Origin: an uncultured Bacteroidota bacterium
GTDB lineage: Bacteria; Bacteroidota; Bacteroidia; Bacteroidales; F082
Reading direction: 5' to 3'
Assembly (NCBI GenBank): GCA_937912115.1
Contig: CALDOI010000143.1
Location: 1 to 64,000, forward strand
Length of the DNA stretch: 64,000 bases
Shown: positions 1 to 64,000 of the stretch, piece after piece
Layout of the letters: every line of letters starts with the position of its first letter
Numbering within the stretch: position 1 is the stretch's first letter
Notes under the pieces: model-generated
Database searches by the model: none
What the model saw: the letters and a program-made list of their open reading frames with translations, nothing else
What the model was told of the DNA's origin: nothing
Position numbers and translations under genes: made by a program

Positions 1-48
1 TACAGCTTAAATATTAGTTTCCTAATTATTATCTAAAAATAATGAATA

Positions 49-1512
49 ATGGCAAATAAAAAAAACATGAACGGTAATTATGAAGACTCGTTAAATAATT
101 GGGCGAGGCAAGAAATGATTGCCAATGAATTCATTAGCGTATTGTCGAAGTTGTTTTACAACAAGTCAATCGAACTGGTTCTTTTCCGCAGCCAGCTTAT
201 CGACCGTAGTGCAAGTTTAATATTGTACAGGCATTCATATGCAGAAAATATTGTCAATAAACAGCTTGATATTAAGGATTCGCTTAAACTTGCAAAGGCA
301 ATACTTCATTGTGATGTTAAACCTTCAAAAATAGATATTGGCAAACTAAGTGGAGAATGGGACTTGGAAAAAAAGAATTTTGTAGATGCCGAAGACTTCA
401 TTAAGGTAAAGCTTAAGAATTTTATTGATTCGGAAACGAAATCAAAACAACCTGTTGATGTTGTCCTTTACGGATTTGGCCGAATTGGCAGATTATTAGC
501 TCGCGAACTTATTATACAAGGAAATGGGCATCAACTGAGAGTTAGAGCCATTGTTACCAGAGGAAATAGCGATGAGGAGATTGCAAAGCGTGCATCCCTG
601 CTACGCCACGATTCAGTTCATGGCCCTTTCAGAGGTGTTGCTATTGAAAATTATGACGATAAAACCATCTATATAAATGGCCATAAAGTTCTTATGTTGG
701 CTGCCAATAATCCTGAAGACTTGGATTACACCCAATATGGTATTAACAATGCAGTTTTGATTGACAATACCGGAATTTATAGAGATCGTGCCGGATTGAG
801 CAGACACCTGAATGCTAAAGGAATATCGAAGGTACTACTAACTGCACCTGGAAAGGATGATATACCTAATATTGTTTTTGGTGTAAATGATAAAGAGGTT
901 GATTATTTAAAAGAAACTATATTCTCTGCTGCATCATGTACAACTAACGCAGCAGCACCGGTACTATCAGTTCTTGAAAAAAAATATGGTATAGCCCAAG
1001 GCCACCTTGAAACTGTGCATTCGTATACAAACGATCAGAATCTGCTGGATAATATGCACAAGAAAACCAGGCGTGGAAGATCTGCACCATTAAATCTGGT
1101 GATTACCGAAACTGGTGCTGCGAAAGCTGTAACTAAAATTGTACCTAGCTTACTGGGTAAATTAACAGGAAATGCTATTCGTGTTCCTACTCCAAATGTA
1201 TCATTGGTAATTCTCAAATTAACCCTTAACAAAGAAACCAGTGTTGAAGAAGTCAACGACCTAATGCGTCAAACTTCACTTTCGGGCGATTTGGTTGCTC
1301 AGGTAAAATATTCCACATCTGCTGATGCTGTATCATCAGATTTTATGAGTGAGCCGGCTACCTCTGTGTATGATAGTAATGCTACCATTGTTTCGCCAAA
1401 CAAAAAAGGACTTGTTGCTTATATTTGGTACGACAACGAATTTGGGTATGCACTTCAGGTAATCCGTGTTGCAAAAAATATGGCTGGTGTAAAACGACCT
1501 ACTTATTATTAA
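49..1512 (+). CDS. gap: glyceraldehyde-3-phosphate dehydrogenase, long form with N-terminal extension
   Basis: GFGRIGR nucleotide-binding motif, SAASCTTNAAAPVL catalytic Cys motif, WYDNEFGY C-terminal motif; about 135 aa precede the Rossmann fold. Confidence 0.95.
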   Translation: MANKKNMNGNYEDSLNNWARQEMIANEFISVLSKLFYNKSIELVLFRSQLIDRSASLILYRHSYAENIVNKQLDIKDSLKLAKAILHCDVKPSKIDIGKLSGEWDLEKKNFVDAEDFIKVKLKNFIDSETKSKQPVDVVLYGFGRIGRLLARELIIQGNGHQLRVRAIVTRGNSDEEIAKRASLLRHDSVHGPFRGVAIENYDDKTIYINGHKVLMLAANNPEDLDYTQYGINNAVLIDNTGIYRDRAGLSRHLNAKGISKVLLTAPGKDDIPNIVFGVNDKEVDYLKETIFSAASCTTNAAAPVLSVLEKKYGIAQGHLETVHSYTNDQNLLDNMHKKTRRGRSAPLNLVITETGAAKAVTKIVPSLLGKLTGNAIRVPTPNVSLVILKLTLNKETSVEEVNDLMRQTSLSGDLVAQVKYSTSADAVSSDFMSEPATSVYDSNATIVSPNKKGLVAYIWYDNEFGYALQVIRVAKNMAGVKRPTYY

Positions 1513-1560
1513 TAAACAAAGCAATAAAGATTGACTTGAGTAATTATTGAATGGCTATAA

Positions 1561-3793
<2,233 letters not shown>

Positions 3794-3906
3794 TTATGAG
3801 CATTTATTGAAACTAGTGAATAATATGTAAACAAAGCGTATTATTATATCCATTGAAACATTTTTTGCAAATCATGATATCAGGATGTTCATGCAGCAAA
3901 TTAGCA

Positions 3907-4071
3907 TTACTCTGCTATTGGCTTCTTCTTTCTCCCAGCCTTATGCAAAGCATTATTAAGTATCCATTCTATTTGTCCATTGGTGCTACGAAACTCATCC
4001 TGAGCCCACTTTTCAAGCGCATCCATAACTTCTGGTTGAACGCGCAACACAAATGCTTTCTTATTTCCCAT
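3907..4071 (-). CDS. Arc-type ribbon-helix-helix DNA-binding protein (54 aa)
   Basis: Manual translation MGNKKAFVLRVQPEVMDALEKWAQDEFRSTNGQIEWILNNALHKAGRKKKPIAE; Arc/RHH pattern (beta strand FVLRVQPEV, helix MDALEKWAQDEF, NGQIEWILNNAL). ATG lies 1 nt after the stop of the upstream CDS; below the ORF-track size cut-off. Confidence 0.85.
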   Translation of the reverse strand: MGNKKAFVLRVQPEVMDALEKWAQDEFRSTNGQIEWILNNALHKAGRKKKPIAE

Positions 4072-4072
4072 C

Positions 4073-4603
4073 TTAACTATTCTCCATCATTTTTTTCATC
4101 GCACGTAAAAGTGCACCATCTCTTTGCGTCCCTATAAGTAACTTTCTTCCATTTTTTAAATAGAGCTGCAACCCAATATTTCCACTAACGTTAAAAGCTT
4201 TTCCAATGCTTTTCTTTCCTTGTTTAACTCCCCATCCACCGTATTCTTTAATGGGTTTGTACTTTCTTATTTCAAATCTGTCGATATCCTTTCCAAGATA
4301 GATTTTTGGCTTCCTGAAATATGGCCAGAAAGAAATAAAGATAGATTGATTTGTAACCTGTACAACTAGTTTTGATCCGAACAAAAGATAAACTGAGGCT
4401 ATTAAAATTGCCATAACTAATAAAAATGTAAACAACAATCCTTTGTCCGAAATTGGTTTATCACCCCAAGGTTCGTTTAACACAAACTGACTATACAAGG
4501 CAAATACAAAAATTAGGATAGTACTGGCATAAATCACACCCATGCTCAAATAAAGCCACATTGATCCAAATTTTTGCTCCTCTTTAAAAAATACTTTTCC
4601 CAT
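4073..4603 (-). CDS. membrane protein with two TM segments and a PH-like domain
   Basis: Two hydrophobic segments, then a beta-rich region (KLVVQVTNQSIFISFWPYFRKPKIYLGKDIDRFEIRKY...GLQLYLKNGRKLLIGTQ). Confidence 0.7.
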   Translation of the reverse strand: MGKVFFKEEQKFGSMWLYLSMGVIYASTILIFVFALYSQFVLNEPWGDKPISDKGLLFTFLLVMAILIASVYLLFGSKLVVQVTNQSIFISFWPYFRKPKIYLGKDIDRFEIRKYKPIKEYGGWGVKQGKKSIGKAFNVSGNIGLQLYLKNGRKLLIGTQRDGALLRAMKKMMENS

Positions 4604-4651
4604 AACCCAAACTCACTTAATAAACCATTCACTAATTCAATCACTCACTTA

Positions 4652-5506
4652 TTAAGAATACAACGACCCTGTATTAACAACTGGTGACACATCCTTATCA
4701 GATGTCAACACAACCATTAAATTACTAACCATGGTAGCTTTTCTTTCATCATCAAGATCAATAATATTCTTTTCAGAAAGTTGTTCCAAGGCCATTTCAA
4801 CCATGCTTACAGCTCCTTCTACAATTTTAAATCTGGCAGCAACAATAGCTGTTGCCTGCTGACGCTTAAGCATAGCTCCGGCTATTTCCTGAGCATAAGC
4901 AATATAGTTAATTCTGGCTTCGATAACCTCAATTCCTGCAATTGAAAGGCGCTCCGTAATTTCATCTTCAAGCATCTTATTTACTGCTTCCCCTCCTCCA
5001 CGTAAAGTAATATTGGCATCTTCATCTTCAAAATTATCATACGAATAATGGCCTGCAAGCTTCCTAATTGCAGCTTCACTCTGGATATCTACAAAGTGTA
5101 CATAATCATCCACATCAAAAGCAGCTTTAAATGTATTGTCAACTTTCCAAACCATTACAACCCCTATCATTACAGGGTTACCAATTTTGTCATTTACCTT
5201 AATTGGTTCGCTATCAAGATTTCTGGCACGTAAAGAAATTCTTTTTCGTGTAAAGAATGGATTAACCCACATAAAACCATTTTTCTTAACAGTTCCCTTA
5301 TAAGCACCAAATAGCACCAAAACTTTCGATTCGTTTGGGTTAACAGTCATAAGCCCTGCCATACCAAAAATAGCCAACAAGATAAATACAACCATCCATA
5401 TCATCTTTACAAAAATGATGGCTAGTATAGGCAAAACAATTAATAAAATTATTATTAGAAGGGCAAGGTAACCCGACATTGGTAAAAATTCTAATTCTTT
5501 TTTCAT
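4652..5506 (-). CDS. SPFH/band-7 domain membrane protein
   Basis: N-terminal TM hairpin, NPNESKVLVLFGAYKGTVKKNGFMWVNPFF, ITERLSIAGIEVIEARINYIAYAQEIAGAMLKRQQA. Confidence 0.9.
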   Translation of the reverse strand: MKKELEFLPMSGYLALLIIILLIVLPILAIIFVKMIWMVVFILLAIFGMAGLMTVNPNESKVLVLFGAYKGTVKKNGFMWVNPFFTRKRISLRARNLDSEPIKVNDKIGNPVMIGVVMVWKVDNTFKAAFDVDDYVHFVDIQSEAAIRKLAGHYSYDNFEDEDANITLRGGGEAVNKMLEDEITERLSIAGIEVIEARINYIAYAQEIAGAMLKRQQATAIVAARFKIVEGAVSMVEMALEQLSEKNIIDLDDERKATMVSNLMVVLTSDKDVSPVVNTGSLYS

Positions 5507-5547
5507 TACTTTATTTTTTATATTAATATGATATTATTTTGATATCA

Positions 5548-5555
5548 CAAATGTA
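5548..5555 (-). promoter_or_regulatory. Bacteroidetes -7 element (TACATTTG) of the SPFH operon
   Basis: CAAATGTA on + strand; minus-strand TTG-N20-TACATTTG. Confidence 0.6.
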
Positions 5556-5566
5556 TATCAATTTGC

Positions 5567-5583
5567 AACACTTGTCAAGTGTT
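5567..5583. promoter_or_regulatory. perfect palindrome AACACTTG-T-CAAGTGTT over the predicted -33 box of the SPFH operon
   Basis: 8-bp perfect inverted repeat with 1-nt centre, read directly. Confidence 0.65.
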
Positions 5584-5778
5584 TTTTATACTTATTTTTA
5601 ATTTGATTATAAAAAATATGAAGCCCTTAACAATATAACTTACATACACTCCTGCTATAATGGAAGTTATCCTCAAAAGTTAGTGGCATACTATTTGTCA
5701 ATGATTTAAGAATTCTGAATATATTTGCAAACTTGTTTTCCTCACTCAGGAAATAGTATTAATGAAAAATAATATCCC

Positions 5779-7683
5779 ATGAATAAAAACTCAATTATTG
5801 GTTTTATCCTAATTGCGGGAATAATGATTGGCTATACTTATTGGATGGCTCCATCGGAAGAACAGATTGCCAGACAACAATTTGTTGCCGATTCAATTGC
5901 ACAGGTAAATCAGCAGAAGGCTATAGAAATAGCTAAGACAACTAAAATAATAGAGGAAGCACAACAAATTGAAGAAAGTGTTGCCGAAGTTACCCAATCC
6001 CAATCTGAAAATTTCTCTGAATTAAAAAACAAATACGACTTGTTTGCAAATGCAGCATTGGGCGAAGAGCAATTGTATATTATTGAAAATGACTTGATAA
6101 AACTGGAAATTAGTAACAAAGGTGGGGCGATAAAAACAGTTGAATTAAAGAATTATGAAACCTATGATTCTCTACCGGTAATTCTACTAGACCCTGAAAC
6201 ATCTAAGTTTGGATTATCATTTTTCTCCAATAATAGGATTATAAATACCGAGAATTTCTTTTTTACTCCGAGTGAATTTGTTACAAAACACATGGTTGTA
6301 GAAGGATCCAATTCCTTGAGTTTTAGCATGAGATTATACACGGGCTCTGAAGAAGGTGTTGTTAACACAAATAGATATATTGAATACCTATATAATATAA
6401 GTGGTGATAACTACATGTTCGATTTCACAATTAATATTGTGGGCATGGATGGCGCTATTTCGGCAAACTCAAGCTTTGTTGATCTTAACTGGTATGCCGA
6501 TTTACGTCAACAGGAAAAAACAACAGATCCTTTTAATGGATCAACAATATATTATAAGTACTTTCAGGATGAAGTTGATTACATGGACGAAACTGATGAT
6601 GATGAAGAACAAATAACAACCAAGTTAAAATGGGTTTCTTATAAACAACGTTTCTTTACATCTACATTAATTGCCAAAGATGCATTTGATAGTGGGAAGC
6701 TCAAAGTATATGAAAAAGAAAATCCTGGTTCTGACAGATACCTTAAAACAATGGAATCCGATTTCGAGCTTCCAATAAATCTAAAAGGTACAACAAGCAT
6801 TCCATTATCCTTTTATTTTGGGCCGAATAAATTTTATACTCTAAAAGGATATGATCTTGGGCTAGAGCGTCAAATACCAATTGGCTGGGGATTCTTCCTC
6901 CTAGCATGGATAAATGAATTTATCGTAATACCAACTTTCGATTGGCTTGGTGGATATGGATGGAATTATGGAATAGTAATACTTGTTTTAACATTAATGC
7001 TTAAAGCTTTACTCTTTCCCATTGCCTACAAAACATATTATTCATCTGCAAAGATGAGGGTATTGAAGCCGGAAATTGATGAGCTTGGAAAAAAATTCCC
7101 TAAAAAGGAAGATGCGATGAAGAAGCAACAGGCAGTTATGTCGTTGTACAAAAAGGCTGGGGCAAATCCCGCAGCCGGTTGTGTACCAATGCTGCTTCAG
7201 ATGCCTATTCTGTTTGCAATGTTCAGGTTCTTCCCTGCATCAATTGAGCTACGTCAGCAACCATTTTTATGGGCAACCGACTTATCAAGTTACGACTCAA
7301 TTGCAACTCTACCCTGGGATATACCTTATTATGGCGATCATGTAAGTTTGTTCACATTATTAATGACTGTTTCAACAATAATGTACACATATATGAACAA
7401 CCAAATGATGGCATCTCAGTCGACCCAAATGCCTGGAATGAAAACAATGATGTACATTATGCCTGTTATGTTCCTTGGAATTTTTAACGGTTACGCTTCC
7501 GGATTAAGTTATTATTACTTCCTTGCAAACATATTTACATTTGCTCAGATGTTTGTTTTCAGATATGCAATTAATGAAGATAAATTACGCGCTAAGATTG
7601 AACTGAATAAGAAGAAACCGGCAAAGAAGAAATCTGCATTCCAAAAACGACTGGAAGAAGCAGCTAAACAAAAACGCAAATAA
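5779..7683 (+). CDS. yidC: membrane protein insertase YidC
   Basis: N-terminal TM plus periplasmic domain, WNYGIVILVLTLMLKALLFPIAYKTYYSSAKMRVLKPEI, C-terminal Lys-rich tail. Confidence 0.97.
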   Translation: MNKNSIIGFILIAGIMIGYTYWMAPSEEQIARQQFVADSIAQVNQQKAIEIAKTTKIIEEAQQIEESVAEVTQSQSENFSELKNKYDLFANAALGEEQLYIIENDLIKLEISNKGGAIKTVELKNYETYDSLPVILLDPETSKFGLSFFSNNRIINTENFFFTPSEFVTKHMVVEGSNSLSFSMRLYTGSEEGVVNTNRYIEYLYNISGDNYMFDFTINIVGMDGAISANSSFVDLNWYADLRQQEKTTDPFNGSTIYYKYFQDEVDYMDETDDDEEQITTKLKWVSYKQRFFTSTLIAKDAFDSGKLKVYEKENPGSDRYLKTMESDFELPINLKGTTSIPLSFYFGPNKFYTLKGYDLGLERQIPIGWGFFLLAWINEFIVIPTFDWLGGYGWNYGIVILVLTLMLKALLFPIAYKTYYSSAKMRVLKPEIDELGKKFPKKEDAMKKQQAVMSLYKKAGANPAAGCVPMLLQMPILFAMFRFFPASIELRQQPFLWATDLSSYDSIATLPWDIPYYGDHVSLFTLLMTVSTIMYTYMNNQMMASQSTQMPGMKTMMYIMPVMFLGIFNGYASGLSYYYFLANIFTFAQMFVFRYAINEDKLRAKIELNKKKPAKKKSAFQKRLEEAAKQKRK

Positions 7684-7715
7684 GGACAATACAACCTATT
7701 TAATAATCTTGGCAA

Positions 7716-10127
7716 ATGAGTTTAAGAAAGTTTGTGATATTAACATCTCTGATGTTGTTAATCTCTATCAATTCAATATCACAAAATATATTTGTATATA
7801 ATCAACAAACCGGCAATCCGATACCTGATGTGGTTATTTTTAATGATGACCAAACTCAAACGGGATTAACAAATAAAGTTGGGATTGTAAGCATAAGTAA
7901 CTTTTCTGAAGATGATGACATCATTTTTCAGCACCCATCTTTCAATTCTATTTCCTTTAAAAAGGAAACTATAGAAATACTGAAGTTCAAGGTACCCCTT
8001 AACGAGAAACTTATTAAGCTTGATGAAGTTATTGTATCGGCTAGTAAATGGGAAACAAAGACAAATGAAATCCCCAACAAGATTGAACAGATTAAGCGTA
8101 AGGACATTATCTTTAATAATCCTGCTACCTCGGCTGATATGATTGCGTCCGGTAATCAGGTTTATGTTCAAAAAAGCCAGCTTGGTGGTGGAAGTCCTAT
8201 GATTAGAGGTTTTGCAGCAAATAAAATATTATTTGTTGTTGATGGCATTAGAATGAATAATGCTATTTACCGTAGTGGAAATTTACAAAATGTGCTTCAG
8301 GCAGATGTAAATAGTATTGAAAATGCTGAAATTATATTTGGTCCCGGTACAAATATCTACGGAAGTGATGCCCTTGGTGGAGTAATAGATTTTCACACCA
8401 TGAAACCAAAATTTACGGATAGTAAAAAGTTTGTAGGGTCAGGTACTGCATTGGCTCGTATGGCATCAGCCGATTTTGAAAGAACCTTAAATGCAAATCT
8501 AAATATTGCAAACAATAAGTGGGCATTACTCACCAATATCTCATACAGTAAATTCAGCGATTTGCGAATGGGTAGTATGCATAACGATTATTCGCTTCGA
8601 AATAATTATGTGGATGTTATTGACGGAATTGATACTATACTAACAAATTCTGATCCTGAGGTTCAAAAATTTTCAGGGTTCGACCAAATAAGTTTCATGA
8701 CTAAAGTTGCGCACCAATATAGTAAGAATGTTGATTGGGTATATGGCCTATACCTTACCACCACCAGTTCAGTACCCCGGTACGATAGATTATTACAGGA
8801 ATCGGATGGATTATTAAAATATGCTGTTTGGAATTATGAACCACAGCAATGGCTAATGAATAGATTAGCTATAAACTTACATAATAACGCTTCATGGTAC
8901 GACAATGCTGTTTTTACTTTTGGATATCAAAATGTAAAAGAAGGTAGAATCGACAGAAAATACAAGGATGATTGGTTAAGAAAACGTGAGGAGCAAGTAA
9001 ATATTTTTTCATTTAATGCCGATTTCGACAAAACCATGATGAACGGAAATTACCTTTATTATGGGATCGAACTTGTTTACAACGACGTACAATCACAAGG
9101 CATTGAGGAAAATATAGTTACTAAGAAAACCAATCCTGTTTCAAGTCGTTATCCTGATGGAGGAACCGGATTCTTTCAATCAGGCGCTTACCTTAGTTAC
9201 AAAAGGAATTTCGCTAAACTACCACTGACTTTTTTAGCCGGAATGCGATATTCATTTGTTAGTTTAAATTCAAAGTTTAACGACACAACTTTCTACCAGC
9301 TTCCATACAAGAGCATCAACATCAATAATGGAGCAACAACAGGAAGTATTGGTTTAGTTTATCATCCCGGCGAATGGCAATACAATATAAACCTATCATC
9401 AGGATTTAGGGCTCCAAATTTAGATGATGTTGCAAAAATATTTGATTCTGAACCTGGCAATGTTGTCGTACCAAATAAAAATCTTAAACCTGAGTATTTA
9501 TACAATCTCGACATTGGTGTAAATCGTAGATTCGGTGATCTCGCAAAAATTGAATTATCAGCATTTTACTCATACCTGGTAGATGCAATGGTTAGAAGAG
9601 ATTTTACTCTAAACGGTAAAGACTCTATTTATTATGATGGTGAATTAAGTAAAATACAGGCAATTGTTAACACCGGAAGCGCTACAATTTATGGAGCAAG
9701 TTTGATTTTTGATATTAAGGTATTTGAAAATCTGGCATTTAATAATGTTATTACGATTATTGAAGGAAAAGACAATACCGGAGATGCTATACGTCATGCC
9801 CCCCCACTATACGGAAGTACCAACCTAACATTTGAGAAGGGCAAGCTAAAATTAGCACTTGGTGTAGATTATAATGCCGAAATGAGTTATAACGAATTAG
9901 CATCCAGCGAACTCGACAAGGCCTATCTATATGCCAAAGATGCAAATGGAAATCCGTATTCTCCGGGTTGGTGGACCTTAAATTTTAAGGGAAGTTATGC
10001 ATTTAGCCCAAAGTTTTTTGCAACATTTGGTGTTGCTAACATAATGGATTACAGATACCGAACCTATTCTTCAGGAATAACCGCACCGGGAAGAAATTTT
10101 AGTATTGCCTTTAGATATACTTTCTAA
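7716..10127 (+). CDS. TonB-dependent receptor with carboxypeptidase-regulatory-like N-terminal domain
   Basis: Signal peptide, plug domain (GGGSPMIRGFAANKILFVVDGIRMNNAIYRSGNLQNV), beta-barrel ending in aromatic FSIAFRYTF. Confidence 0.93.
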   Translation: MSLRKFVILTSLMLLISINSISQNIFVYNQQTGNPIPDVVIFNDDQTQTGLTNKVGIVSISNFSEDDDIIFQHPSFNSISFKKETIEILKFKVPLNEKLIKLDEVIVSASKWETKTNEIPNKIEQIKRKDIIFNNPATSADMIASGNQVYVQKSQLGGGSPMIRGFAANKILFVVDGIRMNNAIYRSGNLQNVLQADVNSIENAEIIFGPGTNIYGSDALGGVIDFHTMKPKFTDSKKFVGSGTALARMASADFERTLNANLNIANNKWALLTNISYSKFSDLRMGSMHNDYSLRNNYVDVIDGIDTILTNSDPEVQKFSGFDQISFMTKVAHQYSKNVDWVYGLYLTTTSSVPRYDRLLQESDGLLKYAVWNYEPQQWLMNRLAINLHNNASWYDNAVFTFGYQNVKEGRIDRKYKDDWLRKREEQVNIFSFNADFDKTMMNGNYLYYGIELVYNDVQSQGIEENIVTKKTNPVSSRYPDGGTGFFQSGAYLSYKRNFAKLPLTFLAGMRYSFVSLNSKFNDTTFYQLPYKSININNGATTGSIGLVYHPGEWQYNINLSSGFRAPNLDDVAKIFDSEPGNVVVPNKNLKPEYLYNLDIGVNRRFGDLAKIELSAFYSYLVDAMVRRDFTLNGKDSIYYDGELSKIQAIVNTGSATIYGASLIFDIKVFENLAFNNVITIIEGKDNTGDAIRHAPPLYGSTNLTFEKGKLKLALGVDYNAEMSYNELASSELDKAYLYAKDANGNPYSPGWWTLNFKGSYAFSPKFFATFGVANIMDYRYRTYSSGITAPGRNFSIAFRYTF

Positions 10128-10540
10128 AGTGATTCTTTGTTAAGATAATCGGCAAGAGTACGCGACTCTAAATAATCCTTGAAGTTTTTTGTCATATCCA
10201 TGGTAAGATCGTCAAAAACACATTTTCCAAACGGGCAGGTCGCTTTATTTAAAGGGCATTTGGAAACCACAATCTTACCCTCGATTGATTCATAAAGCTG
10301 AAGTAATGTTATATTTTCAGGCTTGTCAATTAAATAAAATCCTCCCGACGGCCCTCGTGTTGAGCCCAAAAAACCATCTTTAACAAGTTTTTGAAGAACC
10401 TTAGCTATGTGAAATTTAGAGCTTCCGGTGGTATTGGCAATAAAATTCACATTCACATGCCTGCCTTCTTCCTTTGTAATTAGCACAGCGCTGTGTAAAG
10501 CTATTGTAACAGCCTCGGTTATATTAACAATTTTAGCCAT
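10124..10540 (-). CDS. Rrf2-family transcriptional regulator with predicted Fe-S cysteines
   Basis: wHTH (VNFIANTTGSSKFHIAKVLQKLVKDGFLGSTRGPSGGFYL) and SKCPLNKATCPFGKC cysteine motif. Confidence 0.92.
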   Translation of the reverse strand: MAKIVNITEAVTIALHSAVLITKEEGRHVNVNFIANTTGSSKFHIAKVLQKLVKDGFLGSTRGPSGGFYLIDKPENITLLQLYESIEGKIVVSKCPLNKATCPFGKCVFDDLTMDMTKNFKDYLESRTLADYLNKESL

Positions 10541-10564
10541 TCAACTATCAAGGTATTTAATTGC

Positions 10565-10572
10565 CAAAATTA
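10565..10572 (-). promoter_or_regulatory. Bacteroidetes -7 element (TAATTTTG) for the Rrf2 gene
   Basis: CAAAATTA on + strand. Confidence 0.4.
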
Positions 10573-10665
10573 CGTTTATAATTATAAATACCTATTAAGA
10601 GTTGAAATATAAAAAGTACTAACAAATCAAAAAAATATTTACTATATACATATCAATTTTTTTAC

Positions 10666-10673
10666 TACATTTG
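10666..10673 (+). promoter_or_regulatory. Bacteroidetes -7 element (TACATTTG) for the GATase lipoprotein
   Basis: TAnnTTTG 20 nt before ATG 10694. Confidence 0.55.
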
Positions 10674-10693
10674 AGACTCCCAAATGCAAAAAA

Positions 10694-12226
10694 ATGAGAT
10701 TAACCAGTATTAAAACCGCCCTATTGTTTTTAACAATGTGTGTTCTTTCTTCATGCAATTACTTACCACAAAACAATGTAATATTACATATTACACCTCC
10801 TAAACTAAATAATAACCCATCATACGATGTAATATGCACAAATAGCCAACCACTGCTTACATTCTATAATGCAAGTGGCGGGGTGGGAAATATAATGTAT
10901 TCAATTCAAATAGCAACTGATAGTAATTTTGATGATATTATCATTGAATATACCAATGTTTATCAGAGATCGGAATATATTACTTCCAAACTTATTGATA
11001 AGGATAACAAATTAACCTCTGATAAACAATACTATTATTGGAGAGTTAAGGCAATTGATTCGAAGCAAAACGAAAGCGATTGGGCTGCGTCAAGGTTCTA
11101 TCTGGATACCACTTCAGATGACAGTTTTATGAACCTGATAAGAATAGACGTAAAATCGGTAACTGTATCTGACGGGGCAAATTCCAAAAATATCTGCGAC
11201 ATTACTGATATTGGCAACACAACACATTGGGAACCGCCTCCTCCAGGCGACACCATTCATTGGGTTAAATTTGAGTTAGCCAATCAGGCTGAAATTAGCA
11301 GGATTTGGATGCTTTCAAACCCCGATGGAAAAGAAGGCTGGCTAACTAATTTTTATTGGATGAGCAGCTTAGATGGGAATATCTGGTCAGTTATTGATGA
11401 CACAGAAATAACCAACAATGATACCTACCGTAATATTATTGATTTTCAGCCCAATATGGCTAAATATCTAAAACTGGTTATTAAAGATTATTATGGCTAT
11501 GCTCCCCAATTATTTACAACAATCTTTTATTCTCAAGGGATTCCACCACCCCCGGTTGTACCTAACGAAGATTATGTCCTGATAATAGGTGATCAGCTAA
11601 ACGGTTTTACTTTTACCGAACTGGCAAAGCACATCGAAAACCTCGACCTGAACCTTAAAACAGTAACTGTACCACATTACTTGATTTCCCTTGAAATTCT
11701 TGAGTCATTATCCCCACAACCTGTAGCAATCGTTTTTAGTGGTAATAATGCAAATTACCCAAATCTGCCCATGTATGAATTTAATGGAGGATTTGAAATT
11801 GTACGAAAAAGTGACATACCTATACTAGGAATCTGTGCCGGACATCAGTTGGAAGTTATGGCTTATGGATATACATACGCCCATAGTACAGGCTGGTTTG
11901 ATAACACAATTATTGATATTGAAACTGCTAAAATACCCGACTCGATAATAATAGTGGTTGATTCACCGATATTTAAAAATATCCCAAATCCATTTTTTGG
12001 TGTTGAGATACATAGTTGGGCAACCTCAGAAGAAGTATTTCCACTTATAGGGTTTGAGTTATTGGCAAAATCATCATATGTACAAGCTCAAAAAATAAAG
12101 GAACGTATGGTTTTTGGTGAGCAGTTTCATGCAGAAATAGATATAGCGGCCAACCAGGCGAAGCCAATGATTTACAATTTTTTAACAATGGCAATAGAAA
12201 AAAGAAACAGCAATTTGAAAGAATGA
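10694..12226 (+). CDS. lipoprotein with FnIII-like, F5/8 type C-like and class-I glutamine amidotransferase domains
   Basis: Lipobox LSSC; YYYWRVKAIDSKQNESDWA (FnIII-like); IHWVKFELANQAEISRIWM...KYLKLVIKDYYG (discoidin-like); ILGICAGHQLEVMAYGY and GEQFHAEID (GATase Cys, His, Glu). Confidence 0.8.
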   Translation: MRLTSIKTALLFLTMCVLSSCNYLPQNNVILHITPPKLNNNPSYDVICTNSQPLLTFYNASGGVGNIMYSIQIATDSNFDDIIIEYTNVYQRSEYITSKLIDKDNKLTSDKQYYYWRVKAIDSKQNESDWAASRFYLDTTSDDSFMNLIRIDVKSVTVSDGANSKNICDITDIGNTTHWEPPPPGDTIHWVKFELANQAEISRIWMLSNPDGKEGWLTNFYWMSSLDGNIWSVIDDTEITNNDTYRNIIDFQPNMAKYLKLVIKDYYGYAPQLFTTIFYSQGIPPPPVVPNEDYVLIIGDQLNGFTFTELAKHIENLDLNLKTVTVPHYLISLEILESLSPQPVAIVFSGNNANYPNLPMYEFNGGFEIVRKSDIPILGICAGHQLEVMAYGYTYAHSTGWFDNTIIDIETAKIPDSIIIVVDSPIFKNIPNPFFGVEIHSWATSEEVFPLIGFELLAKSSYVQAQKIKERMVFGEQFHAEIDIAANQAKPMIYNFLTMAIEKRNSNLKE

Positions 12227-12286
12227 TAGTTAGTTTAGACAAAATAGAATTTAGCAGTTTTAACTTTAACATTTAAATCAACATTT

Positions 12287-13702
12287 ATGGCACAAAAAAC
12301 ATCAGTTACAAAAATGATCGGGGTTGGCGGATTTATTGCCCTTACCGGATCGATGGTTGCAACAGTTTACGGATACCCCACGTTTGCAACATCAGGATTT
12401 GCTCTAGTATTTTACTTGCTGCTTGCCGGTATCTTTTTCTTTCTGCCAACTGCCTTAATTTCTGCGGAAATGGCCACAGGCGAAGGATGGCAGCTTGGAG
12501 GTGTTTACAAATGGGTTGGCACAGCCTTTGGACCTCGTTGGGGTTTTGTTGCAATATTCCTGCAATGGTTTCAAATCACAATTGGATTTGTAACTATGTT
12601 ATACTTTATCGTAGGGGCTCTGTCATATCTGTTTGACGCTCCACTAATTAATTCGAACCAGCTTTATAAGTTCCTTGTTGTAATAGCCATTTTTTGGTTT
12701 GTTACCTACCTCAACCTTAAAGGTGCCGGCTTTATCAGTAAGCTTACTAGTATTTCTTTCACTGCCGGGATAATTCTTCCCGCTGCTTTGTTGATAATTA
12801 TGGCAATAATATATGTAATTCAGGGGAATACAATCTCAGTAACCATGAACTGGCATACATTAATTCCGGATTTTTCACAGGTTAAAACATTGGTGGTTCT
12901 TGTTGCTTTTATGCTTTCTTACCTTGGCATCGAAGCTTCCGCTGTTCACGTAAATGAGTTAAGTAATGCAAAAAGAAACTATCCCATAGCGATACTAATT
13001 CTTGCTTTCGGGGCAATTGTACTAAATATTTTTGGAGCACTAAGTGTAGGTTTCGTTGTTCCTGTTGACAAAATTGAGCTAAACGCCGGAATTATGCAGG
13101 CTTTTGAACACTACCTTACCCTTTATAATATAAAATGGTTAATCCCTGTTTCGGCTTTCTTACTTGCTCTTGGAGCATTTGGTGAAGTTGCCGCATGGGT
13201 TAGCGGACCAATTAAAGGACTACAAACTACTGCCATGGATGGATTACTCCCAACACGTTTCAAAAAAATTAATGAGAATGGAGTTTCTGTAAGTCTTGTT
13301 ATTGCACAAGGGATAATTGTTACAATATGGGCAGCTCTTTTAACTTTTGGCGGAACAGGTGGAAATATTTCATTCCTATTGGCAATGGCACTTACCGTTG
13401 TTGCATACCTTAGTATGTATATACTATTATTTATAACTTATTTTGTTCTGCGTAGCAAACATGGGGATGTTCATCGTGATTATCTGGTACCGGGAGGTAA
13501 ATTTGGCAGATTCATAATTCCGTTTCTTGGATTATTAATGACCATAGGTGCTTTTATTATTTCATTCTTCCCTCCTTCTTCATTAGGAGCATCAGAAATC
13601 GGGTCATATGAAATGATACTAATTATAGGCTTTGTTGTGATAATGTTCCTTCCACATATTATTTACCATTTCCGACCAAATAAAAAAGTAACTACAACTT
13701 AA
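12287..13702 (+). CDS. gadC: APC-superfamily amino acid permease, probable glutamate/GABA antiporter
   Basis: About 12 TM segments, APC pattern ([29 protein letters not shown]), directly upstream of glutamate decarboxylase. Confidence 0.85.
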   Translation: MAQKTSVTKMIGVGGFIALTGSMVATVYGYPTFATSGFALVFYLLLAGIFFFLPTALISAEMATGEGWQLGGVYKWVGTAFGPRWGFVAIFLQWFQITIGFVTMLYFIVGALSYLFDAPLINSNQLYKFLVVIAIFWFVTYLNLKGAGFISKLTSISFTAGIILPAALLIIMAIIYVIQGNTISVTMNWHTLIPDFSQVKTLVVLVAFMLSYLGIEASAVHVNELSNAKRNYPIAILILAFGAIVLNIFGALSVGFVVPVDKIELNAGIMQAFEHYLTLYNIKWLIPVSAFLLALGAFGEVAAWVSGPIKGLQTTAMDGLLPTRFKKINENGVSVSLVIAQGIIVTIWAALLTFGGTGGNISFLLAMALTVVAYLSMYILLFITYFVLRSKHGDVHRDYLVPGGKFGRFIIPFLGLLMTIGAFIISFFPPSSLGASEIGSYEMILIIGFVVIMFLPHIIYHFRPNKKVTTT

Positions 13703-13727
13703 TCAATAAAATAAAACCGAAATAATT

Positions 13728-15119
13728 ATGGCACTTCACGAAAAAAACACAGTTAAAGAAATGATGGACGATGATGTTTTTGCATCAGATGATTTATCAA
13801 GGAAACTACCTAAGTATAAATTTCCTGCCAATGAACAAAATCCAACGCATGCATATCAGGTAGTGCATGATGAGTTAATGCTTGATGGAAATTCACGTCA
13901 AAACCTTGCTACTTTTTGTTCTACTTGGGTTGATGAGGAAATCCATAAATTGATGGATGAGTCGCTCGACAAAAACATGATCGACAAAGACGAATATCCG
14001 CAAACTGCCGAGATTGAAAACAGATGCGTGCATATGCTTGCCGACCTCTGGAATTCTCCGGATGCTGCAAACACAACAGGCTGCTCAACTACCGGCTCTA
14101 GCGAAGCAGCAATGCTAGGCGGTATGGCAATGAAATGGCGTTGGCGTGAAAAGATGAAAAAGGCCGGGAAACCAACGGATAAACCAAATATGATTTGCGG
14201 ACCAGTTCAAATTTGCTGGCATAAGTTTGCACGTTATTGGGATGTTGAACTCAGGGAAGTTCCAATGGATGAAGGCAGGTTAATATTAAATGCCGAAGAA
14301 GTAATTAAACGATGTGATGAAAATACAATCGGGGTTGTTCCCACACTCGGTGTTACCTACTCTGGTCAATATGAACCTGTTAAGGAAATATCCGATGCGT
14401 TGGATAAATTTCAAAAAGAAAAAGGAATCGATATTCCCATCCATGTTGATGGAGCAAGTGGCGGTTTTTTAGCCCCATTTATAGATCCCGACCTTCTTTG
14501 GGATTTCCGACTTCCAAGAGTTAAATCAATAAATACATCAGGTCATAAATTTGGATTGTCACCACTTGGTGTTGGCTGGTGTATCTGGCGCGACAAAGAC
14601 GATTTACCGGAAGATTTGATTTTCAAAGTTAATTACCTTGGTGGTGAGATGGATACGTTTGCCTTGAACTTCTCACGGCCAGCCGGACAAATTATTGCCC
14701 AGTATTATAATTTTTTACGCCTCGGCAAAGAAGGCTATCGAAGAATCCAGCAGGCCTGTTATGATACCGCTGTTTACATTGGTAAGGAAATAGATAAACT
14801 CGGTCCGTTTGAAGTTATTTATGATGGCAAAGGCGGTATTCCTGCCCTTCTTTGGCAGATAAAAAAAGGCACGAATCCCGGGTTCACATTATTCGACTTG
14901 TCTGACCGGTTAAGAACCCGAGGTTGGCAAGCCCCGGCTTATTCACTACCTGAGAACCTTACCAATGTTGTGGTGATGAGGGTACTGGTACGCCATGGTG
15001 TAAGCCGTGATTTGGGTGACCTTCTTGTTGAAGATATCAAACGCAGTATGGAATATTTCAAAATTCATAATATTTCAACTCCAATGACTGAAAAAGAAGG
15101 TGGTGGATTCCATCACTAG
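13728..15119 (+). CDS. gadB: glutamate decarboxylase
   Basis: [31 protein letters not shown] lysine motif [18 protein letters not shown]. Confidence 0.97.
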
Positions 15120-15189
15120 AGTGGTAAATATCATGATAGTATAGAGTTCATCATGATAATATCAAATACTTTTACAGAATAATACCCTT

Positions 15190-15244
15190 CATCGAATTAT
15201 GCGGATTTCACGAAATAAAATCGTGTAATTCGTGTAATTCGATG
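15190..15244. repeat. 24-bp imperfect inverted repeat with 7-nt loop between gadB and the AtoE-like gene
   Basis: catcgaattatgcggatttcacga-aataaaa-tcgtgtaattcgtgtaattcgatg. Confidence 0.85.
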
Positions 15245-15273
15245 ATATTAATTTATATGAACAATGCATAAAG

Positions 15274-16575
15274 ATGGCAAATAAAATCACTAAGAACCTT
15301 ATCCCATCCCCGTTGGCACTTGCAATTATCCTGAGCTTCGTAGTCTATTTTTTTGCGTTGATTTTCACTTCTCCTATTGATAGCGAAACCGCATATCCCT
15401 TACAACTTCTTAATTTTTATCAAAAAGGATTTTGGGACTTACTTGCTTTTGCTATGCAGATGATGCTGATACTTGTACTTGGCAATGTGTTAGCACTGAC
15501 CCCTGTTTTTCAAAGACTTATCAAGATCATTCTTTCGAAAGTAAGAAGCGGAACAACTGCCATACTACTGACGGCTTTTTTTAGTTTGCTATTATCATAT
15601 TTTAATTGGGGCTTAGGGTTAATATTTAGCGCATTATTAGCTCGTTCAATTGCCGAAAATGCAAAACAGGTTTCCATGAAACTCAACTATCCCTTATTGG
15701 TAGCCGCCGCCTATTCAGGAATGATGGTTTGGCACGGTGGATTAAGTGGATCTGCACCTTTAAAAGTGGCCGAGAGTAATCATTTTCTGAGCCATTTAAT
15801 GGGAGTAATTCCGGTAAGTGAAACTATCTTTTCAACCATGAATTTGATACTCTATGCTTCCTTCTTACTTCTTATTCCCCTTACGTTTTTTCTAATTTCG
15901 AAGATCAAGTCAAATACTTTCACCAAGCAATCGGAACTACCCGAAACGGTGGATATTTCAAGTACTCAAACAAAAAGACAATATCTCGGTACCAGCCTGG
16001 GAATTTTGCTTGCATTTATAGCAATTTATCAATTTTATTTAACAGGCCTTTCAGCATTAAATATAAATTTAATTAACCTGATTTTACTTTCGTTGGGTCT
16101 GCTTCTATACGCAAATTTAGATCAATTCATGAAGGCAGTTAACACGGCAATTTCTTCATCCAGTGGAATTATGATCCAGTTTCCGATTTATGCAGGAATA
16201 ATGGGGTTAATGAAATATTCCGGATTAGCAGAAGTTTTTACGAAGAGTCTTATTTCAATTTCTTCTGCAACAACATTGCCAATTTATGGATTTTTAAGTG
16301 CTGCAGTTGTAAACTTCTTCGTTCCAAGCGGAGGTGGCCAATGGGCTGTTCAAGGTCCAATCCTTATCGAGGCAGCCCAACAATTGGGTGTTTCAATCCC
16401 TAAAACTATTATGGCACTTGCCTACGGCGATCAACTCACCAATATGATTCAACCTTTTTGGGCCATTCCGCTACTTTCCATTACTGGTGTTAAGGCAAAA
16501 TCAATTATCCCTTACACTTTTGTAATTATGATTGTGGGAGGTATTGCATCTGTATTAGCGCTTTACTTTTTTTGA
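15274..16575 (+). CDS. short-chain fatty acid transporter (AtoE/TIGR00366-like)
   Basis: Hydrophobic, with FNWGLGLIFSALLAR and VVNFFVPSGGGQWAVQGPIL motifs. Confidence 0.85.
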   Translation: MANKITKNLIPSPLALAIILSFVVYFFALIFTSPIDSETAYPLQLLNFYQKGFWDLLAFAMQMMLILVLGNVLALTPVFQRLIKIILSKVRSGTTAILLTAFFSLLLSYFNWGLGLIFSALLARSIAENAKQVSMKLNYPLLVAAAYSGMMVWHGGLSGSAPLKVAESNHFLSHLMGVIPVSETIFSTMNLILYASFLLLIPLTFFLISKIKSNTFTKQSELPETVDISSTQTKRQYLGTSLGILLAFIAIYQFYLTGLSALNINLINLILLSLGLLLYANLDQFMKAVNTAISSSSGIMIQFPIYAGIMGLMKYSGLAEVFTKSLISISSATTLPIYGFLSAAVVNFFVPSGGGQWAVQGPILIEAAQQLGVSIPKTIMALAYGDQLTNMIQPFWAIPLLSITGVKAKSIIPYTFVIMIVGGIASVLALYFF

Positions 16576-16640
16576 ACTCCTCCATTCCAATCAATTAGCA
16601 TTAGAGCCATCCTCATATTTTAATAAATCCTAATATTAAC

Positions 16641-16648
16641 TAAATTTG
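16641..16648 (+). promoter_or_regulatory. Bacteroidetes -7 element (TAAATTTG) for the exonuclease III gene
   Basis: TAnnTTTG 26 nt before ATG 16675. Confidence 0.5.
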
Positions 16649-16674
16649 CAATCGCGAACATAAACACGACACAT

Positions 16675-17442
16675 ATGGAACTCAAAATAATATCATGGAA
16701 TGTAAATGGAATTAGAGCTCTTCAGAAAAAGGGGATAAATGAAATATTTGATGGTTTAGATACGGATATTCTATGTCTTCAGGAGACCAAAGCGCAGGAT
16801 GATCAAGTACAGGAAGTTTTGTTCGATTCTGGCTTTCATTTCACCAGCAATTCTGCAGTTAGAAAAGGATATTCGGGAACAGCAATTCTGAGCAAATCTG
16901 AACCCATTAAAGTAACTCCCGATATTGGCCTTAACAATCACGATCAGGAAGGCCGTGTACTAAATGCCGAATTTGAGGATTTCTATCTGGTAAATGTATA
17001 TGTTCCAAACTCAGGGTCAGAGCTTGTTCGACTGGATTATCGAAAACAATGGGACGCAGATTTCTTGTCATTTCTTAAAGCTCTGGAAGAAAAAAAACCG
17101 GTTATTCTTTGTGGTGATTTAAATGTGGCTCATCAGCCAATTGACTTAACAAATCCAAAAAATAATTATAACAAGACTGCCGGATATACACAAGTTGAAA
17201 TAGATGGTATGGATAATTATTTAAAAAATGGATTTGTTGACACTTTCCGAACTAAATACCCAACAAAAGTTGCATATAGCTGGTGGAGCTACCGCTTTAA
17301 CGCCAGAGCTCGTAATATTGGATGGAGAATCGACTATTTTTTGGTTAGCGAAAGCATAGCAAAAAATGTAACTGAGGCATTCATTTTGCCTGAGGTTATT
17401 GGTTCCGACCATTGTCCTGTTGGAATAAACATCAAATTTTAA
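16675..17442 (+). CDS. xth: exodeoxyribonuclease III / AP endonuclease
   Basis: ISWNVNGIRALQKKG, LQETKAQ, GDLNVAHQPIDL, GWRIDYFLVS, GSDHCPVGI. Confidence 0.95.
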   Translation: MELKIISWNVNGIRALQKKGINEIFDGLDTDILCLQETKAQDDQVQEVLFDSGFHFTSNSAVRKGYSGTAILSKSEPIKVTPDIGLNNHDQEGRVLNAEFEDFYLVNVYVPNSGSELVRLDYRKQWDADFLSFLKALEEKKPVILCGDLNVAHQPIDLTNPKNNYNKTAGYTQVEIDGMDNYLKNGFVDTFRTKYPTKVAYSWWSYRFNARARNIGWRIDYFLVSESIAKNVTEAFILPEVIGSDHCPVGINIKF

Positions 17443-17470
17443 TCCATTTTTATTTAGAATCATTTTTAAT

Positions 17471-17478
17471 TACCTTTG
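17471..17478 (+). promoter_or_regulatory. Bacteroidetes -7 element (TACCTTTG) for the fused E1 gene
   Basis: TAnnTTTG 40 nt before ATG 17519. Confidence 0.5.
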
Positions 17479-17518
17479 CAAATTAGCAGATTTAGTATAA
17501 TTTTTTGATCAGGCATTT

Positions 17519-20047
17519 ATGAAAAATTATAGTATCCGTATTAAAAAATTAAACAGCAAAAAACTGATAAACAATAATTTAATAGCCATTCCTTTAGCCA
17601 TTAAACAATCGAATCAAAGAAATAGCATGAGCAACAAAAAAAGTTCCAAGAAAAAAATAAATCTTTCCAAGCAAGAAATATTAAGTGATTATCGAATAGC
17701 TAACGAAAGCAGGCAGGCCAGCTTGTTGGGCCGACGTGAAGTGCTTACCGGCAAAGCAAAATTTGGAATATTTGGTGATGGAAAAGAAGTCCCCCAACTT
17801 GCCATGGCCAGAGCATTCAAAAAAGGCGATTGGCGTTCAGGTTACTACCGTGACCAAACATTTATGATGGCAACAGGAATGATGACTTTGGAAGAAATAT
17901 TTGCACAACTTTATGGCGATACCGATCCTTTAGCAACTCCGGCAAATGGCGGACGATTAATGAATAATCATTTCGCTACCCGCAGTTTAGATGACAATGG
18001 CAATTGGCTCAATTTGATGAAACAACCTAATTCCTCCGCCGACTCCTCTCCCACTGCCAGTCAAATGCCTCGCTTATTGGGACTCGCACTCGCCTCAAAA
18101 CATTTTAAAAATACTCCTGAGTTAGATACTTTCACAGAATTTAGCAATAAGGGAACCGAAGTCGCTTTCGGTACAATTGGTGATGCATCAACATCTGAAG
18201 GCCATTTTTTTGAAACAATTAACGCCGCAGGTGTAATGCAAGTTCCTTTGGCCATATCTGTATGGGATGATGGCTGGGGGATATCTGTTCCTAACAAACA
18301 TCAAACAACAAAAAGTAATATTAGCGAAATACTTAAAGGCTTTGAAAAGGAAAAAGGTACAAACGGATATTATATATATCGTGAAGAATGTGGCAACTAT
18401 GCCGCATTAGTTGAACTTTATAAGAAAGGGATTGATGTATGCCGTAAAGAACATACTCCTGTCCTTTTTCATATTCGTGAATGTACTCAACCACAAGGAC
18501 ATTCAACATCAGGATCGCACGAGAGATATAAGACTAAAGAACAATTACAGCACGAGAATGACATTGACTGTATTGCGATGATGCGTCAGTGGATTATCAA
18601 TGAAAAAATTGCAACTGAAGATGAATTAATTGAGATCGAAAAGGAATCCATAAAAAGAGCTCGACAAGCGAGAAAAAATGCATGGAATAATTATCTTAAG
18701 CCCATAATTGCAAAAAAGGAAGAGTTTCTTAATCTGGTTGATATTACTACTTGTGGTTGTGCTCAAACAAGTGAAATAGATGTTATCAAACAAGAGCTCA
18801 AAAAAATTGGAGAACCCATTTATAAGGATATTATCTCCTCTGCAAAAAAAATACTTCGATTAATATGTAATAGCTGTAGCAATCCTCACAACTCACTTAA
18901 AACAAATGTAACCAACTGGCTAAACAAGGAAACCGCCGAATTTGAACTACGTTATAGCTCCCATTTATATAGTGAATCCAGCAAGTCGGTTTTTAAAATT
19001 GAGAGTGTTGACCCAGTTTACACAGATAAATCAAAAGATGTTCCGGGGAGAGAAATTTTGAGAGATAACTTTGATTACATTTTCGCCAATAATCCGCTCG
19101 TTGTTGCTTTTGGTGAAGACGTCGGACAAATTGGCGGTGTAAATCAAACCTACGAAGGGCTTCAGGAAAAGTATGGTGAAAACAGGGTTTTTGATACAGG
19201 AATACGCGAAGCTACAATAATAGGACAGGGACTTGGAATGGCATTAAGAGGATTACGACCGATTGCTGAAATACAATATTTCGATTATTTATTATATGGT
19301 TTACAGGTACTTAGCGATGATCTTGCCACAACACATTACCGAACACGAGGTGGTCAAAAAGCCCCAATGATTATTAGTACCAGAGGACATCGTTTGGAGG
19401 GAATATGGCACTCAGGTTCTCCATTAAGCATGGTTATTAATTCAATCCGTGGAGTTCATGTTGCTGTGCCACACAACATGACTGAGGCTGCAGGTTTTTA
19501 CAACACATATCTCGAATCGGATCAGCCGGTAGTTATTATTGAGCCCCTAAATGGTTACCGCTTACGCGAGAAAAAACCTGAAAATATTGGTGAATTTAAA
19601 ACACCTGTAGGGATACCAGCAATAATGCAGAAAGGAAGTGATGTTACTCTGGTAACATACGGCTCATGTGTTAGAATTGCTCAGGATGCTATGCAACAGC
19701 TAAAGGATTTTAACATCAGTGTAGAATTAATCGATGTACGCACACTCATTCCATTCGATATTAATCACTTAATTGCGAAGTCGATAAGCAAAACCAATAA
19801 GGTATTATTTTTTGATGAAGATGTTCCCGGTGGAGCAACTGCATATATGATGCAAATCGTATTGGAAGAAGATGGAGGGTATTACCACCTCGATTCACAG
19901 CCAAAGACTCTTACAGCAAAAGCGCATAGGGCAGCGTATAGTACAGATGGTGATTATTTCTCAAATCCCAATGCTGAAGATGTTTTTGATGTGATTTATA
20001 ATATGATGCACGAATATAATCCCGAAAAATATCCAAAGATATTTTAG
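17519..20047 (+). CDS. fused alpha/beta 2-oxoacid dehydrogenase E1 component (start may be ATG at 17627)
   Basis: E1-alpha TPP region (GDASTSEGHFFETINAAGVMQVPLAISVWDDGWGISV) followed by E1-beta region (VVAFGEDVGQIGGVNQTYEGLQEKYGENRVFDTGIREATIIGQGLGMALRGLRPIAEIQYFDYLL). Confidence 0.92.
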   Translation: MKNYSIRIKKLNSKKLINNNLIAIPLAIKQSNQRNSMSNKKSSKKKINLSKQEILSDYRIANESRQASLLGRREVLTGKAKFGIFGDGKEVPQLAMARAFKKGDWRSGYYRDQTFMMATGMMTLEEIFAQLYGDTDPLATPANGGRLMNNHFATRSLDDNGNWLNLMKQPNSSADSSPTASQMPRLLGLALASKHFKNTPELDTFTEFSNKGTEVAFGTIGDASTSEGHFFETINAAGVMQVPLAISVWDDGWGISVPNKHQTTKSNISEILKGFEKEKGTNGYYIYREECGNYAALVELYKKGIDVCRKEHTPVLFHIRECTQPQGHSTSGSHERYKTKEQLQHENDIDCIAMMRQWIINEKIATEDELIEIEKESIKRARQARKNAWNNYLKPIIAKKEEFLNLVDITTCGCAQTSEIDVIKQELKKIGEPIYKDIISSAKKILRLICNSCSNPHNSLKTNVTNWLNKETAEFELRYSSHLYSESSKSVFKIESVDPVYTDKSKDVPGREILRDNFDYIFANNPLVVAFGEDVGQIGGVNQTYEGLQEKYGENRVFDTGIREATIIGQGLGMALRGLRPIAEIQYFDYLLYGLQVLSDDLATTHYRTRGGQKAPMIISTRGHRLEGIWHSGSPLSMVINSIRGVHVAVPHNMTEAAGFYNTYLESDQPVVIIEPLNGYRLREKKPENIGEFKTPVGIPAIMQKGSDVTLVTYGSCVRIAQDAMQQLKDFNISVELIDVRTLIPFDINHLIAKSISKTNKVLFFDEDVPGGATAYMMQIVLEEDGGYYHLDSQPKTLTAKAHRAAYSTDGDYFSNPNAEDVFDVIYNMMHEYNPEKYPKIF

Positions 20048-20210
20048 ACTCAAGTTTACGACTATTTCCAAAAGACTATACAGAATCATTTTTTCAAATA
20101 TTTGATATATTTCATTTTTAAATAATCACACTAGGCAAACTCATCTAAACTCATGTGTGAATAAGTAAATTGCATGGGGAAACTCTGAGTAATAATTATG
20201 CAAATTTTTT

Positions 20211-20359
20211 TTACCACTAAGTAGCACAAAGGTTGTCGCAAAGTAACACGAAGGAAAATCAAATAATAAGGATGTCTATGCAAAGCACTAATAATGAAAT
20301 GAAAAATCTTTAATCCTTTATGCGACTTTGTGATGTCCTTTGTGCTCCTTTGTGGTTAA
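20211..20359. repeat. imperfect inverted repeat with ~45-bp arms of degenerate CACAAAGG-type words
   Basis: Left ttaccactaagtagcacaaaggttgtcgcaaagtaacacgaagga (20211-20255); right tcctttatgcgactttgtgatgtcctttgtgctcctttgtggttaa (20314-20359). Confidence 0.85.
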
Positions 20360-20524
20360 TATTTTTTTTTAAAGCGCTCTCGAGTACTCATCTACAAAGA
20401 TATAGATTTACAATCAGTTTTCAAGTTATGTCTTCATAGTGTTTAAAAGAGATATAAATTCTGAAATTAGATGCGTTTGTTCAAATCCTCCACAATTACT
20501 AATTAAGTTTTAAATTCAAAAGAT

Positions 20525-20532
20525 TATCTTTG
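20525..20532 (+). promoter_or_regulatory. Bacteroidetes -7 element (TATCTTTG) for the LpxR-like gene
   Basis: TAnnTTTG ends 5 nt before ATG 20537. Confidence 0.5.
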
Positions 20533-20536
20533 CATA

Positions 20537-21745
20537 ATGCAGCGTGTGTGGACATATCTCTTCACAATAGTTTTATTAACAACTATTAGTTCCTGTTCCC
20601 AACAAACAGGTCAAAAGACTAATGAATCAATTCTTTATAATAATATAAGTAAGAATAATATCACCCAATCCAATATTGTTCATAGACCGTCTAGTTCATT
20701 AGGTGAGAAAAATGCGGATACAGCTTTTTTATATACAACCAAGGTTTACAAAAATGTTGGCGATTTTGCAGAACTAAGTATCCAGGAAATTGCAGCTAAA
20801 AAAGGTGGCATTGAAAGAAAGTCATCAGAATACCACACAGCAAACTACGCAAGCCCACAGGATATTAGTAGTTCAACAAGACTAATTAGAGTAGTTTTTG
20901 ACAATGACATATTTAATAATACTGATTATTATTATACTAACGGGGTAGTTATTGATCTAATAGTTCCTACAGCAAAACTTTCACCATTATCAAAACTATT
21001 ATTGGGCTTTAAAGGTGCAGATATAGATTTATTTGGGTTCTCAATTAAGCAGAATATTTATACACCAACAAACCCTGATATTGCAGAAATTTCTGTTGGT
21101 GACCGACCCTTTTCCGCGTTTTTATCCATCGGTCAAATTAGAGAAAGTTACAACGTAAAAAATAATTTCTCAATAAAAAGTGGTTTGAATTTTGGAGTGC
21201 TTGGCCCTGCATCAATGGGTTCTGTAGTTCAATCATCAATTCACAATATTGAACCCATTGGCTGGAACAACCAAATAAACAACAACGTGGTAATTGACTA
21301 TTCAATAGAGATTGAAAAGGGAATTGTTAGCTCACCCCATTTTGAATTTAATGTAACTGGCGGAGGAAACATTGGAACCATATTCAATAAAATTAAAGGA
21401 GGGGTTTATTTAAGGGCAGGAAATTTCACTCCGGTTATTAGGGGTCTTTTCTCTAACTCAGGTAGTACATCCAATAAAAGCGCTTTACAATACTGGTTTT
21501 TTGTAAGTGGTAACACTAATGTTGTTTTTTACGATGCCACACTTCAGGGAGGTTTATTTAGCAAAACCAATTCATACACAATTCAGGATAAGGATATTAA
21601 TAGACTGGTACTAAACTTAAGTGTTGGCTTTGCATTGTATTACAAGAATGTTGGTTTGGAGATGCAGAATTTTTATCTTTCACCGGAGTTTAAAAACGCC
21701 TATGATTTCAGGTGGGGTCGAATTAAATTAATATTCAAAATCTAA
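20537..21745 (+). CDS. LpxR-family (DUF2219-like) outer membrane lipid A deacylase homologue with lipoprotein-like signal
   Basis: RVVFDNDIFNNTDYYYTNGVVIDL, KQNIYTPTNPDIAEISVGDRPFSAFLSIGQ; N-terminus ends TTISSCSQ. Confidence 0.8.
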   Translation: MQRVWTYLFTIVLLTTISSCSQQTGQKTNESILYNNISKNNITQSNIVHRPSSSLGEKNADTAFLYTTKVYKNVGDFAELSIQEIAAKKGGIERKSSEYHTANYASPQDISSSTRLIRVVFDNDIFNNTDYYYTNGVVIDLIVPTAKLSPLSKLLLGFKGADIDLFGFSIKQNIYTPTNPDIAEISVGDRPFSAFLSIGQIRESYNVKNNFSIKSGLNFGVLGPASMGSVVQSSIHNIEPIGWNNQINNNVVIDYSIEIEKGIVSSPHFEFNVTGGGNIGTIFNKIKGGVYLRAGNFTPVIRGLFSNSGSTSNKSALQYWFFVSGNTNVVFYDATLQGGLFSKTNSYTIQDKDINRLVLNLSVGFALYYKNVGLEMQNFYLSPEFKNAYDFRWGRIKLIFKI

Positions 21746-21754
21746 TAGAACAAT

Positions 21755-22072
21755 ATGTCGAAACTAGTAAATCTTGAAAACGGAAACTCAACAAATTCTA
21801 ATCTGCCAATGGAAAATGTTCAACTTGAATTCCCGGTAACATTTCAATTAAAAGCCGTAATGTATACTTCAGGTTCTGATGATGAAAACAAGAAAAAACT
21901 AGTTGATGTTTTTAATAATCTTAAAGTTAAGAACAAATTTACAAACTCCAAAAAAAGCAGTAAAGGCACATATATCAGCTATAATTATAAAGTTACCTTG
22001 ATCAGCAAGGCACAACTTGAAACACTGTATGAAAACCTAAAGAGTGTGCAAGGAATAAAGTTCGCCCTATGA
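21755..22072 (+). CDS. DUF493 (YbeD-like) domain protein
   Basis: LEFPVTFQLKAVMYTS...SSKGTYISYNYKVTLISKAQLETLYENLKSVQGIKFAL. Confidence 0.75.
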   Translation: MSKLVNLENGNSTNSNLPMENVQLEFPVTFQLKAVMYTSGSDDENKKKLVDVFNNLKVKNKFTNSKKSSKGTYISYNYKVTLISKAQLETLYENLKSVQGIKFAL

Positions 22073-22443
22073 TTCAAAAATTGCTTGCGGTTGCATTTGG
22101 AGGAAGTATTGGTGCAGTACTACGCTATCTTATTTTTCTTACATATGAAAAAACAAATACTCATTCCTTCCCATGGGGAACATTATTTGTGAACCTTGCA
22201 GGCTCATTTTTAATTGGTTTATTATGGGGAGTATTTGATAAATTTTATGTGTCACCAGGAATTAGACTTTTCCTATTTGTAGGGATTCTTGGTAGTTTCA
22301 CAACTTTTTCAACATTTGCATTTGATGTATTTAGCCTTGGCAAAGATGGCAGTTTCAAATACCTAATTATTTATATACTAACAACAAATGTTGTAGGAAT
22401 ATCGTTAGCATTTATTGGATACTATATTTCAAAATTATTCTAA
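22069..22443 (+). CDS. crcB: fluoride ion channel CrcB/FluC
   Basis: AVAFGGSIGAVLRYL, FPWGTLFVNLAGSFLIGLLWG, GILGSFTTFSTFAFD. Confidence 0.97.
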   Translation: MIQKLLAVAFGGSIGAVLRYLIFLTYEKTNTHSFPWGTLFVNLAGSFLIGLLWGVFDKFYVSPGIRLFLFVGILGSFTTFSTFAFDVFSLGKDGSFKYLIIYILTTNVVGISLAFIGYYISKLF

Positions 22444-23012
22444 TGCACGAGATTGAACCATATTATAATTGGAGAGGCAACTATATAGCTGCTGACGACC
22501 CTGAATCTCCTTTTTTTAACAGAGAATATAGCGAGTTCTCATTTACCAATTCCATATACGATCATTTGATCCATCCCCAATGGGATGAGTTTGGGTCAAA
22601 CACTCTATTCATCAAAATTTTGATGGTTAATTACGAATCACAATATTGCATTATCGAAATGCTTGGCGAATGGAACGATTTATTATATAATGATATCATG
22701 TTTTTGTACAGGAATGTAATTGAAATACTTCTTGAAAATAATATTAAGTACTTTATCCTTGTCGGTGAAAATGTACTTAATTTTCATCCCGATACAAATG
22801 ACTATTATGAAGAATGGTTTAATAATATTGATGATGGTTGGATTGTTGGTGTGAATTTCCGGGACTTCATAATTAAAGAGTTTGAAGATGCAGATATTGA
22901 TTATTTTATTGCATTTAGTGGTGAGTTTAACGAAATTGCCTGGCGAAACCAAACCCCAGACCAATTGTTTGAACAAACCAATTCCATTATCACCAAACGA
23001 CTTGGCATCTGA
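22443..23012 (+). CDS. conserved-looking hypothetical protein (189 aa, acidic, aromatic-rich)
   Basis: Starts 1 nt from the crcB stop; no recognised domain. Confidence 0.75.
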   Translation: MHEIEPYYNWRGNYIAADDPESPFFNREYSEFSFTNSIYDHLIHPQWDEFGSNTLFIKILMVNYESQYCIIEMLGEWNDLLYNDIMFLYRNVIEILLENNIKYFILVGENVLNFHPDTNDYYEEWFNNIDDGWIVGVNFRDFIIKEFEDADIDYFIAFSGEFNEIAWRNQTPDQLFEQTNSIITKRLGI

Positions 23013-23058
23013 TAAAACCACTAATTAACAATGACCAGTTACCGATTACCAATAATAA

Positions 23059-23334
23059 ATGACCAAATTAAAAGCAGCATCCATATCAGTTTATGGCAAA
23101 GTTCAAGGAGTTGGATTTAGATATCACACATCTAAAAAGGCTGATGAGTACAATATTAACGGTTTTGTTCGAAACAAACCTGATGGTTCAGTATATATAG
23201 AAGCAGAAGGTGAGGAGATTGATCTTTTAGCATTTATCGATTGGTGTAAGGTTGGCCCACAATGGTCGAGGGTTATAAAAATAGAAACTCAAACTATTCC
23301 ACCATTGTACGCCACTGATTTTCAGGTTAAATAA
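23059..23334 (+). CDS. acyP: acylphosphatase
   Basis: VYGKVQGVGFRYHTSKKADEYNINGFVRNKPDGSVYIEAEG. Confidence 0.97.
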   Translation: MTKLKAASISVYGKVQGVGFRYHTSKKADEYNINGFVRNKPDGSVYIEAEGEEIDLLAFIDWCKVGPQWSRVIKIETQTIPPLYATDFQVK

Positions 23335-23430
23335 TCCAATTATATGCAAACCTTGTTTTTAAATAACCTAACTCTTGCTAACACTTCCGTATAATCTTAC
23401 TACCTTTACAACCTTAATTTTTAAATTTAA

Positions 23431-24807
23431 ATGATGGAAAAAGTAAAACAATTTATCGAAGATAATAGGGAACGTTTTATGGAGGAATTATTCGAAGCAA
23501 TTCGCATTCCTTCAATATCTTCTTTAACGGAACATAAAGGAGATATGATCCGTATGGCTGAATACTACAAGAAAAGTTTGCTTGCCGCAGGAGTTGACAA
23601 AGCCGAAGTTATGCCAACTGCAGGCAACCCTGTTGTTTATGGTGAAAAAATAATTGACGATTCATTGCCAACCGTACTCGTTTATGCACATTATGATGTA
23701 ATGCCAGTTGATCCAATCGAGCTTTGGGATTCGCCACCGTTTGAACCGGAAATTCGTGATGGTAAAATTTATGCCAGAGGTGCTGACGATGATAAAGGTC
23801 AGGGATTTATGCACATTAAAGCTTTTGAAGCTCTTGTGAAAAATAATAAGCTTACCACCAATGTTAAGTTCATGATTGAGGGTGAAGAAGAAATTGGCTC
23901 TGTAAGTCTTGGTGCTTTCTGCGAACAAAATAAAGAAATGCTCAAGGCAGATATTATCCTTGTTTCTGATACAGGTATGATTGCTGAAGATATTCCTTCA
24001 ATAACAACAGGCCTTAGAGGTTTAGCTTATTGGCAGGTTGAAGTTACCGGTCCAAACAGAGATCTTCATTCAGGTCTTTTTGGTGGAGGCGTAGCTAATC
24101 CAATAAATGTATTAGCGAAAATGATCGCATCAATGACTGATGAAAAAGGCATGATTACAATGCCGGGTTTTTATGATGATGTTCTTGTTGCTACTGATAA
24201 AGAAAGAAAAATGCTTAACAAAGCACCTTTCAGTATTGATGAATATAAAAAAGCAATTGATGTTGAAGAACTTGATGGTGAAGCTGGGTACACTACAATT
24301 GAAAGAACCGGAATTCGTCCTTCATTTGATGTTTGTGGTATCTGGGGTGGTTATACCGGAGAAGGTGCAAAAACAGTGCTTCCTTCAAAAGCCTTTGCAA
24401 AAATTTCAACTCGTTTGGTTCCGGATCAAAACAATGAAAAGATAGCAAAGATGTTTGAAGAGTATTTTACAAGTATTGCTCCAAAATCAGTAAAAGTTAA
24501 GGTTGAATCATTACATGGTGGTCAGGCATATGTTTGCCCAATTGACCTCCCTGCATACAGAGCTGCTGAACAGGCATACGAAAAAGTTTATAATAAAACT
24601 CCTGTGCCTATGCGCAGTGGTGGTAGTATTCCTATTATCTCAACATTTGAAGATATACTTGGAACAAAATCGGTTCTAATGGGATTCGGACTTGAGTCGG
24701 ATGCAATTCACTCACCAAATGAAAACTATACTGTAGTTAATTTCTATAATGGCATCGAAACCATCGCTTGGTTTTATCAGTTTTTTGCAGAAGAATTTAA
24801 AAAATAG
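23431..24807 (+). CDS. M20-family dipeptidase
   Basis: VYAHYDVMPVDP, YARGADDDKGQG, IEGEEEIGS, DLHSGLFGG. Confidence 0.95.
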   Translation: MMEKVKQFIEDNRERFMEELFEAIRIPSISSLTEHKGDMIRMAEYYKKSLLAAGVDKAEVMPTAGNPVVYGEKIIDDSLPTVLVYAHYDVMPVDPIELWDSPPFEPEIRDGKIYARGADDDKGQGFMHIKAFEALVKNNKLTTNVKFMIEGEEEIGSVSLGAFCEQNKEMLKADIILVSDTGMIAEDIPSITTGLRGLAYWQVEVTGPNRDLHSGLFGGGVANPINVLAKMIASMTDEKGMITMPGFYDDVLVATDKERKMLNKAPFSIDEYKKAIDVEELDGEAGYTTIERTGIRPSFDVCGIWGGYTGEGAKTVLPSKAFAKISTRLVPDQNNEKIAKMFEEYFTSIAPKSVKVKVESLHGGQAYVCPIDLPAYRAAEQAYEKVYNKTPVPMRSGGSIPIISTFEDILGTKSVLMGFGLESDAIHSPNENYTVVNFYNGIETIAWFYQFFAEEFKK

Positions 24808-24833
24808 CAGATAAAATAAAAAGTTAATAATTT

Positions 24834-24878
24834 TGCTCCTTGCACAATATGGTATTGTTCAGGGAGCATTTTTGTTTT
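24834..24878 (+). terminator. rho-independent terminator after M20 dipeptidase
   Basis: Stem TGCTCCTTGCACAAT / ATTGTTCAGGGAGCA followed by TTTTTGTTTT. Confidence 0.85.
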
Positions 24879-24921
24879 ACAGAATTAGATCACTTTTCAA
24901 AAATTGACTCTAAACAAAGCT

Positions 24922-26520
24922 TTAACCTTTTGAGTCACCTCCCTCGGCCTTGGGTGGCTTTTTTGTGCTAATTCGCTTTCTGGCTGGTTTTTTAGTGTCA
25001 GATTTTTTCTTGTCAGAATTTGTGAATCTTCTTAACGACTCCATATGCTTCTCAAAATCCTGGCTCCGTTTAGTATTAAGATTGCGTCTGTCATCCGAAT
25101 TTGATTCATCATTCTTATAATACTTTTTCCTATCATCAGATCTCTTTACATTTGTCTCCTGATAATTTTCATTTTCACCTTCAGATTCAGTTTTTTGTAA
25201 ATCTAATCTATCTTCCTCCAGGCTACGAACGCCATCATCCCATTTTTTTATGCCGCGTTTCCCGTCATCAGATTGTCGGTCTTTTGAATCTCTGAAATCA
25301 TCTCTTTTTGAAAAGTCTTTTTTCCCTTCTTTCGAAAACCTTTCATCCGGATTATCACCATATCTTTTTGTGCCTTCATAAACTTCGAACTTCAAGAATT
25401 TTGTTTCAATGGGACCATTATACAAGGTGATTTTTTGAGATGGACGTAAACCTATAAACTTAGCCTGATCGAAGTCAGGACAAATAACCCAAGCCTCGCA
25501 ACCAGCAAAATTATTTTTTAGCACATTACCTATGCCCTTATATAAATCTCTCATTTCACCACGTTCCTCCATACGAATTCCATAAGGAGGATTCATAATA
25601 AGCACCCCGCTATTTTCGGGTTTGATACTGTCAAAAAAAGCTACTTTAACCTCGATATCTTTATGGAGTCCTGCAAATTTCAGATTTCGTTTAGTAATCC
25701 CAATTGCTTTTTCCGATCGGTCGGATGCGTAAATATTACATTCATGTTCGGTGAGGTTGTTATCTGCATCTTCTTTTGTTTTATCCCACAATTCCTGGTT
25801 AAAACCTTCCCAATTCATAAAGGCATATTCCTTCCGATAGTAACCAGCAGGAATATTCATGGCTAACATTGCAGCTTCCATAGGTATTGTTCCCGATCCG
25901 CACATTGGGTCGTAAAAATCACGATCACCCTTCCATCCAGCCAATTGTATCATGCCAGCAGCAAGAATCTCATTTATTGGAGCCTTATCAGATCCAATTT
26001 TATAACCACGTTTGTGTAACGATTCACCCGAGCTATCAAGTGAAATAGTACAAACATTATGACTTATATGTACATCAATATAAATATGTGGAGTTTCAAC
26101 ATTTACCCATGGACGTTTACCAGTACTTTCCCTAAATTGATCAACAATAGCATCTTTTGTTTTTAAGGCTGCATAATGTGAATGATCCATATCAGAATGA
26201 AACAAATTTGCATCAACCGAAAATGTTTGATTCAGCTTAAAAACATCCATCCAATTAATCCTCTTCACCTTATCGTACAACTGATCATCATTCTTTACAT
26301 CAAAAACACCAATGGGCTTAAGTATTCTAATGGCCAATCTTGATAAGTAATTCACTTTATAAAGAAGAGCTTCATCACCACGAAAAGTGCAACCACGCTT
26401 TATTATTTCAACATCATCAGCACCCAATTCCTTTAGCTCTTTTGCTAATAATTCCTCTAGTCCGGCAAAGGTTTTTGCAGTTAAATCCATCCCCTTTTTA
26501 AATTCTTTAATTGATTCCAT
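24922..26520 (-). CDS. THUMP-domain 23S rRNA m2G methyltransferase (RlmL/RlmK-N type) with long charged C-terminal tail
   Basis: THUMP N-terminus, DPMCGSGTIPMEAAMLAMNIPAGYYRKEYAF, VLIMNPPYGIRMEERGEM; last ~150 aa low-complexity K/R/D/S-rich. Confidence 0.92.
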   Translation of the reverse strand: MESIKEFKKGMDLTAKTFAGLEELLAKELKELGADDVEIIKRGCTFRGDEALLYKVNYLSRLAIRILKPIGVFDVKNDDQLYDKVKRINWMDVFKLNQTFSVDANLFHSDMDHSHYAALKTKDAIVDQFRESTGKRPWVNVETPHIYIDVHISHNVCTISLDSSGESLHKRGYKIGSDKAPINEILAAGMIQLAGWKGDRDFYDPMCGSGTIPMEAAMLAMNIPAGYYRKEYAFMNWEGFNQELWDKTKEDADNNLTEHECNIYASDRSEKAIGITKRNLKFAGLHKDIEVKVAFFDSIKPENSGVLIMNPPYGIRMEERGEMRDLYKGIGNVLKNNFAGCEAWVICPDFDQAKFIGLRPSQKITLYNGPIETKFLKFEVYEGTKRYGDNPDERFSKEGKKDFSKRDDFRDSKDRQSDDGKRGIKKWDDGVRSLEEDRLDLQKTESEGENENYQETNVKRSDDRKKYYKNDESNSDDRRNLNTKRSQDFEKHMESLRRFTNSDKKKSDTKKPARKRISTKKPPKAEGGDSKG

Positions 26521-26579
26521 ATGGTTGGCAAAATTAATTATTTTAGCCTGTCTACAAGCATATTATCAAAATTATAAAC

Positions 26580-26906
26580 ATGACTATTAAAGAAGCACAA
26601 CAGAAAGTTGATCTTTGGATTAACACAACAGGGGTAAGATATTTCAATGAACTCACTAATATGGCAATACTAACAGAAGAAGTTGGCGAGGTAGCAAGGA
26701 TTATTTCACGTACCTATGGTGAGCAATCTTTTAAAGATAAGGATAAAAAACACAATCTTGGTGATGAAATGGCAGATGTATTGTTTGTACTAATTTGTTT
26801 GGCAAATCAAACCGGAGTAGATCTTACTGAAGCACTTAAAAAAAACTTAGTTAAAAAGGAGACTCGAGATAAGGAAAGGCATAAAAACAATAGTAAGTTG
26901 AAATAA
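26580..26906 (+). CDS. MazG-like nucleotide pyrophosphohydrolase
   Basis: MAILTEEVGEVARIISRTYGEQ...LGDEMADVLFVLICLANQTGVDLTEAL. Confidence 0.9.
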   Translation: MTIKEAQQKVDLWINTTGVRYFNELTNMAILTEEVGEVARIISRTYGEQSFKDKDKKHNLGDEMADVLFVLICLANQTGVDLTEALKKNLVKKETRDKERHKNNSKLK

Positions 26907-26990
26907 ACTATTGTGTACTTTAAAGTACTGACTTAACATATCAGTTTTTATTATAAATTTACATTGTCGATGTAAACAAAACTAACAAAT

Positions 26991-28088
26991 ATGAAAGATA
27001 ACTTACTTCAATATATCAGACCAATTATTGGCTTTGCCATAATTGTTTTTATGGGATGGTATTTTTTGGATGTTGTTGCATATATATTGGTTGCTACTTT
27101 TTTATCGATGATGGGAACACCATTAGTAAGGCATCTTGATAAAATAAATATTCGAAAGCGAAAGATTCCTCACGGATTAAGTGTGGTAACTACAATGATT
27201 GTTATGATGTTTATTTTCAGTTTATTTATGGTGTTAATTGTACCTTTAATTATTCGACAAGCTAATATTATTTCAACTATCAATGTGAATGATATAATTG
27301 CTAATTACCAGGAACCGATGAATAATTTGGATAGATTTTTGGTTCAGTACAACGTTATTAATGCTGATGAAACCCTTTCAATATATCTTCAAAGTCAGAT
27401 AATTGAATTGATAAGTGTAGCTAGATTCACTAATTTCTTTACCAATTTAGTGAGCACGACCGGATCGGTATTTATGGGTACATTTATAATTATCTTCCTT
27501 ACTTATTATTTTTTGGCAGATGATAAACTTGCAAAGAATTTAATTCTCATACTTTCGCCAGAGAAATATATTGATGATTTGGACAAAGCACTCCATGATT
27601 CTAAATTCCTTTTGGTTAGATATTTTCATGGTATTTTGATTGAAGTAATAATAATGATGACTTTGGAAACAACCGGGCTATTAATAATGGGTGTGCCAAA
27701 TGCATTACTAATTGGTTTTCTTGGTGGATTAATGAACATTATTCCATACATTGGCCCTATAATTGGAATGACGATCGGAGCAGTATTAGCAATATTATCT
27801 ACACTAAGTGCCGGTGAATATGATATGCTTTTATTCACTTTTTTTAGTGTTATTGGGGTTTTTGGGATTGCGAACCTTATTGATAATTTTATTCTGCAGC
27901 CCCAAATTTACTCAAAGAGTGTAAAGGCTCATCCTGTTGAAGTTTTTCTTGCAATAATAGTTGGAGGAAAAATTGCCGGAATTGCTGGAATGATTCTTGC
28001 TATACCAACACTAACAATAATTAAAGTAATTGCTCGTCAGTTTATGCAACAAATGAAACTGGTGAAATATTTAACAAGTAGAATGTAA
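26991..28088 (+). CDS. AI-2E family transporter / permease
   Basis: Multiple TMs; GFLGGLMNIIPYIGPIIGMTIGA, NLIDNFILQPQIYSKSVKAHPVEVFLAIIVGGKIAGIAGMILAIP. Confidence 0.93.
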   Translation: MKDNLLQYIRPIIGFAIIVFMGWYFLDVVAYILVATFLSMMGTPLVRHLDKINIRKRKIPHGLSVVTTMIVMMFIFSLFMVLIVPLIIRQANIISTINVNDIIANYQEPMNNLDRFLVQYNVINADETLSIYLQSQIIELISVARFTNFFTNLVSTTGSVFMGTFIIIFLTYYFLADDKLAKNLILILSPEKYIDDLDKALHDSKFLLVRYFHGILIEVIIMMTLETTGLLIMGVPNALLIGFLGGLMNIIPYIGPIIGMTIGAVLAILSTLSAGEYDMLLFTFFSVIGVFGIANLIDNFILQPQIYSKSVKAHPVEVFLAIIVGGKIAGIAGMILAIPTLTIIKVIARQFMQQMKLVKYLTSRM

Positions 28089-28148
28089 CCTTTTTGTATA
28101 AAATCAATATAATATATAACACACTTTAACCTTTTAAATTTTATAGAT

Positions 28149-28445
28149 ATGAGTGAAAAAAAATCAAGTTCTTGCTTTTCTTTTTTAGCAGGAGCAATAG
28201 TAGGTGCAGCTGCCGGAGCTTTGGCAGGTTTATTATTAGCACCAGAAACTGGTGAAGAAACAAGGAAAAGAATAGCGGAAAAATCGAAGGATTTAGCAGA
28301 CGACCTTTTTGACAAATTTGACGACTTCAAGGAAACTATGACTGATGTACTTGAGGATGTTAAGCAAGGAACTGCTGAAACTCTTGAGGCTGTTAAAAAA
28401 AGTACTAGCTCTCTAATAGAAGAAGTGAAAGAAAAAGCCAAATAA
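28149..28445 (+). CDS. YtxH-like domain protein
   Basis: FLAGAIVGAAAGALAGLLLAPETGEETRKRIAEKSKDLADDL. Confidence 0.88.
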   Translation: MSEKKSSSCFSFLAGAIVGAAAGALAGLLLAPETGEETRKRIAEKSKDLADDLFDKFDDFKETMTDVLEDVKQGTAETLEAVKKSTSSLIEEVKEKAK

Positions 28446-28465
28446 GTTAAATTAACTTATTTTTT

Positions 28466-29137
28466 ATGGAATACGAAAATTTGGGCACTCCGCTAAGGGA
28501 AACATTAGATGAGTTCAAAGCCTATATAGAAAGCCTAATAACATACAACAAGCTTGTATTTGTTAGGGGTGCTGGAGTATTGTCTTCATATTTAATGCTA
28601 TTGTTATTATTGCTAGGACTTAGCGGATTTGTTCTTTTGTTTTTATCCTTTGCCTTTGCGGGATGGTTTGTGGAGATTACGGGACTTGGTATTGGAACAG
28701 GCTATATGGTGATGGCAGTTTTTTATGTAATACTTGCTATCCTTGTTTATATTTATCGTCAGCGTCTAATCTTTAATCCTACACGAAAACTTTTTGGAAA
28801 TATAGTATTTGGAGACTTTGAATCGTCGATTGATTCAACAGCTTTCGACTCTGAAGAAATGCATACCCAAAATATTAAAGAAGTACACGAAAAGTTGACC
28901 AGACAAAAGGATGTATTAAATGATAAATTAAAGGAACTTGAGCAAAACCTATCATTTGCAAATATTGCTCAACAAATAATTGGAAAAGCATATTCTTCAA
29001 TCGTGTCTACATCAAATATTGCTAAATTTGCATTTGCTTTAATCAAGAAATTCAAGTGGTTTACTGAGCGTAAGAAAAGAAAAAGTGTAAAACATAAGAA
29101 AGACAAAGAACTTAAAGAAGGAGAAAACAAAGACTAA
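28466..29137 (+). CDS. membrane protein, phage-holin-like / Holin-X type
   Basis: Two adjacent TM segments between amphipathic regions; follows the YtxH gene. Confidence 0.6.
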   Translation: MEYENLGTPLRETLDEFKAYIESLITYNKLVFVRGAGVLSSYLMLLLLLLGLSGFVLLFLSFAFAGWFVEITGLGIGTGYMVMAVFYVILAILVYIYRQRLIFNPTRKLFGNIVFGDFESSIDSTAFDSEEMHTQNIKEVHEKLTRQKDVLNDKLKELEQNLSFANIAQQIIGKAYSSIVSTSNIAKFAFALIKKFKWFTERKKRKSVKHKKDKELKEGENKD

Positions 29138-29697
29138 ACAGTTAGTATATCTTTTTCCTTCTCCTCAAATAGTTTATCAACCATCTCGGAATATTTATCG
29201 GTCAGTTTTTGGATTTCATCCATTAACCTTTTTGCTTCATCTTCGGGGAGTCCATCCTTTTCAAGTTTTTTAGCCTCATCATTCCCCTGACGTCTTGCAT
29301 TGCGAACGCCAATCTTAGTATCTTCAACAATTACCTTTGCCTTTTTTACCAAATCAAATCTTCGTTCTTCAGTAAGTGGAGGAACATTAATTCTGATTAT
29401 ATCACCTTCATTCTGTGGATTAAACCCAAGGTTTGCATTTAATATTGCTTTTTCAATCTCATGAATAGTGTTTCTGTCGAAAGGTTGGATTACTATTTGT
29501 CGCGCATCAGGAGTATTGATATTTGAAGTTTGCTCAATTGGAGTTAATGCACCGTAATATTCTACTCTAACACCTGCTAACATGGATGGGTTAGCTTTAC
29601 CGGCTCTAACTTTCAATAATTCTTTTTCAAGGTGCTTTATGGCATCTTGCATGTTTTCTTTGACTTCTTCTAAACAAAAAATAGCTTCGTCTTCCAT
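29134..29697 (-). CDS. frr: ribosome recycling factor (start corrected to ATG at 29697)
   Basis: MQDAIKHLEKELLKVRAGKANPSMLAGVRVEYYGALTPIEQ...IVIQPFDRNTIHEIEKAI. Confidence 0.97.
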   Translation of the reverse strand: MEDEAIFCLEEVKENMQDAIKHLEKELLKVRAGKANPSMLAGVRVEYYGALTPIEQTSNINTPDARQIVIQPFDRNTIHEIEKAILNANLGFNPQNEGDIIRINVPPLTEERRFDLVKKAKVIVEDTKIGVRNARRQGNDEAKKLEKDGLPEDEAKRLMDEIQKLTDKYSEMVDKLFEEKEKDILTV

Positions 29698-29718
29698 TGT
29701 TTCAGGTTTTAATAACCA

Positions 29719-29726
29719 CAAATGTA
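29719..29726 (-). promoter_or_regulatory. Bacteroidetes -7 element (TACATTTG) for frr
   Basis: CAAATGTA on + strand, ~22 nt upstream of the frr ATG. Confidence 0.5.
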
Positions 29727-29804
29727 ATATTTCTCTTTAATGAACAATCAATTTTTTGGTCAAGAATATTATGTTTTTATTCACATTAATACATTAAAAA
29801 ATGC

Positions 29805-30506
29805 CTACTTTACAATCGTGCCAATATCTTTTCCTTCAATAGCTCTCAAAAGGTTTCCTTTGGTATTCATGTCGAAAACTAAAATTGGCATCTTGTTTTC
29901 CTTACACAAAGTAAACGCAGTCATGTCCATTATTTTAAGGTTCTTCTCATATGCCTCATCAAATGAAATTGTGTCATATTTTATTGCATCTGGATTTTTT
30001 TCAGGATCAGCTGTATAAACACCATCAACGCGAGTGCCCTTAAGTAGGGCTTCAGCATTTATTTCCACTGCACGTAAGGCTGAGGCAGAATCAGTAGTGA
30101 AAAATGGATTACCGGTACCTCCGGCTATTATTACAACATAACCATCATTAAGATATTGCTTAGCTTTTCTACCACTTGCCGATTCAGCAATTGGATCGAT
30201 AAAAATACCCGAAAGCAGTTTTACTTTTAAGCCTTGCTTTTCAAGCTCAGCCTGCAATGCCATTGAATTAATTACAGTAGCCAGCATACCCATATAGTCT
30301 CCTTGTACTCTGTCCATTCCTTTTGTAGCACCCTGTAACCCACGGTAAATATTACCACCTCCAATTACAATTGCTATCTGAATTTTTTTTTCAACTACTT
30401 CTTTAATATCTTCACAATAGCTTGATAGTGTCTTAGGATCAATACCATAGCTTTGCCCACCCATTAAAGCTTCCCCGCTTAATTTCAATAATATCCTTTT
30501 GTACAT
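29805..30506 (-). CDS. pyrH: UMP kinase
   Basis: YKRILLKLSGEALMG, VIGGGNIYRG, GTGNPFFTTDSASALRAVEI. Confidence 0.98.
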   Translation of the reverse strand: MYKRILLKLSGEALMGGQSYGIDPKTLSSYCEDIKEVVEKKIQIAIVIGGGNIYRGLQGATKGMDRVQGDYMGMLATVINSMALQAELEKQGLKVKLLSGIFIDPIAESASGRKAKQYLNDGYVVIIAGGTGNPFFTTDSASALRAVEINAEALLKGTRVDGVYTADPEKNPDAIKYDTISFDEAYEKNLKIMDMTAFTLCKENKMPILVFDMNTKGNLLRAIEGKDIGTIVK

Positions 30507-30526
30507 ATACTATTTTATTATTATTA

Positions 30527-32758
30527 TTAAAAATTAAATCCAATACTTACAAAAAATGCCACCGATGGATTAAGGTTTGAACCCATAACCGAAAACTCAA
30601 CAGGGCCAATAAAACTATTATAAGATGCTGTTAATCCATACCCAACCATTGTATTGGCTGGATCAAACACATCTTCCACAAAGCTTTCGGTTGCCCCTAT
30701 ATCCGACCTTAATGTTAAGTACAATTTTTCATAAACATTATATTGCAATTTTAACCTTGCAATAGCGCTATATAAACCCAACTTTTGAACAAAATAAACT
30801 CCTGTAAATGGAACAAAGTTGCTAACATAGTTAATTTCATTTAACCCCCCTACGCCAAACCAATGTTGCGCAGGCGGAGTATCCTGTTTTAGTGTACCAC
30901 CAACAAACAATCCGGGTTGAAGTGTGAATTTTGGCTTTAGGTTAATATAATGGTCGTATTTAAGGTAGAATACAAAAGAGTTGGTAAATAATTCTTCTGA
31001 CCAACCCTTTGACAACGGCATGGTATATAACACCTTAAATTCGCTTCTAAAACCGGTTGTCGCAAAATATGTTTTATTGCGAGTATCAGCCCTGAATTTC
31101 ACAAATATATTTCCATAGCTGTTAAAATTTTGAAACGGTGTTAATATTGTGTCAAATAATATCTCTTGTTTGAATCTAAAATATTCATACTCAAAACCCA
31201 TCCTAAAACTATACAAGTTATTGAGGGTAGATGCCATAAAAGCCGAAGCCTTATAATTTGAAAAGTTTAGTGTGTTTATTTTAATATCCTTATTATAATC
31301 ATTAAATTTAAAGGTGTACATATCAAATTCAACACCAAAACCTGGTTTAGCTCCATTCGATAAGAGGTAAAGTGCCCTGAACCTTGGGTTAGGACCAAGG
31401 ATTAAGTCAGTAAAAAGTTTACTTCTGTGGCCTAGTATATTTCTAAAAATGCCATCAATACGGATGCTGCCCTGATAATCAACGTCATAATGAATTGAAG
31501 CAGATAAATAGCCAGGGGGTGATTCCTCCAAATTGATAATCAAATTTGCCCTACCGTTCCCAATTGGTTTAAGTTCATAGAATACATATTCGAAAAACTT
31601 TGTTCCGTAAACCCTTGTAATAACATGTTCCAGATCATCTATGGAAATCTTTGAATTTTTAAAACGACCAAAATAATTGTTCAGATAAATCAATGACATT
31701 TTATTGTTACCATTGTATATTACATCTGCAATGTTCAATGAATCGAGGGGTAGGGTATTATATTTCTTTAATGGTATAAATTCGATTCCATTTAATGAAT
31801 CGGCCAGAGCTTTTAATTCAGAATAGTGATCCCTTGCAACTTTTTCACCATAGGCAATTATTGTATCGTATTTGGCAAAATCCATCATACCTGCCGGCAC
31901 TTCAAAGTGAATATTCAAATCAATAATTTTTTCTGCCTCTTCATTTGCTTTAATTCCGTGAAAAAAAACTATTTGACCAATAATCTCAGTCATCGTGTTA
32001 AGTTGAGTAATGCTGTCTGCAAGTCCTGATTGCACATCCCCCCCAATAATATATTGTGCCCCTTCCTTGCGTATTTGGTCAGCGGGATAATTATCCACAA
32101 TACCTCCATCAACCAGATAGTAGCCATTATAAAAAGTAGGTGAGAAATACCCCGGTATTGACATACTTGACCTTACAGCCATCGGAAGGTAACCTGACTT
32201 TAAAACTTCGGCATTACCGTTAAACAGGTTTGTGCCAATACAAAAAAATGGCGTTTGAAGTTTGCTGAAATCCGTAATATTCCAGGCAGGGGAAAAAAAC
32301 CTATTAAGCAATAAATTAACTTGCTGACCTTTGTATAATGATTGCTTGAGTCCTATTTTCCGTTTTTTAAATGGCAATGAAATAATCGATCCCTCAAGGA
32401 ATTCCTTTTCTTCATAAGCAATGTACTTTCTTGGGATATCATCCAATAGAAGGGCATCCCAATCCTGTGCCCTAATCATTTTTTCAATCTCATCAGGACT
32501 ATAACCAATGGCATAAAGGCCTCCCATAATACTTCCAATACTGGTTCCTCCAATATAATCAATATGTAATCCTACTTCTTGAAAAACCCGAAGCATCCCA
32601 ATGTAGGCAAAGCCTTTAGCCCCACCACCACTAAATACTAATCCTATTTTAGGTCGTTGTTTCTTAACAGGTTCAACAGGATTTTCGGCATTAACAATGA
32701 CACTTTGAAACAATAACACAGCAATCATTAAAGTAACAATATGTAATTTCTTATTCAT
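30527..32758 (-). CDS. patatin-like phospholipase with C-terminal outer-membrane barrel
   Basis: GLVFSGGGAKGFAYIGMLRVF, GGTSIGSIMGGLYA, VDGGIVDNYPAD; barrel-like C-terminus ending SIGFNF. Confidence 0.93.
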   Translation of the reverse strand: MNKKLHIVTLMIAVLLFQSVIVNAENPVEPVKKQRPKIGLVFSGGGAKGFAYIGMLRVFQEVGLHIDYIGGTSIGSIMGGLYAIGYSPDEIEKMIRAQDWDALLLDDIPRKYIAYEEKEFLEGSIISLPFKKRKIGLKQSLYKGQQVNLLLNRFFSPAWNITDFSKLQTPFFCIGTNLFNGNAEVLKSGYLPMAVRSSMSIPGYFSPTFYNGYYLVDGGIVDNYPADQIRKEGAQYIIGGDVQSGLADSITQLNTMTEIIGQIVFFHGIKANEEAEKIIDLNIHFEVPAGMMDFAKYDTIIAYGEKVARDHYSELKALADSLNGIEFIPLKKYNTLPLDSLNIADVIYNGNNKMSLIYLNNYFGRFKNSKISIDDLEHVITRVYGTKFFEYVFYELKPIGNGRANLIINLEESPPGYLSASIHYDVDYQGSIRIDGIFRNILGHRSKLFTDLILGPNPRFRALYLLSNGAKPGFGVEFDMYTFKFNDYNKDIKINTLNFSNYKASAFMASTLNNLYSFRMGFEYEYFRFKQEILFDTILTPFQNFNSYGNIFVKFRADTRNKTYFATTGFRSEFKVLYTMPLSKGWSEELFTNSFVFYLKYDHYINLKPKFTLQPGLFVGGTLKQDTPPAQHWFGVGGLNEINYVSNFVPFTGVYFVQKLGLYSAIARLKLQYNVYEKLYLTLRSDIGATESFVEDVFDPANTMVGYGLTASYNSFIGPVEFSVMGSNLNPSVAFFVSIGFNF

Positions 32759-32786
32759 AAGCTGCGATTATTAAGTTAAACTCCTA

Positions 32787-32794
32787 CAAATATA
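32787..32794 (-). promoter_or_regulatory. Bacteroidetes -7 element (TATATTTG) for the patatin gene
   Basis: CAAATATA on + strand ~29 nt upstream of the ATG. Confidence 0.45.
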
Positions 32795-32896
32795 AGATGA
32801 ATATGTACACGAATCTAAATTGAAATTAATCGGGTCAATTAAAACAATCTTTTAATACATATTTGGTGATTACTAATAACAAATACAATTAAATTA

Positions 32897-32929
32897 AAAA
32901 CCACCATTGAAGTAATCGATGGTGGTTTT
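32897..32929 (-). terminator. hairpin terminator downstream of the 32954 gene
   Basis: Perfect stem AAAACCACCAT / ATGGTGGTTTT with 11-nt loop. Confidence 0.8.
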
Positions 32930-32953
32930 AATCAATAAATGTATTTTGTTCTT

Positions 32954-33382
32954 CTAGAACTTAGGCTCATAAGTATCGTAATCTATTTTTAGTTTATTAA
33001 ACTGTGTAAACAGGGAATTAAACTCATTATTGTTATTGTTATTAGCGCCAAAAATATAGGTTACGCCTCCTTTTAGTCCTAATGTATCTGCCTTTTCAAT
33101 AATAAAACTCGATGTATCATTCTTAGCCCAAAACATTGTTCTTATATCTCCTAATTTTTCAACACGCCAAACTGCGTTGCTATCAAAAGTAATATATGCC
33201 AAACGGTCGCCATTATAGCTTATATCATATACAACCTGAAATATATCAGGAGGGTCAACAATTGCGTCGTTACTGCTATATGCGGGAAATTGAGGATTAG
33301 TACTCGTGGGCTTGCATCCATAATTTTGCAAAAACCCAATCGTAAGAAACAGTACAAATACGTTGATAAATGTCCTTTTCAT
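32954..33382 (-). CDS. hypothetical lipoprotein
   Basis: Signal peptide MKRTFINVFVLFLTIGFLQNYGC, Cys lipobox-like; no recognised domain. Confidence 0.7.
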   Translation of the reverse strand: MKRTFINVFVLFLTIGFLQNYGCKPTSTNPQFPAYSSNDAIVDPPDIFQVVYDISYNGDRLAYITFDSNAVWRVEKLGDIRTMFWAKNDTSSFIIEKADTLGLKGGVTYIFGANNNNNNEFNSLFTQFNKLKIDYDTYEPKF

Positions 33383-33402
33383 AGTGGTAGTTTTTTGCTA
33401 AA

Positions 33403-36400
33403 TTATAAATTTTTTCCGTGACATTGTTTATACTTCTTTCCAGAGCCACAAGGACAAGGATCATTTCTTCCAACTCGTTTCTCAACTTTTACAGGTTGTG
33501 ATTTTTGAGGTCCCTGAATATCGCTGTGAGCCTGAGATAACATGTCGCCCCTCTCCTCTTTCATTTGAGATCGATCTAGTCCACGTGGAACCTTAGCTTC
33601 ACGCAAGGCATCATTACTCTTCATATAAACATCACCTTTTATCAAATATGAACCAACATCCTTATTAATTTTCTGAATCATCTTCTTAAATAATTCGAAA
33701 GATTCGAACTTATATATAAGCAATGGGTCTTTTTGTTCATATGATGCGTTTTGAACCGATTGTTTTAGCTCATCCATTTCACGTAATTGCTCTTTCCACA
33801 GATCATCGATAGTAGAAAGAGTGATGCTTTTTTCAAAGGCTACCGGAACTTCAGCACCATTAGATTCAACAGATTTTTTTAGATTAGCAACAATTTGAAC
33901 TTGACGTTTTCCATCTGAGAATGGGATGGCAATATTTTCATATTGACTTTGGTTTTCGTAAACATCCTTAATTACAGGAAGAGTATTAATTGCAAGTCGG
34001 TTTCTTTTTTCAAGATAACGCGTATAAACCTCCTTTGTTAATCTCTCTGTAAGCTCAGCACCATCAATTGCCGAAAATTCTTTTTCATCAACAGGCGATT
34101 CTATGGCAAGACTTCTTAACACTTCCATTTTAAAGCCTTCAAAATTATTCTCTGATTGATAATCCGTCGAAATCTGTTCACATAAATCAAAAATCATATT
34201 TGAGATATCTACCGATAGTCGTTCACCAAACAAGGCATGATGACGGCGGCGATATATCACCTCACGTTGTGAGTTCATAACATCATCATAATCAAGCAAA
34301 CGCTTACGAACACCAAAGTTGTTTTCCTCAACTTTTTTCTGGGCGCGCTCTATTGATTTAGTAATCATTGAATGTTGAATTACTTCACCTTCTTCAAGAC
34401 CAAGCTTATCCATTATCCCAGCTATTCGACCTGAACCAAACATTCTCATTAAGTCATCCTCAAGAGAAACAAAAAATTGCGAGCTTCCGGGATCACCCTG
34501 ACGTCCTGCACGTCCACGTAACTGACGGTCGACACGGCGGGAGTCATGCCTTTCGGTACCTATAATAGCCAACCCACCTGATTGAACAACACCTGCCCCC
34601 AACTTAATATCAGTACCTCTACCAGCCATGTTAGTTGCAATGGTAACCATTCCTGGCTGCCCTGCTTCCTTAACAACCTGGGCTTCCCGCTGATGCAATT
34701 TAGCGTTAAGCACATTATGCTGAATATGCTTTCTATTAAGCATCCTACTCAATAACTCAGAAATTTCAACAGATGTAGTACCGACCAAAATAGGTCGTTT
34801 TTCTTTTACTAATTTTTCAATTTCATCAATAACTGCATTATACTTTTCACGCTTTGTTTTATAAACAAGGTCTTGTCGGTCATCACGTATTATTGGTTTG
34901 TTTGTAGGGATAACAATTACATCCAGTTTATAAATATCCCATAATTCACCTGCCTCTGTTTCGGCAGTACCAGTCATTCCTGCAAGTTTTTTGTACATGC
35001 GGAAATAATTCTGAAGTGTAATGGTAGCATAAGTTTGTGTAGCAGCTTCTACCTTTAGGTTTTCCTTAGCTTCAATAGCCTGATGTAATCCGTCAGAATA
35101 TCGACGACCTTCCATTACACGACCTGTTTGCTCATCTACAATTTTAATTTTATTCTCCATAATTACATATTCCACATCTTTTTCAAAAAGTGTATATGCT
35201 TTAAGTAGTTGAGTAACTGTATGTATTCTTTCTGATTTTATTGAATAATCCTGAATCATTTTATTTTTCTGCTCCAGCATTTTCTTTTCATCCAATTTCT
35301 GACTTTCTAACTCAGCTACAGTAGCACCAATATCATGCAACACGAAAAAATCTGGATCGTCATACGACAATGTTAGCAGATCAATACCTTTTTCGGTAAG
35401 ATCCACGGAATTATGTTTTTCATCATTAACAAAAAACAACTCATCATCAATAATATGCATGTTTTTTGCTTGTTCCTGCAAATAAAAACTTTCTGTTTTC
35501 TGCATTAACTGCTTATTGCCCTCCTCGCTTAATAGTTTGATAAGCGCTTTATTTTTAGGCAAACCATGATATGCTCTTAATAGTGCATCACCGGCTTTCT
35601 TAACCTTTTCATTATCATTCTTTTCTGCAAGAAGATTTTTTGCTTCTACCAGAATTTTAGATACAAGAGATTTTTGGGCATTGTAAAGTTTCTGAACATC
35701 AGCTTTCAATTCATCAAATTCATGAATATCACCTTTAGGTGTAGGTCCTGATATAATCAAAGGGGTTCTGGCATCATCAATTAGTACTGAGTCAACCTCA
35801 TCCACAATTACATAATTATGTTCGCGCTGAACAAGCTCGTCAGGATTACCTGTCATGTTGTCACGCAAATAATCAAATCCAAACTCATTATTAGTCCCAA
35901 AGGTTATGTCAGCTAAATACGCTTGACGGCGTTCATGAGTATTTGGTTGATGATTATCAATACAATCAACTTTAAGGCCATGAAACATGTATAACATTCC
36001 CATCCATTGGGAGTCACGTTTTGCCAGATAATCATTAACTGTTACAAGATGAACACCTTTACCGGGAAGTGCATTTAAATACATGGGTAGAGTTGCTACC
36101 AAAGTTTTACCCTCGCCTGTTGCCATCTCGGCAATCTTACCCTGATGAAGTACTGTACCACCAATTAACTGAACGTCGTAATGAACCATATCCCAAGTTA
36201 TGGCATTACCTCCAGCTAGCCAGGTACTATTATAATATGCTTTACCACCTTTAATACTTATGCTTTCAACCGAAGTGCTTAATTCACCGTCAAATTCATT
36301 TGCAGTTACCTCAACAACAGAGTTTTCTGCAAATCTTTTGGCAGTCTCCTTCATAACAGCAAAAGCTTCAGGGAGAATCTGATTTAGTATATCCTGAGTT

Positions 36401-36696
36401 TTTTCGTAACTTTTCTTCGATAATTTATCTATTGTCGAATAATTATCCTCCTTCTCATCAACATCCATTTCAGGACTGTTGTTCATTAAGTCCTTTAGTC
36501 GGATTATTTCATTTTCTTCCTCACTGATATATTCGGCAATTCGCTTTTTAAACTCTGAGGTTTTTTCCCTTAGCTCATCGTTTGAAAGCTCTTTGATGTA
36601 TTCATAAGCTTCTTTTACTTTGTTAACATAGGGATTTATTTCTTTTAAATCTTTCTTCGACTTGTCTCCGAAAACTTTCTTAAGTATACTTAACAT
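33403..36696 (-). CDS. secA: preprotein translocase SecA with SEC-C zinc motif
   Basis: [43 protein letters not shown]-terminal [21 protein letters not shown]. Confidence 0.98.
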
Positions 36697-36970
36697 AATG
36701 GTATGGCAATTTAATATAATCAGACATCAATAATTATTCCAACCAACAATGGCTGATTAAAAACAATGGCGAAATTAATGTTAATTTAGAAACTACCGAC
36801 AATTTAAACACAAAGCAAATACCTCAATATTAATTCCATTTCAATTAATTAATCCGGCTGATAATTCGACAAAATATGGCTCTAATACACTACATATAAA
36901 TGATTTCCGAAAAGATAGTTTATCATTATTTTGATAATATAAAAGTTGTAAAACAAATAAGAAATGTTCG

Positions 36971-36978
36971 TATTTTTG
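36971..36978 (+). promoter_or_regulatory. Bacteroidetes -7 element (TATTTTTG) for lepA
   Basis: TAttTTTG 7 nt before ATG 36985; TTG ~22 nt further upstream. Confidence 0.55.
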
Positions 36979-36984
36979 CCACCT

Positions 36985-38775
36985 ATGAAAGAAATAAGAA
37001 ATTTCTGTATTATTGCCCATATTGATCATGGCAAGAGCACTTTGGCTGACAGGTTACTGGAGTATACCGGAACTGTTTCGGAACGCGATGCGCAGGCACA
37101 GGTTCTTGATGACATGGACATTGAACGTGAGCGTGGAATTACAATTAAAAGCCATGCAATCCAGATGGATTATGTTCATGAAAATGAAAAATATGTACTA
37201 AATCTGATCGATACACCGGGTCATGTTGACTTCTCATATGAGGTATCACGATCGATAGCTGCTTGCGAAGGTGCCTTATTAATTGTTGATGCTACACAAG
37301 GGATACAAGCACAAACAATATCTAATCTATATCTTGCAATTGAAAATAATTTAGAGATTATTCCCGTTCTGAATAAAATGGATTTGGACAATGCAATGCC
37401 CGATGAGGTTAAAGATCAGATTGTTGATATGATTGGTTGTGATTATGAAGACATAATTGAAGCAAGTGGAAAAACTGGTTATGGAGTTGATAATATACTT
37501 GAGGCAATAATTAATAGAGTACCATCTCCAAAAGGAGATCCCGAAGCACCCCTTCAAGCATTAATTTTTGATTCTGTATTTAATTCGTTTCGTGGTATAA
37601 TTGCCTATTTCAGAATTTTTCAAGGCGAAATAAGTAAAGGAGATAAGGTAAAATTTGTAAATACAGGTAAAGAATATGAAGCCAATGAAATTGGCGTATT
37701 AAGATTGAAGCAGGAATCGCGCAACATATTAAGAACCGGCGATGTTGGATATATCATTTCCGGGATAAAAACTTCGAAGGAAGTAAAAGTTGGTGATACT
37801 GTAACCCATAGTGCTCGACCATGTGGTGATATTGTTAAAGGTTTTGAAGATGTAAAACCTATGGTATTTGCCGGCCTTTACCCTACTGATCCTGAGGAAT
37901 ATGAAGAACTCAGAGCATCAATTGAAAAATTACAATTAAATGATGCATCGTTAACCTTTGTACCAGAATCATCAATGGCATTAGGGTTCGGCTTTAGATG
38001 CGGATTTTTAGGATTGCTCCACATGGAAATCATACAGGAACGATTGGATCGTGAGTTCGACATGAATGTTATAACTACGATGCCCAACGTGAGTTACCGT
38101 GTGGTTACCAATAAGAATAATATTATTGAAGTTCACAACCCTTCAGGTCTTCCTGAATATAAATATATTGATCACATTGAAGAACCTTTTATTAAAGCTC
38201 AGATAATAACCAGTAGCGACTATATTGGACCTATTATCAAACTATGTCTTGATAAAAGAGGTGAATTAAAAAACCAAATATACCTCACTACCAGCCGTGT
38301 TGAATTAACTGTTGATATGCCTTTGGGGGAGATTGTTTTCGACTTTTATGATAAACTTAAGAGTATTTCAAAGGGATATGCATCATTTGATTATCACATA
38401 AGTGGTTATCGACCAGCGAAACTAATTAAGCTTGATATATTACTAAATGGAGAACCTGTTGATGCACTTTCATCCTTAAATCATGTTGATAATGCTTATG
38501 ATTTAGGCAGAAGAATATGTGTTAAACTTAAAGACCTTATACCTCGACAGCAATTTGACATTGCAATACAGGCAGCAATTGGTGCAAAAATTATTGCACG
38601 TGAAACAATAAAAGCTGTTCGTAAAGATGTAACTGCAAAATGTTACGGTGGTGATATTACTCGAAAGCGTAAACTTCTTGAAAAACAAAAGAAGGGTAAA
38701 AAACGCATGCGTCAGGTTGGTAATGTTGAAGTACCGCAGCAGGCATTTTTGGTTGTGCTTAAGTTGAATGATTAA
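36985..38775 (+). CDS. lepA: elongation factor 4 (start corrected from 36964 to ATG 36985)
   Basis: [55 protein letters not shown]. Confidence 0.97.
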
Positions 38776-38916
38776 TTGAATAGGCGTTAATTAGTTGAAT
38801 ATTATCCTTCTATTTACTGCTCACCATTAACAATAAATTTTTTTTACACTTTCCTGTAACATTCTTCATACCTTTATCGTCATAGTTTGTATATGATGAA
38901 TATCTACTCGTAGAGG

Positions 38917-39402
38917 ATGACCATAAGTGAATATAATAGTTGTGTTGACGACTTTAGTGATGGTGTATATAGGTTTATACTAAAAAACCTTAGAGATACC
39001 GAAGTTTCACATGATGTTGTACAGGATTCGTTTATGAAATTATGGATAAAGCGAAAGGATGTGGAATCAAAAAAAGGAAAATCATATTTGTACACCACCG
39101 CCTACCATACAATGATTGATTATATTAGAAAAAATAGCCGAAATTCATCAATTGAAAATACTGAGAACGTTCAGGGTGAAACCTTCAATAGTTATTCTGA
39201 TTTAAAGGAGATACTTAATTTAGCAATTGAAAAACTCCCTGAAATTCAACGATCGGTGATTATGCTGCGTGATTATGAAGGCTATTCGTATGAGGAAATA
39301 GGTGAGATTACAAATCTAAATGAATCTCAGGTAAAAGTATATATATACAGAGCAAGGGTATTTTTAAAAAAATTTATTGGAAGTCCGGAGATGGTTATCT
39401 AG
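38917..39402 (+). CDS. ECF-type RNA polymerase sigma factor
   Basis: Sigma region 2 (DTEVSHDVVQDSFMKLWIKRKDV) and region 4 (LPEIQRSVIMLRDYEGYSYEEIGEITNLNESQVKVYIYRARVFLKKFI). Confidence 0.93.
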   Translation: MTISEYNSCVDDFSDGVYRFILKNLRDTEVSHDVVQDSFMKLWIKRKDVESKKGKSYLYTTAYHTMIDYIRKNSRNSSIENTENVQGETFNSYSDLKEILNLAIEKLPEIQRSVIMLRDYEGYSYEEIGEITNLNESQVKVYIYRARVFLKKFIGSPEMVI

Positions 39403-39405
39403 TTG

Positions 39406-40509
39406 ATGAAAAACAAAGTAGACATAAATAAATCAAATTACGAAATATTCGTAATCGACTATCTCGATGGTAAACTAAGTGCCGTTGAGGTGGAGCATTT
39501 TATGGCATTTTTGGAAGATAATCCTGATATTAAAGAGGAGTTAGTAGGCATCAAAGAAACTACTCTGGAAACTGAAAATATTTTTTTTACTCAAAAAAGC
39601 GAACTAAAAAAAAAGGAACTCATTGTTACTAATGGTATTGACGAAAATAATTATGAAAATTATTTTATTGGATATTACGAAAATGAACTAACTCCATCGC
39701 AAAATAGCTCACTTAAGAATTTTCTTATAGAAAACCCGGAACTCAATGGAGAATTTAAGATTTACGGTAGTTTAAAACTTATCCCCGATTATAATGTTGT
39801 ATTCACAGATAAAACCCAACTAAAACGTAAGCATTCACTATTACCGGTGTGGTATTCTTCAGCAGCTGCTATTGTTATCTTGTTTGTATCCTTTTGGTAT
39901 CTCTCGATTCTTAAAACTGATTCATATAGGATAGATTCAACATCAATTAATCAGATTGAATTAAAAAGCAATAGTAATAATTATCTCACGATAAACAAAG
40001 TTGATATTAAACTTACAGATAGAAAATTAGTTGTCATCAATTCAAATGAAATTACTGAATATCTGGAAACTAAAGATACTATTCTCCTTTCAAACATAAA
40101 GAGCAAAATAGATTTTGAACCTCTGGTTAATGGTTATGAATATGGTCGTTTATTATCTAAAAATATAAATAATAAGCACATTAACCCCACCGGTTTTGAT
40201 AATCAACAACCGAATATTGTATCTGACGAAAACACAAAAAAGAAAAGTCTTTTTGCAAATGTTTTTAATAATCAATTCCAGAGACTTGCATCGGCGTTCA
40301 AATCAAATAAGAAAAATAATAATAATTCATCTCCCGACCCAACCTATGTTAAAGTACTCGACAGAGGCATTTTGGTTTTTAATACAATTACCGGAAGTGA
40401 AACTTATACCTCCAAAACTTATAATTTTAACGGTGAACTAACTAGTTATCAAATTGAAGGACAAGAGGTATTATTACGAAGAAGTACTTCGGTTAAATCA
40501 TCAGAATAA
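39406..40509 (+). CDS. single-TM probable anti-sigma factor (ATG 39406; ORF-track start is TTG)
   Basis: Next to ECF sigma; duplicated DYLDGKLS...FLEDNPDIKEEL-type motif; TM PVWYSSAAAIVILFVSFWYLSIL. Confidence 0.7.
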   Translation: MKNKVDINKSNYEIFVIDYLDGKLSAVEVEHFMAFLEDNPDIKEELVGIKETTLETENIFFTQKSELKKKELIVTNGIDENNYENYFIGYYENELTPSQNSSLKNFLIENPELNGEFKIYGSLKLIPDYNVVFTDKTQLKRKHSLLPVWYSSAAAIVILFVSFWYLSILKTDSYRIDSTSINQIELKSNSNNYLTINKVDIKLTDRKLVVINSNEITEYLETKDTILLSNIKSKIDFEPLVNGYEYGRLLSKNINNKHINPTGFDNQQPNIVSDENTKKKSLFANVFNNQFQRLASAFKSNKKNNNNSSPDPTYVKVLDRGILVFNTITGSETYTSKTYNFNGELTSYQIEGQEVLLRRSTSVKSSE

Positions 40510-40516
40510 TTTATTC

Positions 40517-40867
40517 TTATTCAAATTCCTTGGGAACACCACAAATCATAACAAATTGGTTTTCATTTGAACCATTACGATATTGATGCTTTTCATTTGG
40601 TAATACTAACGCAAAGTCACCTTTTTTAATTGGTTGCTTTACGCCATCCTCATTTACAAGGAAACCCTCACCTTCGATAACATAATTCATATGCTCGTAA
40701 TTATGTTGATGATATGGAGTATTACCCCCCGGCTCCATGGTAAAAACTCGATACGAATAAACCGGTGCTCCGTCATCCTTCGACAATGGCACTTGTTTTG
40801 AAGCTCCTACAGCTCCAGCCATTTCTACTTTATTTTTAGGGATATCGTTTAGCGAAATTATTTTCAT
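40517..40867 (-). CDS. cupin-domain protein
   Basis: EPGGNTPYHQHNYEHMNYVIEGEGFLV...GDFALVLPNEKHQYRN. Confidence 0.92.
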   Translation of the reverse strand: MKIISLNDIPKNKVEMAGAVGASKQVPLSKDDGAPVYSYRVFTMEPGGNTPYHQHNYEHMNYVIEGEGFLVNEDGVKQPIKKGDFALVLPNEKHQYRNGSNENQFVMICGVPKEFE

Positions 40868-40877
40868 GGTTTTTATT

Positions 40878-40916
40878 GTTATACGTTATTTGTTATACGT
40901 TATTTGTTACATGTTA
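40878..40916. repeat. short tandem repeat GTTATACGTTATTT x2 plus partial copy
   Basis: gttatacgttattt gttatacgttattt gttacatgtta read directly. Confidence 0.85.
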
Positions 40917-40972
40917 GTAGCTTTTATAAAGTGTCAAACCTAAAACATATTACCAATAACACTAAACTTTTT

Positions 40973-41521
40973 TTATTTACTCTTCTTTAGTTCATCAATA
41001 AACTCATTATCAGTATAAATCCAAAACAAGGGCTGCCACCGTTCAATTCCATTAAAGTCAAACCGTCTGGCTACAGGAGCTAACCCCATAATTTTCTTTT
41101 CAAAATGTAGATTTTGAGAATCCATACTCCACTCCTCCAAAAATCTCAAACGAATTATATCTTCAGGCAGTATATTGTAAATTATTGCCGTATCAAATAG
41201 CTCGTAAGGGGGATTTTCTCTCATCATAGTAACAATCATCGTGTCAGAGAATATAGCCTCTACTTCAAATTTATCAATTGGATTATTAAAATAATCATAG
41301 GCTTTGAATTTACCCGACTTTGCCCCATCAATAATAGTCTTTACCAGTTTATCACGCTGTGGACCAACAAGATTTTGTATCCACCAGTCGTATTCCGGAT
41401 CAGGACTTTTGATATTCACATCATACTGAATTTTTTCAGTAATAATCTCATTATTATTCTGTTGGCACCCAAACACGGTGAGAATAAAAGCAATAAAAAA
41501 AATATGATATACGTATTTCAT
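40973..41521 (-). CDS. hypothetical lipoprotein (ATG 41521)
   Basis: MKYVYHIFFIAFILTVFGCQQNNN lipobox; promoter-like CAAAGGTA at 41540-41547. Confidence 0.7.
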   Translation of the reverse strand: MKYVYHIFFIAFILTVFGCQQNNNEIITEKIQYDVNIKSPDPEYDWWIQNLVGPQRDKLVKTIIDGAKSGKFKAYDYFNNPIDKFEVEAIFSDTMIVTMMRENPPYELFDTAIIYNILPEDIIRLRFLEEWSMDSQNLHFEKKIMGLAPVARRFDFNGIERWQPLFWIYTDNEFIDELKKSK

Positions 41522-41585
41522 AATAGTATTAGTTTTATTCAAAGGTAAATAAATAGTACCTTTATACTCCAATTTGAACGCAAAA

Positions 41586-43388
41586 ATGAAAGAATTGTTA
41601 TTTGCAACATTTGCTTATTTACTATCTATCAACATAGTAGCACAGGTAATCCCTAATGAGAGACGTGTTAATTGGGAATCCGTTACACAAAATATGAGTT
41701 TCATTCAGCCAACCATTCAAATAAATGTTATGGATTTCGGGGCTATTGGTGATGGTGTTTCAAACGATCAACCAGCAATTATGAATGCCATTTCGAGCCT
41801 GAATGGGCGTTTGGGTTATATATATTTTCCTTCAGGCAAATATCTGGTTGAAAACCAAATTACATTGCCCGACAGCTGTATCTTAAAAGGTAGTGGTTCT
41901 AACGAATCAACCATTCTATTGGATATGGGTGAAAATGCTGTGAACTGTATATCAATTTCTAAATCACAATCATCAGAATTTACTGCAATTATCGAAGGGT
42001 TAACAAAAGGAAATAACCTAATTTCTGTTGAAGATATTAGCCAATTTACTGTGGGCGACTACATTGAGATTAGACAAAAGAATGGAGATTGGGATATTGT
42101 TCCTATTTCATGGGCTGATTATTCAGTAGGGCAGATTACAAGAGTACTGGCAATTGAAAGCAACAAACTACATATTGAAAGTGGGCTTAGAATTGATTAT
42201 GACTCTGATCTTGAACCTGAAGTAAGACCCATTGTACCAATATCAAATTCAGGAATACAATGCATTAAAATAACCCGAGTTGATGAACCTGAAGAAGGAG
42301 CTGGAGCGAATATTTACACATACATGGCAGCAAATTGTTTAATTCGCGGCATTGAAAGTGACTCAAGTGTGGGGGCTCATGTTTCAATAAATTCGAGCAT
42401 TAATGTATTGATTGATGGAAGTTATTTTCATAATGCATTTACCTTTGATGGTGTTGGGATGAGGGGATACGGGGTTGCCCTTAGTCAACACACAAGCGAA
42501 TGCGTGATAACTAATAATATATTTAAAAATCTTCGTCATGCAATGATGATAAAAACAGGATCGAATGGAAATATTTTTTCATATAATTATTCACTTGATC
42601 CCCATAGGTCGGAGCCAATACCCGATGCTTCAGGCGACATCTCATTCCATGGTCACTATGCTTTCTCTAATTTATGGGAAGGCAATATTGTTCAAAATAT
42701 AATAATTGATCATTACTGGGGACCATCGGGACCATATAATACACTATTCCGAAATCACGCTGAACTATATGGGATTATTATGACTACTAACAATATACAG
42801 GAAACTAACACCCAAAACTTTGTTGGTAACGAAGTAAGCAATACTGAGTTCTTACATGGTATGTATACCCTTACAGGTGAAAACCATTTTGAGTATGGAA
42901 ATAATGTAAAGGGTGATATTATTCCTCCCGGAACAACCACACTTAATGATTCGAGCTATTATCTGGTTGCTAAACCAGATTTTTGGAGTCTATTCGTCCC
43001 ATGGCCTTCGGTAGGGTTTCCAAATCAATTGGGTACAGGAACAATCCCGGCAAAGCTCAGGTATGAATCAGGTAACAATTTTACGGTTTGCCCGGATAGC
43101 ATTATTACAAATATAAATAATCAATCAGCCAATAGTCAATCAAAAATAATAGTATGGCCTAACCCATCCAACACCTTATTCAATATAAAACTACCAGAAA
43201 ACTTGTGTTCATCAGTAGTTGCAAGAATTTCAAACAGTTTAGGAGTTGTTATTTACTCTGAAAATATTGAAACTCATGGTTCGCAAATATTCACCCTCCC
43301 CATAATAAATATAACACCTGGTGTATATATATTAACCGTGAAAACAGAAATAAGAATCTTCACAAAAAAAGTAATCATTTCGCAATAG
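41586..43388 (+). CDS. secreted right-handed beta-helix / pectate-lyase-superfamily protein with T9SS type-A-like sorting tail
   Basis: INVMDFGAIGDGVSNDQPAIMNAI...YFPSGKYLVENQI; C-terminal IVWPNPSNTLFNIKL...PGVYILTVKTEIRIFTKKVIIS. Confidence 0.85.
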   Translation: MKELLFATFAYLLSINIVAQVIPNERRVNWESVTQNMSFIQPTIQINVMDFGAIGDGVSNDQPAIMNAISSLNGRLGYIYFPSGKYLVENQITLPDSCILKGSGSNESTILLDMGENAVNCISISKSQSSEFTAIIEGLTKGNNLISVEDISQFTVGDYIEIRQKNGDWDIVPISWADYSVGQITRVLAIESNKLHIESGLRIDYDSDLEPEVRPIVPISNSGIQCIKITRVDEPEEGAGANIYTYMAANCLIRGIESDSSVGAHVSINSSINVLIDGSYFHNAFTFDGVGMRGYGVALSQHTSECVITNNIFKNLRHAMMIKTGSNGNIFSYNYSLDPHRSEPIPDASGDISFHGHYAFSNLWEGNIVQNIIIDHYWGPSGPYNTLFRNHAELYGIIMTTNNIQETNTQNFVGNEVSNTEFLHGMYTLTGENHFEYGNNVKGDIIPPGTTTLNDSSYYLVAKPDFWSLFVPWPSVGFPNQLGTGTIPAKLRYESGNNFTVCPDSIITNINNQSANSQSKIIVWPNPSNTLFNIKLPENLCSSVVARISNSLGVVIYSENIETHGSQIFTLPIINITPGVYILTVKTEIRIFTKKVIISQ

Positions 43389-43391
43389 TCC

Positions 43392-44456
43392 ATGGAAATT
43401 AAAAAGCCTACGTTAATAATTGATCTGCAGAAAGTCAAAAATAATATTGACAGGATGCAAAAAAAGATTGATACTAGCATAACAATATTCCGACCCCATT
43501 TTAAGACTCATCAATTAAAGGAGATTGGTGATGTTTTTAAGGAAAAGGGAATAAATAAGATTACTGTTTCTTCTGTATCAATGGCCAATTATTTTGCTAA
43601 CCATGGATGGAATGATATAACAATTGCTTTCCCAATAAATATTCTTGAAATAGATGATATTAATACTCTGGCAAAAAAAATTAATCTCAATGTTCTAGTT
43701 GAGTCAGTTTATTCAATATCAAACCTTAGCGATAAAATTAAATACCCCATTGGTATATTTATTAAAGTTGACACCGGTTACAACAGAACGGGATTACAAA
43801 AGGACAACCCGGAGATAGATAGTATTATTAAATTAACAATGGCCAATAATAAATATTCCTTCAAAGGGTTTTTAGCACATGCTGGTCATACCTATTTTGC
43901 CAAAGGGAAAAGTGAGATATTAAATATAGCTAATAAAAGCAATAGGATACTTAATGAGCTAAAGCAAAAACATATAGTTAATTTTCCTGACATCATAGTT
44001 TCTTATGGTGATACTCCATCGTGTAGTATCGCTGATAATTTTGAGGGATTTGATGAAATACGACCGGGCAACTTCACTTATTACGATGTTATGCAATATC
44101 ATATCGGATCATGCTCACTTAATGAAATAGCTGTTACGGTGGCATGCCCTGTTGTAGCTACGCATAAACAAAGAAATGAGATTATTATATATGGTGGTGC
44201 CATTCATTTATCAAAGGAATTTATATCTGCCGACAATAATTTCAAGTTATATGGTTATGTTGTAAAATTTACGAATATTGGTTGGGGTGAGCCTATTCCT
44301 GGTGCTTATGTATGCTCACTTTCGCAGGAACATGGTATTATTAAAATGCCAGATAATTATTTTGATGATGTAAATATTGGAGATATACTTGGCGTACTAC
44401 CCATTCATTCTTGTTTAACAGCCAATTTGTTGATTAATGATTACAAATTAGTTTGA
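43392..44456 (+). CDS. alanine racemase N-terminal fold / D-threonine aldolase-like PLP enzyme
   Basis: TLIIDLQKVKNNIDRMQKK...FRPHFKTHQLKEIG; IKVDTGYNRTGLQ; EIRPGNFTYYDVMQ. Confidence 0.85.
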   Translation: MEIKKPTLIIDLQKVKNNIDRMQKKIDTSITIFRPHFKTHQLKEIGDVFKEKGINKITVSSVSMANYFANHGWNDITIAFPINILEIDDINTLAKKINLNVLVESVYSISNLSDKIKYPIGIFIKVDTGYNRTGLQKDNPEIDSIIKLTMANNKYSFKGFLAHAGHTYFAKGKSEILNIANKSNRILNELKQKHIVNFPDIIVSYGDTPSCSIADNFEGFDEIRPGNFTYYDVMQYHIGSCSLNEIAVTVACPVVATHKQRNEIIIYGGAIHLSKEFISADNNFKLYGYVVKFTNIGWGEPIPGAYVCSLSQEHGIIKMPDNYFDDVNIGDILGVLPIHSCLTANLLINDYKLV

Positions 44457-47440
44457 TTGGAATTGCCATCAGGTTTTAGGATCATCCCCAAATTCTTTTT
44501 GCCATCAATTTTAATAACCAGATTATCCTTAAACCTAATATGCCTCACAAATTCATTTTCGAATACTGCCGGTTGTTTATCTAAAAAATCAATATCATAA
44601 GACCCATCACCAATGTATGGATTAACCGTAAAATATCCAACTCTAAAGGATGTAAGATTTTGGAAAAAGTGTGTACCCTGACTGGGATCAATCCTATAGT
44701 CTTCAAGACCCGATTCAACAATTAATCGCGCCGCAGAAATTTGAGACCAATTTACAGGGATTCCAAGCCATGGATCACTGGAACCCCATCTACCAGGCCC
44801 AACTAGTATATAGTTGATATCCTCTTTTATAAATATACTATTTAAAGTTTCAATATATTCAACAATTTCACCGGTCTTAGCTGCATCAAAATTTTGTGGT
44901 CGCACATAAACTATGTCAAAAATATTTTCAATAATTCCATTTCCTAGCGCTGATTTGGAAATAATTATGGAATCAGCGTTATCAATTTCATCATCTCCAA
45001 TATGAACGCTTTCATCCTTAGACGCTACAGGCCTTATCTGCAGTAGTTTGAAAGATGCTTTTTCACCCTTTGGAACATTCATATTTATTGCAAACTCTAT
45101 TTCCACCGGATTTCCCATTTCTTCTTCACCAAGCTTCAGTATCTTACCTATTATCTCGGCAAACGGAAATGTATTATGTTTTAATATGTTTGAAAAAGTA
45201 ATTAATTTCTTGCCATTATAATTATAGCCATCTCTAACAACATTATCATACATTATATAAGTTGATGCTATATCACGAATCGAATTATCTTTCTCAGCTT
45301 CTTTTATCCTAAGTTTTAGTAAACAAGTACCATCGTTAGGTTGTATTACAAAATCACGTTCATTTAAATCTAGCGCATAGAAATGTTTTTGTGTTTCTTT
45401 CATTGCCATTTCGGGGCTGGACGTTTGGAGAATATTTTTTGGATATTTTGGGCAAAAACGAAGGGAGAGTCCCCCATCAACTACATATTTTCCTAAGCCC
45501 AAGGCTATGCTTACAGTACCATCTGCAGGAACAGCAGGGTCTAAGGGGTAATAATCGATTGATCTGCCAACCCCAGAAATTGTTGGATAGTATCTATTAC
45601 CATATTTACTTCCTACTACTTCCTGAATTACAATGGCCATTTTTTCCTCATCAATAACATTGGATGTTGCTTGCATATATGCCTTGCTATCTGCATAATA
45701 TGCCGATGCATATACAGCCTTAATGGCGTTACGCATCATGTTAAACATAGCCTCCGGACCACCCTTACGAAACGGCAACATATATGTATTATAAATGCCT
45801 GCAAAAGGCTGATAGTGTGAATCTTCGAGCAAACTTGATGAACGTATTGCTAAAGGGCTTTCAATTGAACTTGCAATTTTAAAAATATCGGCATTTGTAT
45901 GTTCAGGTAAACTGGCATCTAAAAAACGGGCCAATATTTCATCATCACTTAGTTTATCAGATAATGCAATTGAATGTAGCCTGTTTTGATCCATAAACTC
46001 ATCAAATATATCGGTACCAATTACAACGGTTTTAGGAATGGATATTTCAACCTTTTTAAAATAATTATAAAGATTATTTCTTTTAACCAAAGAATCCAAA
46101 AATGCAAGACCTCTTGCTTTTCCACCTATTGATCCTTGCCCGATACGTGATATACTGAAGTACTTATCAAATGTATCACGATTAAATGATGATATTACTC
46201 CACGAGCTTTTGAAATTCTAAATTGTGATATTGCATTATATATAAATGTTCGTACCTCGTTAATATCTACGAAGTCCTCACTATTAAAATACCTAAATAG
46301 TTCTGCCAGCGGAAATAAAGCTCGTGCTCGGAGCCATTTAGAAAAGTGATTTCGCTGAATATGATATCGCAGTGAATTTGCCGGCAAGGTAAAAATTTTA
46401 TCCTGTAAATCCTTCAAATCATGGGCTCTGGCAACAACTAATCCAAACTTGGGATCTTTAAATACAAAATCACCAAACGCAAAATACTCCTTAATAAATT
46501 CTCTTAGATCAAATGTGAGTGTTTTTGAGTTTTTATCAAGAAACCCAACTCTTAATTCCTTTGCTTTTTTATAATTTTGCTGATCGGACGATTGCAAAAG
46601 CATGGGTGTGTACGGATTATCCTTTTTTATAATTGAACACAACTCTATTCCTGCATTTTTATCAATTTTACCATTACGTGCATAAGTTATGTCAGAGATA
46701 ATCCCAAGTAGGTTTTTCTTGTACCGCTCGTAAAAATTATATGCGTCTTCAAAGTTTGTTGCGAGTAGTATCTTGGGTCTACCTCTCATTCTCATCATTC
46801 GCTGATGCTCATTTAGGCCTTCATTCACAAATGACTCTGATTGCTTGAAGATTATTTTATACATAATTGGGAGGTAACTTGAGTAGAATCTAATATTATC
46901 TTCAACAAGTATTATCGTTTGCACTCCCACCTCTTCCACATCATTGTCTACGTTCATTCTATCCTCAATTAGCTTTATAATTGCCAGTAGAATATCAGCA
47001 TTGCCAAGCCAACTAAAAATATAGTCGATGGATCTGAGGTTAATTTTCTCAATTTTCAAACTCACCTCACGAGAAAAAGGGGTAAGCATAACAATTGGGA
47101 TATCAGAATATTCTTTTTTAATATGATCTGTTAATTCAAAAGTGGCTTTTTTTTCGGGACTGAGCATTGAAATCACTAAATCAATTTTTTCTTCCTTAAG
47201 TATTCTTATAGCTTCTTTATCATTAGTCGCTTTCAGAAATTGTGGCGGATAACGTAAGTTTAGTGAAGTATATTCATGAAATATTTGCTCATCTATTCTC
47301 CCATCCTCCTCGAGCATAAAGGCATCATAAACGCTTGATATTAATAGCACCTGATAAATTCGCTTTTTCATCAGGTTTATAAATGGCGTTTCACTAAAAT
47401 AAAAATTTTGGCTTAACACGTCTGCTTTGGAAGAAAACAT
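44441..47440 (-). CDS. tandem REC-like plus PEP/pyruvate-binding (PPDK_N) protein with novel C-terminal domain
   Basis: REC2-like TIILVEDN..IISDI..LLQSSD..FLDK; PPDK_N-like IRSSSLLEDSHYQPFAGIYNT, MAIVIQEVVGSKYG, PVEIEFAIN, LLQIRP; C-terminal GPGRWGSSDPWLGIPVNW...GTHFFQNL. Confidence 0.85.
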   Translation of the reverse strand: MFSSKADVLSQNFYFSETPFINLMKKRIYQVLLISSVYDAFMLEEDGRIDEQIFHEYTSLNLRYPPQFLKATNDKEAIRILKEEKIDLVISMLSPEKKATFELTDHIKKEYSDIPIVMLTPFSREVSLKIEKINLRSIDYIFSWLGNADILLAIIKLIEDRMNVDNDVEEVGVQTIILVEDNIRFYSSYLPIMYKIIFKQSESFVNEGLNEHQRMMRMRGRPKILLATNFEDAYNFYERYKKNLLGIISDITYARNGKIDKNAGIELCSIIKKDNPYTPMLLQSSDQQNYKKAKELRVGFLDKNSKTLTFDLREFIKEYFAFGDFVFKDPKFGLVVARAHDLKDLQDKIFTLPANSLRYHIQRNHFSKWLRARALFPLAELFRYFNSEDFVDINEVRTFIYNAISQFRISKARGVISSFNRDTFDKYFSISRIGQGSIGGKARGLAFLDSLVKRNNLYNYFKKVEISIPKTVVIGTDIFDEFMDQNRLHSIALSDKLSDDEILARFLDASLPEHTNADIFKIASSIESPLAIRSSSLLEDSHYQPFAGIYNTYMLPFRKGGPEAMFNMMRNAIKAVYASAYYADSKAYMQATSNVIDEEKMAIVIQEVVGSKYGNRYYPTISGVGRSIDYYPLDPAVPADGTVSIALGLGKYVVDGGLSLRFCPKYPKNILQTSSPEMAMKETQKHFYALDLNERDFVIQPNDGTCLLKLRIKEAEKDNSIRDIASTYIMYDNVVRDGYNYNGKKLITFSNILKHNTFPFAEIIGKILKLGEEEMGNPVEIEFAINMNVPKGEKASFKLLQIRPVASKDESVHIGDDEIDNADSIIISKSALGNGIIENIFDIVYVRPQNFDAAKTGEIVEYIETLNSIFIKEDINYILVGPGRWGSSDPWLGIPVNWSQISAARLIVESGLEDYRIDPSQGTHFFQNLTSFRVGYFTVNPYIGDGSYDIDFLDKQPAVFENEFVRHIRFKDNLVIKIDGKKNLGMILKPDGNSNQTNL

Positions 47441-47552
47441 AATCAATTATTTGCTTATAAACTATCTAATCCTGTTATTACAATAAAACTCGGTAAACTA
47501 GTAATGTTCAAATTTAGTTATTTTCAAAATTGTATTATATAAATAATTAAAG

Positions 47553-47577
47553 AATCCACTTTCTAAGAAGGTGGATT
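47553..47577 (-). terminator. hairpin between histidine kinase and REC-PPDK_N gene
   Basis: AATCCACTTTCTAAGAAGGTGGATT stem-loop. Confidence 0.55.
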
Positions 47578-47666
47578 TCAATTGTATATCAAATATGTGA
47601 TTATTTATTATTGAACAATTCTTAATTACAATAATATCAAATTCAAAATATACAGAACTCATGAAA

Positions 47667-50507
47667 TTAGGTGCTTAATGGTAGGAATACCTTAAATGTT
47701 GTTCCTCCTCCTTGGTTACTTACAATAGATAAGTGTCCATTATTATTCTTTGTAAACTCATTTACAATTACTAACCCAAAGCCAGTCCCTTTTTCATTGT
47801 CTGTTCCCCTATGTTGTTTATCACTGTACTTTCCTGATAATATATTTTTTATTTGCACCTGGCTCATTCCTATTCCTTTATCAGAAATGGATATTTCGGC
47901 CATATCGCTACTTTTACTTATGCCTATATTAATTAAGCTTTCCCTATTTGAAAATTTGATGGCATTTGAAACAAGATTTCTTATAATAATATCAATCTGA
48001 TTTTTGTCTGCATAAATGGATATCTGTTCTTCAGCAGTCACAACTAGTTGAATGGATTTACGCTGTGCCTGACCATGCAACAATTCGGCCACCATATTTA
48101 TTATAAAATTTAATTGAATAACTTCAAAATTTGGTTTTAAACTGTGCTGTTGAATCCTTGCCCAGGATAAAAGATTTTCGATAAGCGAATAAGTGGAGTC
48201 CAATGATGGTTTTAACGATGTAATGAGTGTAATAATTTCTTCATGCGTTAATTCGTCAACCTGCCCTACTATTAAATCAACTATTGACTTATTTGTTCCA
48301 ATGGGGCCAATAAGATCGTGTGCAATTATTGAAAACAATTTTTCCTTTGCGCTATTTGCTACCCTTAATTCATTTTGTGATTTACGGAGCTTCCTCTCAC
48401 CTTTAACTCTGAAACTAATATCACGAATCACACCTGTAATTCCAATTGGTATACTATCGTTATCAAATACTATTTCAGCAGTAAATGAGCAGTAAATAAT
48501 TCTTCCATCCTTGGTTTTAAACTTAATGTCATGGTCGTTTACTGAATTATTGTTTTCAAACCTTGCCGCAATTTTTTTCCAATCATTAATAAAATGATGA
48601 TATTCTCTAAAGCTAACACCCAACACTTCCTCCCGGGTATAGCCAGTAATTTTAAAAACCGATGGACTTACATCAGTAATAATACCTTTGGCATCTGACT
48701 GAAAGTAAATATCGGGGAAGGCATTAAATAACTGTCGGAATCTAAGTTCACTTTTTCTGATAAGTTCCTCATTTTTTTTTCGTTGGGTAATATCCCAGAA
48801 ATTTACAACTACCCCATTTATTAATGGATCGTCAAGCAAATTCTGTCCGTGCGCATATACCGAAATCCATTCACCAAATGCATTTTTCATTCGGAAATCA
48901 ATATTTCTCGACTTCCTATCAAGAATAAGTTTGTTAAATTCTTGTTTAACTAATCCAATATCATCATGATGGATAAATTCAAATGCACTCTTTCCAATTC
49001 GATTTGATATATCTCTGCCTATTCTTCTTTCATAGCTCGGACTTATATATTTTGTTGATCCATCACTACCAACTACAAATATAAAATCCTCCGATCTATC
49101 GAGAAGTTTTTCATAATAAACCTTTTGCTTCCTTACCAATCGTCTTGCTCGACGATTAATAATATTAAATATAATCATCGAAATTATCAAAAATGAAATC
49201 GCAAATATTACCAGTATTAATGTTGTTCTGATATGCGATTCGCTTGTGTATTTTTTTTGAAGATTTCGTATTTCTAGCCTCTGTTTCTCATCATTATACC
49301 TAGAAGTAATCTCATAAATTTGCCTGCTCTTTTCTAAAGAAAAAACACTATCACGAATATTGTGATATTTCTCAAAGTAATAATATGCGTTTTTATAATC
49401 GCCTGATGCAGCATAAATATTATTTAGCAAATTATAACAGTTAATAATTTGTTCGTTTGATCTAACCGACTCGGCAAGCTTGAGACTTTCAAGTGCATTA
49501 TCCAGAGCTAGCGTTAAGTTACCATTGGCTAAATGAAGTTCGCTTAAATTCGCCAACACAACTGAAACTATCGGATAATTATTAGCTCTTCCTACTTCCA
49601 GGGATTTTAAAAAATAACTCTTTGCTAATATTGTATCATGTAGGTCTCTGTATGTATCACCAATATTATTTAAACCAATTGCTATCCCTTCGATATCATC
49701 CAATTCTTTGTCTATTTCCAGTGAGCGGTTGAAGTATTCTAATGCTAGTTGGAATTTTTTTTGAGAACTATAAATATCACCAATATTATTTAAACAAGCT
49801 GATACTCCATACATATCATTCTGATCCTCACAAATTTCCAGCGCACGTGAAGTATAATTAAAAGCATCAACAAAATTGCTGTCGTTGGAGAAGATCATCC
49901 CCAGATTTATAAACGCTGAGCTGATTCCACTACTATCGCTTTCCACCTCAAATAAAGTTAATGCTTCAATCAGTGAAGATGTTGATTTTTCATATAAACC
50001 CATCTCATTATAACAAGAGCCAATTAATAGATACATATTGGCAGAGTTGATTTTATTTACTAATGTATCGGCAGTTGCTAAACCCAACCTGGCATATTTA
50101 ATGGACTCATCAAAATTATACAACCCCATATATGAATAACTCATGTACTCATAATTATCAATAATTAATTGGGTATTATTTGATTTAAGAAAAGTGATTA
50201 AGGAATTATCGAAATAATATAATGCGCTATCGTAGGCTGAGGATTCATAGTAAATGACCCCCTTAGTATAATCAGCTTGCGCAAGGCAATAATCGCATGC
50301 TATTTTGTCTGCAAGCTCATGAGCTTTATCAACAAAATCAAAACAAATATCATAATTTGGCAAGTTGCTAATTGCCGAATCACAAAGGTTAATTACCCTC
50401 AATGAATCAGCGCGATCATTACTATTAGAAAAACTTTTAATAGTTATAAAACTGAATAGTATTAATAAAATAAAAATTGCGGTAACCCGCCTAAATGAAA
50501 ATAACAT
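47667..50507 (-). CDS. TPR-PAS sensor histidine kinase
   Basis: Multiple TPR-like repeats (GDIYSSQKKFQLALEYFNRSLEIDKELDD), TM, PAS domains, SIIAHDLIGPIG H-box, HATPase N/G boxes (NLVSNAIKFS, DKGIGMS, GTGFGL). Confidence 0.92.
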   Translation of the reverse strand: MLFSFRRVTAIFILLILFSFITIKSFSNSNDRADSLRVINLCDSAISNLPNYDICFDFVDKAHELADKIACDYCLAQADYTKGVIYYESSAYDSALYYFDNSLITFLKSNNTQLIIDNYEYMSYSYMGLYNFDESIKYARLGLATADTLVNKINSANMYLLIGSCYNEMGLYEKSTSSLIEALTLFEVESDSSGISSAFINLGMIFSNDSNFVDAFNYTSRALEICEDQNDMYGVSACLNNIGDIYSSQKKFQLALEYFNRSLEIDKELDDIEGIAIGLNNIGDTYRDLHDTILAKSYFLKSLEVGRANNYPIVSVVLANLSELHLANGNLTLALDNALESLKLAESVRSNEQIINCYNLLNNIYAASGDYKNAYYYFEKYHNIRDSVFSLEKSRQIYEITSRYNDEKQRLEIRNLQKKYTSESHIRTTLILVIFAISFLIISMIIFNIINRRARRLVRKQKVYYEKLLDRSEDFIFVVGSDGSTKYISPSYERRIGRDISNRIGKSAFEFIHHDDIGLVKQEFNKLILDRKSRNIDFRMKNAFGEWISVYAHGQNLLDDPLINGVVVNFWDITQRKKNEELIRKSELRFRQLFNAFPDIYFQSDAKGIITDVSPSVFKITGYTREEVLGVSFREYHHFINDWKKIAARFENNNSVNDHDIKFKTKDGRIIYCSFTAEIVFDNDSIPIGITGVIRDISFRVKGERKLRKSQNELRVANSAKEKLFSIIAHDLIGPIGTNKSIVDLIVGQVDELTHEEIITLITSLKPSLDSTYSLIENLLSWARIQQHSLKPNFEVIQLNFIINMVAELLHGQAQRKSIQLVVTAEEQISIYADKNQIDIIIRNLVSNAIKFSNRESLINIGISKSSDMAEISISDKGIGMSQVQIKNILSGKYSDKQHRGTDNEKGTGFGLVIVNEFTKNNNGHLSIVSNQGGGTTFKVFLPLST

Positions 50508-50617
50508 TTCATTAAAAAATTTGTGCCTAGCTAGTGTACAAATTTATGAAAAATATGGTATCATTTTTTTATATTTTCAATAACACTATTAAATAACAAA
50601 GGTTAATAGACCAACGA

Positions 50618-53350
50618 TTACAATTTATCAATTATGGCCGTTGCAATTTCTTTATCGGCATTCATATATACGTTCAAAACATTATTTTTTTTCGATAAGT
50701 CGAACACTTTTAATACGTTGCCAAGTTCTTTCATCTCTGGCAGAAGTGAGTATAACGAATTCTCATAATGCTCAAAAAACTCCTTATTAAATATTGTTGT
50801 ATCATCATCGGGATAAAGAGGAAGATATTTAATATCGGCTTCAACTAAATCCTGAAAAAAATGAGTTCCAAATGAAAGGTCAGGAACATAATCACCACTC
50901 TTTTTGGCAATTTCAATTAGCATCGATGTATTGTTAATCTCTGAATAAGTAACACTTACACCAAGCTTAATATCGCCTCGGCTTCCCCACCTTCCTGGGC
51001 CCATTAAAATAAATTTATCATTCGACAGTAAATCATTAAGTTGGCCAACCGCAATACCAATATTTAAAAGAGCTTGTTGATTTGGTAATTCACCATAGGC
51101 AACAGGGTCGACATAAATAATATGAGTAATCCCCTTTATGGTACCATTTGAGATAAACTTATTCGCAGAGAATACAACGGAATCCGGTTCAATATTTTCG
51201 GGTAACTGTGCAGGTTCACTTCGCTGACCATGACTTTGAGAGCGACATTGTAGCAAATAAAAATCTTTCCCATCATGAGCAAATTCAATATCAACGGGGT
51301 TACCATAAGCCTTTTGCAGAACGGAAAGTATATCTTTTATCTCATTTAAAAAAGCCGTTCGTTTTACTAGTCCTTCAAAATTAACTACAAAACTACTATT
51401 AGAAAAATTTATACCAAGAGGTCTGGCCGGTTGAATATGATTTTCTTTTAAAACAGACACAACTCTGCTAATGGCCGGGTAATCTTTACCGTAGCGTTTA
51501 AGCAGCGAATCTATTTCAATAGTTTCAAAAGATCCTGACTCTAGATTTATTACATCAATAAATTTTGGTGAATACTTAACAACCTCATCAATTGTAACAT
51601 TAACACGAAGTCCGGGCTTACCTGGTGAAAGAAGAATTGGATAATCATTGCTTAACCTATCAACTGCACGGGTTCCTAAACCAGGAACTAGTCGAACAAG
51701 CCCATCCTCAGGAAGAATTCGTGGTGACCATCGATATTCATTTCTGCTAAAAGCAACTCCGGCAAATGAAGGGAAAAAGTAAGGGCCTACTTTTGTGCCT
51801 ACTACTTCCTGTATTAAAATTCCCATTTCTTCACGATAATCGAGAAGATTATTATGAAGTCGGTAGATTATTGGATCGGGGCCAAATATCGAAGCATAAA
51901 CTTCGGCAATAGCATCCATTAACTCAACCAACCGTTCCTCTTTGGTTCCCTTATTTGCTATGAATAAACTCTTGTATTTACCAGCAAAAACTGCTCCAAT
52001 GCGATCCTCAAGCAAACTTGAACTTCGAACCACAAGAGGAACATCGCCAAAATCTTCCAGAGCCATTAAAAGTCCTTTTACAATTTCGGGTGAAAAAGAT
52101 GAATTCTTAAACACTTGCAATACATAAGGGTATTCTTGACGAACCTTACCTATTTCCTTATATTTCTGCTCAACGATTTCCTCCAGATTATTGTATGTCA
52201 TAAAATTCAATAAGGCATCGGATGTTACATACCAGGTAACCGGGGTTTTTATCTTATTAAAAAAATCATATTCCTTTGCTGAGGCTGACAATATTTGCTT
52301 TGCAAGAAACAGCCCTGAACTTTTTCCTCCCAATTGTCCGTGACTATTTGTTGGGTAAATTATGCGGTGAAGCAGGTCTGTAAAGCTATCAACCTCAACA
52401 ACATGTTTTGCAACATCAATAAAATCGGACTGATCTGTTAAAATTCTCCTGATAAGTGCTACTTTAATACTTCTCTCGCGTGAAGCGGTTAGCTCCAACA
52501 TATTAGGAATTAGATGGTGATAACGCTCAATGGCAGAACTAATACTTGCGAGAGTTGAGCCGGAGTCTTCCATAACCTCGGTTAAAAAATCCGATTTATC
52601 CTCTTTCGTCCATCGTTGTATAGAATCTAATATCTTCTTTTCTTCAATATGTTTTCCTGCTACCTCAAATATTTCATATGATAATTCGATCATATTTACA
52701 CCAACCTGACGCTGATATGGCTTATTAATTTCTGAAAAAAGTTTGCCACCTTCGCTTTTAACCAACGGACTAAACCTTTCCAATAAACCATTAGCTTCTG
52801 AAACACCTGTCCAACACAAATAGTTAACCATTTTACGTGATAGCCGTACAAGAAGTTTTGGATCGGTTTGTTTTAACATATCCAACACAGCCCACCAGTC
52901 TTTACGTTGATCAGACTTTTGGTGTTCTTCAAATATTGATTTTAATTGCTGATGAAGAATTTGAAGGCCAATTCTTTCGGCAATATTATCAATTAAACGC
53001 CGCTCTTCTTTTAAAAATGGACCTTCGTCGGCCATGGGTCTTTCATCAATATAATATACCAGAATAGTTCCAACCATTTCATCCTGAACAAATATATCTG
53101 ACTTCAATACCCATTTGGTTTCCTTAAAGTTTTTTGATTGAAAACTATTTGAAAATGCTATAACCTTTACAACACAAATATCTGGAAACTGAAATCCTGG
53201 AGGGATTGATTTGATAATTCCTTCCCAAACCTCAGTATTAATAACAGAAGTTCTATTCAATAACTCTTGAATTTCATACAAACAATTAAGCTCTTTAGCT
53301 CTTTCCCTTAGCTCAACTATAATTTTATCTAAAGGTTCATTATCACTCAT
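50618..53350 (-). CDS. PEP/pyruvate-binding (PPDK_N) protein with GAF-like N-terminus and novel C-terminal domain
   Basis: VVRSSSLLEDRIGAVFAGKYKS, MGILIQEVVGTKVG, PVDIEFAHDG, LLQCRS; C-terminal GPGRWGSRGDIKLGVSVTYSEINN...GTHFFQDL. Confidence 0.85.
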   Translation of the reverse strand: MSDNEPLDKIIVELRERAKELNCLYEIQELLNRTSVINTEVWEGIIKSIPPGFQFPDICVVKVIAFSNSFQSKNFKETKWVLKSDIFVQDEMVGTILVYYIDERPMADEGPFLKEERRLIDNIAERIGLQILHQQLKSIFEEHQKSDQRKDWWAVLDMLKQTDPKLLVRLSRKMVNYLCWTGVSEANGLLERFSPLVKSEGGKLFSEINKPYQRQVGVNMIELSYEIFEVAGKHIEEKKILDSIQRWTKEDKSDFLTEVMEDSGSTLASISSAIERYHHLIPNMLELTASRERSIKVALIRRILTDQSDFIDVAKHVVEVDSFTDLLHRIIYPTNSHGQLGGKSSGLFLAKQILSASAKEYDFFNKIKTPVTWYVTSDALLNFMTYNNLEEIVEQKYKEIGKVRQEYPYVLQVFKNSSFSPEIVKGLLMALEDFGDVPLVVRSSSLLEDRIGAVFAGKYKSLFIANKGTKEERLVELMDAIAEVYASIFGPDPIIYRLHNNLLDYREEMGILIQEVVGTKVGPYFFPSFAGVAFSRNEYRWSPRILPEDGLVRLVPGLGTRAVDRLSNDYPILLSPGKPGLRVNVTIDEVVKYSPKFIDVINLESGSFETIEIDSLLKRYGKDYPAISRVVSVLKENHIQPARPLGINFSNSSFVVNFEGLVKRTAFLNEIKDILSVLQKAYGNPVDIEFAHDGKDFYLLQCRSQSHGQRSEPAQLPENIEPDSVVFSANKFISNGTIKGITHIIYVDPVAYGELPNQQALLNIGIAVGQLNDLLSNDKFILMGPGRWGSRGDIKLGVSVTYSEINNTSMLIEIAKKSGDYVPDLSFGTHFFQDLVEADIKYLPLYPDDDTTIFNKEFFEHYENSLYSLLPEMKELGNVLKVFDLSKKNNVLNVYMNADKEIATAIIDKL

Positions 53351-53354
53351 ATCA

Positions 53355-55091
53355 TTATAATGATTTATTGATTAACCCACGACCACTTTTCCCATCAACC
53401 TTTACGCTGATTGGATTTTTTATGCGTACATGACGAATTAAGTCTGTTTCAAATTCAGATGGTTGATTTTCCAACCATTCCCAATCAATTGGAAACTCAC
53501 CTGAATAGGGTATTGAGAAATACATAACTCCAAATCCGGTAATATTATGAAAGAAGTGCGAACCCTGACTTAATTCGGAATTCATCCCTTCGAGCGGAGC
53601 TTCAACAATAACCTTTGCCCCTGAGATTTGCCCCCAATTAACAGGAATACCGGCCCATGGGTCAGAAGTTCCCCACCTACCATAACCTATCAATAAATAA
53701 GGTTTTTCATCATTAGCAAGTCTTCTGTTTACTTCCTCCAATTCCGTTGCAACTTTATAAGTTATTGCCGCATCAAATTTGTTAGTTTTTAGATAAACGA
53801 TGTCACACAAGCCAGCATTAACGCCATTACCGAGCACAAAAGGTGATGAACAAAAAACCTTGTCACTTTTTAATTCGTCAGAAGTTACTTCAACTTCCAC
53901 ATTCGATACAACCATTGGCCTTACCTGCAAGAAACCCAAACGATGTGGTTTATCATTATTAAAAGTCATTGCAAATTCTATTTCTACCGGATCCCCCACT
54001 GAATCCTCACAAACCTTAAGAATATCTTTAACTATATCAACAAGAGGAATATCATTCAACCTAAGAATAGGTGCAAAAGTTAGTACTCGTGGACCATTTT
54101 TTCCTATGCCGGTTATAATTCTGCCAGATTTGGAATCCAGGGTTGAAGAAACATATTTTAATGTCCTATCGTTTTCGGCAATTGTTATATTTTCATTTAC
54201 CAGATATTCTGCTTCACTTACCGGATCATATGTAGGTGATTTTCCCATATTTACAGCCCAAAAGGTATTTTGAGTATTTTTAAGCATATCTGAAATCCCT
54301 CCAAAAGGGGGTTCTGACTTAGGGTAGCTTGGAGAAAATGACCATGACAATCCTCCATCAACAATGGTTTTACCAAGCCCCAAAGCAAGACTAACAGTAC
54401 CATCTTCCGGATCGGCATTGCCAAATGCATAATAATTATATGAACGCGCAACACCGGATAACTCTGGATAATATCTTGATTCATGACGTTGACCAATAAC
54501 TTCCTGAATTATAACGGCCATCTTTTCATCTTTGGTATTGTGTTTTGTTGCGAGCATGTAATCTTTGGCCGATTTAAAATATGTAGAAGCAAAAACAAAT
54601 TTTATACCTTCAACAAGCTTGTTAAATCTGGTAGTAGTATCCGGCTGGTTGTTAGGAGTCATTTTTGTTCCATAAATTCCGGCAAAAGGTTCATGTAACG
54701 AATCTTCCAGTATACTTGACGATCGTATTGCCAGTGGTGTATTTATCTGAGAAATAAGGGATCTCAAATCTCCCAGGATTTCAAATGGAAGGCTGGCTTT
54801 TTGAAAGGCATGAGCAATTCTTTCATCTGTAGAGTTTGAAAGGGCAATATTATATAAGTCATTCCTTTTCATAAAATCATCGAACACATCAGAACGAATT
54901 ACTGTCATTGAAGGAATATCGAGTGTTATTCCTTTATAATTGTTCATGTCAATATTATTGCGTAGTACATCATTAATTTCAATAAGGCCGGTTGCCTTAC
55001 CGCCAAATGATCCTGTACCAATACAAGTTATACGGTTTTCCGGATTTATAAAACTACTTCTTCCCAGTGCTACTATATTATTGTTATCCAT
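53355..55091 (-). CDS. PEP/pyruvate-binding (PPDK_N) protein, minimal form, with novel C-terminal domain
   Basis: AIRSSSILEDSLHEPFAGIYGT, MAVIIQEVIGQ, PVEIEFAM, FLQVRPM; C-terminal GYGRWGTSDPWAGIPVNWGQISG...GSHFFHNI. Confidence 0.85.
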   Translation of the reverse strand: MDNNNIVALGRSSFINPENRITCIGTGSFGGKATGLIEINDVLRNNIDMNNYKGITLDIPSMTVIRSDVFDDFMKRNDLYNIALSNSTDERIAHAFQKASLPFEILGDLRSLISQINTPLAIRSSSILEDSLHEPFAGIYGTKMTPNNQPDTTTRFNKLVEGIKFVFASTYFKSAKDYMLATKHNTKDEKMAVIIQEVIGQRHESRYYPELSGVARSYNYYAFGNADPEDGTVSLALGLGKTIVDGGLSWSFSPSYPKSEPPFGGISDMLKNTQNTFWAVNMGKSPTYDPVSEAEYLVNENITIAENDRTLKYVSSTLDSKSGRIITGIGKNGPRVLTFAPILRLNDIPLVDIVKDILKVCEDSVGDPVEIEFAMTFNNDKPHRLGFLQVRPMVVSNVEVEVTSDELKSDKVFCSSPFVLGNGVNAGLCDIVYLKTNKFDAAITYKVATELEEVNRRLANDEKPYLLIGYGRWGTSDPWAGIPVNWGQISGAKVIVEAPLEGMNSELSQGSHFFHNITGFGVMYFSIPYSGEFPIDWEWLENQPSEFETDLIRHVRIKNPISVKVDGKSGRGLINKSL

Positions 55092-55109
55092 TTCTTTTTG
55101 ATATTAAAA

Positions 55110-56396
55110 CTAAACCCAACCCCTATCATGACAAGCATTTGCAACTCTATCAACCGAAATTACATAAGCTGCATCTCGCATGCACAGGTCATTATCTCTT
55201 GCAAAATCACTAACTGCTATATATGCAGATGTCATTTTTATATCCAGTTTACTTAATACTTCATCTTTTTCCCAATAATAATTCATATTACTCTGTACCT
55301 GCTCAAAATAACTGCAAATAACACCACCTGCACTTGCCAAAAAATCGGGTATTAGGAATATATTTCTATTCTCAATAATTTCTGAAGCATCTGGTGTTGT
55401 AGGACCATTAGCACCTTCAGCCAGTATCTTAACCCTTGAACTTATACTTTCAACATTATCGATGGTTATTTGATTTTCAATTGCGGCAGGGATTAATATA
55501 TCTACCTCTTGCTCAAGCCATGCTGCTCCATCAAGCACTTCATATCCAAGATCTATGGCTTTTTGTTTCATTATCCCTCCAAATTTATCAGTAATTGAAC
55601 GGAGTTCGATAAGATCTATTCCTGCTTCTTTTTTATATGCATAGCTTTTCTGATCTGAATGATCCCAGGTTGAAACACATATCACCTTACCCCCCATTTG
55701 ATTATATAACTCGAAAGCGTATTGCGCTACTCTTCCAAATCCCTGCAAACTGGCAATTGTATCCGAAGGTCTAATATTTAATTCTTTAAGAGCTTCCCTA
55801 ACTGCTATAATTACTCCATAACCGGTAGCTTCTTCACGACCTAGAGAACCACCCATACCAACCGGTTTTCCGGTAAAAGCCCCCGGAGCTCTATTGCCCG
55901 AGATAACCTCATATTCATCAAGCATCCAAAGCATATGCTGAGCATTAGTCATAATATCGGGAGCAGGAATATCAACATTTGGGCCTATGATTTTATACAC
56001 TTGTCGTACCCAACCACGGCACAATCTTTCTTGCTCAGTATCGCTTAAATTATGAGGGTCGCATATTACACCTCCCTTGCCTCCTCCGAGCGGAAGATCA
56101 GCAACAGCGGTTTTCCATGTCATCCACATGGATAATGCCCTAACAGCATCTACAGTTTCCTGAGGATGAAACCTAAGACCTCCCTCAACGGGACCACGGG
56201 CATCATTATGCTGTATTCGATAACCCTTGAAAACTTTTACAGAGCCATCATCAAGCTTAACAGGAATTAAAAAATGATGTTCGTGTAAGGGGTTTCTTAA
56301 TAGTTCGCGGGTAGCCTGATCAAGGTCAAGCTTATCAGCTGCACGATCAAATTGTTTTTGCGCTTCAAAAAATGGATTATAGGAATTGATACTCAT
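55110..56396 (-). CDS. gdhA: Glu/Leu/Phe/Val dehydrogenase (glutamate dehydrogenase)
   Basis: GPVEGGLRFHPQ, KTAVADLPLGGGKGGV, DIPAPDIMTN, ILIPAAIENQIT, ANGPTTPDA. Confidence 0.95.
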   Translation of the reverse strand: MSINSYNPFFEAQKQFDRAADKLDLDQATRELLRNPLHEHHFLIPVKLDDGSVKVFKGYRIQHNDARGPVEGGLRFHPQETVDAVRALSMWMTWKTAVADLPLGGGKGGVICDPHNLSDTEQERLCRGWVRQVYKIIGPNVDIPAPDIMTNAQHMLWMLDEYEVISGNRAPGAFTGKPVGMGGSLGREEATGYGVIIAVREALKELNIRPSDTIASLQGFGRVAQYAFELYNQMGGKVICVSTWDHSDQKSYAYKKEAGIDLIELRSITDKFGGIMKQKAIDLGYEVLDGAAWLEQEVDILIPAAIENQITIDNVESISSRVKILAEGANGPTTPDASEIIENRNIFLIPDFLASAGGVICSYFEQVQSNMNYYWEKDEVLSKLDIKMTSAYIAVSDFARDNDLCMRDAAYVISVDRVANACHDRGWV

Positions 56397-56521
56397 GTCG
56401 TCAGATAATTATAATATTCTTACATACACATACTTAAGAGAATTTAATTATCTTAAGCATAATATGTAAAATTATTAATTATCTGATTAAAAGTAAGTGT
56501 GAAAGAGTAATATTTTAATAG

Positions 56522-57160
56522 TTATGAACATCCACAATTACCATGGCCTTTACCACGTAATTCGGCTGGATTTCCACAACTTGGGCAATCATCTTCATAT
56601 GCATGTTCATGTGTATTTTTTTCTGTTGAACAAGATTCGGAATCCGAACTCTTGCTTGCACAACCGCAGCCTGACCCACACCCTCCCGTGGGAGCTAAAT
56701 CTGCTTCGGTAATCTCACGTACATTATGTACTTTTCCACTTACATATAATCCACTTCCGGCAAGTTTATGGTTAAAATCCATTTGTACATTTTCCGGATG
56801 AATATCAATTACTCTGCCCGAAACAACATTACCATTATTATCAAGCATCGAAATATCGTTTCCTAAATATAGTAAATCCTCCTTAAGCACACCATTAATC
56901 ATAAATGCCTCTTTTGAAACCTCCACTAGTAGATCATCACGATATTCGCCAAATGATTCATTGGCTTTAAGTGAAAATTCAAAATTGTCGCCTGCTTGCA
57001 AACCAATCATATGGGTTTCAAAACCCGGAATAAGTGTCTTATTACCAAAAATCAATAGTCTTGGGTTACTATCATCAGCGAATTCAATCATTTCACCTTT
57101 ATTATCATTAGTAAGTATCTTATATGAAACCTGTGCTGCTGAATTATTTGATATTTTCAT
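56522..57160 (-). CDS. slyD: FKBP-type SlyD-like peptidyl-prolyl isomerase with Cys/His-rich tail
   Basis: FGNKTLIPGFETHMIGLQAGDNFEFSLKANESFGEY; C-terminal GGCGSGCGCASKSSDSESCSTEKNTHEHAYEDDCPSCGNPAELRGKGHGNCGCS. Confidence 0.9.
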   Translation of the reverse strand: MKISNNSAAQVSYKILTNDNKGEMIEFADDSNPRLLIFGNKTLIPGFETHMIGLQAGDNFEFSLKANESFGEYRDDLLVEVSKEAFMINGVLKEDLLYLGNDISMLDNNGNVVSGRVIDIHPENVQMDFNHKLAGSGLYVSGKVHNVREITEADLAPTGGCGSGCGCASKSSDSESCSTEKNTHEHAYEDDCPSCGNPAELRGKGHGNCGCS

Positions 57161-57205
57161 AATTTATATTTTTGAATATTGAATCTGTTCATTTCATTGT
57201 CGTTG

Positions 57206-57213
57206 CAAAAATA
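57206..57213 (-). promoter_or_regulatory. Bacteroidetes -7 element (TATTTTTG) for slyD
   Basis: CAAAAATA on + strand. Confidence 0.4.
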
Positions 57214-57542
57214 AACATTATCTTTTATTTAGAATAAATTTAAATAATGTTTTTATTGTTTCTTTGAAAATTCAAAAATAACATTTGGCTTTATATTCAA
57301 ATCATATCTTTCAATCAACCTCAAATATTGCTAATTACCAAACTATCTTTGGATTACAAAAAGATATTAAATTTTACCGTAAATAATATTAGTATGTAAT
57401 TATAAAATATAGATCAAATACTACTTCTAAATTTGTTTTTTGGCTTAGTAAAAACTCAATACAATCAACCAATTCAATAGTTTTTTTTTCTATTATTGTA
57501 GGGATATTACGAGAAAACCAAATAAATTAAAAAATATATAAT

Positions 57543-58415
57543 ATGTATGAGTTAATGTCATTTAAAGTGAAATGCCCTATGTGTGGTGATTCACTGATGA
57601 ATCATGATCAATTAATTGATAATGAATCAAGCATTAAATTAGATATCGAAGTTGCTAATAAAAAAGGTGCCATTAACCTTAGTTCAATATATGGAAGCTA
57701 TAATTATAAAGCCAACATCGAGTTAATTCCTGATGAGGTTGTTAAGTTCTTTTGTACTCATTGTAAGGCGCAAATAATTTCAGATTCAAATTGCTTAACA
57801 TGCACGGCTCCAATGATCCCGTTTTATCTTCACATGGGGGGCAAGGTAAGTATCTGCTCAAGAACAGGTTGTAAAGATCATAAAGTAGAATTTGACAACC
57901 TGTCAATTGCACTTAACAAACTTTATCAAGAGTACGGTGTTGGTGCTGAACATTCTAACTTTGAAGGAGAGCGTATTTTAAAAAAGAAAGTTATTAAGAA
58001 AAAAGATCCTGACGAAAAGAAAGAAATTATTAATTCAGGTACATTCTTACAAACTTATTGCCCACACTGCAAGAAGAGTTTAATTGAAGATGGAATGCTC
58101 AAGGTAAAAATACTCAATGGCGAAGAAGGATATCTTATGTTGAGTCCATATTTAAACGTATTCTCCTCAAAATCAACAGTATTTCTACCCGAAGATAAAA
58201 CCATTAAAAATGTTACCTGTCCACATTGTGATAAAACTTTAATTTCGGAAAATAGAGAGTGTGGGAAATGTGGTTCTCCTGTTGCTAAAATTGCAGTTAG
58301 TGCACGAACCAAGTTGCTCGACTTTTATTTATGTACCAAAAAAGGGTGCAAGTGGCACGGTCTAAGTGAAGAGGATCTTTTCGACATTCGTCTCGATGAC
58401 AGTGATGAATGGTAG
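57543..58415 (+). CDS. Cys-rich protein with two tandem zinc-ribbon modules
   Basis: KCPMCG..FFCTHCKA..CLTCTAPM..CSRTGCKDHK, then YCPHCKK..TCPHCDK..CGKCGSPV..YLCTKKGCKWHG. Confidence 0.85.
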   Translation: MYELMSFKVKCPMCGDSLMNHDQLIDNESSIKLDIEVANKKGAINLSSIYGSYNYKANIELIPDEVVKFFCTHCKAQIISDSNCLTCTAPMIPFYLHMGGKVSICSRTGCKDHKVEFDNLSIALNKLYQEYGVGAEHSNFEGERILKKKVIKKKDPDEKKEIINSGTFLQTYCPHCKKSLIEDGMLKVKILNGEEGYLMLSPYLNVFSSKSTVFLPEDKTIKNVTCPHCDKTLISENRECGKCGSPVAKIAVSARTKLLDFYLCTKKGCKWHGLSEEDLFDIRLDDSDEW

Positions 58416-58464
58416 ATAATAAGTTTCAGATTTCATTAACTAATAACAAAACTAATTTTTACTT

Positions 58465-59289
58465 ATGTTTCAAATAGTTAGAAAACAAGAAATGGCTAAA
58501 GGTACTATTATCAGATTTGATATTAGTGCACCTAAAATTGCAAAAAAAATAAAACCTGGCCAGTTTATAATTCTTAGAGTTAATGAAACTGGAGAAAGAA
58601 TCCCGTTAACAGTTGCCGACAAAGACAGCTTTGCCGGGATAATTACAATCATTTTTCAGGTAGTTGGCAAAACAACTGCCTTGATGAGATCACTAAATGC
58701 TGGTGATATTATAAAAGATGTTGTTGGACCTTTAGGTAAAGCAGCTGAAATAGAGAAAACTGGTACAGTTATTATGGTTGGGGGTGGCACCGGAGTAGCA
58801 ATACTTCACCACATTGCAAAAGCATATCATGAAGCCGGAAACCATGTTATTGGCATTATTGGAGCACAGAATAAGGAAATGCTTATTCTCGAAAATGAAA
58901 TGCGGAATATTTGTGACGAATTAGTGATAACTACTGATGATGGGAGTCTGGGGAAACAAGGGTTTGTTACCGGACCATTGAAAACATACTTAAGCGAGAG
59001 GTACGATATAAAACTTGTATATGCTATCGGGCCAATAATTATGATGAAGAATATTACTAAACTAACCAAACAGTTTAATATACCAACAATTGTAAGTCTT
59101 AATCCGGTTATGATTGATGGTACCGGAATGTGTGGCGGATGTAGAGTAAAAGTAGGCAATGAAACCAGTTTTGCTTGTGTTGACGGACCCGACTTTGATG
59201 GACATAAAGTAGATTTCGATGAATTACAAAACCGAAATTCAATTTACCTCAAAGATGAAAAAGATTCATTATTATTTTCCATAAGATAA
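58465..59289 (+). CDS. sulfide/dihydroorotate dehydrogenase-like FAD/NAD-binding subunit (NfnA-like)
   Basis: KPGQFIILRVNETGERIPLTVAD, GGGTGVAILHHIAKAYHEAGNHVIGIIGAQNK, GMCGGCRVKVGNETSFACVDGPDFDGHKVDF. Confidence 0.93.
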   Translation: MFQIVRKQEMAKGTIIRFDISAPKIAKKIKPGQFIILRVNETGERIPLTVADKDSFAGIITIIFQVVGKTTALMRSLNAGDIIKDVVGPLGKAAEIEKTGTVIMVGGGTGVAILHHIAKAYHEAGNHVIGIIGAQNKEMLILENEMRNICDELVITTDDGSLGKQGFVTGPLKTYLSERYDIKLVYAIGPIIMMKNITKLTKQFNIPTIVSLNPVMIDGTGMCGGCRVKVGNETSFACVDGPDFDGHKVDFDELQNRNSIYLKDEKDSLLFSIR

Positions 59290-59350
59290 CTTGCTCATAA
59301 TAATCCATTACTTGAAATAAAATAACTAGTAAACATCAATACGCAATACT

Positions 59351-61156
59351 ATGTTTGATCAGGATATAAAATATCTAAAATTTAAAACCTATTTAAATAC
59401 TTATTGTCCTCATTGTCACAATAGTTTCAATGTTGAAAAGAAAGAGGAAAAGAGTATTGTTTTTAAAGCTCGATATGAAAATAATGATATGGAGCTTAAA
59501 TTAAGTCCGTATCTTGATGTATTTGAGATAGAGACTTCTGTCCCTATCAAAAAAGGCGACATTCTGGATGATGTAATTTGTCCAAAATGTAACCAAAGTA
59601 TTCTTAATTCTGAAATAAAATGTGGTGATTGTGGCTCCAATGTTGGTGAAGTAATGATATCAGCATTATCAAAACTGATGCCCTTCTACCTATGCACAAA
59701 AAGTGGGTGTGAGTGGCACGGGCTCTCAAAATCTGACGAAAGAAAACTACAGCTTAAGATACCCAGGCAAGATATGCCTGAACAAGACCAGAAATTACGT
59801 GTTAGTAATTATCAGGAGGTACCATATGGATATACTGGCGAATTGGCCTTACTTGAAGCAGGAAGGTGTTTACAATGTAAAAAGCCCCTTTGTGTTGATG
59901 GTTGTCCGGTAAATATCGATATTCCGTCTTTTATTGCTCTAATAGCTGAAGAGAAGTTTGATGAAGCTGCTAAGAAGATTAAAGAAAAAAATATTCTTCC
60001 CTCTATTTGCGGAAGAGTTTGTCCTCAAGAAGATCAATGTGAAAAACATTGCATTGTTGGTGTAAAAGATAAGCCTGTTGCAATTGGCAGGCTTGAGCGC
60101 TTTGTTGCTGATTATGAACGCAAAATGGATTTAGTTAAAGCTCCTATAATTGGTGTCGAAAATGGTAAACGCATTGCTGTAGTTGGATCAGGACCAGCAG
60201 GTCTTACTGTTGCTGCCGATATGCGGCAACACGGTTATGGAGTTACCATTTTTGAAGCATTACACGAAACGGGAGGAGTTCTTACATATGGAATTCCTGA
60301 ATTTAGATTACCTAAATCCATTGTTCAGTTCGAAATTAACTACTTGCAGGAAATGGGCTGCAGGATTGAAACAAACCATGTTATAGGCCCATTGATTACG
60401 CTTGACGAACTACTCGAAAACTTTGACGCAGTATTTATTGCCGTTGGGGCAGGCTTACCTGTGTTTATGAATATCGAAGGCGAAAGTCTGGGAAATGTGT
60501 TCTCAGCAAATGAGTATCTCACCAGAATGAACCTAATGAAAGCGTACAAATTCCCGGAATATGACACACCCATGCCAGCCGGTAGTAAGGTAGCAGTTAT
60601 TGGGGGGGGTAATGTTGCCATGGACTGCGCAAGAACAGCAAAAAGATCAGGGGCAGAAGAAGTAACAATTATATACAGGAGATCACGATCAGAACTTCCT
60701 GCAAGAGGTGAAGAAGTTCATCATGCTGAAGAAGAAGGTATTATTTTTAAATTATTAAATAACCCTGTAAAATATATTGGCACCGACAGTAACAAGATAA
60801 AAGCCATTGAGTGCATAAAGATGGAACTTGGTGAACCCGATGCATCGGGAAGAAGAAGGCCAATTCCAATTGAGAATTCAAATTTTACTGTGGAATGTGA
60901 TCTCGCTATTGTCGCAATTGGTAACGGCCCAAACCCAATATTATTCCAATCTTCGCCCAACCTCAAGTTAAACAAATGGGGGTATATTGAAGTAAATCCA
61001 GAGACCAACGAAACTTCCATACCCAATGTTTATGCAGGAGGTGATATTGTTACCGGATCTGCAACAGTTATACTGGCGATGGGTGCTGGACGAATAGCGG
61101 CAAATGCGATGCACAAAAAGCTATCGGCAAAACCAAAAAAGAATAAAAAAGCATAA
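59351..61156 (+). CDS. GltA/GltD-like NADPH-dependent glutamate synthase homologue (NfnB-like) with N-terminal zinc-ribbon module
   Basis: N-terminal YCPHCHN..ICPKCNQ..CGDCGSNV..YLCTKSGCEWHG; then CLQCKKPLCVDGCPVNIDIP, VCPQEDQCEKHCIVG, GSGPAGLTVAADM, GGGNVAMDCARTAKRSGA. Confidence 0.93.
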   Translation: MFDQDIKYLKFKTYLNTYCPHCHNSFNVEKKEEKSIVFKARYENNDMELKLSPYLDVFEIETSVPIKKGDILDDVICPKCNQSILNSEIKCGDCGSNVGEVMISALSKLMPFYLCTKSGCEWHGLSKSDERKLQLKIPRQDMPEQDQKLRVSNYQEVPYGYTGELALLEAGRCLQCKKPLCVDGCPVNIDIPSFIALIAEEKFDEAAKKIKEKNILPSICGRVCPQEDQCEKHCIVGVKDKPVAIGRLERFVADYERKMDLVKAPIIGVENGKRIAVVGSGPAGLTVAADMRQHGYGVTIFEALHETGGVLTYGIPEFRLPKSIVQFEINYLQEMGCRIETNHVIGPLITLDELLENFDAVFIAVGAGLPVFMNIEGESLGNVFSANEYLTRMNLMKAYKFPEYDTPMPAGSKVAVIGGGNVAMDCARTAKRSGAEEVTIIYRRSRSELPARGEEVHHAEEEGIIFKLLNNPVKYIGTDSNKIKAIECIKMELGEPDASGRRRPIPIENSNFTVECDLAIVAIGNGPNPILFQSSPNLKLNKWGYIEVNPETNETSIPNVYAGGDIVTGSATVILAMGAGRIAANAMHKKLSAKPKKNKKA

Positions 61157-61186
61157 ATATTATCGCTCAATAGCTATTTAACTTAG

Positions 61187-61222
61187 AAAACCACTTTCAC
61201 AAATTATGAAGGTGGTTTTTTT
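61187..61222 (+). terminator. rho-independent terminator after the NfnB-like gene
   Basis: AAAACCACTTTC / GAAGGTGGTTTT stem with trailing T run. Confidence 0.85.
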
Positions 61223-61337
61223 ATGGAAACATCTATTAAATATTACTATTTAGATACATTATAAATTTTTATTTTTCAAGCAGTAACATAACAATTTCCT
61301 ATTTTTACAAACTAATTTTTTTAATCGAAATAATCAG

Positions 61338-61856
61338 ATGCGAATAACAAGAATCAATACAAATATTGGAGAAATTGACCAGCAAAAAGTAGATCTCTCA
61401 TCCATTGATTCCCTCATAGAAAAGTACAAAAATAAAAAGGGAAATATGATCCCAATCTTACAGGGAGTTCAAGAAATATATGGATATATTCCGAAAGATG
61501 CATTTTTAAAAGTATCAAAAGAAACACAACTTGAACTTAGTGACATGTACGGTGTTGCTACATTTTATGCTCAGTTTCGATTAAAACCAGCTGGTAAACA
61601 TGTGGTTAAGGTTTGTCATGGAACCGCATGTCATGTTCAGAATGCAAAAGAACTTACCGTTGCTCTTCAAGATTCATTAAAAGTGAGCGATGGAGAAACA
61701 ACTGATGATGGTTTATTTACTTTGGAATCGGTAGCATGCCTGGGGTGTTGTTCCTTAGCTCCTGTATTGATGATTGGTGATGAAACTTATGGAAAACTGA
61801 ACGGAGATAAAGCTATTAAAATTGTTAGGGATATCAAACGACAAGAATCTAATTAA
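61338..61856 (+). CDS. NuoE/HydC-like [2Fe-2S] subunit
   Basis: ILQGVQEIYGYIP, YGVATFYAQFRL, VCHGTACHVQNA, ESVACLGCCSLAPVLMI. Confidence 0.95.
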   Translation: MRITRINTNIGEIDQQKVDLSSIDSLIEKYKNKKGNMIPILQGVQEIYGYIPKDAFLKVSKETQLELSDMYGVATFYAQFRLKPAGKHVVKVCHGTACHVQNAKELTVALQDSLKVSDGETTDDGLFTLESVACLGCCSLAPVLMIGDETYGKLNGDKAIKIVRDIKRQESN

Positions 61857-61857
61857 T

Positions 61858-63636
61858 ATGGAAAATACAAAAATAATAGTTGGCCTTGGAAGTTGTGGTA
61901 TTGCAGCCGGAGCAAAAAAAGTATACGATAAGTTTCTAAGCATTCAAGAATCTGGCAACCTATCATTCGATCTACAAAAAACATCTTGTATTGGGATGTG
62001 CTACCGTGAACCTCTTGTTGAGGTTATTGACAGCAATGGATCGTACATGTATGGCGAAATAGACGAAAATAAAGCATCCGAAATAATAGAAGAGCACATT
62101 TTAAAAAACACACCAATAGTAGACTATGTTGTTAAAGCCGACACTTTTAAAACCGACGACAATGCTTTTATTGATGATCAGGTAAAGATTACCCTTAGAA
62201 ATTGCGGTTATATTGATCCGGAAAATATTGACGAGTATGAAGCACGTGATGGTTATCGAGCAATTAAAAAAATTGCAGGGCATCAGGTTTCGCGTCTTGA
62301 TGTAATTCAAACTATAATCGATTCGGGCTTACGAGGACGAGGTGGTGGTGGTTTTCCAACTGGATTAAAATGGAAATTCGCAAATAATAACAAAGCCCAG
62401 GAAAAATATATTATTTGTAATGCCGATGAAGGTGATCCGGGTGCATTTATGGACAGATCGGTGCTTGAGGGTGATCCCCATTCCGTTCTCGAAGGAATGA
62501 TAATCGGAGCCTATGCCATTGAGGCAACTGGAGGTGTTATTTATTGTAGAGCTGAATATCCACTGGCAATTGTTCGTTTGCAAATCGCCATCGAGCAGGC
62601 ACGTAAAAAGGGATACCTTGGTAACAATATACTTGGAATTCACGGTTTTAATTTTGATATCTATATAAAAGAAGGTGCCGGAGCATTTGTTTGTGGTGAA
62701 GAAACTGCGTTGATTGCCTCCATTGAAGGTGAACGTGGAATGCCTCGCAAACGTCCTCCATTCCCCGCCGCTTCAGGTTTATGGAAACAGCCAACAAACA
62801 TCAACAACGTTGAAACATTGGCAAATATCCCATGGATAATTATAAATGGTGCTGCTGAATATGCCAAATATGGAACCGATAGAAGCAAGGGCACAAAAGT
62901 CTTTGCCCTTGTGGGTAAAATTGCACGTTCGGGACTAGCTGAAGTGCCAATGGGTATGAGCATAAGAGACGTTATATTTAAAATTGGGGGTGGAATTCAA
63001 AACAATAAGAAGTTTAAAGCTGTTCAAATGGGTGGCCCTTCCGGGGGATGTATCCCTGAACATCTACTCGATACAATTGTAGATTATGATTCGGTAAATG
63101 CTACAGGTGCCATTATGGGATCAGGCGGAATGGTTGTAATGGACGAAGATACATGTATGATCAATGTTGCTAAATTCTTCCTCGACTTTACTGAAAAAGA
63201 GTCATGCGGCAAATGTACATTCTGTCGAATTGGAACAAAACGAATGCTTGAGATCTTAACCCGAATTACCGAAGGTAAGGGCAAAGAAGGAGATATTGAA
63301 AAACTGGAAGAACTATCATACCAAATAAAAGACAGTTCACTTTGTGGGTTGGGACAAACGGCACCAAACCCGGTGCTAACAACGATTAAGTATTTCCGAC
63401 ATGAGTATGAGGCTCACATACACGACAAAAGATGTCCTGCCAAAGTATGTACTAGCTTACTAACTTTTGAAATAATTCCTGATAAGTGCACAGGATGTAC
63501 TATTTGCGCAGTGAAGTGCCCAACAGATGCAATTGATGGAGCACGCAAAGAGGTACACTTTATACGTGAGGAAGATTGTATTCAATGTGGTACCTGCTTC
63601 GCAAAATGCAGGTTTGATGCAATTAAGGTTTTTTAA
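61858..63636 (+). CDS. NuoF/HydB-like NADH-binding subunit with C-terminal 2x[4Fe-4S] ferredoxin domain
   Basis: GLRGRGGGGFPTGLKWKF, CNADEGDPGAFMDRSVLEGDPH, SCGKCTFCRIGTKRMLEIL, CTGCTICAVKCPTDAI, CIQCGTCFAKC. Confidence 0.96.
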   Translation: MENTKIIVGLGSCGIAAGAKKVYDKFLSIQESGNLSFDLQKTSCIGMCYREPLVEVIDSNGSYMYGEIDENKASEIIEEHILKNTPIVDYVVKADTFKTDDNAFIDDQVKITLRNCGYIDPENIDEYEARDGYRAIKKIAGHQVSRLDVIQTIIDSGLRGRGGGGFPTGLKWKFANNNKAQEKYIICNADEGDPGAFMDRSVLEGDPHSVLEGMIIGAYAIEATGGVIYCRAEYPLAIVRLQIAIEQARKKGYLGNNILGIHGFNFDIYIKEGAGAFVCGEETALIASIEGERGMPRKRPPFPAASGLWKQPTNINNVETLANIPWIIINGAAEYAKYGTDRSKGTKVFALVGKIARSGLAEVPMGMSIRDVIFKIGGGIQNNKKFKAVQMGGPSGGCIPEHLLDTIVDYDSVNATGAIMGSGGMVVMDEDTCMINVAKFFLDFTEKESCGKCTFCRIGTKRMLEILTRITEGKGKEGDIEKLEELSYQIKDSSLCGLGQTAPNPVLTTIKYFRHEYEAHIHDKRCPAKVCTSLLTFEIIPDKCTGCTICAVKCPTDAIDGARKEVHFIREEDCIQCGTCFAKCRFDAIKVF

Positions 63637-63664
63637 TTTTTTTGAATAAAGAAAGATATTAGAA

Positions 63665-64000
63665 ATGAGTGATACTATTAATGTAACATTAGACGGGAAA
63701 ATAACTCAGGCAAACAGTGGTGAAACGATCCTTGATGTTGCCAAAAAAAATAATATAGAAATACCAACCCTTTGTCACGATCCCCGACTTAAGCCATTTA
63801 CTTCATGCTATGTTTGTGTTGTTGAAGTTCAGGGGTTACGAGGATTGCAACCTTCATGTTCCACCAAGGTAACCGAAGGAATGAATATTGAAACCAATAA
63901 CGATAAGGTAAGAAAAGGTCGCAAAACCGCCCTCGACCTCATGCTCAGCAATCATTATGCCGACTGTACTGCACCTTGTATACAAACCTGTCCCGCTGGA
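63665..64000 (+). CDS. partial (runs off window): [2Fe-2S] ferredoxin-type N-terminus, probably joined to a GltD-like Fe-S/FAD module
   Basis: MSDTINVTLDGKITQANSGETILDVAKKNNIEIPTLCHDPRLKPFTSCYVCVVEVQG...LMLSNHYADCTAPCIQTCPAG; ORF open to the window edge. Confidence 0.8.
   Translation, partial: MSDTINVTLDGKITQANSGETILDVAKKNNIEIPTLCHDPRLKPFTSCYVCVVEVQGLRGLQPSCSTKVTEGMNIETNNDKVRKGRKTALDLMLSNHYADCTAPCIQTCPAG

Follow-up and report, generated by a model that had tools for sequence, protein, structure and literature searches.

What does the ATP-binding domain of PEP synthase and PPDK do in proteins that have no recognizable swivel domain and no PEP/pyruvate barrel? Three genes on the minus strand of the 64,000-nucleotide stretch of DNA analysed here (the window) raise this question. 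Their products, P0001, P0002 and P0003, combine a PPDK_N domain with a C-terminal domain of a different kind, and they are encoded close to a glutamate dehydrogenase (GDH).

Gene organization and distribution

The three minus-strand open reading frames were confirmed. They belong to a same-strand run with the order GDH, 18 bp, P0003, 4 bp, P0002, 110 bp, histidine kinase, 220 bp, P0001. The run begins with the partner gene, which encodes a GDH of 428 residues (positions 55110–56396, minus strand; PF02812 and PF00208); its best NCBIfam match is GdhA_Arch, below the equivalog cut-off. P0003 (53355–55091, minus strand; 578 residues) is the minimal form and consists, by Pfam and AlphaFold2, of PPDK_N (53883–55010) and the shared C-terminal domain (53358–53918). 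P0002 (50618–53350, minus strand; 910 residues) represents class B, in which an N-terminal region of ~330 residues precedes PPDK_N (51194–52336) and the C-terminal domain (50621–51241). It is followed by a TPR-PAS-PAS histidine kinase of 946 residues (47667–50507, minus strand). P0001 (44441–47446, minus strand; 1001 residues) is the receiver form, with two receiver-like domains, a DUF5752-like region, PPDK_N (45008–46132) and the C-terminal domain (44444–45031). Its start is a TTG codon at 47446; position 47440, given in the initial annotation, corresponds to an ATG two codons in. Promoter and terminator scans returned matches at chance level only. A role in anti-phage defence was considered and set aside, as PADLOC gave no match.

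The source genome (3.9 Mb in 321 contigs) encodes a fourth family member, P0004, of the receiver type (contig C126; L004 940–3843, minus strand). Its contig is 6.6 kb long and shows no GDH. The same genome contains a true PPDK on contig C229 and, on contig C145 (L006 847–3558, minus strand), a protein with a long N-terminal extension and PPDK_N followed by a normal TSHAA swivel, with no barrel before the stop codon; an isocitrate dehydrogenase-like gene comes next. Since the organism encodes both of these proteins, absence of the swivel is a trait of the family and cannot be ascribed to the organism.

Members of the family occurred in 34 of 198 genomes taken from the phylum and in 53 of 61 Bacteroidaceae genomes sampled, and a search of a genome collection returned at least 581 stretches that carry one; despite this abundance, databases name its ATP domain only. 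Loci from named genomes fall in Bacteroidota, Acidobacteriota, Ignavibacteriota, Planctomycetota, Calditrichota, Eiseniibacteriota, Zixibacteria, Actinomycetota, Spirochaetota, Bacillota (Sporomusa), Myxococcota and Bdellovibrionota, and in an archaeon (Thermoplasmatota).

The ATP-grasp domain

PF01326 (PPDK_N) matches all three proteins, with Pfam E-values of 2.8e-42 for P0001, 9e-55 for P0002 and 9.9e-36 for P0003, which bears out the PPDK_N-like signatures reported in the initial annotation. The motifs listed there (RSSS, IQEV, IEFA...LQ, GRWG and HFF) all lie where it had placed them. Residues K32, R123, E372, Q389 and R391 of the ATP site (P0003 numbering) are conserved at 90% or more among 111 sequences, and we take them to be the equivalents of PPDK K22, R92, E323, Q335 and R337. 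A Foldseek search with the model of whole P0003 retrieved rifampin phosphotransferase, PEP synthase and PPDK, the top structural matches of the ATP domain being 5hv1, 5hv6 and 9goj. Judged by their sequences, the three proteins are homologous to the ATP domain of these enzymes. In its known relatives, PPDK_N takes a phosphoryl group from ATP and places it on a histidine.

The shared C-terminal domain

PPDK_N is followed in P0001, P0002 and P0003 by a common domain of ~190 residues, directly after which each protein ends. Its signature, GRWG...G[ST]HFF, is invariant, reading GRWG...SQGSHFF in P0003 and GRWGSRGD...SFGTHFF in P0002. Among 111 aligned homologous regions, drawn from named genomes as well as from the window, the residues G471, R472, G474, G481, E497, S508, H512, F513 and F514 (P0003 numbering; the H512 codon is at 53556–53558, minus strand) do not vary. 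The common signature first noticed in three paralogs is therefore no product of chance. In all loci scanned, the domain appeared exclusively together with PPDK_N (168 of 168), and no Pfam family covers it.

AlphaFold2 predicted whole P0003 with a pLDDT of 92.8 and a pTM of 0.92, and the C-terminal domain alone with a pLDDT of 90.5. Neither the swivel (PF00391) nor the PEP barrel (PF02896) was matched by Pfam in the three proteins at E ≤ 1, nor, with the limit relaxed to E ≤ 10, in the C-terminal domains of 49 members. A hidden canonical swivel was equally not found by HMMER against the PDB, by hhalign with swivel and full PEP synthase profiles, or by Foldseek, which returned nothing at E ≤ 0.001 for the isolated domain among 350,542 PDB chains, swivel structures included. 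The initial annotation had recognized no swivel or PEP-barrel motif, and these structure and profile comparisons agree with it. VAMP7/longin-like matches of the C-terminal profile (E 0.007, HMMER against the PDB) were judged to be chance, and the best match in a viral fold library (E 0.037), an unnamed entry, was not used.

The domain may nevertheless be a diverged swivel phosphohistidine domain, in which case the proteins would resemble a PEP synthase without its barrel and would pass phosphate to a protein. The profile alignment with PEP synthase extends beyond PPDK_N to around residue 434, that is, to the first swivel strands and hairpin, and the predicted order of strands and helices is similar to that of the swivel. 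In the AlphaFold2 model a strand and a loop containing Gly lead into a helix whose start is capped by H512, a local arrangement that appears to resemble that of the swivel histidine. However, hhalign of the domain with swivel profiles yields no alignment to the swivel, and the negative Foldseek and PF00391 results also speak against such an origin. Common descent with the swivel is possible, but we consider the full proposal rather doubtful. Its subject is where the domain comes from and what chemistry it performs, and it is compatible with a role at GDH. The predicted setting of H512 makes the HFF histidine a plausible phosphate acceptor.

Linkage to glutamate dehydrogenase

A wider search for the GRWG...HFF domain and its neighbourhoods, as suggested in the initial annotation, found the domain across phyla and linked to GDH. 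At 52 of 80 loci, taken from named genomes and picked by family sequence alone, a GDH gene lies within 600 bp; these loci cover at least 15 phyla, including one archaeon. The figure is 33 of 45 for loci flanked by 1.5 kb or more on each side, and the chance expectation is 0.4% per locus, assuming a rough three GDH-family genes per 4 Mb. Clustering of neighbours placed GDH at 72 loci, which makes it the most frequent conserved neighbour by a wide margin, followed by a metallophosphoesterase family at 16.

The linkage is specific to GDH class. All 28 linked proteins of the minimal form adjoin a GDH of the 428-residue class, and 55 of 60 linked receiver-form proteins adjoin one of the 446/453-residue class; those partner 446/453 GDHs that were tested score above the NADP-GDH equivalog cut-off. 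Several GDHs in a genome accompany several partner genes (L049–L053 and the archaeal locus L111), and at L048–L053 two or three GDHs are interspersed with one or two genes of the family. L111 carries a GDH, a receiver-type member, a class B member, a metallophosphoesterase, a second GDH and a second receiver-type member. Among Bacteroidaceae, 15 of the 40 cases examined lie within 600 bp of GDH, in divergent, convergent and co-directional arrangements (five loci each), a pattern for which inherited synteny alone is a poor explanation.

GDH adjacency across many phyla and in an archaeon points to dedicated control of the enzyme. A functional link between the family and GDH is well supported, and we favour, as the probable reading of these sequence comparisons, that P0001, P0002 and P0003 belong to one widespread ATP-grasp family of dedicated GDH partners, most likely regulators that depend on ATP and respond to signals. 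Some observations weigh against a role at GDH. About one third of the loci have no GDH nearby, and in the window a distance of 7.7 kb separates P0001 itself from the GDH. Linked and unlinked GDHs of the 453 class are separated by essentially no distinguishing residue, so that no modification site is visible; in the 428 class, the two groups differ everywhere because the linked enzymes form a clade of their own.

Other genes recur in these neighbourhoods. At 16 loci (for instance L039 13337–14173 and L111 14803–15672) the class B gene has as its direct neighbour a calcineurin-like metallophosphoesterase, possibly a reversing phosphatase or phosphodiesterase. Receiver-type members without a nearby GDH at L123, L129 and L151 adjoin 2-oxoacid:ferredoxin oxidoreductase genes (POR domains), possibly a step that consumes 2-oxoglutarate. 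Two Nfn-like genes, or the large-subunit part of such a pair, occur near the family in the window (58465–61156), at L111 (20265–21674) and at L125 (2738–5091), which suggests a link to glutamate fermentation or NADPH balance.

Subfamilies and regulatory domains

In the protein tree, class B (P0002 type) is a fully supported clade; the minimal form (P0003 type) makes up another clade, and P0001 represents a receiver type. The first receiver of P0001 (PF00072, 7e-08) is a degenerate copy without the phospho-accepting aspartate. The second, which was read from its sequence, has no Pfam match and carries an insertion, appears intact: E182/D183, D252, S286/S287 and K305 are present and are conserved across 86 receiver-type proteins, D252 (codon at 46691–46693, minus strand) being the putative phospho-acceptor. 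The histidine kinase encoded between P0002 and P0001 is a possible cognate kinase of this receiver. Its nearest NCBIfam model is FimS, at a score well under the cut-off, and a TPR-PAS-PAS histidine kinase was not found at the other loci.

In class B, a nucleotidyltransferase domain (PF01909, NTP_transf_2) with an intact GS...SDID motif forms the C-terminal end of 33 of 40 proteins. The Pol-beta nucleotidyltransferase motif GS...DxD is absent from P0002 of the window, and the domain has been lost in this protein as in its closest relatives, L076 and L096. Residues 1–330 of P0002 have no Pfam match. The region is conserved in class B (ERaKELnClY...GwQyP...PFLkEE) and presumably resembles the sensor modules that precede histidine kinases.

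Receivers and nucleotidyltransferases belong to signalling, and their presence speaks for a regulator rather than a metabolic enzyme. The initial annotation read the proteins as phosphotransferases with a different acceptor, possibly the HFF histidine, or as nucleotide sensors. Its core stands, with a distinct shared domain, no swivel and conserved ATP-site residues; the GDH partner, the receiver and the nucleotidyltransferase were missing from it.

Proposed mechanism and alternative explanations

If the proteins act as regulators of GDH, the PPDK_N domain would bind ATP and phosphorylate the HFF histidine or another residue of the C-terminal domain, and the phosphate would then pass from the histidine to GDH or another target. 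Alternatively, ATP could drive a conformational switch by which the C-terminal domain grips or releases GDH. The activity of P0001 may be set by whether its second receiver is phosphorylated, perhaps by the histidine kinase encoded next to it. In class B relatives of P0002, the nucleotidyltransferase may attach a nucleotide or take one off, in the way that GlnE and GlnD work in nitrogen control. On sequence grounds the chemistry of the family possibly includes covalent modification by way of the invariant histidine. Combined, these elements would make up an undescribed GDH control system, in which a PPDK_N kinase charges the invariant histidine of a domain with a new fold and modifies, reversibly, the GDH class with which it is paired; receiver and nucleotidyltransferase domains would tune this modification, and the metallophosphoesterase might reverse it. 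We put this complete scheme forward tentatively, as one somewhat more apt to fail in some part than to hold throughout.

A non-covalent energy sensor would account for the GDH linkage equally well. In such a system PPDK_N would bind ATP, ADP or AMP and the C-terminal domain would serve as an external allosteric subunit of GDH. The proteins contain no recognizable phosphate-carrier domain, and the linked 453-class GDHs have no special site, so that this sensor stays a real rival. However, the catalytic residues and the C-terminal histidine are invariant or nearly so, which is stricter than nucleotide binding needs, and class B relatives carry a nucleotidyltransferase with its motif intact. On balance we regard a purely non-covalent sensor as unlikely.

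It is more improbable still that the family comprises metabolic enzymes of the glutamate/2-oxoglutarate node, which would transfer phosphate by way of the histidine to a small molecule such as 2-oxoglutarate, glutamate or an ammonia derivative. The 2-oxoacid:ferredoxin oxidoreductase and Nfn-like neighbours would suit this role, but the proteins have no substrate barrel, some contain the signalling domains described above, and there is one partner per GDH class; the absence of both swivel and barrel argues against a metabolic dikinase. That the neighbourhood is ancestral synteny only and the proteins act elsewhere, as the loci without GDH might suggest, is very improbable, because the linkage persists across phyla though orientation and partner class vary.

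GDH is a junction of carbon and nitrogen metabolism, and reversible inactivation of Bacteroides GDH in vivo was reportedly observed in the 1980s. If our reading is correct, nitrogen control would gain a new class through this family, and the PPDK_N fold a new use.

Comparison with known systems

In the open-licence literature we found no published description of this architecture or of its link to GDH, and no characterisation of the exact architecture, a point on which the initial annotation had made its reading depend. Baggio and Morrison (1996; cited in PMC4539542) reportedly described an effect on GDH activity of one or more trans-acting genes located downstream of gdhA in Bacteroides thetaiotaomicron. 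In some Bacteroidaceae, members of the family are encoded immediately downstream of gdhA, a comparable position; an identity of the two is a lead only, and if it is correct the family would provide a candidate for the unnamed gene or genes of 1996.

The family resembles PEP synthase and PPDK (PF01326, PF00391 and PF02896) in the GGK, RSS and E-x-EFA...LQxR motifs of PPDK_N, but differs from them in its C-terminal domain, in having no recognizable swivel or PEP/pyruvate barrel, and in its linkage to GDH. Rifampin phosphotransferase, PigC, RedH and HpeI-like PPDK_N proteins likewise reuse PPDK_N with another acceptor; in contrast to the family, rifampin phosphotransferase keeps the classical His domain, and the sequence similarity ends at the ATP domain. 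Like GlnE and GlnD, which act on GS and PII, most relatives of P0002 contain NTP_transf_2, here at the C-terminal end, and adjoin a gene for an enzyme of nitrogen metabolism. The remainder of these proteins is not homologous, however, P0002 of the window has no such domain, and the partner is GDH. With its two N-terminal receiver-like domains, the second bearing the Asp/Ser/Lys signature, P0001 is similar to atypical response regulators with an enzymatic output, but its second receiver carries an insertion and its output consists of PPDK_N and the new C-terminal domain.
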